DNA from: Longimicrobiales bacterium
Lineage (GTDB): Bacteria > Gemmatimonadota > Gemmatimonadetes > Longimicrobiales > Gaopeijiaceae
NCBI GenBank assembly: GCA_028278645.1
Contig: JANQDZ010000001.1
Coordinates: forward strand, 1-37,137
Reading direction: 5' to 3'
Length of the DNA stretch: 37,137 nucleotides
Both the position numbers and the translations under genes were made by a program. Shown here piece after piece: positions 1 through 37,137 of this stretch. The notes under the pieces were generated by a model. The model ran no database searches, was not told where the DNA came from, and saw only the letters and a program-made list of their open reading frames with translations. The number at the start of each line of letters is the position of its first letter. The first letter of the stretch is position 1.

Positions 1-1
1 G

Positions 2-313
2 ATCACGTTCCAGATTGTACTCTTCGGAACACTGGTCGAAACCGGAACCGGGCTCATCCACGGGATGAATGAACGTCTTTCCCACGCCTTCAAGGAGAAG
101 CGCATCGAGTTGCCGAAAATGGCGAGGCCTTCGGTGGCGGTGGTCCTTCTGCTTTCGGGGACCCTGTTGGCGGGGGTGGGTCTGGTAGACCTCATCGCCA
201 GGGGGTATGGAACGCTGACGTGGGTCTTCCTCCTGGTCTATGTAGTACCCGTCCTCACGATCGGCGTCAGACGCCTCTTCCTCTCCAAAAAAGAGACGCC
301 TAGGCCTGCCTGA
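2..313 (+). CDS. Membrane protein, C-terminal fragment (5' end outside window)
   Basis: The frame is open from the window edge, so this is the last ~103 codons of a longer gene; the first internal Met is at 65 and is not a convincing start. The visible part contains the stretch LVETGTGLIHGMNERL, then two hydrophobic segments (around VAVVLLLSGTLLAGVGLV and TWVFLLVYVVPVLTIGV) and a short basic tail. This is the pattern of the end of a multi-pass inner-membrane protein. The ETGTGLIH...NER stretch reminds me of the YkvI family of uncharacterised membrane proteins, but I hold that assignment loosely. The stop overlaps the end of the convergent MFS gene by 14 bases. Confidence 0.6.
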   Translation: MTFQIVLFGTLVETGTGLIHGMNERLSHAFKEKRIELPKMARPSVAVVLLLSGTLLAGVGLVDLIARGYGTLTWVFLLVYVVPVLTIGVRRLFLSKKETPRPA

Positions 314-1499
314 TCCGTGATAATCGAATAATTGCGGCGATGCCGAATGCCGGGCCGAGGGCGAGCACCGGGAAAGTCCAACCCCACCCTACTGCGGAGG
401 TGATAAACGGCAGCCCTTGAATCGTGACCATGGTGAGCAGGAACCCCATGGAGGTTTGGAGGGTGAGGGCCGTTCCCACCGCCTCCTGCGGCGCCACCTC
501 GGTCACGAGGGCACTGAATTGGGCCGAGTCCGCCACCACGAAGAACCCCCACACCCAGGTCAGGGGCACGAGGATCCAGAAGCTCCACCCGAAAAAGAAC
601 CCCACCGCCAGGGAACATGCGCCGCTGATACCCATAGCCAGGTTCACCACCCGCTCTCGGCCGAACCGGTCCGCGGCCCAACCCCCCCAGACACACCCGA
701 GTCCTCCCGCCGCGATGGCCCCGAACGATGCCATCTCGACGATGGACGGGTGGGCGGCGCTCCCCCCGGCCTCGGCGGTGGCGCTGGCCAGCAGGAAGGC
801 GGGCACCCAAGTCCACATGGCGTATAGCTCCCACATGTGCCCCAGGTAGCCGAGAGTAGCCAACCGTGTTTCGCGGTGGGCCAGCACTCTGTTGACGAGC
901 CCCCAGGAGAAGGGTGCCCTGGAGAACGGGAACGGCCCTTCTCGGTAAGCGACTACCACCAGGACGCTCCCGATCACCGCGGCGATGGACGCTCCCCCGA
1001 CCACCCAAGAGAGGCCGAGCTCGGGGAGCGCCTTCAACAAATAGGGGGTCGCCTTCCCGATTGTCAGAGCCCCCACGACGGCTCCGATCGCCACCCCTCG
1101 ACGGTTCCGGAACCAGGTGGCGATCATCTTCATGGCCGGTGGGTAAACGCCGGCCAGGAAGAAGCCCGTCAGGAACCGAGCGGGTAGGGCAAGAATGAAC
1201 GAGTCGGTCAGAAGAAGAAGGGCGTTGGCGATTCCGGCCAAGACCGCAGTGGAGGCGAAGAGGAGCCTGGAGGGAAGAATGTCGGCGAGGTTCAAGAGGG
1301 CCACGCAGGCGGTGCCGGCGACGAACCCCAGCTGAACCGCTGTTGTCAACCATCCCAACTTGGAGGCGGTCAGGCCCCAGGTGGCCTGAAGCTCGGGACC
1401 GATGGCGCTGGCCGTGAACCAGACTGACATGGCCAGGAGCTCCGCCAAGGAGAGGACTGCGAGGATCCTCCACTTTCTCCATCCCGGTCCGTCAGCCAT
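300..1499 (-). CDS. MFS transporter
   Basis: A 399-residue protein made almost entirely of hydrophobic helices, the usual length for a 12-helix major facilitator. It opens with a helix around LAELLAMSVWFTASAIG. A loop with the MFS-type motif WGGWAADRFGRERVV lies between the two halves, as expected for the cytoplasmic loop starting the second six-helix bundle. The substrate cannot be read from sequence. It is the last gene of a minus-strand unit and starts 9 bases after the proline dehydrogenase stop, so co-transcription is likely and uptake of an amino acid, peptide or organic acid is a reasonable guess only. The start ATG at 1499 has a weak, distant GAGGA as ribosome site. Its stop overlaps the convergent membrane gene. 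Confidence 0.85.
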   Translation of the reverse strand: MADGPGWRKWRILAVLSLAELLAMSVWFTASAIGPELQATWGLTASKLGWLTTAVQLGFVAGTACVALLNLADILPSRLLFASTAVLAGIANALLLLTDSFILALPARFLTGFFLAGVYPPAMKMIATWFRNRRGVAIGAVVGALTIGKATPYLLKALPELGLSWVVGGASIAAVIGSVLVVVAYREGPFPFSRAPFSWGLVNRVLAHRETRLATLGYLGHMWELYAMWTWVPAFLLASATAEAGGSAAHPSIVEMASFGAIAAGGLGCVWGGWAADRFGRERVVNLAMGISGACSLAVGFFFGWSFWILVPLTWVWGFFVVADSAQFSALVTEVAPQEAVGTALTLQTSMGFLLTMVTIQGLPFITSAVGWGWTFPVLALGPAFGIAAIIRLSRIRQA

Positions 1500-1508
1500 G
1501 GGGCCCGC

Positions 1509-2426
1509 TCATCCTCGAAAGAGGTTCTTGACCACGAACCAGATGTTGGCGGGCCTTTCGGCCAGACGCCTCATATACCAGGGGAACCAGGCTGGGCCGT
1601 AACTGATCAACACCCGGACGGGCTCCCCTTCTTGAGCGAGCCGGACCTGTTCCTCTGGCCTGATCCCGTAGAGCATCTGGATTTCGTATTCGAACTGAGT
1701 ACCTGGATGGTCGTCTATCCAACGGCGGAGCCGGGCCACCAGCCGGGAATCGTGGGTGGCGATGGCGACGGCCCCGTCCGCGGCGAACACTCTCGTAGTC
1801 AAATGAAAAAAGGCCTCGTCCACTTCCTTTCTGGACGAAAAGGCTACTTCCGCCCTTTCAGCGTAGGCACCTTTTACAAACCTGAGTGTCGGTGAGAGGG
1901 GGAGGAGCCGCTCGAGGTCCTCCTCGGTGGACCGGAGATAGGCTTGAAGGCAGAGCCCGACGTATTCGGGCCCCGAACGTTCGACCGCCTGCTCAAAGAG
2001 GCAGAGAGTAGCCTCTCGGTACGACGAATCTTCCATGTCGATCCATACAAAGCTTCCGGCTTCCCTGGCCCGAGAGGCCAGATGGAGGATGCGATCGAGG
2101 GCCAACCTGGCGTCAAAATCCAGCCCGAGTTGGGTCGGTTTGACTGAGATCTGGACGTCGAGATCGGAACCTTCGAGGCGGGCCAACACCTCTTCGTACT
2201 CCTCCACCACCGCATCGACCTCTTCCGGCGATGCTACATTTTCCCCCAGTAGGGTAAGGATCGCATTGATCCCGTCTCTTTTGAGGTTCTCCGCCACCCT
2301 GAGGGCGTCGTTCTTGCCCTCCCCCGGCATGAACCGCCTGGATGCCCGCCTCACGAACCTCCGCCGGGGGAGTGATCTCCCCAGCCAGGGATCCCTGGAA
2401 GCCCAGAGCAGTACGGCTCGGATCAA
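1509..2426 (-). CDS. Proline dehydrogenase (monofunctional)
   Basis: A 305-residue FAD enzyme of the PutA-barrel family. It oxidises proline to delta-1-pyrroline-5-carboxylate and passes electrons to quinone at the inner membrane. Family signatures are visible in order: SVKPTQLGLD near residue 95, the acidic WIDMEDSSYRE strand, FVKGAY, ATHDSRL, YEIQMLYG, and near the end YGPAWFPWYMRRLAERPAN, whose Arg pair binds the substrate carboxylate. The length matches the short one-domain enzymes of Thermus and Deinococcus, not the long PutA fusion. The start is TTG at 2426, overlapping the stop of the upstream VPS10-type gene, with AAGGAGG 9 bases before it. No P5C dehydrogenase gene is in the window. 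Confidence 0.93.
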   Translation of the reverse strand: MIRAVLLWASRDPWLGRSLPRRRFVRRASRRFMPGEGKNDALRVAENLKRDGINAILTLLGENVASPEEVDAVVEEYEEVLARLEGSDLDVQISVKPTQLGLDFDARLALDRILHLASRAREAGSFVWIDMEDSSYREATLCLFEQAVERSGPEYVGLCLQAYLRSTEEDLERLLPLSPTLRFVKGAYAERAEVAFSSRKEVDEAFFHLTTRVFAADGAVAIATHDSRLVARLRRWIDDHPGTQFEYEIQMLYGIRPEEQVRLAQEGEPVRVLISYGPAWFPWYMRRLAERPANIWFVVKNLFRG

Positions 2427-5400
2427 CCCCCGGTCCTCCTTGTCACCGGGCGGATCTCAGGGAGGGCCCCGATCCCGGCGGTCTGGAGTGCCTCTCGGAG
2501 GTCTTCCACCCGCCCCCCCAGGAAAGCGTTAAACCGGGAAACGACGCGGCCGAGTGCCTCGTCCGCTTGAGAAAGGGCGATCCGGTCCGACTCCGTGGGT
2601 GCGTCCCGGGTGGCACCCATGGAATAGAGTTGCCTCGAGCTTCGACTGAGAGACTGAACTCTCCGGCCAACCTCTTCCGCTTCAGAGCGAACGGAGTCCG
2701 CCAGAGCTCGAAGGTCAGAGATTTGTTGGTGGGATCGGTCGCCGAACAGGGTTTCGAGGCCGTTCAGCCCCTCATCGATCGTTCGGAGGCGAGCTTGCAG
2801 GTCTTGGATCGTGGCCAACGCCCCGAACCCGGCCTCGATGGCCTCCCTTTTTGCGATTCGGTCCACCATGGGGATCTCCACGCGGGGGTCGGGGAGGACT
2901 TCAACCTGCGAAGAAGCCTCGGCCGCCCCGACCCGCACAACCACGCCGTACGTGCCCGGGAGCACCTCCAGACCGGTGGGCCCAAAGCGACTCCCGGAAG
3001 CCCGTTCGCCGAAGGGGTTCGACTCCCGGAGGTCCCAGACCACCCGGTTGAGGCCTTCCGCGGCCGGCCCTTCCATGGACCGAAAAACTTCGCCGTTATG
3101 GTCCCGGATCTCGATGGTCGCGGTTCTCTCGGGTGCCCCGCTTCCGACGGCGTAACTGATTATGGCCCCAAACGGACGGGTTTCGCCCTTAAACATGGCG
3201 TCTGCGGCGAAGTGATATCCGTCCACCGCGGACACGCTCCTCAGGTAGGTGGGCGGGGGGTCGAACAGGTGAAGAGGAAGGGCCAGAAGCCCTGGAGTCT
3301 CTGCCAAGGCACGAAGAGGTTTGATGTCGTCAAGGATATAAATGGCGCGCCCATGGGTCCCGATGACCAGGTCATGGTCCCGCGGATGGACCACCAAGGA
3401 GCGAACGGGGGCAGGCGGGAAGCCGTGCCTCCACGGGAACCAGCTCTCGCCCCGGTCCAAGCTCACGTACAGTCCGAACTCGGTGCCCGCGAAGAGGAGG
3501 TTGGGATTAACGGGGTCCTCTTCCAAGGTGTGTACGAACCCCCAGAGGTCCTCTTCTTCCGCGATCCTCCTCCAGCGCCGGCCATACTCCTCGACCCTGA
3601 AAATGAACGGCTCCCAGTTCCCCCTCCTATGGTCCTCGAAGACGACATAGGCCACCCCGGTTTCGTGCTTCGAGGCTTCGATATGAGGGACCCAGGACCC
3701 CTCGGGAACATTTCTGGCCCGTTCGCCGACCTCGGTCCAGTCCCCTCCCGCGGACCGGGTTACATGGACCAGCCCGTCATCGGACCCCACCCATATCACC
3801 TCCGGTTCTACGGGACTCGGGGAAATTGTGAGTATGGTGGTGTGGTTTTCGGCCCCGGTGGCGTCTCGGGTAAGGCCCCCGCTTTGGTCCTGGTTCTGTT
3901 TTTCCGGGTCGTTGGTGGTGAGGTCCCCGCTTATGATCTGCCAACTCTCCCCGCGGTCGGGGGATTTGTGCACGAATTGACTCCCGTAGTAGATGGTCCC
4001 CACATCGAAGGGGTCCGTCGCGATGGCCGCGTTCCAGTTGAAGCGGAGATCCACACCGTCCGGGGCCCAAGGCCGGATTCCCTTTCGCTCTCCAGTCCGA
4101 AGATCGAATCGAACCAGCCCCCCTCCCTGGGACATGGAGTAACCGAGGTTGGGATCAGTGGGATCGATGAGGGTGGCGAAGCCGTCCCCAAAACCCACCT
4201 CTTTCCAGTGGTAATTCCGGATTCCGCCATCTTCCCATAGGTCGGAAGGACCCCGCCAAGACCCGTTGTCTTGCATCCCGCCGTACACGTTGTAGGGAAT
4301 GTCCATATCCACACTGATATGGTAGAACTGACCGACTGGGAGGTTGTCCACTAGGCGCCAGTGATCTCCCCTGTCGCGGGTCACGTAGACCCCTCCATCC
4401 GTCCCCAAGTACATCAGGCGGGAGTCGTATGGATCGATCCACAGCGCATGGAAATCGGAATGTACGTCCCCACTGATGTTGTCGAAGGTCCGCCCCCCGT
4501 CCTCGGACCTCATGATTCTGGAATGGAGGTTAAAAACCCTGAGCTCGTTCTCAGGATCGACGAAGACGTCGGTGTAATAGAACGGTCTGGGGGCCACCCC
4601 ATCGTCGTCGTTTACGGTTCGCCAACTGAGCCCCCCGTCGTCCGACCGAAGAAGGGCGCTCCTCTCCGCCTCGATCAAGGCGTATACCACGTCGGGGTCG
4701 CTCTGGGAGAAGGAGAGACCGATCCGCCCGAGGTCCCCCTGGGGTAGCCCATCTTCAGGCGTGAGTGGAGCCCAGTTGTCTCCCCCATCATGCGTGACAA
4801 ATAGGCCACTCCCGGGCCCGCCCGATTCGAAGAACCACGGCCACCGTCGAAACTCCCACATGCCTGCAAGGAGTTTGTCCGGGTTGGTGGGATCCATGAC
4901 CAAATCGCTGACCCCGGTTCTCTCGTCCACAAAAAGCACTTGATCCCAGGTGGCTCCTCCGTCGGTGGTTCTGTACACGCCCCTCTGATTGCCGTCCGAC
5001 CAAGCCGGGCCCATCACCCCGGCGTAAGCGATATCCGGATCCGACGGATGAAGCACGATCCGATGGACCCTCTCAGATCGTTCCAGCCCCAGGAGGGACC
5101 AGGTGTTGCCACCGTCCATGCTTTTGTAGATGCCGGCGCCCACGCCGGCGCTATTTCGGGGATTCCCCTCCCCCGTACCCACCCAGACGATGTCGGGTCT
5201 GGGTTGAAAAATCGCCACGGCTCCGATCCCCAGAACCGGCTGGTCGTCAAAAAGAGACACCCAGGTTTGACCACCGTTCACCGATTTCCACAACCCTCCG
5301 GTGGCAGCTCCGACATAGATCACGTTCGGGTCCGATGCCACGGCGTCGATTGAAGCAATTCTCCCGCTCATGCCCGCCGGGCCGATGCTCCTGGCTTCTA

Positions 5401-5542
5401 TGGCACTGAGAAGAGCCGGGTCCACTGGCTGGCCAGGAAGGGGATCGGGGGCCCAGAAAGCAGCCAGTACCCAGAGGGTAGTTCCCAATAGAATCGAGGG
5501 AAGGGACCCCTGTCGGGGGGATCGGGGGACGGTCACGGGCAT
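2423..5542 (-). CDS. Secreted VPS10/sortilin-type BNR-repeat (Asp-box) protein
   Basis: A 1039-residue protein with a hydrophobic N-terminal signal-like segment (around residues 15-35) followed by beta-propeller repeats. At least nine Asp-box motifs of form S/T-x-D/N-x-G-x-x-W/F can be read, such as SVNGGQTW, SMDGGNTW, TTDGGATW, THDGGDNW, SDDGGLSW and SLDRGESW. These span roughly residues 90-700, which suggests two propellers. The last 300 residues hold a beta-rich module (LPGTYGVVVRVG) and a predicted helical stretch near the end. Such proteins are usually annotated as glycosyl hydrolase or VPS10-like, but no enzymatic residues are evident and the function is unknown. AGGAG lies 7 bases before ATG 5542. 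It is translationally coupled to proline dehydrogenase by a 4-base TTGA overlap. Confidence 0.88.
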   Translation of the reverse strand: MPVTVPRSPRQGSLPSILLGTTLWVLAAFWAPDPLPGQPVDPALLSAIEARSIGPAGMSGRIASIDAVASDPNVIYVGAATGGLWKSVNGGQTWVSLFDDQPVLGIGAVAIFQPRPDIVWVGTGEGNPRNSAGVGAGIYKSMDGGNTWSLLGLERSERVHRIVLHPSDPDIAYAGVMGPAWSDGNQRGVYRTTDGGATWDQVLFVDERTGVSDLVMDPTNPDKLLAGMWEFRRWPWFFESGGPGSGLFVTHDGGDNWAPLTPEDGLPQGDLGRIGLSFSQSDPDVVYALIEAERSALLRSDDGGLSWRTVNDDDGVAPRPFYYTDVFVDPENELRVFNLHSRIMRSEDGGRTFDNISGDVHSDFHALWIDPYDSRLMYLGTDGGVYVTRDRGDHWRLVDNLPVGQFYHISVDMDIPYNVYGGMQDNGSWRGPSDLWEDGGIRNYHWKEVGFGDGFATLIDPTDPNLGYSMSQGGGLVRFDLRTGERKGIRPWAPDGVDLRFNWNAAIATDPFDVGTIYYGSQFVHKSPDRGESWQIISGDLTTNDPEKQNQDQSGGLTRDATGAENHTTILTISPSPVEPEVIWVGSDDGLVHVTRSAGGDWTEVGERARNVPEGSWVPHIEASKHETGVAYVVFEDHRRGNWEPFIFRVEEYGRRWRRIAEEEDLWGFVHTLEEDPVNPNLLFAGTEFGLYVSLDRGESWFPWRHGFPPAPVRSLVVHPRDHDLVIGTHGRAIYILDDIKPLRALAETPGLLALPLHLFDPPPTYLRSVSAVDGYHFAADAMFKGETRPFGAIISYAVGSGAPERTATIEIRDHNGEVFRSMEGPAAEGLNRVVWDLRESNPFGERASGSRFGPTGLEVLPGTYGVVVRVGAAEASSQVEVLPDPRVEIPMVDRIAKREAIEAGFGALATIQDLQARLRTIDEGLNGLETLFGDRSHQQISDLRALADSVRSEAEEVGRRVQSLSRSSRQLYSMGATRDAPTESDRIALSQADEALGRVVSRFNAFLGGRVEDLREALQTAGIGALPEIRPVTRRTGG

Positions 5543-5590
5543 TCTCGAGCTCCTGGCGTGGGCGTTGCTGGGTGGGTTCGCAACACCCTC

Positions 5591-6520
5591 CTAGTGTTTC
5601 CTCATATGGTCGTCGAAGATCATTCTTGAGATATCCGCGGCAAGGGCGTCCGCTACTTCCGGGCTCTCGAAGCCCCTGGTCAAGATTACAAGGGCATAAG
5701 GGGGTGCGTCGGCCGGCAGCACCACGCCGCAGTCGTGGCTGATCCCGGTGATCCGTCCAGTCTTGTGTGCCACCCGGGTCCCGGGCGGAAGACGCGCGGG
5801 GATCTTTGTCCGGAACTGCTGGCCCGCCATGATCTCGAGCATTTCCTGAGAGGCTTCCGGATTCACGGCTTCACCCCTCCCCAGAGCGGACATGATCACA
5901 CCCAGATCCCGGGCGGTGGTGGTGTTCGACAGGCCGGCGCGGAATGCTGGGCCGTCCTCCACGCCGCGAAGTACCATGATGGAGTCGGCACCCAGTTCCC
6001 GCATTGAGGCCGTGACCCGCTCGGCACCGGCTTCTTCGATGAGGATGTTTGTGGCGAGGTTGGAGGACACGGTGATCATGAGCTCGATGAGGTGGTGATA
6101 GCTAACTTCCTTCCCATCCAACTCATAGAGCGTCGCGTCGCTGTCGTCTCCCGGCTGAAGGCTATAGGGTGATCCGTCGACAATGGACGAAAAAGCCGTT
6201 CTCACAGGGAGACCGTCGTCCAGGGAAAGAAGGCCATCGGCCCGATCCTGGAAAAGCTGGATCATGATGGGAACCTTCATGGTGCTGGCCGCGTGCATCC
6301 TTATGTCCGCAGAAATCAAAAGAGAGTCCGGGCCTCCGAGATCCCTGAAAAACACGGACACTTCTCCACCAGCATCGTCGATCATACGGTTCAGGTGGGT
6401 TTCCAACATTTGGACTTCTGACTCCTCGCTATCGAAGCACCCTGTGGTAGGTGTAGCCACCAGGAGGCAGGAGATGACTGCTGGCAAGCGCCGCCAACCC
6501 CGGCGTTTCGCGGTGCTCAT
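5591..6520 (-). CDS. Class A beta-lactamase-fold serine hydrolase, lipoprotein
   Basis: A 309-residue protein with a signal peptide ending in a lipobox (TPTTGC, Cys28), so probably a periplasm-facing lipoprotein. The fold is that of class A beta-lactamases / penicillin-binding proteins: nucleophile motif S79-T-M-K82, S152-S-N154 in place of the SDN loop, and K253-T-G255 near the end. No clear ExxxN omega-loop motif is visible, so it may be a serine peptidase or esterase rather than an antibiotic-hydrolysing enzyme. AGGAG lies 7 bases before the ATG. It is the first gene of the minus-strand unit and lies 48 bases upstream of the VPS10-type gene. Confidence 0.85.
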   Translation of the reverse strand: MSTAKRRGWRRLPAVISCLLVATPTTGCFDSEESEVQMLETHLNRMIDDAGGEVSVFFRDLGGPDSLLISADIRMHAASTMKVPIMIQLFQDRADGLLSLDDGLPVRTAFSSIVDGSPYSLQPGDDSDATLYELDGKEVSYHHLIELMITVSSNLATNILIEEAGAERVTASMRELGADSIMVLRGVEDGPAFRAGLSNTTTARDLGVIMSALGRGEAVNPEASQEMLEIMAGQQFRTKIPARLPPGTRVAHKTGRITGISHDCGVVLPADAPPYALVILTRGFESPEVADALAADISRMIFDDHMRKH

Positions 6521-6675
6521 GGTCCGACTCCTTTAAGGGATCGATGGGTGACCAAGGACGCCGAGCCAAGTCTATCCTTCCCGAGGAAATCCGGCCATAT
6601 TCGCTCCCGTGAAAAAGGTAGGAGATCCGGGTGAGACGGAGCGATTGTCGCACCCAAAACCCAAGGAGGAACCCG

Positions 6676-8283
6676 ATGTTCCGTGTCGGCCTGACCCCCA
6701 TCCTGTTCCTGGTACTCGCTCTTTTCCCCTGCGTACCACTCTCCGGCCAGGACCTTGAAGATTTGAAAGAAGAGGTTCTGGAAGAGGTGGCCAGTCCCGA
6801 GCTTCGGAAGCTGAGCCAGGAGATGGTCGATATGATCTACTCCTTTTCAGAGCTGGGGTTTCAGGAGGTCTGGACTTCGGACTACGTCACAGGGGTCCTG
6901 GAAAAAGAGGGCTTCTCCGTAGAGCGTGGGTGCGCCGGGATGCCGACGTGCTACATCGGGACCTGGGGCTCGGGAAAGCCGGTGGTTGGGTTCATGGGCG
7001 ACATCGACGGGCTTCCCGAAACATCTCAGAAACCCGGGGTCCCGTGGCAGGAGCCGCTGATCCCGTTGGGGCCGGGGCATGGGGAGGGCCACAACAGTGC
7101 AGCGGCGGTGGACGTCGTAGCAGCCATCGCGACCAAGCGGGTCATGGAGCGGCATGGGCTGGAAGGGACTCTGAAGGTGATCCCGGGCGTGGCCGAAGAG
7201 CTGGTGTCGAGCCGAACCTACATGGTGATGGACGGGATGTTCCAGGACATGGACATCATGCTCTCGACCCACATCAGCAACAATATGACCACCGGGTACG
7301 GGATCAGCGGCTCCGGCCTCGTCTCGACCATGTTCACCTTTAAAGGTCAATCGGCCCATTCAGCGGGATCGCCCTGGTCGGGCAGGAGCGCCCTCGACGC
7401 AGCCGAGTTGATGGACATCGGTTGGAACTTCCGAAGGGAGCATCTGAGGCTCCAACAGCGATCCCACTCCATCATTTCCCACGGTGGGAACCAACCGAAT
7501 GTCGTTCCCTCGGAAGCTACGGTTTGGTACTACTTCCGTGAGCTAGACTACCCCCGAATCAAGGCGCTCCACGAGCTTGGCAAGACCATGGCCGAGGCGG
7601 CCACAATGATGACCGGCACCACCGTGGAGGAGCGACCTCTGGGGTCCGCCTGGCCTTCCAACATGAGCAAGCCTCTGGCCGAGGCCATGTTCGCCAACAT
7701 TCAGACCGTGGGGATGCCGGATTGGAGCGAGGACGACCAGGCCTTTGCCAAAGCCGTCCAGAAGATGATGGGGCGGGATACGGTGGGTCTTCGAACAGAA
7801 CCACAGGACACACTGAGGGAATCGAATCAGGGAATGGGTGGAGGGAGTGACGACATTGCGGAGGTTTCCTGGAACGTACCCACGATCCGCCTACGGTACC
7901 CGGGCAACATCCAGGGAACCATCGGGCACCACTGGTCGGCGGGGATTGCCATGGCTACGCCCATCGCCCACAAAGGGGCCAACCATGGATCCAGGGTCAT
8001 CGCCCTTACCGCCTTGGACGTGATCGTCAGGGATGATTTGGTCGAGGAGGCTTGGACGTACCACAAGGAAGTGACCACCAAGGACTACACCTGGGAATCC
8101 TTGATCCCGGAGGGCACCGAGCCGCCGATCTTCCTAAACGCAGAAAAGATGGAGAGGTATCGTCCGATGTTGGAACCATTGAAGTACGATCCCTCTCGAT
8201 TCGACACCTATCTCGAGCAGCTCGGAATCGTCTATCCGGTACTGGAGAAGCCTGAGGGAACGGGGGTGGGTTCAGGGAAGTGA
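6676..8283 (+). CDS. Secreted M20 amidohydrolase, AbgB (aminobenzoyl-glutamate hydrolase B)-like
   Basis: I start this at ATG 6676, which has AAGGAGG about 8 bases upstream and begins a good signal peptide (FLVLALFPCVPLSGQ); an in-frame ATG at 6631 lacks a ribosome site. The 535-residue product matches M20 metallopeptidases of the AbgB subgroup: GDIDGLPE (first metal Asp), GHGEGHNSAA (metal His), VAEE (catalytic and metal Glu), STHISNN (His), and C-terminal GGGSDDIAEVSW and GHHWSAG. Family members cleave amide bonds of N-acyl or peptidyl amino acids using two zinc ions; the exact substrate here is unknown. The signal peptide puts the reaction outside the cytoplasm, unlike E. coli AbgB. The last codons overlap the next gene by 4 bases (GTGA), so the two are coupled. 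Confidence 0.9.
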   Translation: MFRVGLTPILFLVLALFPCVPLSGQDLEDLKEEVLEEVASPELRKLSQEMVDMIYSFSELGFQEVWTSDYVTGVLEKEGFSVERGCAGMPTCYIGTWGSGKPVVGFMGDIDGLPETSQKPGVPWQEPLIPLGPGHGEGHNSAAAVDVVAAIATKRVMERHGLEGTLKVIPGVAEELVSSRTYMVMDGMFQDMDIMLSTHISNNMTTGYGISGSGLVSTMFTFKGQSAHSAGSPWSGRSALDAAELMDIGWNFRREHLRLQQRSHSIISHGGNQPNVVPSEATVWYYFRELDYPRIKALHELGKTMAEAATMMTGTTVEERPLGSAWPSNMSKPLAEAMFANIQTVGMPDWSEDDQAFAKAVQKMMGRDTVGLRTEPQDTLRESNQGMGGGSDDIAEVSWNVPTIRLRYPGNIQGTIGHHWSAGIAMATPIAHKGANHGSRVIALTALDVIVRDDLVEEAWTYHKEVTTKDYTWESLIPEGTEPPIFLNAEKMERYRPMLEPLKYDPSRFDTYLEQLGIVYPVLEKPEGTGVGSGK

Positions 8284-10595
8284 TCCGAGCTCTCCTCCTC
8301 GCCGCGACACTACTGCAACCGGACACTCTCGTCTTCAGTGGGCGGGATCGGCAACTCGACGTTGAACCCCCTCGGCTGGAAGAACCTCGGATCCGAATCG
8401 ACGGGTTATTGGACGAGGTGGAGTGGGAATCCGCCGCCGCCCTTACAGGATTCACCCAGTACGAACCGGTCGAAGGACTCCCCAGCACAGAAGAAACCGA
8501 GATCCGGGTTCTCTACTCCCCGGAAGCCATTTTCTTTGGCATTCGAGCCTTCGATACCGAGCCGGATCTGATCCTCGCCCGTCTGGGGGAGCGGGACCGC
8601 GCCATCTTCGGGGACGATTGGGTACGAATCATCCTCGACACGTTCAACGATCAACGACAGGGCTATGTGTTCTACGTGAACCCCCTCGGAATCCAAACCG
8701 ATGGGTACTGGATCGAGGGGATGAGGAGGAGCCGGGGATCAAGCAGGGTTTCCATCGACTATAACCCTGATTTCATCTGGGAGTCTGACGGGAGAATCAC
8801 CGAGGACGGATGGACCGCCGAGATCCGGATTCCGTATGTGTCGCTTCGATTCCCCCCAATAGAAGACCAAAGCTGGGGAATCAATGTCTCCCGAGAGGTT
8901 AAGAGAAAGGGATTCAAGCAGTCCTGGGCCCCCCTCACGAAAAATGTAGCCAACACCCTCTCCCAATCGGGCCACCTCGTTGGACTCTCCGACCTGCGGC
9001 CCGAACGATTGGTGGAACTCAATCCGGTCAGCACGGGGAAACGCCTCGGGCGTATGGGGCAGGAGACCTTTCAAAGAGGAGAGTTTCAAGGGGAGGTCGG
9101 ATTAAACGCCCGCCTGGGTATTACCCAAAACCTGGTCCTGGACGCTACCCTAAACCCGGACTTCTCTCAGGTGGAGGCGGATGACAGTCGCGTAACCGTC
9201 AATGAGAGATTCCCCCAGTTCTATCCTGAGAAGAGACCCTTCTTCCTCGAGGGCGCTGAGGTCTTCCAGAGCCCCATGGCCCTTGTGTATACCCGGCAAA
9301 TCGTGGACCCATCGGCTGGTGCCAAGCTCACGGGGAAAGCCGGAGGGTTCACCTTAGGCTACCTAGGGGCACTGGACGAAAGCCCTGGATCTCTCTACGG
9401 CGGGACCGGAAAAGCCCTCTTCAACGTCCTGAGGTTTAAACGGGACGTAGGGCAGCAATCGTCTCTTGGGATTCTTTATACCGACCGGACCATGACGGAG
9501 GTGGGTGGTTCCAACCGCGTCCTTGCGGGTGACACTCGGCTGATCCTCGGCCAGAAACACGTACTGACCGCGCAGACTGCTTGGAGCTGGACAACCTCGG
9601 CCGAGGGTCCATCCGATCCCAAGCCTGCCTTCGTCGTGTCGGCGGCCAGGACCGGGAGGGTGTTCAGCTGGGATCTGAATCTCCAGGATTACCATCCTGG
9701 GTTCCAGGCGCGAACCGGGTACCTGACCCGCATCGGAGAGGCACAAGCGATCGGGAACGTTGGGGTGACCCACTATGGAGCTCCTGGGGCGGCTCTGGAG
9801 CGGGCCTCTTTGGGTTTTCGCCTTGAGAGCTATTTCGACCACGACGAGTTATGGGAAGGTCAAGGACCTTACGAAGCGGAGGTCCAGCTCCTGCCTACCC
9901 TCTCTTTCAGAGGGGATCGGACCCTATCAGTTATCCTCCGAAACGGTTACTTCGAGTTCCGGCCCGAACAATACGCATCTTACCAAGTAGAGGGGCCTGG
10001 CGGGGACCCGGGCGAGTTTCGGCTCCCGGATCCACTGAAGAACTTGAAGGCTATCGCGGTGATGCCCCGGATTCGCATAACGAACCAGGCGAACCTCAAC
10101 GGTAGGGTCTATTACCGGGAATTGCCGATCTACTCTGAGGCCAGCCGGGGCCTGGAATTCCTGGCGGCTCCCAGCCTTTCCCTCCGGCCGACTGAATCCT
10201 TCTTCCTGTCGCTGAGCCAAACCTTCGCACGGATCTGGCGGCGGGATGACGACTCTGTTTTTTCCACCGCCCTTGTCTCCCGAGTGACCTCCCAATACCA
10301 GTTCAACAAGGCCTTTTTTGCACGGTTCCTCATCCAGTATGGCTTGGAAGACCGAGATGCCCTCCTGGACCCCGGGTCGGGGCGGCAGATTGTTGTGGGA
10401 GGAGAGCCGGCGGTCGCCAGGGAGGAGGGGACGGTGCAGGGCCAGTTCCTCCTCCAATACCAGCCGTCACCAGGGACCATCTTCTATGTTGGCTATAGCC
10501 GGGTGATGGAAGGGGATTACTCGTACCGATTCACCGACAAAAGCCCTGTGGCAGACGGGCTTTTTTTGAAGCTGAGCTACCTTTTCAGGGTTTAA
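8280..10595 (+). CDS. DUF5916 outer-membrane barrel protein with N-terminal CBM9-like domain
   Basis: A 771-residue protein starting at GTG 8280, inside the end of the M20 gene. After a short hydrophobic leader it has a CBM9-like beta-sandwich (about residues 35-225; IDGLLDEVEWESA, YVNPLGIQTDGYW, TAEIRIPY). The remainder alternates short amphipathic strands with acidic turns (LDATLNPDFSQVEAD, FPQFYPEKRPFFLEG). It ends in LFLKLSYLFRV, consistent with a barrel in the outer membrane. DUF5916 proteins are common in Bacteroidota and Gemmatimonadota; their function is not established. Coupling to the amidohydrolase suggests a shared role in handling an extracellular substrate. The last part of the gene encodes a terminator-like hairpin (10539-10567). 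Confidence 0.85.
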   Translation: MIRALLLAATLLQPDTLVFSGRDRQLDVEPPRLEEPRIRIDGLLDEVEWESAAALTGFTQYEPVEGLPSTEETEIRVLYSPEAIFFGIRAFDTEPDLILARLGERDRAIFGDDWVRIILDTFNDQRQGYVFYVNPLGIQTDGYWIEGMRRSRGSSRVSIDYNPDFIWESDGRITEDGWTAEIRIPYVSLRFPPIEDQSWGINVSREVKRKGFKQSWAPLTKNVANTLSQSGHLVGLSDLRPERLVELNPVSTGKRLGRMGQETFQRGEFQGEVGLNARLGITQNLVLDATLNPDFSQVEADDSRVTVNERFPQFYPEKRPFFLEGAEVFQSPMALVYTRQIVDPSAGAKLTGKAGGFTLGYLGALDESPGSLYGGTGKALFNVLRFKRDVGQQSSLGILYTDRTMTEVGGSNRVLAGDTRLILGQKHVLTAQTAWSWTTSAEGPSDPKPAFVVSAARTGRVFSWDLNLQDYHPGFQARTGYLTRIGEAQAIGNVGVTHYGAPGAALERASLGFRLESYFDHDELWEGQGPYEAEVQLLPTLSFRGDRTLSVILRNGYFEFRPEQYASYQVEGPGGDPGEFRLPDPLKNLKAIAVMPRIRITNQANLNGRVYYRELPIYSEASRGLEFLAAPSLSLRPTESFFLSLSQTFARIWRRDDDSVFSTALVSRVTSQYQFNKAFFARFLIQYGLEDRDALLDPGSGRQIVVGGEPAVAREEGTVQGQFLLQYQPSPGTIFYVGYSRVMEGDYSYRFTDKSPVADGLFLKLSYLFRV
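10539..10567 (+). terminator. Intrinsic terminator inside the end of a coding sequence, probably bidirectional
   Basis: AAAAGCCC pairs perfectly with GGGCTTTT across a 10-base loop and is followed by a run of seven T in total. It lies 28-56 bases before the stop of the DUF5916 gene, so the U-tract is translated (it supplies Phe codons). Read on the minus strand, the same stem ends in TTTT, so it may also terminate the convergent hydrolase gene that stops at 10609. Confidence 0.6.
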
Positions 10596-10608
10596 GGCTG
10601 GGTTGGGC

Positions 10609-12681
10609 TCAACCGCCAGCGCCCATCAGCCAGTCCCACATCTCTTCTGCGATCCCTGCCGCGGTCGCGGCATCGTCCGCCAGCAGGAACCCCTCACCGG
10701 CGAGGACGCGCGTGGCGGCCCGCACTCTTTCGAGGTAGCTCTCCTTGTCGGGGTAAAGGGCCTCCATACTCGGCCGGGGGTCGCCCCATGCCTCCCTCTG
10801 AGCCTCGGAGATTGGGAGGGGAATGAAGGTCCCCCGGAAGTTGGTCAACTCCCCGGCTCCGCCGGCCGCACCCCACCGAAGGTTCCACGGCGCATAAGTT
10901 CCGATGGGTGCCCGTAGCTCCCAACCTCTCACGCCCGCTAGTTCGTTCCCGAGTCCGTCAACCTGCGACACTTGCGACGGGAACGGTACCCCGATCTCCG
11001 GCGGTTGAAGATGAATGATTCCCTCGCTCCACCACTGTGGTCCGTAGTCTACCCTGTAGGCTTCGTGGATGGTCTCGGGGGTGGCGACCCCTGGGATCTT
11101 GGGGAACGCAAGGCCCTGAGGGGGAACGAGGGTCCCATCGGCCACCTTGGGGTATCGGCTTGGTGGGGGTTCCCGTTCCCCCTCCGCCCATTGGGTCAAC
11201 CGGATGGCCAGGGCCCGGAGTGGAAAGCTCAGGTCCACCGGATTGCCTCTATAAACGGGTATCTCGTTTCCCGGGAGTCGGGCGTCTTCGTCGGGCGGAA
11301 AGCCCCACCCGGAATGCTGGGCACTGGAGAGGTGATAGATGCGCTCGTTTTCCAGAGGTTCCACGTCCTGGGTTCCGGAGAACGTCGTGTGGATCAAAGA
11401 CCCGGCCCGTCCCCAGTACTCGTAACCGGTGTTGGTATAGAAGATCAGGGGCAGGTTATCAGGGTTATGATTCGAGAACAGGCCGTCCTCAGGGTCGGCC
11501 CGGTCCGAGAGAGGGTCCGTCTGGACCCAACTGGTGAACGGAAAGAGGTCGGTGGGATAGAAAAAGGCCGAATAGCGGTGGGCGTCTCGTGACGGTTGCC
11601 CGAACCGATGGTTGAAGCTTCCCCGGCCCGCCCCCGCCGTGTGGATCAGCATTCCATCAAAAGCTTTTCTCCCGCCTTCGTCGGTGTTGAATCCCTGATA
11701 GAGGAAATGGCGCAAGAAACGGCCAGTCTGTGAGACGCCGAAGGCCACGCCAAGGTCCACTGGGAACACGCTGTCCAACTCGTATTTGGCGTAGGAGATC
11801 ACGTCTCGGATGGCAGCCAAACCGAGACCTACCACCCGGGGGTCCTGGGCTCGGTAGACGAGCTCGTATATACGGCCTGCCTGAAAACCCCCTTCCAATG
11901 CGATTCTCGTCAGCTGCCCCTCGCCTCCCTCCCCTGCAGGGACTCCAGCCTCCGGCAGGAACCACCAATGCTCGCGAGGAATCACTTCCTTGGGAGCCAT
12001 CCGACCAGACCGGACCGTCAGGACGTTCTCCGGGTCTTCCGCGGAAATGGGGGCATACGCTCGGTGACCCCGGTGCCCGAGGCCCAGGGTTTCAGTCCTC
12101 TCGTCCACCGTCCAATCAGCTCGGACGAGGCCTTCGATGGCTTCGCCGGGTAGGCGGGCCACCGGGACGTGAAGCCTCAGGAGGTCTTGGTTTTCCGGTA
12201 CATCCCACTGCCAACCCACCCAGATGATGGTGAACCCTTCCTCTAGAAGAAGCCCGTCGCCGAAGTCTGCTTCGGTCACCGGATCCGTCGATCTCCCGGC
12301 GCGATTGAAGTACCTCAGAGACGCTTTCCCACCCCGGTTGCTGACTTCAACCCAGGCCACGCCTCTCCTGGAGGCCGGGTCTTTCGGCTGAAGGACCATG
12401 AAGTCTGCCCAAGCCACTACCATTCCTTCTGCGTTGGTGGTAGCGAAGCGGAGGTCAACGATGGAAGCGTTTGCCGGATTGTTGGGATCAAAAGCGAAGT
12501 GGATCTGCCCCACGAGCTTTTCGTAAGCTCCGGCGTCGCCCCACTCTTTGCCGTCAAGAACGTCCTCGGTCCTCTCGACAACGACCCTTACTACCTCTGC
12601 CCCACAGGGATCGCCTGTGAGAAGAAGGACGGGTCCCAAGAAGAAGAAAAGACACCAGAAGCGGGCTTTTTCCATTGTCAT
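10609..12681 (-). CDS. Secreted alpha/beta hydrolase (Abhydrolase_10-like)
   Basis: A 690-residue protein with an N-terminal signal segment (FWCLFFFLGPVLLLTG). It resembles the large 'alpha/beta hydrolase domain-containing protein' family. The likely nucleophile elbow is GVSQTGRF with Ser near residue 317, preceded by a helix AIRDVISYAKYEL. Other conserved-looking blocks are WVEVSNRGGKA, YRAQDPRVVGLG, GMLIHTAGAGRGSFN and PLIFYTNTGYEYWGR. The substrate is unknown; an extracytoplasmic ester or amide is likely. AGGAGG lies 5 bases before ATG 12681. The gene follows the small barrel protein by 15 bases on the same strand, so they probably form a two-gene unit. Confidence 0.85.
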   Translation of the reverse strand: MTMEKARFWCLFFFLGPVLLLTGDPCGAEVVRVVVERTEDVLDGKEWGDAGAYEKLVGQIHFAFDPNNPANASIVDLRFATTNAEGMVVAWADFMVLQPKDPASRRGVAWVEVSNRGGKASLRYFNRAGRSTDPVTEADFGDGLLLEEGFTIIWVGWQWDVPENQDLLRLHVPVARLPGEAIEGLVRADWTVDERTETLGLGHRGHRAYAPISAEDPENVLTVRSGRMAPKEVIPREHWWFLPEAGVPAGEGGEGQLTRIALEGGFQAGRIYELVYRAQDPRVVGLGLAAIRDVISYAKYELDSVFPVDLGVAFGVSQTGRFLRHFLYQGFNTDEGGRKAFDGMLIHTAGAGRGSFNHRFGQPSRDAHRYSAFFYPTDLFPFTSWVQTDPLSDRADPEDGLFSNHNPDNLPLIFYTNTGYEYWGRAGSLIHTTFSGTQDVEPLENERIYHLSSAQHSGWGFPPDEDARLPGNEIPVYRGNPVDLSFPLRALAIRLTQWAEGEREPPPSRYPKVADGTLVPPQGLAFPKIPGVATPETIHEAYRVDYGPQWWSEGIIHLQPPEIGVPFPSQVSQVDGLGNELAGVRGWELRAPIGTYAPWNLRWGAAGGAGELTNFRGTFIPLPISEAQREAWGDPRPSMEALYPDKESYLERVRAATRVLAGEGFLLADDAATAAGIAEEMWDWLMGAGG

Positions 12682-12696
12682 CCGAGCCTCCTCTCC

Positions 12697-13308
12697 TCAG
12701 AAGCCTAGCACCAACCCCACGTCGACCACCAGGTAGCGGAGCCCCATGCTGGGACGAGTCGAGAACGGGACGTCGCTCAAGCCGTACCGGATGCCGGGAG
12801 CCAGACTCATCCTCTCGCCAACCTCCACCAGAATGCCCCCACCGATTTCGTAACCACCGGCGCCCTCCGAGTGCACACTGCGCACTCCGCCCCCGTCGAA
12901 CACCATTCCTTCGATGCGATTGGTGTGGATGCCAGCCTGGAACCACTGCCTGATACTGGGGCCACCGAGGACCACGCGGAACGCCACATCGAACCCCGTC
13001 GTGATCCATTTTTCACCCTGCGGGCAGACGTCCTCGTCACACCCGAACCGGTGCTGACTGAACCCCAGGTATCCACCCAATGAGCGATAGAGGGGGAAGG
13101 TAAAGCCCATTCCGAAAGACCGATTCGGTCTCGCTTTTTCCTCCCACCCCGGTTCTTCTGCCAGGAACCCGCCAACCGGCATGGTCGCGCCGCCTCGAAT
13201 CTGGAACGCGAAAGGACCCTCCTGACCAGAGGCAGGGGTCCCACCCAGGGAGAATCCGAGCACAGCCACGGCTGTCGCCCAGCCGGTTGTCTTCCAGAAA
13301 GCTCGCAT
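12697..13308 (-). CDS. Small outer-membrane beta-barrel protein
   Basis: From ATG 13308 the protein is 203 residues with a typical signal peptide (WATAVAVLGFSLGGTPASG, cleavage after about residue 28). An in-frame ATG at 13332 would add eight residues and cannot be excluded, because the only AGGAAGG lies just inside that longer frame. The mature part alternates glycine-rich beta strands and ends with LVVDVGLVLGF, a C-terminal Phe as recognised by the BAM machinery. It has no enzymatic motif. It most likely has 8 strands, like OmpW- or OmpX-sized proteins, and is co-transcribed with the secreted hydrolase. Confidence 0.75.
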   Translation of the reverse strand: MRAFWKTTGWATAVAVLGFSLGGTPASGQEGPFAFQIRGGATMPVGGFLAEEPGWEEKARPNRSFGMGFTFPLYRSLGGYLGFSQHRFGCDEDVCPQGEKWITTGFDVAFRVVLGGPSIRQWFQAGIHTNRIEGMVFDGGGVRSVHSEGAGGYEIGGGILVEVGERMSLAPGIRYGLSDVPFSTRPSMGLRYLVVDVGLVLGF

Positions 13309-13332
13309 TTGGTGACCGGATACCTTCCTCAT

Positions 13333-13690
13333 GCCCGTTTGGGATTCCCATCATGGAGAATATATTCTCCCCAAGGTGAGAATCTTCCGGCTCGAACCCG
13401 ATTCGGAAACCCTCTCGATCCTCCGACCGGCCCCGAGGTATGGAAGGTAACCTTAGTGTATTCGGCTTCCGGAGCACCATTGCCAGGTTGGATGTCCTTC
13501 CCCGATCCCAGGGTTGGCGCCTGACTGGAGCGGCGGCCTTCATAGGCGGAAGCCTTATTCTGGAGCCTGCGGTGGGAGTGGTCCCTCACCTGAGGAGGGT
13601 CATGACGGTGCCCTGCCCTGGGTGTAATCATGATTCCAGGTTGACCACCGATTTCTCCGGGAAAGCGGGTGGCCCTAGGGAGGATTCGAA
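13333..13690. other. Divergent intergenic region, no gene supported
   Basis: This 358-base gap separates the barrel/hydrolase unit (leftward) from the SRPBCC gene (rightward), so it should carry promoters for both. The open frames across it have no ribosome sites or recognisable protein features and I do not call them. The only clear structure is the palindrome at 13355-13370. Confidence 0.6.
13355..13370. promoter_or_regulatory. Perfect 16-bp palindrome, candidate operator
   Basis: GGAGAATATATTCTCC reads identically on both strands. It lies 23-47 bases upstream of the two possible starts of the small barrel gene, in an AT-rich patch that stands out from the GC-rich surroundings. The position suits a dimeric regulator binding over or near the promoter. 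No regulator can be named. Confidence 0.45.
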
Positions 13691-14221
13691 TTGAAGCTGG
13701 GTGCGAAGGTTTTTGGCGTGCTGGCCGTAACCCTGATCCTCTTCTTGTCGATCGGTGTCCTCCTCCCAGGGACTTGGGAGGCCGAAGCGAATGCCCTCCT
13801 GGCGGCGCCGCCGGCCATCGTCTTCCCCTACCTGGATCGACCGGACCAGTGGATCCGGTGGAACGCCATGCCGGAGTCAGCATCGATCTCCGGAGGCCCG
13901 GATGCGGGTGCCGGGGCCGAGATTCACTGGGACGATCCTCGATATGGGAATGGATCTTATCGCATCCTTAAGAGCAACCCGCCGACCCTGCTGGAGTATG
14001 AAGTCGAGATCGAAGGAGGATCCCTGACGATTCGTGGTTCCCTCTCCCTCGAACGTCAGGGAGACGGTAGCCAGGTACGATGGGTGGAACGGGGAGATTT
14101 CGGCTGGAATCCCCTCATGGGGTACGCGGCCAGGGGCATGGGCGATTCTCAGCGGGATGCCATGCTGGCGAACCTGGACTCCCTGAAGGTCCTGATAGGA
14201 ACGACGGAGCCGGGGTTTTAG
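13691..14221 (+). CDS. SRPBCC / polyketide-cyclase-like protein, membrane-anchored
   Basis: A 176-residue protein starting at TTG 13691, with GGGAGGA 8 bases upstream. An N-terminal hydrophobic helix (VLAVTLILFLSIGVLL) is followed by a START/SRPBCC-like domain. Its elements include EANALLAAPPAIVFPYLDRPDQWIRWN, written here as a span at about residues 37-58, then GAEIHWDD and VRWVERGDFGWNPL. This is the pattern of proteins annotated as polyketide cyclase/dehydrase or SRPBCC family, which bind hydrophobic ligands in a helix-grip fold. Function is unknown. The stop is 30 bases from the convergent Rho gene. Confidence 0.75.
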   Translation: MKLGAKVFGVLAVTLILFLSIGVLLPGTWEAEANALLAAPPAIVFPYLDRPDQWIRWNAMPESASISGGPDAGAGAEIHWDDPRYGNGSYRILKSNPPTLLEYEVEIEGGSLTIRGSLSLERQGDGSQVRWVERGDFGWNPLMGYAARGMGDSQRDAMLANLDSLKVLIGTTEPGF

Positions 14222-14251
14222 GAGGAGGTTGCCCCTTTTCGCGACCCCCTT

Positions 14252-15391
14252 CTAACCCTCCCTGAACATCCGAATCAGATCCTCGTTTGTTTGGGTCCGG
14301 CCCATAACGGCTAAAAGTTCGGACATGGCGTCTGCCGAAGGGAGGTCCGCCAGCTTCCGTCTCAACGCCCGGCTCAGGTCCAGGGCATCGTCCGAAAGGA
14401 GGAGCTCCTCTCTTCTCGTCGCAGAACCCGAAAGGTCGATGGCTGGGTAAATCCGTTTGTCGGCCAGCTCCCGGTTCAGGAGGAGCTCGCTGTTCCCGGT
14501 GCCCTTGAACTCTTCGAAGATGACCTGATCCATTCGGGATCCTGTGTCCACCAGGGCGGTGGCCACGATGGTGAGAGACCCACCCCCTTGCCGCCTATCG
14601 ATCTTCCGAGCGCTTCCCAGGAACCGTTTCGGCCTTTCCAGCGAGTTGGCGTCGAGGCCTCCGGTAAGGGTCCGCCCCGTCCCTTCCTGGACGGTATTGT
14701 GCGCTCTTGCCAAGCGGGTTATGGAGTCGAGGATGATGACGACATCCTGCCCCATCTCGACTCGCCGGTGGGCCCGGGCCAGGGTCATCTCAGCCACCTG
14801 GGTATGCCTCTCGGCCGGGCGATCGAACGAGGACGCCACTACCTCCCCGAAGCCACACATCTCCATCTCGGTGATCTCTTCCGGACGTTCGTCCACCAGC
14901 AAGATCATCAAGTGGCAATCCGGATGGTTCGTCACGATACCCTGAGCCACCGCTTGGAGGATAGTAGTCTTCCCGGCTTTCGACGGGGCAACGATCATGG
15001 CCCGCTGCCCCTTCCCCAGCGGACAGAAAAGATCGATGACCCGGTTTGTAGCGTCGGGTCGGCTCCCGATCTTCCTCCCGCACTCCAGCCTCAGTGCCTC
15101 GTCCGGGTGTTGAGCGCCCAGCTGAGAAAACAACGGCCTCCTGGGCATCTCTTCCGGCACCACCCCGTTGACCCGGGTGAGGTGCCTCAGCGGTGGGCTC
15201 TTGCCGTTTTTTGGGCGCTTGCCGACATCCCCTTCCAGCTCGTCGCCGGTCCGGAGGTCGAATTTCTGGATGACCCGGGCTCCAACGTAGATGTCGTCTT
15301 TTCCGGGAGTATACGATTCGATTTTGCGTCGGATGAACCCTGAACCGCCTGGAAGAACCTCCAGGACGCCGAGGGAGCCTTCGTTCGTCAC
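14252..15391 (-). CDS. rho: Transcription termination factor Rho, short form
   Basis: A clear Rho ATPase: primary RNA-binding region GVLEVLPGGSGFIRR and DDIYVGARVIQKFDLRTGD, Walker A APSKAGKTT (135-143), Walker B DVVIILDSITRLARAHN (216 on), Q-loop LTGGLDANSLERPKRF, R-loop EEFKGTGN, and the arginine finger in ATRREELL (Arg326). I chose GTG 15391, preceded by GGTGAGA at about 6 bases, giving 379 residues. An ATG at 15541 would give 429 residues, but the extra 50 residues do not resemble a Rho N-terminal helical domain. E. coli Rho is 419 residues, so this protein starts almost directly at the OB fold. It could be the only Rho or a second copy; the window cannot decide. Confidence 0.9.
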   Translation of the reverse strand: MTNEGSLGVLEVLPGGSGFIRRKIESYTPGKDDIYVGARVIQKFDLRTGDELEGDVGKRPKNGKSPPLRHLTRVNGVVPEEMPRRPLFSQLGAQHPDEALRLECGRKIGSRPDATNRVIDLFCPLGKGQRAMIVAPSKAGKTTILQAVAQGIVTNHPDCHLMILLVDERPEEITEMEMCGFGEVVASSFDRPAERHTQVAEMTLARAHRRVEMGQDVVIILDSITRLARAHNTVQEGTGRTLTGGLDANSLERPKRFLGSARKIDRRQGGGSLTIVATALVDTGSRMDQVIFEEFKGTGNSELLLNRELADKRIYPAIDLSGSATRREELLLSDDALDLSRALRRKLADLPSADAMSELLAVMGRTQTNEDLIRMFREG

Positions 15392-15861
15392 TCGTCTCTC
15401 ACCATTGGATAGAGGATCCTGCCTCTGAACCTTTTCCCATGTTCGGTCCCCTCGTTCGAAGGGTCCAACGCAGGGGAGTTGGTTTGTTGGGGGAAGATGG
15501 CCAAGCGAACACATGATGAGTCCGCATTCCGGGGCCTTCAATCATGCGAGGCCACCCTGGCAACCTTCGATCCGACCATCAGGTCCGGTCTTGGAAATCT
15601 TGGCCACAATCCTCTCTCCGTCCACCCCTTTGTGAATCAAAACCTGGGACGAGGGGACTTCCCAGGCGGGATTATCTACGAAAGCCTGGCCATGGCCCCA
15701 ATGAATCATCGGTCTCCGACTGTCCACTCGAGGTGACACGGAGTATTCTTTTTTTGGGGCACCCTTCGGGCCGGACCCCCTGTGTTTAAGGGTTTTTCCT
15801 GCCGAATACGCTGGCATGGGCCCTGCAAATGAAGAGAGTGGACGACCAGATAGGAGGAAGA
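15392..15861. other. Divergent intergenic region between rho and the Tyr/Gly-rich protein gene
   Basis: About 470 bases if the GTG start of rho is right. It should contain the rho leader on the minus strand and the promoter of the downstream gene on the plus strand. Open frames here lack any recognisable protein content. I see a 7-bp inverted repeat (CCTGGGA ... TCCCAGG, 15643-15666, 10-base loop), but no convincing promoter hexamers or riboswitch. Confidence 0.5.
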
Positions 15862-17499
15862 ATGGTTAAGCGCCTTGTCCCCTCTGCGGCTCTTGCACTA
15901 GCCCTGGCGGCAGCACCGTCGGCTGGCTCCGCACAGCTATCCGCCTCTCTCTCATTTCACATGGGCCTGTTCGACGGCGTCGGGTTGGGACTGGCGGTCT
16001 CCAGCTGGTCTCCCCACTCCATCTTCTCTCCGGGCTTTCAAATCGGGTTTGGGGCTTCGTTTGGTATCGGGCTCGGTGGTAGGTCATATCACGGGTACGG
16101 TCACGGCTATTACGACGACTATTATTACGACGATTATTACTACAACGACCACTACGGCGGGTACTACTACGACGACTACTATTACGATCGCCCATACCGA
16201 CATTACCGCAGGAGCTACTACTCAGGATACAGTCCGTTTTACTACAACTGGTGGGGGTATTCGAATCCCTGCTGGGACTACTGGGGACCGTTCGGGTACA
16301 CCGGGTTCCGGTTCAGCCTCGGGTTGGCTTGGAACTACTATCGGAGACCGGTCTACTTCGATCCTTGGTGGGGGAGCGTCGGTTATTATGCCCGCTGGCG
16401 TCCGGCATGGGTCTATGATCCCGGTTGGTATTACTACTACGATCCTTACTGGGTGACTCCCGGTTACTCGAGAGTCGCCTACGTGGCGCCTGCGAGAGGG
16501 TACATCTATTCCAACGCTCCACACGCTGGCTACCGAGGCACCAGCTACAAGGAGAACCCGCGACGAGCGGTAGCTTCCAACCCGACGGCCACAGCTCGGG
16601 GATCGAGTTCAGCCCTGGCTGACCGGCAACCCGCGGCTACCAGGACTGGCCGGGTGGCGCAGCCCGGAACCGAAAGCCTTGGCACCCGGCGGACCGCCAG
16701 GTCAGGCACCGCCACCGGGACGGACCGGAGCGGGACTCACCGGGTGGCAGCACCCAGCCGGGGCACAGCTTCGACTGGCACGGCCAGGCCGAGCACCTCG
16801 ACCCGGAGTGGCGAGACCCCGAGGGTCGCCAGGACACCCACGACTCGGTCGCCCGGCGCCAGGGTTCCGTCGGCGCGGGTACCAGACCGTACGCCAACCT
16901 CTCGGGCTCCGGCAGCAAGGACCCCAAACTCCCGGACTCCATCGGCGAACCTCCAGAGTCGTGCCCGGACGACAAGGACCCCGGCAGCCAGGGCTCCGTC
17001 CAACCGGACGTCCTCTGCTCGGACCTCGGCTGCTCGTACCCCAACGACCAGGACGCCGTCGGCTAGGGCTCCGTCAAGGACACCGTCTTCAATGACACCA
17101 AATCGGGCGCCCACAGCCCGGACTCCCTCCGCCCGGACGCCGAACAGGAGTTCCTCTGGCAGGGCGCCTTCCGCATCGGCTCCACGAGCCCGGACTCCGT
17201 CAGCCAGAGCGCCGGTTACGAGGACACCGAATGCCCGCGCGCCGTCCCGGACTCCCACGGCAAGAGCGCCTTCCCGGGCACCTTCCGGCGGGGCCAGGAG
17301 CGCTCCCCAGAGGGCGCCCCAGCGCTCGCCAACCGTCCGGGCGCCGTCTGGTAGCTCCAGGAGTGCGCCAAGGGCCCGGCCGCCTTCTGGGGGATCCCGG
17401 AGCGCCCCAAAGGCCGCACCGCGGTCGTCCGGTGGTAGCAGGTCAGCGCCGAAACGTACCTCGCCCCCCAAGGTCAGGAGGCCCGGCGGCGGACTTTAG
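15862..17499 (+). CDS. Secreted Tyr/Gly/Trp-rich protein with long Arg/Thr/Pro/Ser/Ala polybasic tail
   Basis: I start at ATG 15862 (AGGAGG 4 bases upstream, followed by a signal peptide ending near GSAQ) rather than the in-frame ATG 33 bases earlier. The 545-residue protein has three parts. Residues 30-75 are glycine-rich (IGFGASFGIGLGG). Residues 75-225 are extremely aromatic, with runs such as DDYYYDDYYYNDHYGGYYY, followed by W/Y/P-rich sequence. From about residue 230 to the end it is low-complexity Arg, Ala, Pro, Ser and Thr with near-repeats like RTPSARAP and RTPNARAP and only a handful of acidic residues. I recognise no domain. The tail suggests a disordered, strongly cationic region that could bind polyanions at the cell surface. 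The stop overlaps hutI tail-to-tail by 4 bases. Confidence 0.75.
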   Translation: MVKRLVPSAALALALAAAPSAGSAQLSASLSFHMGLFDGVGLGLAVSSWSPHSIFSPGFQIGFGASFGIGLGGRSYHGYGHGYYDDYYYDDYYYNDHYGGYYYDDYYYDRPYRHYRRSYYSGYSPFYYNWWGYSNPCWDYWGPFGYTGFRFSLGLAWNYYRRPVYFDPWWGSVGYYARWRPAWVYDPGWYYYYDPYWVTPGYSRVAYVAPARGYIYSNAPHAGYRGTSYKENPRRAVASNPTATARGSSSALADRQPAATRTGRVAQPGTESLGTRRTARSGTATGTDRSGTHRVAAPSRGTASTGTARPSTSTRSGETPRVARTPTTRSPGARVPSARVPDRTPTSRAPAARTPNSRTPSANLQSRARTTRTPAARAPSNRTSSARTSAARTPTTRTPSARAPSRTPSSMTPNRAPTARTPSARTPNRSSSGRAPSASAPRARTPSARAPVTRTPNARAPSRTPTARAPSRAPSGGARSAPQRAPQRSPTVRAPSGSSRSAPRARPPSGGSRSAPKAAPRSSGGSRSAPKRTSPPKVRRPGGGL

Positions 17500-18743
17500 A
17501 CTGAAATGAAAAGGGTAGACTCTCCGTCCTTCACCACCCCTGCACAGGGGTTCTTTCCCACCCAATAGGAGAGTTCCCTCGGATGGCCGATCTCCCATAT
17601 GGCGAGGTCGGCCATCTTTCCTTTCTCGAGGCTGCCCCGGGTACGTTGAAGGCCAAGGGCCCGGGCGCCATGGGCTGTGGCTCCCTTCAAGGATTCCTCG
17701 GGGGTCAGTCCGAACAAAACACAGGCCAGATTGAGGGCGGTGAGTAGAGAATTGAGGGGAGAGGAACCGGGGTTCAGATCGGTCCCGACGGCCATCGGTA
17801 CTCCGGCTTCCCGGAACGAAGCCACAGGAGGCGGTTGGTTGTCGCGGAGGAAATAGAATGCGCCGGGCAGGAGAACAGCCACCGTGCCGGCAGCCGCCAT
17901 CGCGTCCACACCGCGAATCGAGGTCCGCTCGAGGTGGTCGGCCGACCGGGCCCCGAGCTTCGCCGCCAGAGAAGCCCCACCCTGATCGGATAGTTGATCG
18001 GCGTGGAGGCGAACGGGAAGCCCGAGCTCTTTCCCCAGTGCCAGAACCTTCTCGCATTCATCGGGAGTGAAGGCGATCACGTCGCAGAAGGCGTCCACAG
18101 CGTCGGCCAGGTTGGCCTGGACGGCTTTCGGAATCATCTCTCCGCACAACAGGTCGACGTAGGCCCCCCTGCGTCCTTCGAATTCCGGTGGTAGAACGTG
18201 GGCCCCGAGAAAGGTCGTCTGTACGTCCACGGGGTGCTTTTCGGCCAACCTCCGGGCGGCCCTGAGCATCCTGAGCTCGGTGTCCGTTTCCATGCCGTAC
18301 CCGGACTTGATCTCCACCGTCGTGACGCCCTCCGCCAGAAGCCGGCGCAGTCGGCCCGACGCGGTCTGGAAAAGGTCCTCCTCGGACGCCTCACGAGTAG
18401 CGGCCATGGTGGTCCGGATCCCGCCCCCTTTTTGAGCGATTTCCTCATATGTTGCGCCTTGGAGCCGGGCCTCGAACTCTCCGGATCGGTCGCCGCCGAA
18501 GACCAGATGGGTGTGACAGTCCACCAACCCCGGAGTGATCCATTTCCCGTCCACGTCCACCACGTCTTCGGCCAACTCCTCGGGTGACCCCGGGAGGTCC
18601 CTCTCTTCGCCAACCCAGGAGATATCGCCGTCTTTACTGGCGATGGCTCCGTTTTGGATCTCCCCGAACGGAGGCCCTCCCTCGGACATTGTGGCCAAAT
18701 GCCCACCCAGCCAGATCCGGTCCCAGGCCGGGGACGCGGCCAT
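17496..18743 (-). CDS. hutI: Imidazolonepropionase
   Basis: The third step of histidine degradation: hydrolysis of 4-imidazolone-5-propionate to N-formimino-L-glutamate in the cytoplasm. The 415-residue length is normal. Amidohydrolase features include the metal motif DCHTHLVFGGDR near residues 75-86, KSGYG, the metal-ligand region RLHADQLSD, the strand around ADHLE, and GTDLNPGSS carrying the catalytic/metal Asp. The ATG lies 2 bases after the hutU stop, with GGGAG 6 bases upstream inside hutU, so it is co-transcribed with hutU and hutH. Confidence 0.96.
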   Translation of the reverse strand: MAASPAWDRIWLGGHLATMSEGGPPFGEIQNGAIASKDGDISWVGEERDLPGSPEELAEDVVDVDGKWITPGLVDCHTHLVFGGDRSGEFEARLQGATYEEIAQKGGGIRTTMAATREASEEDLFQTASGRLRRLLAEGVTTVEIKSGYGMETDTELRMLRAARRLAEKHPVDVQTTFLGAHVLPPEFEGRRGAYVDLLCGEMIPKAVQANLADAVDAFCDVIAFTPDECEKVLALGKELGLPVRLHADQLSDQGGASLAAKLGARSADHLERTSIRGVDAMAAAGTVAVLLPGAFYFLRDNQPPPVASFREAGVPMAVGTDLNPGSSPLNSLLTALNLACVLFGLTPEESLKGATAHGARALGLQRTRGSLEKGKMADLAIWEIGHPRELSYWVGKNPCAGVVKDGESTLFISV

Positions 18744-18745
18744 CC

Positions 18746-20431
18746 TCAGCTCCCTCGCCCACGGGAATCCGGCATGGGGATTTTGAGTCCCTCGGACCGA
18801 GCGGTGTCCCAGGCTTCCTCATAGCCGGCGTCGGCATGCCGAACCACCCCGAGGCCGGGATCGTTGGTCAGAACCCTTCTGATCCTCTCCCCCATTTCGG
18901 GAGACCCGTCGGCCACAAGGACCTGCCCAGCATGAAGCGCGTTGCCGATCCCGACGCCCCCGCCGTGGTGGAATGACACCCAACTGGCCCCCGACGCCGT
19001 ATTCAGGAGAGCGTTGAGGATGGGCCAGTCGGCAACGGCGTCGGTGCCGTCTTTCATCCCCTCGGTCTCCCGGAAGGGCGAGGCCACTGACCCCGTATCG
19101 AGGTGGTCTCTTCCGATGACGATAGGAGCCGAGATCTCTCCACTCGCCACCAGATCGTTCATAGCCACCCCGAATCGTGCTCGCTCCCCTTGTCCCAACC
19201 AACAGATCCGAGAGGGGAGCCCCTGGAACTGGACTTTTTCCCGCGCCATGCGGATCCAGCGCCCCAAGTGCTCGTCTTCCGGGAAAAGCTCCAGGACGAG
19301 GTCGTCCGTTCGATAGATGTCTTCGGGGTCCCCGGACAGGGCCACCCATCGAAACGGCCCTTTGCCTTCGCAGAAAAGAGGTCGGATATATGCGGGGACG
19401 AATCCGGGATAGGCAAAGGCGTTCTCGAAGCCCGCGTCCAAGGCCATCCCCCGGAGGTTGTTCCCGTAGTCCACCGCAACCGCTCCCATCTCCTGAAGAT
19501 CAACGATAGCCTCACAATGTACCCTCATGGACACCATGGCCCGTTGCACATACTCGTCCGGGTCAGCGACCCGGAGTTCCGCCGCTTCGTCCAGCGAGAT
19601 CCCGGCGGGCACGTACCCGTTAAGGGGGTCATGGGCTGAGGTTTGGTCCGTGACCAGGTCAGGTACGATCCCTCTTCTCGCGATTTCCGGAAAAACCTCC
19701 GCGCAGTTCCCTACCAGGCCCACCGATAGAGGCTCTCGAGCTTCTGTGGCCGAGAGGACCCAATCCAGAGCTTCGTCCAAACTTTCCGTCGCGCGGTCAC
19801 AGTACTCGGTATCCAAGCGCCGCTGGATCCGAGCCGGGTCCACCTCCACCGCCAACATCACGCCGTCGTTGAAGGTGGCAGCCAGAGGCTGGGCGCCCCC
19901 CATGCCACCCAGGCCCCCCGTCAAGATCCATCTACCCGCCAGGCTGCCTCCAAAGTGCTTCTGGGCCATGGAGCCGAAGGTTTCGTATGTGCCCTGGAGA
20001 ATCCCCTGGGACCCGATGTAGATCCACGAACCGGCGGTCATCTGGCCGAACATCATGAGACCGCGACGTTCCAGATCGTGGAAATGATCCCACGTCGCCC
20101 AACGGCCCACGAGATTGGCGTTGGCGATCAGGACCCGAGGCGCATGGGGGAAGGTCTGGAAGACACCCACCGGCTTCCCCGATTGGACCAGAAGGGTTTC
20201 GTCGTCGGCCAGGTCTTTCAGGGTCGCCACGATCGCGTCGAAAGCCTCCCAGTTCCTGGCTGCCTTCCCCTTCCCCCCATAGACGATCAGGTCCTGGGGT
20301 TGCTCCGCCACGTCTGGGTCCAGGTTGTTCATGAGCATTCGAAGAGCTGCCTCCTGCGTCCAACCCTTACAGCTCCGATCTGCGCCCCGGGGAGCCCGGA
20401 TGGTCTTGGGTTCTTTCGACGACATATCCAT
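18746..20431 (-). CDS. hutU: Urocanate hydratase
   Basis: The second step of histidine degradation: urocanate plus water to 4-imidazolone-5-propionate, using tightly bound NAD+ as an electrophile. The 561-residue length is typical. Signatures include [29 protein letters not shown], the NAD-binding stretch [32 protein letters not shown], and near the end [14 protein letters not shown]. It lies between hutH (29 bases upstream) and hutI (2 bases downstream). Confidence 0.97.
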
Positions 20432-20460
20432 CTCCGCAATTCGGTTTGGTTCCTGGTCGT

Positions 20461-22008
20461 TCAGAGATTCGCCAATGCGCCGGTCCGGATCAACTCGCTC
20501 AAAGCCTCGATATCACCCGAAAGGACCCGATCTTCCGAGAGAGGTGGGACCTTTTCTCGGACCACGGCGACACCTCGTTTGACACCTTTTCCGGGCCTTA
20601 GAGGCGCCAGGTCATCGACCGCCTGGGCGGCGCAAAGGAGCTCGATGCCGACGATATGCTCCAGGCACTCCACGGATCTCCGAACCTTCCTCGCGGCGGC
20701 CATGCCCATGGATACGTGGTCTTCCTGGTTGGCGCTCGTGGGAACCGAATCCACACTGGCCGGGTGGGCCAACACCCTCATCTCAGCGAGGAGGTCTGCG
20801 GCCGTGACCTGGGCGATCATGAACCCGCTTTCGATCCCCGGTTCCCGGGTCAGGAAGGGAGCGTGCCCGGAAAGATCGGGGTTGAGAAGGCGTTCGATAC
20901 GACGTTCACTGATGGCGGCGAGATCGGCCAGGGCGATGGCGAGGAAATCCAAGGCTTGGGCCACCACCTGGGCGTGGAAGTTCCCGGCGCTGATGACAAC
21001 CTCCGCCTCCGGCAACACCAATGGATTGTCCGTGGTGCTGTTCGCCTCCACTTGGAGAATCCGCCGGACGTACCCGAAAACCTCCCTCGCCGCACCATGG
21101 ACCTGAGGCATGCACCTTAGGCAGTAGGCGTCCTGGACCCTCGGGTCTCCGAAGCGGTGGGACTCACGGATTTCCGAATCTGCCAGAAGGGCGGTGAGCC
21201 GAGCCGCGGAGGTGCGTTGGCCTTCGTGAGGTCGAACGGCCTGGGCTTCCGGGCGAAAGGCCTCCGGGGTGCCACGGAGTCCTTCCAGTGTCATGGCCCC
21301 GGCCAGTTCGACGGTTTCGAGGACCGTAGCGGCCCGGAGGAAAGCGAGAGTCCCAACTCCAGTGGTGGCCTGGGTCCCGTTGATAAGGGCCAGGCCTTCT
21401 TTCTCTCTCAAGGTGAGCGGCTCCAGCCCCAACTCCTGCAGGACCTCCCAGGTTGGCCGGACGACACCTCGGTACTCCACGTTGCCCTCTCCCAGGATTG
21501 CAAGGGCAATATGTGCCAGGGGTGAAAGGTCCCCGGAGGCGCCAACCGACCCGCATTCCGGAACGACGGGGTGTATTCCTGCATTGAGGAAATCAACCAA
21601 CCTCTGAACCACCACCAGGCGACACCCTGAGTGGCCCCGGGAAAGGGCATTTGCCCGGAGCGTCATGATGGCCCTGACCTCTTCACGGGCCAGGGCCTGG
21701 CCTACGCCGGCCGAGTGGCTCCTGATCAGATTTGCCTGGAGCTTTTCCCTTTTGTCTGGCGGGATCACCACCTCCGCAAGGCGGCCGAATCCGGTCGTGA
21801 CCCCGTAGATCTGGCCCTCCTGATCCAAGAGAGATTCTACGTAATCTCGAGATCGATCGATGGCTACTTCGGCTTCGGCCGAGAGATCGATCTGGATCGC
21901 TGGGTTGTGGGCGACCGCGCCCAAATCCTCCACGGAGAGATCCGACCCGCTCAAGACCACGGGCCTTTTCTCGCTGAGGGGAACGCTATCTTTCATTTCG
22001 CTTCCCAT
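20461..22008 (-). CDS. hutH: Histidine ammonia-lyase
   Basis: The first step of histidine degradation: elimination of ammonia to give trans-urocanate. The 515-residue protein has the Ala157-Ser158-Gly159 triad in [15 protein letters not shown], which cyclises to the MIO electrophile, and the family blocks [35 protein letters not shown] and TTDNPLV. ATG 22008 is taken as start; ATG 21996 is also possible, and neither has a strong ribosome site. It is the first gene of hutHUI. hutG, hutC and a histidine transporter are not adjacent. Confidence 0.97.
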
Positions 22009-22146
22009 CTGGCATCAGTCTCACTTTCGCTGCTAAGATAGGGGCGCCCGGGCCGGCCCGCTTCCCTAGTGTGGTTTTGCGGGACGATCTGAGGTGAGGT
22101 TGATCCAACGTCCAAACCAAACGTATCAACAATCAGGGAGGATGGA

Positions 22147-22911
22147 ATGCAATTCCGGGTTCCAGCCGCTGTCATTCTGAGCCTTGCGTTTACCGCATGT
22201 GGGCCGAGCGAGCCTGCCCAAACCGAGGTTCCTCAGGAACCGGGCCAGCCCGCCGCGCCCGAGGTAACCGAGGCTCCCCTGCCCTTCCAGCTGACGGCCG
22301 AGCAGGAAGCTGGCAAGGTCGTCTACGAGACGATGTGCTGGTCCTGCCACGGCACCGCTGGCCGAGGTGACGGCCCGGCGGTTCTGGCCGGGGCGGTGGC
22401 TTCCCCTGGTGACCTCACCCAACGGTCTTTTTCCGACTCCGACATCAGGCGCATCCAGGCCGCATTCCAGGCCGCCGCAGGAGACCTGAGCCCGGACAAT
22501 CCACACATGGCCAACGTCCTCTCAATCATCGAGGTCGAGGACTTCAATCTAGCAGCAGGCTTCTTGGCAGCCCTCAGCTACCCGACTGAGCTCCCGGGCA
22601 GCGCCCTCGCCGGCCATGCGAACTACGTCCTCCGCTGTCAATCCTGTCATGGCCCCACCGGAGAGGGCAACGGACCCGGAGCCGAGGTGCTGGAGCTGGC
22701 CCCGGCGAACTTCACCCAGGACACCCTTCTGGCTGCTCGGAATTTCCAAGCCGCATTCGACAAAATCCAACTAGGTGGAGGCGGCGTGCACGGGTCTGCC
22801 ATGCCGCCTTGGGGGGTAATGCTGAAAGCTGGGGAGATCTGGGATCTCGTCGCCTACATCAGCTCCTTCCAACCGGGGATCCTACCCCCGGCCCCGGGAA
22901 CTGGGGAGTAA
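22147..22911 (+). CDS. Di-heme c-type cytochrome, lipoprotein
   Basis: A 254-residue exported protein. The leader ends in the lipobox FTAC, so it is probably lipid-anchored and faces the periplasm. A Pro/Glu-rich linker follows, then two cytochrome c domains with heme-binding motifs CWSCH (about residue 63) and CQSCH (about residue 163). Each is followed by G-T-A-G-R-G-D or G-P-T-G-E-G-N loops typical of class I cytochromes. Later Met residues in AMPPWGVML could provide the axial ligand of the second heme. It is a likely electron carrier to a terminal oxidase or reductase, but no oxidase gene is adjacent. GGGAGGATGGA precedes the ATG, and a strong terminator follows. Confidence 0.9.
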   Translation: MQFRVPAAVILSLAFTACGPSEPAQTEVPQEPGQPAAPEVTEAPLPFQLTAEQEAGKVVYETMCWSCHGTAGRGDGPAVLAGAVASPGDLTQRSFSDSDIRRIQAAFQAAAGDLSPDNPHMANVLSIIEVEDFNLAAGFLAALSYPTELPGSALAGHANYVLRCQSCHGPTGEGNGPGAEVLELAPANFTQDTLLAARNFQAAFDKIQLGGGGVHGSAMPPWGVMLKAGEIWDLVAYISSFQPGILPPAPGTGE

Positions 22912-22961
22912 CCCTCACGCCGGACAAGTCCTCGCAGAGGACCGGATTCTCGCGATCCCAT

Positions 22962-22998
22962 CCAGGGGCGGCCTTCCGGGGTCGCCCCTGGCTTTTTT
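22962..22998 (+). terminator. Rho-independent terminator after the cytochrome c gene
   Basis: CCAGGGGCG pairs perfectly with CGCCCCTGG across a 12-base loop, followed by C and six T. It ends the cytochrome transcript and separates it from the sigma factor gene 46 bases further on. Confidence 0.85.
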
Positions 22999-23043
22999 CT
23001 GATCCGAGGTAACGGCTCGAGTTCCCATGCCGTCTCCTTTGTA

Positions 23044-23664
23044 GTGATCGATGAAACCGGAGCCCAGTTGAAGAGTTCTCCTTCGAAGTCCGATCCGGAC
23101 CCTGGTCTGATCCATCGAGCTCAGACCGGTGATCGAGAGGCCCTGCGGTCCCTCCTCGAGGAGATAGGCCCAGCAATCCGGCAGTGGGCTCTGGCCCATA
23201 CGGGGGACGCCGACGCCGCGGCCGACCTGACCCAAGAGGTCTTCTTGGCCCTTTTGAGGAAGCTCTCAACCTATCGGGGTCAAGCGAAGTTCTTGACCTG
23301 GCTTTTTTCGGTCACGCGAAACCATGCCCTTGAGGAGTGCCGTCGTAAGGCCCGGTATGAGAAGAAGATGAACCGATTGAAGGTGGAGATGGGATCCAAC
23401 AGAAACTCTCCAGCCCAGGACGGATCCGGAATCGACCGCGAGAGGATCGGGAACCTGATCCGGGGTTTCTTGGATGAGCTTCCTGCCCGGCAACGAGAAG
23501 TGTTCCAGCTCTCAGAGTTCCAGGGCCTGAGTTCGCCGGAGGTTGGAGAGATACTAGACCTCGCTCCGGCGTCAGTCCGCGCGGCCCTACTCAAAGCTCG
23601 CCGGTCTCTGAGGCGGATGATCTTGGAGGGCCATCCAGAGTTTGCGGAGGAGTTCCTTTCATGA
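23044..23664 (+). CDS. ECF-family RNA polymerase sigma factor
   Basis: A 206-residue sigma-70-like protein with only regions 2 and 4, as in ECF (group 4) factors. Region 2 reads DADAAADLTQEVFLALLRKL and AKFLTWLFSVTRNHALEECRRK (about residues 57-102). Region 4 reads LDELPARQREVFQLSEFQGL (about 143-162) followed by SSPEVGEILDLAPASVRAALLKARRSL, the helix-turn-helix binding the -35 element. The start is GTG 23044, with no strong ribosome site. The gene overlaps the next one by 4 bases (ATGA), the standard layout for a sigma factor and its anti-sigma. Confidence 0.93.
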   Translation: MIDETGAQLKSSPSKSDPDPGLIHRAQTGDREALRSLLEEIGPAIRQWALAHTGDADAAADLTQEVFLALLRKLSTYRGQAKFLTWLFSVTRNHALEECRRKARYEKKMNRLKVEMGSNRNSPAQDGSGIDRERIGNLIRGFLDELPARQREVFQLSEFQGLSSPEVGEILDLAPASVRAALLKARRSLRRMILEGHPEFAEEFLS

Positions 23665-24137
23665 GGTGCTCAGAAGCCAGGCGGGGGCTCCTGGAAGCCG
23701 ACCGAGTCGATCTCACTGGCCAGGGCACGAGTCCGCTGGCCCAGCACCTCCAGCTCTGTTCCCGATGCCGCTCCATCGCTGACTTCGTGCTGCAAGAGGA
23801 AGATCGGATGGGGGCCCAGATGGCCGAAGCGGTGACGACCCCTGACTTGGATCGCCTCTTGGAAGACGCCCTCGGACCGAGAGCGAAGCCCACCGATCAA
23901 CCCCCCCTCCGACCCCGGACCTCCACCCGCCTAAAGCGAGTGGGATTCTCCCTCATTCCCCTCGCCGCGGCAGCGGCGCTGGCCACTCTGTTCCTCAGGC
24001 CTGACCCGTCCCTCCCGGGTGACCCCTATGCGCCGCCACAACGGACCGCAGGTTTGGATTTGGAGGTGCCGGGCGGCCAAAACGCTGTGGTTTTGAAGAC
24101 AAATGACCCGGATATTACAGTCCTCTGGTTTTTCTGA
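23661..24137 (+). CDS. Putative membrane anti-sigma factor with ZAS-type zinc motif
   Basis: A 158-residue protein coupled to the ECF sigma gene by an ATGA overlap. Near the N-terminus it has H29-x3-C33-x2-C36 (HLQLCSRC) plus Cys3, the zinc-binding anti-sigma signature. One membrane helix follows (GFSLIPLAAAAALATLFL, about residues 95-112), then a short periplasmic tail ending in ILQSSGFS-like coding on another frame and DPDITVLWFF here. By family knowledge it would hold the sigma factor at the membrane until a periplasmic signal arrives. The tail is short (~45 residues), so the sensor may be another protein, such as the next gene product. Confidence 0.8.
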   Translation: MRCSEARRGLLEADRVDLTGQGTSPLAQHLQLCSRCRSIADFVLQEEDRMGAQMAEAVTTPDLDRLLEDALGPRAKPTDQPPLRPRTSTRLKRVGFSLIPLAAAAALATLFLRPDPSLPGDPYAPPQRTAGLDLEVPGGQNAVVLKTNDPDITVLWFF

Positions 24138-24150
24138 TGGAGACTACCGA

Positions 24151-24831
24151 ATGAACCGCAAGACAACGTTCCTGACGCTGGCCTTCATGGTCCTCCTCGC
24201 CGCGGCATGCGACCGCCTCGGGTCCCCGAACTTGGACGTTCAAACCTTCACGCTCGAACACCGTTCTGGGTATGAAGCCGCAGAGCTCATCGAACCCTAC
24301 GTCTTCGGCGATCGTCAGGAAGCGCCTGGGGCTCTGAACGCGACCCATGAGGCCCTCACGGTTCGGGAAACCCGTGACAACCTCGAAAAGATCGGGCGTG
24401 TGTTGGAGGAGTTCGATCAGCCGATACCCGGGATTCGGCTTCGGTTTCAGTTGATCCAAGCGGACTCCTTCCAGGAGCGGGATCCGGCCATCGCCGACGT
24501 GGTGGATGAATTGGAGTCCCTCTTTCAGTTCGAAGGCTACCGGCTGTTGGGTGAGGCTATCGCCCCGGTTGCGGGTGGGACCATGGCCGGAGAGAACTTT
24601 TCCCAGCGGTTCCTGGGAGTCGGGAACCCAATCACCGTCGAGGCGCGAGCCTTCGTGACCGCGTCAGGTACGGTTCGCCTGGACCCGGTCCAACTGAGCG
24701 ACCGCTTCGAGACTCTCATGGAGGCGACAGTCTCCATCACCCCCGGCCAGACCATTGTCATCGGTGGCACCCAGACGTACAGGGACCAGCAATCCGTTCT
24801 GATTATGACCGTGCGGGCCGAACTAGAATGA
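24151..24831 (+). CDS. Lipoprotein with secretin-like (N0/N1-type) domain
   Basis: I start at ATG 24151 (GGAGA about 7 bases upstream, then a lipoprotein leader with AAAC at the cleavage site) rather than an in-frame ATG 48 bases earlier. The 226-residue protein reads like pieces of a secretin or type II/IV pilus secretin: LDVQTFTLEHRSGYEAAELIEPYV is N1-like, spanning about residues 27-50. EALTVRETRDNLEKIGRVLEEFDQP is the typical end of such a domain, and ITPGQTIVIGGTQ resembles the secretin-domain VxxGQTxVIGG motif. It is far too short to form a secretin channel. It follows the sigma/anti-sigma pair by 13 bases, so it may be a regulated partner or periplasmic input. Confidence 0.7.
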   Translation: MNRKTTFLTLAFMVLLAAACDRLGSPNLDVQTFTLEHRSGYEAAELIEPYVFGDRQEAPGALNATHEALTVRETRDNLEKIGRVLEEFDQPIPGIRLRFQLIQADSFQERDPAIADVVDELESLFQFEGYRLLGEAIAPVAGGTMAGENFSQRFLGVGNPITVEARAFVTASGTVRLDPVQLSDRFETLMEATVSITPGQTIVIGGTQTYRDQQSVLIMTVRAELE

Positions 24832-24971
24832 TAGAAAATCCTTGCCAAGAAGGGCGGGAGGGGGCTCATGGGTCCGATTGACACCTTTTGGGTTCCCGCC
24901 GGGGTCATTAAATTGGATCGTTCTCAAGAGAAAAACGGATCCACGACACGCCCCGAATGGTGGAGATGGAT

Positions 24972-25241
24972 ATGCAGGATGGCCCAATCGGCTCCTGGCC
25001 GGAAGTTGAGCGTCGGCAAGGGGGCGATCGGAGGGTGAACCCTGAGCGGAGGAGCGGCCGGGATCGGCGATCCGGCGAGGAGCGCCGGTTCATGGATCGG
25101 CGCCAGGCTCGTGCCGGGTCTCAGATCCAGGCATTGACGCCGGATCGAAGGTCCGACACGCCCCGGCGTTCTCCCCTACCCCGACGGGTCGCCGGGAGGC
25201 GATCGAGGCTCGACCGCCGCCTCCAGCCCATGTTCCCCTAG
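24972..25241 (+). CDS. Arg-rich DRR/ERR-repeat mini-protein 1
   Basis: An 89-residue protein from ATG 24972, which has GGTGGAG 6 bases upstream; ATGs at 24957 and 24966 are less well placed. About one residue in four is Arg, arranged in repeats of the form (E/D)RR-S/Q-G-x-(D/E)RR, for example ERRSGRDRRSGEERRFMDRR. No signal peptide, membrane helix or known domain is visible. It shares FMDRR and TPDRRS with the second mini-protein downstream, so the two are paralogues. A strong intrinsic terminator lies 43 bases after the stop, supporting a real plus-strand transcript. Function unknown; a nucleic-acid- or membrane-binding peptide is only a guess. Confidence 0.6.
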   Translation: MQDGPIGSWPEVERRQGGDRRVNPERRSGRDRRSGEERRFMDRRQARAGSQIQALTPDRRSDTPRRSPLPRRVAGRRSRLDRRLQPMFP

Positions 25242-25283
25242 ACTCGTGTGCGTGGGGCCTGAAACCTCCGCTGCCGTGAAAAG

Positions 25284-25317
25284 AAGAGAGCCGGTTTCCG
25301 GCTCTTTTCTTTTTTTT
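25284..25317 (+). terminator. Rho-independent terminator after mini-protein 1
   Basis: AGAGCCGG pairs with CCGGCTCT around a TTT loop, with further A-T pairs at the base, followed by TTTTCTTTTTTT. The long U-tract points to the plus strand as the transcribed direction. Confidence 0.9.
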
Positions 25318-25391
25318 GTCAGGGAGGATTGACCCGGCAGAGGTTCTGGTGAAACATTTGATTATAGCCATAGCCCTCGGAAGAGGTTTAT

Positions 25392-25625
25392 ATGCTCCAA
25401 ATGGACATCCGGGAGCGACGCTCGGGCTTCGACCGGCGGACGCTCTCGGACCGTCGTGCCTTTATGGATCGTCGATCCACTCCGGACCGCCGCAGTGAGG
25501 TGGTATCGGTTGCCGTGGAGCGGCGCATACGGGACCGCAGGTCGGGAGTTGACCGCCGGGTGGCGGAAAGGAGAGTGACCCCCGACCGTCGGACCGGTGA
25601 GCAAAGGAGCATCATCCTGCACTAG
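25392..25625 (+). CDS. Arg-rich DRR/ERR-repeat mini-protein 2
   Basis: A 77-residue protein from ATG 25392, with GAAGAGG 5 bases upstream. It is built of the same short repeats as mini-protein 1: RERRSGFDRRTLSDRRAFM, then MDRRSTPDRRSE, DRRSGVDRRVAERR and TPDRRTGEQR. Arg makes up about 30 percent, balanced partly by Asp/Glu two or three positions away. No export signal or known domain. It also has its own terminator 18 bases after the stop. Antisense frames here also show RRS-DRR runs because CGG/CCG codons read similarly on both strands; ribosome site and terminator order favour the plus strand. Confidence 0.6.
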   Translation: MLQMDIRERRSGFDRRTLSDRRAFMDRRSTPDRRSEVVSVAVERRIRDRRSGVDRRVAERRVTPDRRTGEQRSIILH

Positions 25626-25642
25626 GGGCCGAGGAGCGAAAG

Positions 25643-25678
25643 AAAGAGCCCAGGCCGGTCTGCGGCCCGGGCTCTTTT
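25643..25678 (+). terminator. Rho-independent terminator between mini-protein 2 and the DUF35 gene
   Basis: AAAGAGCCC pairs with GGGCTCTTT, extended by an inner GGCCG/CGGCC stem, followed by TTTTG-TTT. Because the outer stem is A-rich on its left side, it can also act on the minus strand, where the DUF35 gene ends 26 bases away. Confidence 0.85.
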
Positions 25679-25703
25679 GTTTGGTTTGGGGGTTCTGTGA
25701 GCC

Positions 25704-26093
25704 TTAGGCAGGTACCCCTTTGTGCCCATAACAGAGGATCCCGCTGTTCCCCTCCTTCTGGATCAAGCGGAATTCCAGGTCCAGCTCCATCCCGGGTCCC
25801 ACTGTGGCCGGATCACAATCCACGACCTGGGTCATGAAGCGGGCCCCCTCGGGCGTCTCGACCACTGCCATGGCATACGGGGCCTCGTTCAGGAACTCAT
25901 CCGGGGGGACGTGAATCACGGTCGAGGTGACCACAGTTCCCTTCGGAGAAAGGTTCACCTTTTCCATCTCCTGGCTTCTGCAAGCCGGGCAAACCTTCCG
26001 TGCCGGATACAGGACCTTCCCACAGTCGGAACACTTTCCGGCCTCCAGGCGATAACGAGCCGGGATTTCTCGATGGTAACGCGGGCTCGGCAT
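25704..26093 (-). CDS. DUF35 / Zn-ribbon OB-fold protein (acyl-CoA-binding partner of thiolase and HMG-CoA synthase)
   Basis: A 129-residue protein from ATG 26093 (AGGGGG 7-8 bases upstream; a TTG two codons earlier overlaps the thiolase stop). An N-terminal helix YHREIPARYRLEAGKC is followed by a rubredoxin-like zinc ribbon C-S-D-C ... C-P-A-C, then an OB fold (GTVVTSTVIHVPP, VVETPEGARFMTQVV). In archaea, DUF35 proteins of this build bridge acetoacetyl-CoA thiolase and HMG-CoA synthase and form the shared CoA-binding tunnel. Its position right after the thiolase, with HMG-CoA synthase upstream, supports the same role. Confidence 0.9.
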   Translation of the reverse strand: MPSPRYHREIPARYRLEAGKCSDCGKVLYPARKVCPACRSQEMEKVNLSPKGTVVTSTVIHVPPDEFLNEAPYAMAVVETPEGARFMTQVVDCDPATVGPGMELDLEFRLIQKEGNSGILCYGHKGVPA

Positions 26094-26095
26094 GA

Positions 26096-27244
26096 TCAAA
26101 CCCCCTGGAAGATGTGGACAACGGAGCTCGCGCCAGAGCCCCCCATGTTCTGGGCCAAGCCGATCTCGGCCCCTTCGACCTGTACCTCCCCGCCCTCACC
26201 CTTAAGCTGCTCGATGACCGTCACGGCCTGGGCGATCCCGGTGGCGCCTACCGGATGGCCCTTCGACTTCAGACCCCCACTGACGTTGACCGGGATCTTC
26301 CCGCCGAGGTCGGTTACGCCATTCTTGGCCGCGTCCTTCCCGGCTCCCTTCTCCACGAACCCCAGAGCTTCGCAACAGCAGATCTCTGCGATGGCGAAAC
26401 AATCGTGGACCTCTGCCACGTCGATGTCATCTGAAGTCACGCCAGCCATCTCGTAGGCCCGGTTCCCGGACAGCTCCACGACATCCAGGTCGGCCGGATC
26501 GGCACGATCGGCCAGAGTCAGGCTAGAGGTCGCCGCGCCGCTGGCCAGGATCTTCACCGGCTTATCCGTGAACTCACTCGCTCGATCCAGCGGACATAAA
26601 AGGATCGCTGCAGCCCCGTCAGTAACGGGGGAGCAGTGGAGGAGTCGAAGGGGTTCCGCCACGACGCTGGAGGTCATGACATCCTCCAGTGACATCACCC
26701 GCCTGAACTGAGCGTGGGGGTTCTTGGCTCCGTTCCGGTGGGCTTTGACGCTGACCCAGGAGAGATCTTCTTCGGTTGTTCCATACTTCTCCATGTGGGC
26801 CCGAGCGATCATGGCATACAGCCCGGGGAAGGTCACACCGTAGTACACCTCCTCTTCCTGATCCGAAGCCGTGGCGAGGACCCCAGTGACATCTGCGCCG
26901 TCGTTCATTTTCTCAACGCCTGCCGCCAGGACCAGATCGCTCATCCCCGAAGCCACCTCCAGATAGGCCGAGCGTAGCGCCATCCCGCCTGAAGCGCAGG
27001 CAGATTCGACCCTGGCAGCCGGCACTCCGCCTAGCCCCAGATGGTCAGCCATGAGCGGGCCAAGGTGTTCCTGCCCCACAAACTGACCTCCTGACATGTT
27101 TCCTACGTATATGGAATCGATGGAATCCGTCCCTGCGCTCTTGATAGCGGAGAGGGCCGCTTCCACGAACAAGTCCCGGAGGCTCATATCCCAGAGCTCC
27201 CCGAACTTGGTCATCCCCACTCCAATCACTGCCACCTCTCGCAT
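26096..27244 (-). CDS. Acetyl-CoA C-acetyltransferase (thiolase, archaeal/SCP2-like type)
   Basis: From ATG 27244 (AGGAGG 6 bases upstream) the protein has 382 residues; the open frame extends 15 codons further without support. Features of a thiolase: active-site Cys83 in [20 protein letters not shown], and the C-terminal [14 protein letters not shown] with the catalytic His. The sequence resembles the archaeal and SCP2-like thiolases rather than the bacterial PhaA/AtoB type. It would condense two acetyl-CoA to acetoacetyl-CoA. It overlaps or abuts the DUF35 gene and follows HMG-CoA synthase by 65 bases, giving the full three-protein set. Confidence 0.9.
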
Positions 27245-27309
27245 CCGTTCCTCCTGCCGTTCGTTTCCGGCTTTCGAAGGACCGATCACTCGCCTGGGGC
27301 GGGGTCCGG

Positions 27310-28356
27310 TCAGTCGTTAACGATGATTTTCTCGCGAAGCTTCGCGTATTGCCCGTAGGTCAGATACTTCCGAGGGCTGTTCAGCATGTCACGAACCTTC
27401 GGCGCGAGATCCTGCTTCTCGGGAAGAAGGTCGGTGGCCCGGAGAATGAACGAGTCGCTTCCAGCTCCGCTTCCGAACGAAGTGATGAGGATCAGATCGT
27501 CCGGATCGGCCACATCCAATATGGAGGCCAGTCCCGTTGGGGAAGACCCGGAGTAGGTGTTCCCCATCAGGTTCACGACCCAACCTTGCTCCATCTGCTC
27601 CTGGGAGAACCCCATGCGCTTCGCGGCAGTTAGGGGAAACTTTCCATTCGGCATGTGGAAGACCGCGTACTTGAAGTCACCGGGTTTGTGCCCGGAGCGA
27701 TCTAGGATGCCCAGGGTGGCCGACATCACGTGGTGGAAGTACGCGGGCTCCCCCGTGAACCGTCCGCCGTGCCGGGGATAGAACTCCCCCTCCCTCCGCC
27801 AGAAGTCCGGCGTATCGGACGTGTAGCTGTATGTATGCAGGACTTCCGCGAGGAGGTCTTCCTTCCCGAATACGTAAGCGGCCCCGCCGGCCGAGGCCGA
27901 AAACTCCAGGGCATCGTTCGGCGCACCTTGGGAGGTATCCGCTCCAATCCCCATGGCGTAATCAACCCGTCCGGCTTCCACCATGGCCAGGGCGACCGAC
28001 ATGGATTCGGTTCCCGCCTTGCAGGCAAACTCGAAGTCCGCCACGTGGATCTCCGGACCCAGGCCGAGGGCTTCCAGCACAATGGTGCCGGATGGTTTCA
28101 CGGCATAGGGATGGGACTCGGAGCCGATATAGAGGGCCCCGACCTTCTGAGGATCGATCCCCGCCCTCGCCAAAGCGCTGCGGCCCGCCGCCACCGAGAT
28201 TGTGATGGTATCCTCGTCCAATCCCGGAACCGACTTCTCTTTCAGAAGCAGGCCCCTTTGGATCGTTGCAGCATCCTTCCCCCACTGTTGGGCGATCTCT
28301 TCACTCGAAATCCGATTGCGAGGAATGAACGCCCCATACCCAACGATTCCTGGCAT
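27310..28356 (-). CDS. Hydroxymethylglutaryl-CoA synthase, archaeal type
   Basis: I start at ATG 28356 (AGGAGG 6 bases upstream, [16 protein letters not shown]), giving 348 residues; the open frame runs 124 codons further upstream without support. The product condenses acetyl-CoA with acetoacetyl-CoA to HMG-CoA, the entry to the mevalonate pathway. Visible active-site residues are Glu80 ([13 protein letters not shown]), Cys112 ([12 protein letters not shown]) and His234 ([12 protein letters not shown]). Blocks such as [46 protein letters not shown] and NTYSGSS match archaeal HMG-CoA synthases closely from memory. HMG-CoA reductase is not in the window. Confidence 0.93.
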
Positions 28357-28650
28357 TTCAGCCTCCTGACGCCAGCTGCTCACGTCCTGATTCCAGGCCC
28401 GGGCACCCCGCGGGGAACCATGGACCTCCTCTCCACTCGACTGGGAATACTGCCGGTTTTTCCTTCGATGCAACAGGGGCTGAGGGAAGGAAAAAACGCC
28501 CTCTGCGAATTGCCCGGATTTTGCCTGATTTTCGGGCCTTCCGCTGCTTGCCCCCCCGACTCCCACCAGCGATCTTTTAGGCTCATTTCGGGGACCGGGA
28601 ACACCTTCCGGAGGTCCCCGTTTTTCCATTCCCTGCACGGAGGACGAACC
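28357..28650. promoter_or_regulatory. Divergent control region between the HMG-CoA set and the citrate-lyase unit
   Basis: This 294-base gap holds no gene I can support. It contains a perfect 10-bp inverted repeat, TTTTTCCTTC (28457-28466) and GAAGGAAAAA (28486-28495), separated by 19 bases. It also contains an AT-richer block with GCCCG/CGGGC arms around two GATTTT copies (28512-28537). Both could be regulator sites for the two divergent units. No clear -35/-10 pair is assigned. Confidence 0.35.
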
Positions 28651-29193
28651 ATGCAGGAAGCGGTAGAAAAACTCTGGCCAGAACTGCAGTGGATCGACGA
28701 CCCTGAGCTGCGGGACCAAACAACCCAAACCTGGGTGGTCGCCCTTGAAAGAAGCCCCCTCGATCCGGACGACCTGGAACGAATCCCTTTCACCCTCCTA
28801 ATCCCTGACTGCCCTGCCACGTTCATGGAACACAAGCGGTGCGTGGTCCATATCGCTCGGCGGAGCGCAGAGGCCATGGATGAGTTTCTCGGACGAGGCC
28901 TCCCAATCGATATGGACACCGTGATCGCCGGGGCAATTCTCGCCGACGTCGGGAAGGTCCTGGAGTACGAGAAAGTCGACGGCGTGGCCAAACAAAGTGC
29001 GAGAGGCAAAGCCCTTCGCCACCCGTTCACCGGAGTCGGGGTGGCGATGGAGTGTGGAGTGCCTGACCAGGTCTGCCACATCATCGCTACGCACGCGGCG
29101 GAGGGGAACCTGGTAACCCGGACGACCGAGGCTTGGATCGTACATCACGCCGACTTCATGAGCTACGAGCCGTTCAAAACCCTGGGGAAGTAG
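28651..29193 (+). CDS. HD-domain-like protein with altered metal motif
   Basis: From ATG 28651 (GGAGG 7 bases upstream) the protein has 180 residues; the long upstream open frame is antisense to HMG-CoA synthase. The pattern is that of an HD phosphohydrolase: H61 in EHKRCVVHIA, a hydrophobic helix ending in AILA98-D99-VGK, H124 in RHPFTG, H148 in IIATHAAEG, and HHADFMSYEP near the end. In the HD family the dyad before VGK/IGK is His-Asp; here His is replaced by Ala. It may therefore bind metal differently or lack phosphohydrolase activity. The partner is unknown. It is the first gene of the aconitase/citrate-lyase unit, 30 bases upstream of aconitase. Confidence 0.75.
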   Translation: MQEAVEKLWPELQWIDDPELRDQTTQTWVVALERSPLDPDDLERIPFTLLIPDCPATFMEHKRCVVHIARRSAEAMDEFLGRGLPIDMDTVIAGAILADVGKVLEYEKVDGVAKQSARGKALRHPFTGVGVAMECGVPDQVCHIIATHAAEGNLVTRTTEAWIVHHADFMSYEPFKTLGK

Positions 29194-29223
29194 GATGCCC
29201 TCGAATCCCCTGGAGAGATGAAC

Positions 29224-31191
29224 ATGAGCCAAACCGTCGTTGAAAAGATCGCCCAGGCCCACATGGTGGAAGGGCCTAACCGACCTCTCAGGACCGGGGA
29301 CGTGATAAGCCTTAGGCCCCGGCACATCCTCACCCACGACAACACCGCCGCGGTCATGGAGAAGTTCAAATCCATCGGTGCGGGGAGAGTGCACGATCCG
29401 AAGCAGCCCGTATTCGCCATGGATCACGACATCCAGAATGAATCTGAGGCAAACCTGGCTAAGTATGCGGCCATCAAGGATTTCGCCTCCTCCCACGGGA
29501 TCGACTTCTACCCGCCCGGGACAGGGATTGGCCACCAGGTGATGGTGTCCATGGGGTACGTCCTCCCTGGATCCCTCGTGGTGGCTTCCGATTCCCATGC
29601 GAACATGTACGGGGCCGTTGGGGCACTGGGCACACCCGTGGTCCGTACGGACGCGGCTGCGGTGTGGGCCACCGGTGAGTTCTGGTGGCAGATCCCCCGG
29701 ACCGTCGAGGTGATCCTGGACGGGGAGTTGACGGGAGGAGCCACTGGCAAGGATGTCATCATCACCCTCTGCGGGCTTTACAACCAGGGTGAAGTCCTGA
29801 ACGCCGTGATCGAGTTCAAAGGGCCCGGGGTGAAGACGCTCAGCATGGACGAGCGGTTCTCGATTTCCAATATGACCACGGAGTGGGGTGCATTGGCGGG
29901 GTGGTTTCCGTCCGATTCCGTGACCCTCGCCTATCTCCAGCGACGAAGGGCTGTCCTCGAGAGCCTGGGGTCCGATCGGATCGGGGCCGAAGACCTGGAA
30001 GGATGGGAAGCTGCCCCCCTGGAACCCGACACCGACGCGGTCTACGCCGCGAGAATCCGGCTCGACTTGGCCCAAGTCAGCCCGCACCTCGCAGGACCCG
30101 ACTCTGTTCAGGTGATGCAGTCTCTGGCTTCTATGGAAGAGAATGGGCTCCCCATCAACAAGGCCTACCTCGTCTCTTGTGTGAACTCCCGCCTCGAGGA
30201 CCTGGAAGCGGCCGCAGAAGTAATCCGGGGGAACAAGGTGGCCGACGGCGTGGACCTCTACGTCGCCGCGGCCAGCGCCGAGATTCAAGAGGCCGCGGAG
30301 AGTTCCGGAGCCTGGGAAGCGCTGGTGGACGCCGGCGCCCACATCCTCCCTCCAGGGTGTGGGCCATGTATCGGCCTCGGCACGGGGCTCCTGGAGGACG
30401 GGGAGGTGGGAATCAGCGCTACCAACCGGAACTTCAAAGGTCGGATGGGTTCCAGGTCGGCTCAGGCCTATCTGGCGAGCCCGGAGGTTGTGGTTGCATC
30501 AGCCGTCGCAGGACGTGTGGCGGGGCCTGACGTGTTGAAGGGTGGATCTTCACCTTCCAAGCCTCTGCCGGCCCTGGATTACCATGAGTATGAAGCGCCG
30601 ACCCGTGAGGCGGAGCTTGTCGAGATCCTGGACGGGTTCCCCACCGCCGTTTCCGGTAGGCTGGTTTTTACCCCCGCCGACAACCTGAATACCGATGGGA
30701 TTTATTCAAAGGACTACACCTACCGGGAAGGAATGACGCCTGAGGAGATGGCCGCCGTCGTGATGGAGAACTACGACCCGTCCTTCGCTTCTTCGACCGG
30801 GGAGGGCGACATCCTTGTCGGAGGTTGGAACTTCGGCACCGGATCGAGCCGGGAACAGGCCGCGACGGCCCTAAAAGCCCGGGGGATCGCCCTGGTTCTG
30901 GCCGGGAGCTTCTCCCAAACATACCTCAGGAACGCCTACAACAATGGGTTCGTTTGCATCGCATGCCCCGAGCTCGTGACCCGGCTCAAAGAGGTATTTC
31001 GTGAAGATGTGGAAGGTGATACCCTGACCCTGATCCCGGGGGATACCCTGGACGTGGACTTCTCCAGAGGCCTCGTGCAATTCAGGGAGGAGGCCTTCGC
31101 CTTCCCTCCCCTTGGGTCGGTCCCTCAGGGTCTGGTGGTATCCGGAGGTAGTGAGAATCTGATTCGGATGAAGCTAGGCTTGGCCGAGTAA
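29224..31191 (+). CDS. Aconitate hydratase, short single-chain type
   Basis: From ATG 29224 (TGGAGAG 6 bases upstream; ATG 29218 is too close to it) the protein has 655 residues. It has the full aconitase order: domains 1-3 with HDNTAAVMEKF, GIGHQVMV, DSHANMYGAVGALG; [4Fe-4S] ligands Cys319 (VSCVNSRLEDL), Cys379 and Cys382 (PGCGPCIGLG); NRNFKGRMGS; then the C-terminal swivelling domain with GGWNFGTGSSREQAA. This is shorter than AcnA/AcnB and resembles the compact, LeuC-LeuD-like type found in Aquifex and others. It interconverts citrate and isocitrate. Homoaconitase or isopropylmalate isomerase are alternatives, but citrate-lyase genes downstream favour citrate. Confidence 0.88.
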   Translation: MSQTVVEKIAQAHMVEGPNRPLRTGDVISLRPRHILTHDNTAAVMEKFKSIGAGRVHDPKQPVFAMDHDIQNESEANLAKYAAIKDFASSHGIDFYPPGTGIGHQVMVSMGYVLPGSLVVASDSHANMYGAVGALGTPVVRTDAAAVWATGEFWWQIPRTVEVILDGELTGGATGKDVIITLCGLYNQGEVLNAVIEFKGPGVKTLSMDERFSISNMTTEWGALAGWFPSDSVTLAYLQRRRAVLESLGSDRIGAEDLEGWEAAPLEPDTDAVYAARIRLDLAQVSPHLAGPDSVQVMQSLASMEENGLPINKAYLVSCVNSRLEDLEAAAEVIRGNKVADGVDLYVAAASAEIQEAAESSGAWEALVDAGAHILPPGCGPCIGLGTGLLEDGEVGISATNRNFKGRMGSRSAQAYLASPEVVVASAVAGRVAGPDVLKGGSSPSKPLPALDYHEYEAPTREAELVEILDGFPTAVSGRLVFTPADNLNTDGIYSKDYTYREGMTPEEMAAVVMENYDPSFASSTGEGDILVGGWNFGTGSSREQAATALKARGIALVLAGSFSQTYLRNAYNNGFVCIACPELVTRLKEVFREDVEGDTLTLIPGDTLDVDFSRGLVQFREEAFAFPPLGSVPQGLVVSGGSENLIRMKLGLAE

Positions 31192-31242
31192 TTGAATGAA
31201 CAAAGCGGTCATCTATATAAACCCCATGGAGTAATACCAAAA

Positions 31243-32424
31243 ATGGCACGCACCGTCGTTACCATGCCCGGAGACGGGATCGGGAAGGTTGTCCTCGAAG
31301 AGGCTCTTCGCGTTCTGGAAGCTGTCGGTTTTGACCCAGACTACGTCCACGCTGATATCGGCTGGGAGTACTGGATCAACGAAGGTAATCCCCTCCCACA
31401 GCGGACCATTGACCTCCTGAGAGAGCACGGCCTGGGCCTCTTCGGAGCCATCACATCCAAGCCAAAGTGGGATGCCGATGCCGAGCTCAGCCCGGAATTG
31501 AAGGACAAAGGGTTCGTGTACTTCAGCCCCATCGTGGGCCTCCGGCAGGTCTTCAACCTGGACGTATGCATTCGCCCGTGTATTTCCTTCGCCGGCAACC
31601 CCTTGAACTTCATCCGACGCACTGCCGACGGCGGGTTCGAGGAGCCGCCAGTGAACGTGGCGGTCTTCAGGCAGAACACGGAAGGCCTATACGCCGGTCT
31701 CGAATGGACCGATCCGCCGCAGAACGTCTACGACGCTCTGGCCACCCACCCGAAGTTCAAGAACTGGTCCCAGTACGAGAAGTCCGAGCTGGCTATCTCA
31801 ACCCGAGTGTTCAGTCGAACCGCCACTCGCCGAATCATGAAGGCCGCCTTCCAGTACGCCGAGAAGCACGGATACAAGTCCGTGACAGTTTGTGAAAAGG
31901 CGAACGTCCTCCGGGAGACCTCCGGGATGATGGAGATGGTGGCCCAGGAGGTACAGAAGGAACACCCCTCCATTCAGCATTGGTCCGCCAATATCGACGC
32001 CATGATGATGTGGCTCACCAAGAACCCGGAGGATTACGGAGTCGTGGTGGCTGGAAACATGTTCGGCGATATCGTCTCCGACGCTTTCGCCGGCCTCGTG
32101 GGGGGTCTGGGGTTCGCCTGCTCTGCAAATATTGGCGACGAGGTTGCAGTCTTTGAGCCCACGCACGGATCAGCCCCGAAGTACGAGGAGCTGGACCCGC
32201 CCATCGTGAACCCCATCGCGATGATCCTTTCGGCTGTGATGATGTTGGATCACATCGGTGAGATGGAGATGGCCCAGAGGATCCGGAAAGCGGTAGCCGC
32301 CGTGGTGGCCGAAGGGAACGTGCGGACGTACGACATGATGAAGATGCCGGGTGGACCCAATGCCATCGAGCAGGGCGCCGCCACGACTTTCCAGGTTACG
32401 GACGCCATCATAGCAAAGCTCTGA
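31243..32424 (+). CDS. Isocitrate dehydrogenase-like enzyme (isocitrate/isopropylmalate dehydrogenase family, probably NADP-dependent)
   Basis: From ATG 31243 (GGAG upstream) the protein has 393 residues; a TTG at 31192 is in frame but unlikely. Family features are TMPGDGIGK at the start, VGLRQVFNLDVCIRP, FRQNTEGLYAGLEW, VCEKANVLR, the metal site GDIVSDAFAG, and HGSAPKYEELDPPIVNP. In E. coli NADP-dependent Icd the equivalent HGTAPKY carries the Lys-Tyr pair contacting the NADP 2'-phosphate; isopropylmalate and NAD enzymes have Asp there. Lys313-Tyr314 here therefore suggest NADP. The usual FRENSE/FRENTE Glu is Gln144. Its position between aconitase and citrate lyase supports isocitrate as substrate; homoisocitrate is the main alternative. 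Confidence 0.82.
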   Translation: MARTVVTMPGDGIGKVVLEEALRVLEAVGFDPDYVHADIGWEYWINEGNPLPQRTIDLLREHGLGLFGAITSKPKWDADAELSPELKDKGFVYFSPIVGLRQVFNLDVCIRPCISFAGNPLNFIRRTADGGFEEPPVNVAVFRQNTEGLYAGLEWTDPPQNVYDALATHPKFKNWSQYEKSELAISTRVFSRTATRRIMKAAFQYAEKHGYKSVTVCEKANVLRETSGMMEMVAQEVQKEHPSIQHWSANIDAMMMWLTKNPEDYGVVVAGNMFGDIVSDAFAGLVGGLGFACSANIGDEVAVFEPTHGSAPKYEELDPPIVNPIAMILSAVMMLDHIGEMEMAQRIRKAVAAVVAEGNVRTYDMMKMPGGPNAIEQGAATTFQVTDAIIAKL

Positions 32425-32437
32425 TAGGGAGTGACCT

Positions 32438-33673
32438 ATGGCGGGGCAATCGCTAGTTGGGGAGGCCGGACGTCGCGGAAGCGGCGTCCGGTCCGATTGT
32501 TGGGTTGGATTGGAGAAGACGGACTCGGGGGGCGTTCAACTCAACCTGACATCGAAGGTTGGAGACCTTTTCGGAGACTCGATCCGGAAGGTCGTCCTGG
32601 ATACGGTGAAAGCGTTCGGGTGCGAAAACCTGGTCCTGCACGTGGAGGATCAGGGTGCCTTGCCCTGGGTGATCCAGGCACGGGTGGAAGCCGCGTTACG
32701 GAGGAGCGGTCTTGAGCCTCAGAATGATCCGAGGCCACCGGCTCGGCCTGCGCCCAGGCCCGACGGCACATCCCAGGATCGCCTGAGACGCTCCCGCCTC
32801 TACCTGCCGGGCAACGAGCCGAAGTTTGCGGTAAATGCCGGCCTTCATCTGCCAGACGGGGTCATCCTCGATCTGGAGGACTCGGTCCACCCGGCGGAAA
32901 AAGACGCAGCCCGTTATATGGTTCGGAACGCCCTCCGCTGCGTGGATTTTGGACCGGCCGAACGGATGGTCCGCATCAACCAGGATGAGTTGGGCCTGGA
33001 AGATCTCGACGTGGTCGTACCGGAAAACCCCGAGATGATCCTTATCCCCAAGGTGGAGACTTCCGGCCAGATAGAGCAGGTACAGGCCCGAATCGATGCC
33101 ATCCAGAAGGATCAGGGCCTCGAATTCCCCATATGGCTCATGCCCATCCTGGAATCGGCCCAAGGCGTGGAGAACGCACTGGACATTGCTCTCGCCTCGC
33201 CGAAAGTGGCCGCCCTCACCATCGGTCTGGAAGATTACACCGCCGATCTGGGCGTGGTTAAGACACCGGAGGGGTCCGAAACGCTCTGGGCCCGAAGCCG
33301 TCTGGTGAACGCAGCCCGGGCAGCGGGGGTCCAGGCCATCGACTCCGTCTACGGGGACGTCGCAGACGAGGCGGGGCTTTTGGCCTGGTGCCAACGCTCC
33401 AGGGCCATGGGCTTCCAGGGTATGGGCTGCATCCATCCTCGACAGATCAGAATCATCCACGAAGGCTTCGCCCCGAGTGAAAAGGAGTTGGAGAAGGCCT
33501 TGCGGATCGTTTCTGCCTTCGAAGATGCAGAGGCCAAAGGACTGGGAGTTGTCAGTCTCGGGACAAAGATGATCGACCGACCCGTAGTGCTCAGAGCTCA
33601 GAAGCTGGTGGACCAAGCCAGAGACGCGGGTCTCCTCGGTGAGCCAGCGGAAGAGGGGGAGGTGACCCCGTGA
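32438..33673 (+). CDS. Citrate lyase CitD-CitE fusion (acyl-carrier gamma domain + beta subunit)
   Basis: A 411-residue protein (GGGAG 7 bases before ATG). Residues 1-90 match CitD, the citrate-lyase acyl carrier: AGRRGSG places Ser15 where E. coli CitD has Ser14 (AGTLESG), the attachment site of the phosphoribosyl-dephospho-CoA arm. FGDSIRKVVLDTVKAFGCEN and LHVEDQGALPWVIQARVEAAL follow the CitD fold. After a Pro-rich linker, residues 112-395 are CitE: RSRLYLPGNEPKF, metal region DLEDSVHPAEKDAAR, RINQ, MPILESAQGVENA and GLEDYTADLG. CitE cleaves citryl-thioester to acetyl-thioester and oxaloacetate. These are usually separate genes. It overlaps citF by 4 bases. Confidence 0.88.
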   Translation: MAGQSLVGEAGRRGSGVRSDCWVGLEKTDSGGVQLNLTSKVGDLFGDSIRKVVLDTVKAFGCENLVLHVEDQGALPWVIQARVEAALRRSGLEPQNDPRPPARPAPRPDGTSQDRLRRSRLYLPGNEPKFAVNAGLHLPDGVILDLEDSVHPAEKDAARYMVRNALRCVDFGPAERMVRINQDELGLEDLDVVVPENPEMILIPKVETSGQIEQVQARIDAIQKDQGLEFPIWLMPILESAQGVENALDIALASPKVAALTIGLEDYTADLGVVKTPEGSETLWARSRLVNAARAAGVQAIDSVYGDVADEAGLLAWCQRSRAMGFQGMGCIHPRQIRIIHEGFAPSEKELEKALRIVSAFEDAEAKGLGVVSLGTKMIDRPVVLRAQKLVDQARDAGLLGEPAEEGEVTP

Positions 33674-35241
33674 ACGACTTCGAGTTTGTCCGGAATGCGG
33701 CGGGACGGATGGTCCCGACCCATGTGAATGGCAAAGCTCAAACACCCTTTCAGGGGGTTGGCAGGTTCGAGCCCTCCGAATCCAAACAGGCTCCCCCGAT
33801 CCGGAGCTGCCGGGACTATCCCGCCGACGGTGACAAGCAGGTGCCGGACCTCAAAACGGCTCTGGAGCGGTGCGGTCTCCGTGATGGGATGACCATCTCG
33901 TCACACCACCATCTCCGGAATGGGGACAGGGTGGCCTTGAAAGCCTTGGAGGCCGCAAGAGATCTGGGTGTGAAGGACCTGATGTGGTTCCCGTCCGCCT
34001 CGTTCCCGTGTCATGAGCCCGTCATCGACCTCATGGAGAGCGGCGTGGTCCACCATATCGAGGGGAGCATGAACGGACCCCTCGGGCGCTACACCTCCGA
34101 GGGAAAGATGAAGGGCCTTGGCGTTCTCCGCTCCCATGGAGGCCGCTGGCAGGCTATTCAGGACGGGGACGTCCACATCGATATCGCGGTGATTGCGGCT
34201 CCTACCGCTGATTCATTCGGGAACGCAAATGGATCGCATGGCCCGTCGGCCTGCGGGTCCCTGGGGTTTGCCTTGGCGGATTCCATCCATGCGGACCATG
34301 TGATCGTGGTTACGGACAACCTGGTTCCATTCCCCTGCCTCCCCTGGCAGATCCAAGGGAATAACGTCGACTTCGTGGTCGAGGTTGATTCAATCGGAGA
34401 TCCCTCCAAAATCGTGTCGGGGACCACACAGATCACCAAGAGTCCCGACCGGCTCTTGATCGCCGAGTACGTAGCTCGGTTCGTCAGAGACGCGGGCATC
34501 ATGAAAGAGGGGTTCTCCTTTCAGGCGGGCGCAGGCGGGATCGCTTTAGCCTTCGCCCAATACCTGAAGGAGATGATGGTGGAAGCCGGCACAAAGGCCC
34601 GGTTCGTGCGGGGTGGATCTACCCAGTATCTCGTTGAAATGCTGGAAGAAGGTCTTACCGACTTCATCCTCGACGGGCAGACCTTCGACCTGGCGGCCGT
34701 GGAATCCATCGCGACAAACCCAACCCACGTCCCGACCTCACCCTTCACGTCCTACAACTACCATGGGAAAGGCAACTTCGCCTCCATGGTCGATGCCGTG
34801 GTGTTGGGTGCCACCGAGGTGGACGTGAACTTCAACGGGAATGTAAACACCCATTCGGACGGAGCCCTGCTTCACGGGATCGGCGGGTGGCAAAACTGCC
34901 TGTTCAGCGGCTGCACCATCCTGGCGGTCCCGGCGGTGAGAGACCGGATTCCGGTTCTGGTGGATGAAGTGACAACCCTTACCGGCCCGGGCGAGCTCGT
35001 CGACGTGGTGGTCACCGAACGCGGGATTGCCATCAACCCCAGGAGGGAAGACCTCCTGGACGCGGTAAAAGACTCCTCTCTTCCGATTCGTTCCCTGGAA
35101 GAGATCAAGGCGGAAGTAGAAGAGATCATCGGCGGCAAGCCGCAAAACCCCAACCTCACCGACCGGCCTGTGGCGGTGATCAAGTGGGTGGACGGAACTG
35201 TCCTGGATACCGTATGGCAACTGGGTGACCAGGACGGCTGA
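33670..35241 (+). CDS. citF: Citrate lyase alpha subunit (citrate:acetyl-ACP transferase)
   Basis: A 523-residue CitF, starting at GTG 33670 and overlapping the CitDE fusion (GTGA). Blocks typical of the family are IRSCRDYPADGDKQ, the CoA-transferase motif ISSHHHLRNGD, IEGSMNGPLGRY, APTADSFGNANG, GPSACGSLGFALADS, FSFQAGAGGIALAFAQYL, NYHGKGNFASMVDAVVLGATEVDVNFN written over residues 357-383, and VTERGIAINPRREDL. It swaps acetate for citrate on the acyl carrier, feeding CitE. No citC, citX or citG (activation and prosthetic-group genes) are visible before the window ends. Confidence 0.95.
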   Translation: MNDFEFVRNAAGRMVPTHVNGKAQTPFQGVGRFEPSESKQAPPIRSCRDYPADGDKQVPDLKTALERCGLRDGMTISSHHHLRNGDRVALKALEAARDLGVKDLMWFPSASFPCHEPVIDLMESGVVHHIEGSMNGPLGRYTSEGKMKGLGVLRSHGGRWQAIQDGDVHIDIAVIAAPTADSFGNANGSHGPSACGSLGFALADSIHADHVIVVTDNLVPFPCLPWQIQGNNVDFVVEVDSIGDPSKIVSGTTQITKSPDRLLIAEYVARFVRDAGIMKEGFSFQAGAGGIALAFAQYLKEMMVEAGTKARFVRGGSTQYLVEMLEEGLTDFILDGQTFDLAAVESIATNPTHVPTSPFTSYNYHGKGNFASMVDAVVLGATEVDVNFNGNVNTHSDGALLHGIGGWQNCLFSGCTILAVPAVRDRIPVLVDEVTTLTGPGELVDVVVTERGIAINPRREDLLDAVKDSSLPIRSLEEIKAEVEEIIGGKPQNPNLTDRPVAVIKWVDGTVLDTVWQLGDQDG

Positions 35242-35271
35242 CACCCATCGCCGGCAAGGAGGCCGGAAGGA

Positions 35272-37092
35272 ATGGACCCCATCGTCGAGTGCGTACCGAA
35301 CATCTCCGAGGGCCGGAATCCCAATGCCATCAAGGAAGTCACAGACGCCATAGAGGCGGTGGCCGACGTCCGCCTCCTGGATGTTGATCCAGGCGACAAG
35401 ACCAACCGCACGGTGATCACTTTCGTGGGCCCACCAGAAGCGGTGGAGGAGGCGGCCTTCCAGACGGTGAAGAAGGCGGCTCAGGTCATCGACATGTCCG
35501 GCCACGAGGGCGAGCACCCTCGCATGGGGGCTACCGATGTGGTGCCCTTCGTTCCCGTTTCAGGCGTATCCATGGAGGATTGCGCGGAGATGGCCCAACG
35601 GGTCGGGGCTCGAATTGGGGAGGAGTTGGGCATCCCGGTTTATCTCTATGAAAACGCCGCCTCCCGGCCAGAACGTCAGAATCTCGCGAAGGTCCGGGCC
35701 GGCGAGTATGAGGGTTTGAAGGAGAAGCTGGCCGATCCCGAATGGGCTCCCGATTTTGGCCCCGCCGAGTTCAACGCCCGGACCGGCGCCACCGCCGTAG
35801 GTGCTCGAGAGTTCCTGGTAGCCTACAACATCAATCTCAACACCACCGATCGCCGGTACGCAAACGAGATCGCCTACGTCCTGCGCGAACGGGGGCGATG
35901 GAAGCGGACCGGGAACACCGATCCCTTCTATTACAAGGGAGATGTGGTGGATTTCGCCGGGGACGGCACATACCCTTGCGGGCCCTGTGACTACGTCGGG
36001 TCTTCCTTCGAAGACCTCGAAGCCCACTACCGGGAGGTCCATGGAGGTGACCTCAGGGCACGGTACGAGGCCCTGGAAATCGATCCGGAGAACCCTGAGG
36101 GCCATGTCTTCACGGACGGCGCATTCAAAGAGGTGAAGGCCATCGGCTGGGTGATCGACGAGTACCAGCGGGCCCAAATCAGCATGAACCTGACCAACTT
36201 CAAGGTGTCCTCCCCTCACGAGGTCCTGGAGGCCGCCAGGGAGGCAGCCCGAGATCGAGGGATCGGCATAACGGGATCTGAGATCGTGGGACTGATCCCC
36301 TTCCAGGCCATTCACGAGGCCGGCCGCTACTACCGGAAGCGGATGATGAAGTCCCCCGGGATCCCCGTCCCTGATCTGGTGGAGACAGCCATCCAGTCCA
36401 TGGGCCTGCGAGATGTCGCGCCATTCGATCCCGGGGAGAAGGTTCTGGGGATGCCTCTGGTGGATGGCCCCCTCGTCCTTAAACCCACGTTCGATTTTGT
36501 GGACGAGGTGTCCCGTGACACGCCGGCCCCCGGCGGCGGGTCGGTCTCGGCTTTGGCCGGAGCCCTCGGAGCCGCCTTGGGAGCCATGGTCGCGAATCTG
36601 TCTGTCGGGAAAGGTGAGTACGATGACCGGTACGACCAGCTTTGCCAGTTGGCGGATGCCGCCCAGAAGGTGAAAGACGCCCTGGTCCGCGGCGTCGATG
36701 AAGACACGCAGGCTTTCGACGAAGTCATCGCTGGGATGCGCATGCCGAAGGACACGCCGGAGGAACGGTCGGTCCGGGCGAAAGCAATCCAGGAGGGCTA
36801 CAAGGCTGCCACAAGGGTTCCGTTGGCCACGGTCGAACAGTGCCGGGACGCCCTACGCATCTGTTTGGAAATGGTCAAAATGGCTCCCGAGGAGATGATG
36901 AGTGACGTGGGGACCGGCGCGCTGGTAGCTCGGGCCGGGCTCATCGGGGCAGCCTACAATGTCCGAATCAATCTCAAGAGCATCGACGACGAGGCCTTCC
37001 GAAGTGAAATGCGGGAGAGTCTCGGCGAACTGGTAGAGGAGGGTGAGGGGCTGGCGAAGGAAGTAGAAGCCGTCATGGAGAAAGCCCTATGA
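35272..37092 (+). CDS. ftcD: Bifunctional glutamate formimidoyltransferase / formimidoyltetrahydrofolate cyclodeaminase with Cys/His insertion
   Basis: A 606-residue FtcD-type enzyme. The N-terminal half transfers the formimino group of formiminoglutamate to tetrahydrofolate: ECVPNISEGRN, GHEGEHPRMGATDVVP with catalytic-type His82, YLYENAA and GWVIDEYQRAQISMNLTNF. The C-terminal half (from about 405) is the cyclodeaminase: FVDEVSRDTPAPGGGSVSALAG. Thus it completes histidine breakdown to glutamate plus methenyl-THF. Unusual is a loop at residues 205-285 containing C236-x2-C239-x12-H252-x4-H257, the spacing of a C2H2 zinc finger. The start has GGAAGGA just upstream. It follows citF by 30 bases and overlaps the next gene by 4. 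Confidence 0.93.
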   Translation: MDPIVECVPNISEGRNPNAIKEVTDAIEAVADVRLLDVDPGDKTNRTVITFVGPPEAVEEAAFQTVKKAAQVIDMSGHEGEHPRMGATDVVPFVPVSGVSMEDCAEMAQRVGARIGEELGIPVYLYENAASRPERQNLAKVRAGEYEGLKEKLADPEWAPDFGPAEFNARTGATAVGAREFLVAYNINLNTTDRRYANEIAYVLRERGRWKRTGNTDPFYYKGDVVDFAGDGTYPCGPCDYVGSSFEDLEAHYREVHGGDLRARYEALEIDPENPEGHVFTDGAFKEVKAIGWVIDEYQRAQISMNLTNFKVSSPHEVLEAAREAARDRGIGITGSEIVGLIPFQAIHEAGRYYRKRMMKSPGIPVPDLVETAIQSMGLRDVAPFDPGEKVLGMPLVDGPLVLKPTFDFVDEVSRDTPAPGGGSVSALAGALGAALGAMVANLSVGKGEYDDRYDQLCQLADAAQKVKDALVRGVDEDTQAFDEVIAGMRMPKDTPEERSVRAKAIQEGYKAATRVPLATVEQCRDALRICLEMVKMAPEEMMSDVGTGALVARAGLIGAAYNVRINLKSIDDEAFRSEMRESLGELVEEGEGLAKEVEAVMEKAL

Positions 37093-37137
37093 AGAAGATC
37101 CCGAGTCTGGAAATCCTCCTGGCTTCAGCGGCTCTGT
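37089..37137 (+). CDS. Start of an unidentified gene (3' end outside window)
   Basis: ATG 37089 overlaps the ftcD stop (ATGA) and the frame stays open to the window edge. Only 16 codons are visible, reading MKKIPSLEILLASAAL. The basic start and hydrophobic run could be a signal peptide or first membrane helix. Nothing more can be said, except that the coupling puts it in the same unit. Confidence 0.55.
   Translation, partial: MKKIPSLEILLASAAL

Follow-up and report, generated by a model that had tools for sequence, protein, structure and literature searches.

The window analyzed here is a stretch of 37,137 nucleotides from a Longimicrobiales bacterium, in which two short tandem reading frames, ORF1 and ORF2, encode proteins built largely from evenly repeated Arg pairs. 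The locus comprises the following features:

23044–24831, plus strand: genes for an ECF sigma factor, a putative anti-sigma factor and a weakly secretin-N0-like lipoprotein, directly 5′ of ORF1
24962–24965, plus strand: ribosome-binding site GGAG of ORF1, 6 bases 5′ of the ATG, in 3/3 genus members
24972–25241, plus strand: ORF1, an 89-aa Arg-hexad protein (Arg 28%, no Lys)
25278–25318, plus strand: T1, a rho-independent terminator 3′ of ORF1 (17-pair hairpin, U-tract)
25328–25386, plus strand: conserved region upstream of ORF2 with TTGACC and GTGAAACATTTG, presumed to provide its promoter and its ribosome site (GGAAG)
25392–25625, plus strand: ORF2, a 77-aa Arg-hexad protein (Arg 30%, no Lys)
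About 25637–25683, both strands: T2, a bidirectional terminator shared by ORF2 and the convergent zf-ChsH2/OB gene
25704–26099, minus strand: zf-ChsH2/OB gene, convergent with ORF2, with T2 in between

An earlier note on this DNA had described two tandem Arg-rich paralogous frames, each with a ribosome site, and both are genuine tandem paralogous genes: ORF1 contains 8 and ORF2 contains 10 (D/E)RR triplets, the step from one RR to the next is exactly 5 or 6 residues in 9 gaps of ORF1 and 8 gaps of ORF2, and not one of 100,000 composition-preserving shuffles per protein reaches the observed number of triplets or of 5/6 gaps. The complete RR spacing series, 6,6,6,6,5,16,6,6,5,6 in ORF1 and 6,6,6,6,11,5,6,5,6 in ORF2, place both proteins within the definition of the Arg-hexad family discussed below, and their GC content at codon position 3 is in line with that of the adjacent genes. 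The start of ORF1 was assigned to position 24972 because the arrangement GGAG-N6-ATG is kept in all three members of the genus, whereas the in-frame ATGs located 5′ of it at 24957 and 24966 are not conserved. For ORF2, GGAAGAGG lies 5′ of the start.

Each of the three genomes of the genus, G001 and G002 among them, retains the pair, followed by the same downstream neighbors: the zf-ChsH2/OB gene and, farther away, a c28 gene, with an additional thiolase call in G001. A check for purifying selection, which the earlier note had recommended, yields dN/dS values of 0.09–0.23 for ORF1 in comparisons within the genus and of 0.15–0.27 for ORF2, the latter only from comparisons with a finite, unsaturated dS. 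Between 21 and 24 Arg residues are kept per genome pair, 12–17 of them via a different codon. Purifying selection and the synonymous recoding of conserved Arg together lead us to conclude that it is the protein that is selected. We also considered coding on the opposite strand, where the near-palindromic repeat codons again give an RRS-like reading, and rejected it: The antisense frame has a stop in G001, and the conserved starts are found on the plus strand.

The strong terminators that had been reported behind each frame are likewise present, with folding energies of −24.9 kcal/mol (z −6.5) for T1 and −31.2 kcal/mol (z −5.0) for T2 on the plus strand. The earlier description needs one correction: T2 is bidirectional (minus strand −29.5 kcal/mol, z −5.6) and serves the convergent zf-ChsH2/OB gene, too. 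Nor is the AAGAGCC/GGCTCTTTT stem special to the two genes: It is found at T2 and in three other places of the genome (5 matches, one place being matched on both strands). At the position of T1, G001 has a hairpin with an unrelated stem sequence (−21.8 kcal/mol, z −5.4), T1 is absent from the sister genome G002, and one species of the genus is devoid of both terminators, the stems varying among species. Because T1 is replaced or absent in sisters, T2 operates in both directions and the stem recurs in the genome, we regard T1 and T2 as ordinary terminators. These observations bear on the earlier suggestion that the functional products are the RNAs themselves, i.e., two short terminated transcripts in which the frames are incidental. 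A strong terminator 3′ of each ORF and the conserved upstream region of ORF2 would suit such products, but the stem sequences are unconserved, a search of Rfam found nothing for the locus, and both the selection at the amino acid level with its recoded Arg and the interrupted antisense frame in G001 speak for a protein; this reading is mostly refuted and retains only a very slight probability. The conserved upstream region and T1 make it plausible that ORF2 would be expressed separately from ORF1. The pattern TGA(A/C)AC(C/A)TTT precedes both ORFs; a common ECF-sigma promoter was rejected, given that the spacing to the −10-like element, as read from the sequence, is 15 versus 13 and that the full pattern has a single occurrence in the genome.

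In agreement with the earlier statement that the proteins have no known domain, Pfam-A and NCBIfam contain no family matching ORF1 or ORF2 even at E ≤ 1, and no PilZ domain is present in either. The best PHROGs match of ORF1 (0.012, to an unknown family) is at chance level and ORF2 has none; the ORF2 sequence is without a match among PDB chains at E ≤ 10, and a literature search on the motif returned nothing relevant. Homologues with a conserved frame do exist: A profile built from 12 members, which by construction include members of the searched phylum, matches at least 54 of 395 phylum genomes and at least 28 of 138 genera at E ≤ 1e-5 (counts approximate). The search covered two phyla, the organism's own and a control, the latter accessed via an actinobacterial genome and locus; in the control, none of 198 genomes among the candidates scored was positive (count approximate). 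Matches in Streptomyces (L073) and Planosporangium (L074) were not counted, since both are without a stand-alone hexad gene and the former is a repeat tract within a longer frame. BLAST found no relatives on plasmids or phages, some of which the low-complexity filter may hide. The proposal of an undescribed small-gene family has thus stood up, and with regard to the libraries searched the Arg-hexad small proteins can firmly be called one.

Members of this family are almost all stand-alone frames of approximately 80–130 aa. Across 36 aligned members, 4–6 (D/E)RRxxx units are followed by a short hydrophobic stretch (e.g., TPVAVERR) and 4–6 further units, the RR spacing being 6 in 219 gaps and 5 in 82; because most of the 36 have a central gap of 11, the 5+6 register runs on across it. 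Arg accounts for 30% and Lys for 1% of the residues, and net charge ranges from +7 to +18 in 72–95 residues. Within the six-residue units, the first position after RR is Ser in 40% of cases, which is a 6-fold enrichment, the second is Gly in 46%, and D/E precedes the next RR in 81%. An AlphaFold2 model from the 36-member alignment gave no fold (pLDDT 63, pTM 0.13), which is suggestive of disordered proteins, low confidence not being proof of disorder.

Such properties recall a general nucleic-acid binder, that is, a disordered Arg-rich RNA/DNA chaperone or a nucleoid- or ribosome-associated protein whose genomic neighbors are incidental. The high Arg content with almost no Lys, the positive net charge and the foldless model would fit this explanation, as would the variability of the neighbors from family to family. 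However, acidic residues amount to about half of the basic ones and stand just before each RR, which is unusual for a plain binder, and a core role in the nucleoid is difficult to reconcile with patchy presence, only 26 of 121 genomes of the organism's own family being positive. Further evidence on this point comes from the gene context. The own family includes seven genera, not equivalent to seven independent events because the linked genomes share ancestry, in which the hexad gene lies directly behind a gene for a PF00999 Na+/H+ antiporter with a C-terminal PF00027 cNMP domain, on the same strand. The identity of the antiporter was established by a Pfam run in five of these genera and by BLAST cluster in the remaining ones. 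The first RR unit follows approximately 80–270 bp downstream, and in one case, at a contig end, the hexad gene abuts the antiporter. In several of the seven genera, a PF02254/PF02080 TrkA-type K+ channel also precedes the antiporter–hexad pair, and in other g6 genomes the hexad gene is located directly behind the K+ channel alone.

Moreover, the module occurs fused to other domains: G005 encodes a TrkA_N protein that ends in an ERR tail, G255 and G147, from two genera, combine an N-terminal hexad module with a Response_reg receiver, and in G322 the module is joined to DUF4388. The receiver–hexad fusions of two genera are located at L155 (2626–3441) and L156 (2555–3427, minus strand). At L152 (2085–2702), a zinc-ribbon-like N-terminus, with a Pfam score under the cut-off, is in frame with a hexad module. 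The same-strand linkage to one transporter type and the fusions with receiver and TrkA_N proteins argue against incidental neighbors, and we consider the general nucleic-acid binder rather unlikely, while keeping it as a serious candidate; binding of nucleic acid or polyphosphate as such is a possible, putative property of hexad proteins.

The neighbors differ in another well-sampled family, where a Ser/Thr kinase gene (a cluster in seven genera, mostly divergent) and an FHA gene (a cluster in five genera) adjoin the hexad gene, and where, at four loci (L133, L136, L137 and L141), another hexad gene lies no more than a few kb from the first, beside kinase/FHA genes. This arrangement, together with the enrichment of Ser directly after RR, could mean that the hexad protein is a kinase substrate and FHA adaptor: The adjoining Ser/Thr kinase, a basophilic one, would phosphorylate RRS/RRT sites, which the FHA protein would recognize, and phosphorylation would switch the charge of the chain. 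We deem this improbable, since the window lacks the kinase/FHA context, which was likewise not observed in the own family, and since the Ser enrichment is present also in genomes outside the kinase/FHA context. Taken together, the ion-transport, kinase/FHA and receiver-fusion contexts favor a role in signaling and ion homeostasis over one at the ribosome.

At the window locus itself, the hexad genes have no adjacent transporter. The gene order of G021 matches that of the window, with HAL, cytochrome c, the antiporter–cNMP gene, one hexad gene and thiolase, except that the place of the antiporter–cNMP gene is taken in the window by the sigma, putative anti-sigma and lipoprotein genes; it looks as if one cassette had been swapped for the other. 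G021 and G351 each have a single hexad copy, whose N-terminus (T/F/S)WP(A/E)VERR is shared with ORF1, and for this reason we take ORF1 as the positional orthologue. A second tandem copy was seen in this genus only, so that ORF2 has the look of a genus-specific tandem duplicate. The genome of the window is without a close copy of the antiporter (best 33% identity over approximately 380 aa) and yet keeps two hexad genes, which indicates that the antiporter is not the sole partner. Elsewhere in the window, the regions 18746–22008 and 35272–37092 have the look of histidine-degradation genes (urocanase and HAL; formiminotransferase/cyclodeaminase-like at 35272), and several genera of the own family have HAL and urocanase in the vicinity of their hexad locus. 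A 556-aa protein encoded at 15829–17499 has a low-complexity C-terminal half of Ala/Pro/Arg/Ser/Thr repeats (TPSARAPS-like).

Hexad proteins are probably small regulators. More specifically, we favor, tentatively and with somewhat less than even confidence, that they are disordered, polyanion-contacting accessory regulators of ion-transport and signaling proteins. ORF1 and ORF2 would then be small cytosolic disordered proteins in which (D/E)RRxxx units at a 5/6 step flank a hydrophobic stretch. Judging from composition, the evenly spaced Arg pairs may contact a polyanion, either acidic phospholipid head groups or a nucleic acid or nucleotide ligand; this step is of low specificity, because any Arg-rich disordered protein is expected to bind polyanions. 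The chain would act on a partner protein, in trans when encoded by its own gene and in cis when fused, as linkage and fusions suggest. In the own family, a monovalent-cation transport module composed of the RCK-type K+ channel and the Na+/H+ antiporter with its cNMP domain probably takes this part; for the other well-sampled family, the partner would be the Ser/Thr-kinase/FHA signaling module. A more far-reaching version is that the hexad is a phylum-wide ligand-reading module, whose Arg pairs would be the binding sites for a nucleotide second messenger or a membrane phosphate and which would pass the signal on to the partner, either as a free subunit (antiporter/K+ channel operons) or fused (receiver, TrkA_N, DUF4388); to this version we assign a low probability.

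In GC-rich genomes, it is easy to write off short Arg-rich frames as noise; the hexad family is under amino acid selection and has a rigid register. Since it moreover has no match in the searched family libraries and comes with named partners, its role is directly testable. If regulation of ion transport or kinases proves true, a separate small disordered subunit would be doing what is otherwise done by the tails of larger proteins.

Among known systems, SR-type, protamine-like and histone-H1-like tails resemble the hexad proteins in being Arg-rich and of low complexity, with Ser beside Arg pairs and an expected binding to polyanions. In contrast to these tails, the hexad proteins have a fixed 5/6 register around a central hydrophobic stretch and an acidic residue before most RR, are bacterial, are linked to transport and signaling genes and match no family. 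PilZ c-di-GMP receptors (RxxxR) also have an Arg motif in signaling proteins; the hexad proteins differ from them in having no PilZ domain and no folded barrel but many repeated RR pairs. Another parallel is KtrB, for which it is proposed that a short disordered segment opens KtrAB by coupling the RCK ring with the membrane (PMC12059179). Like this N-terminal disordered region, which is proposed to act via the membrane, the hexad protein would be a short disordered segment linked to an RCK/TrkA-type channel. The KtrB segment is part of the channel, whereas the hexad protein is mostly the product of a separate gene and consists of Arg hexads; we claim no sequence relation between the two, and a link of the hexad protein to gating is putative.
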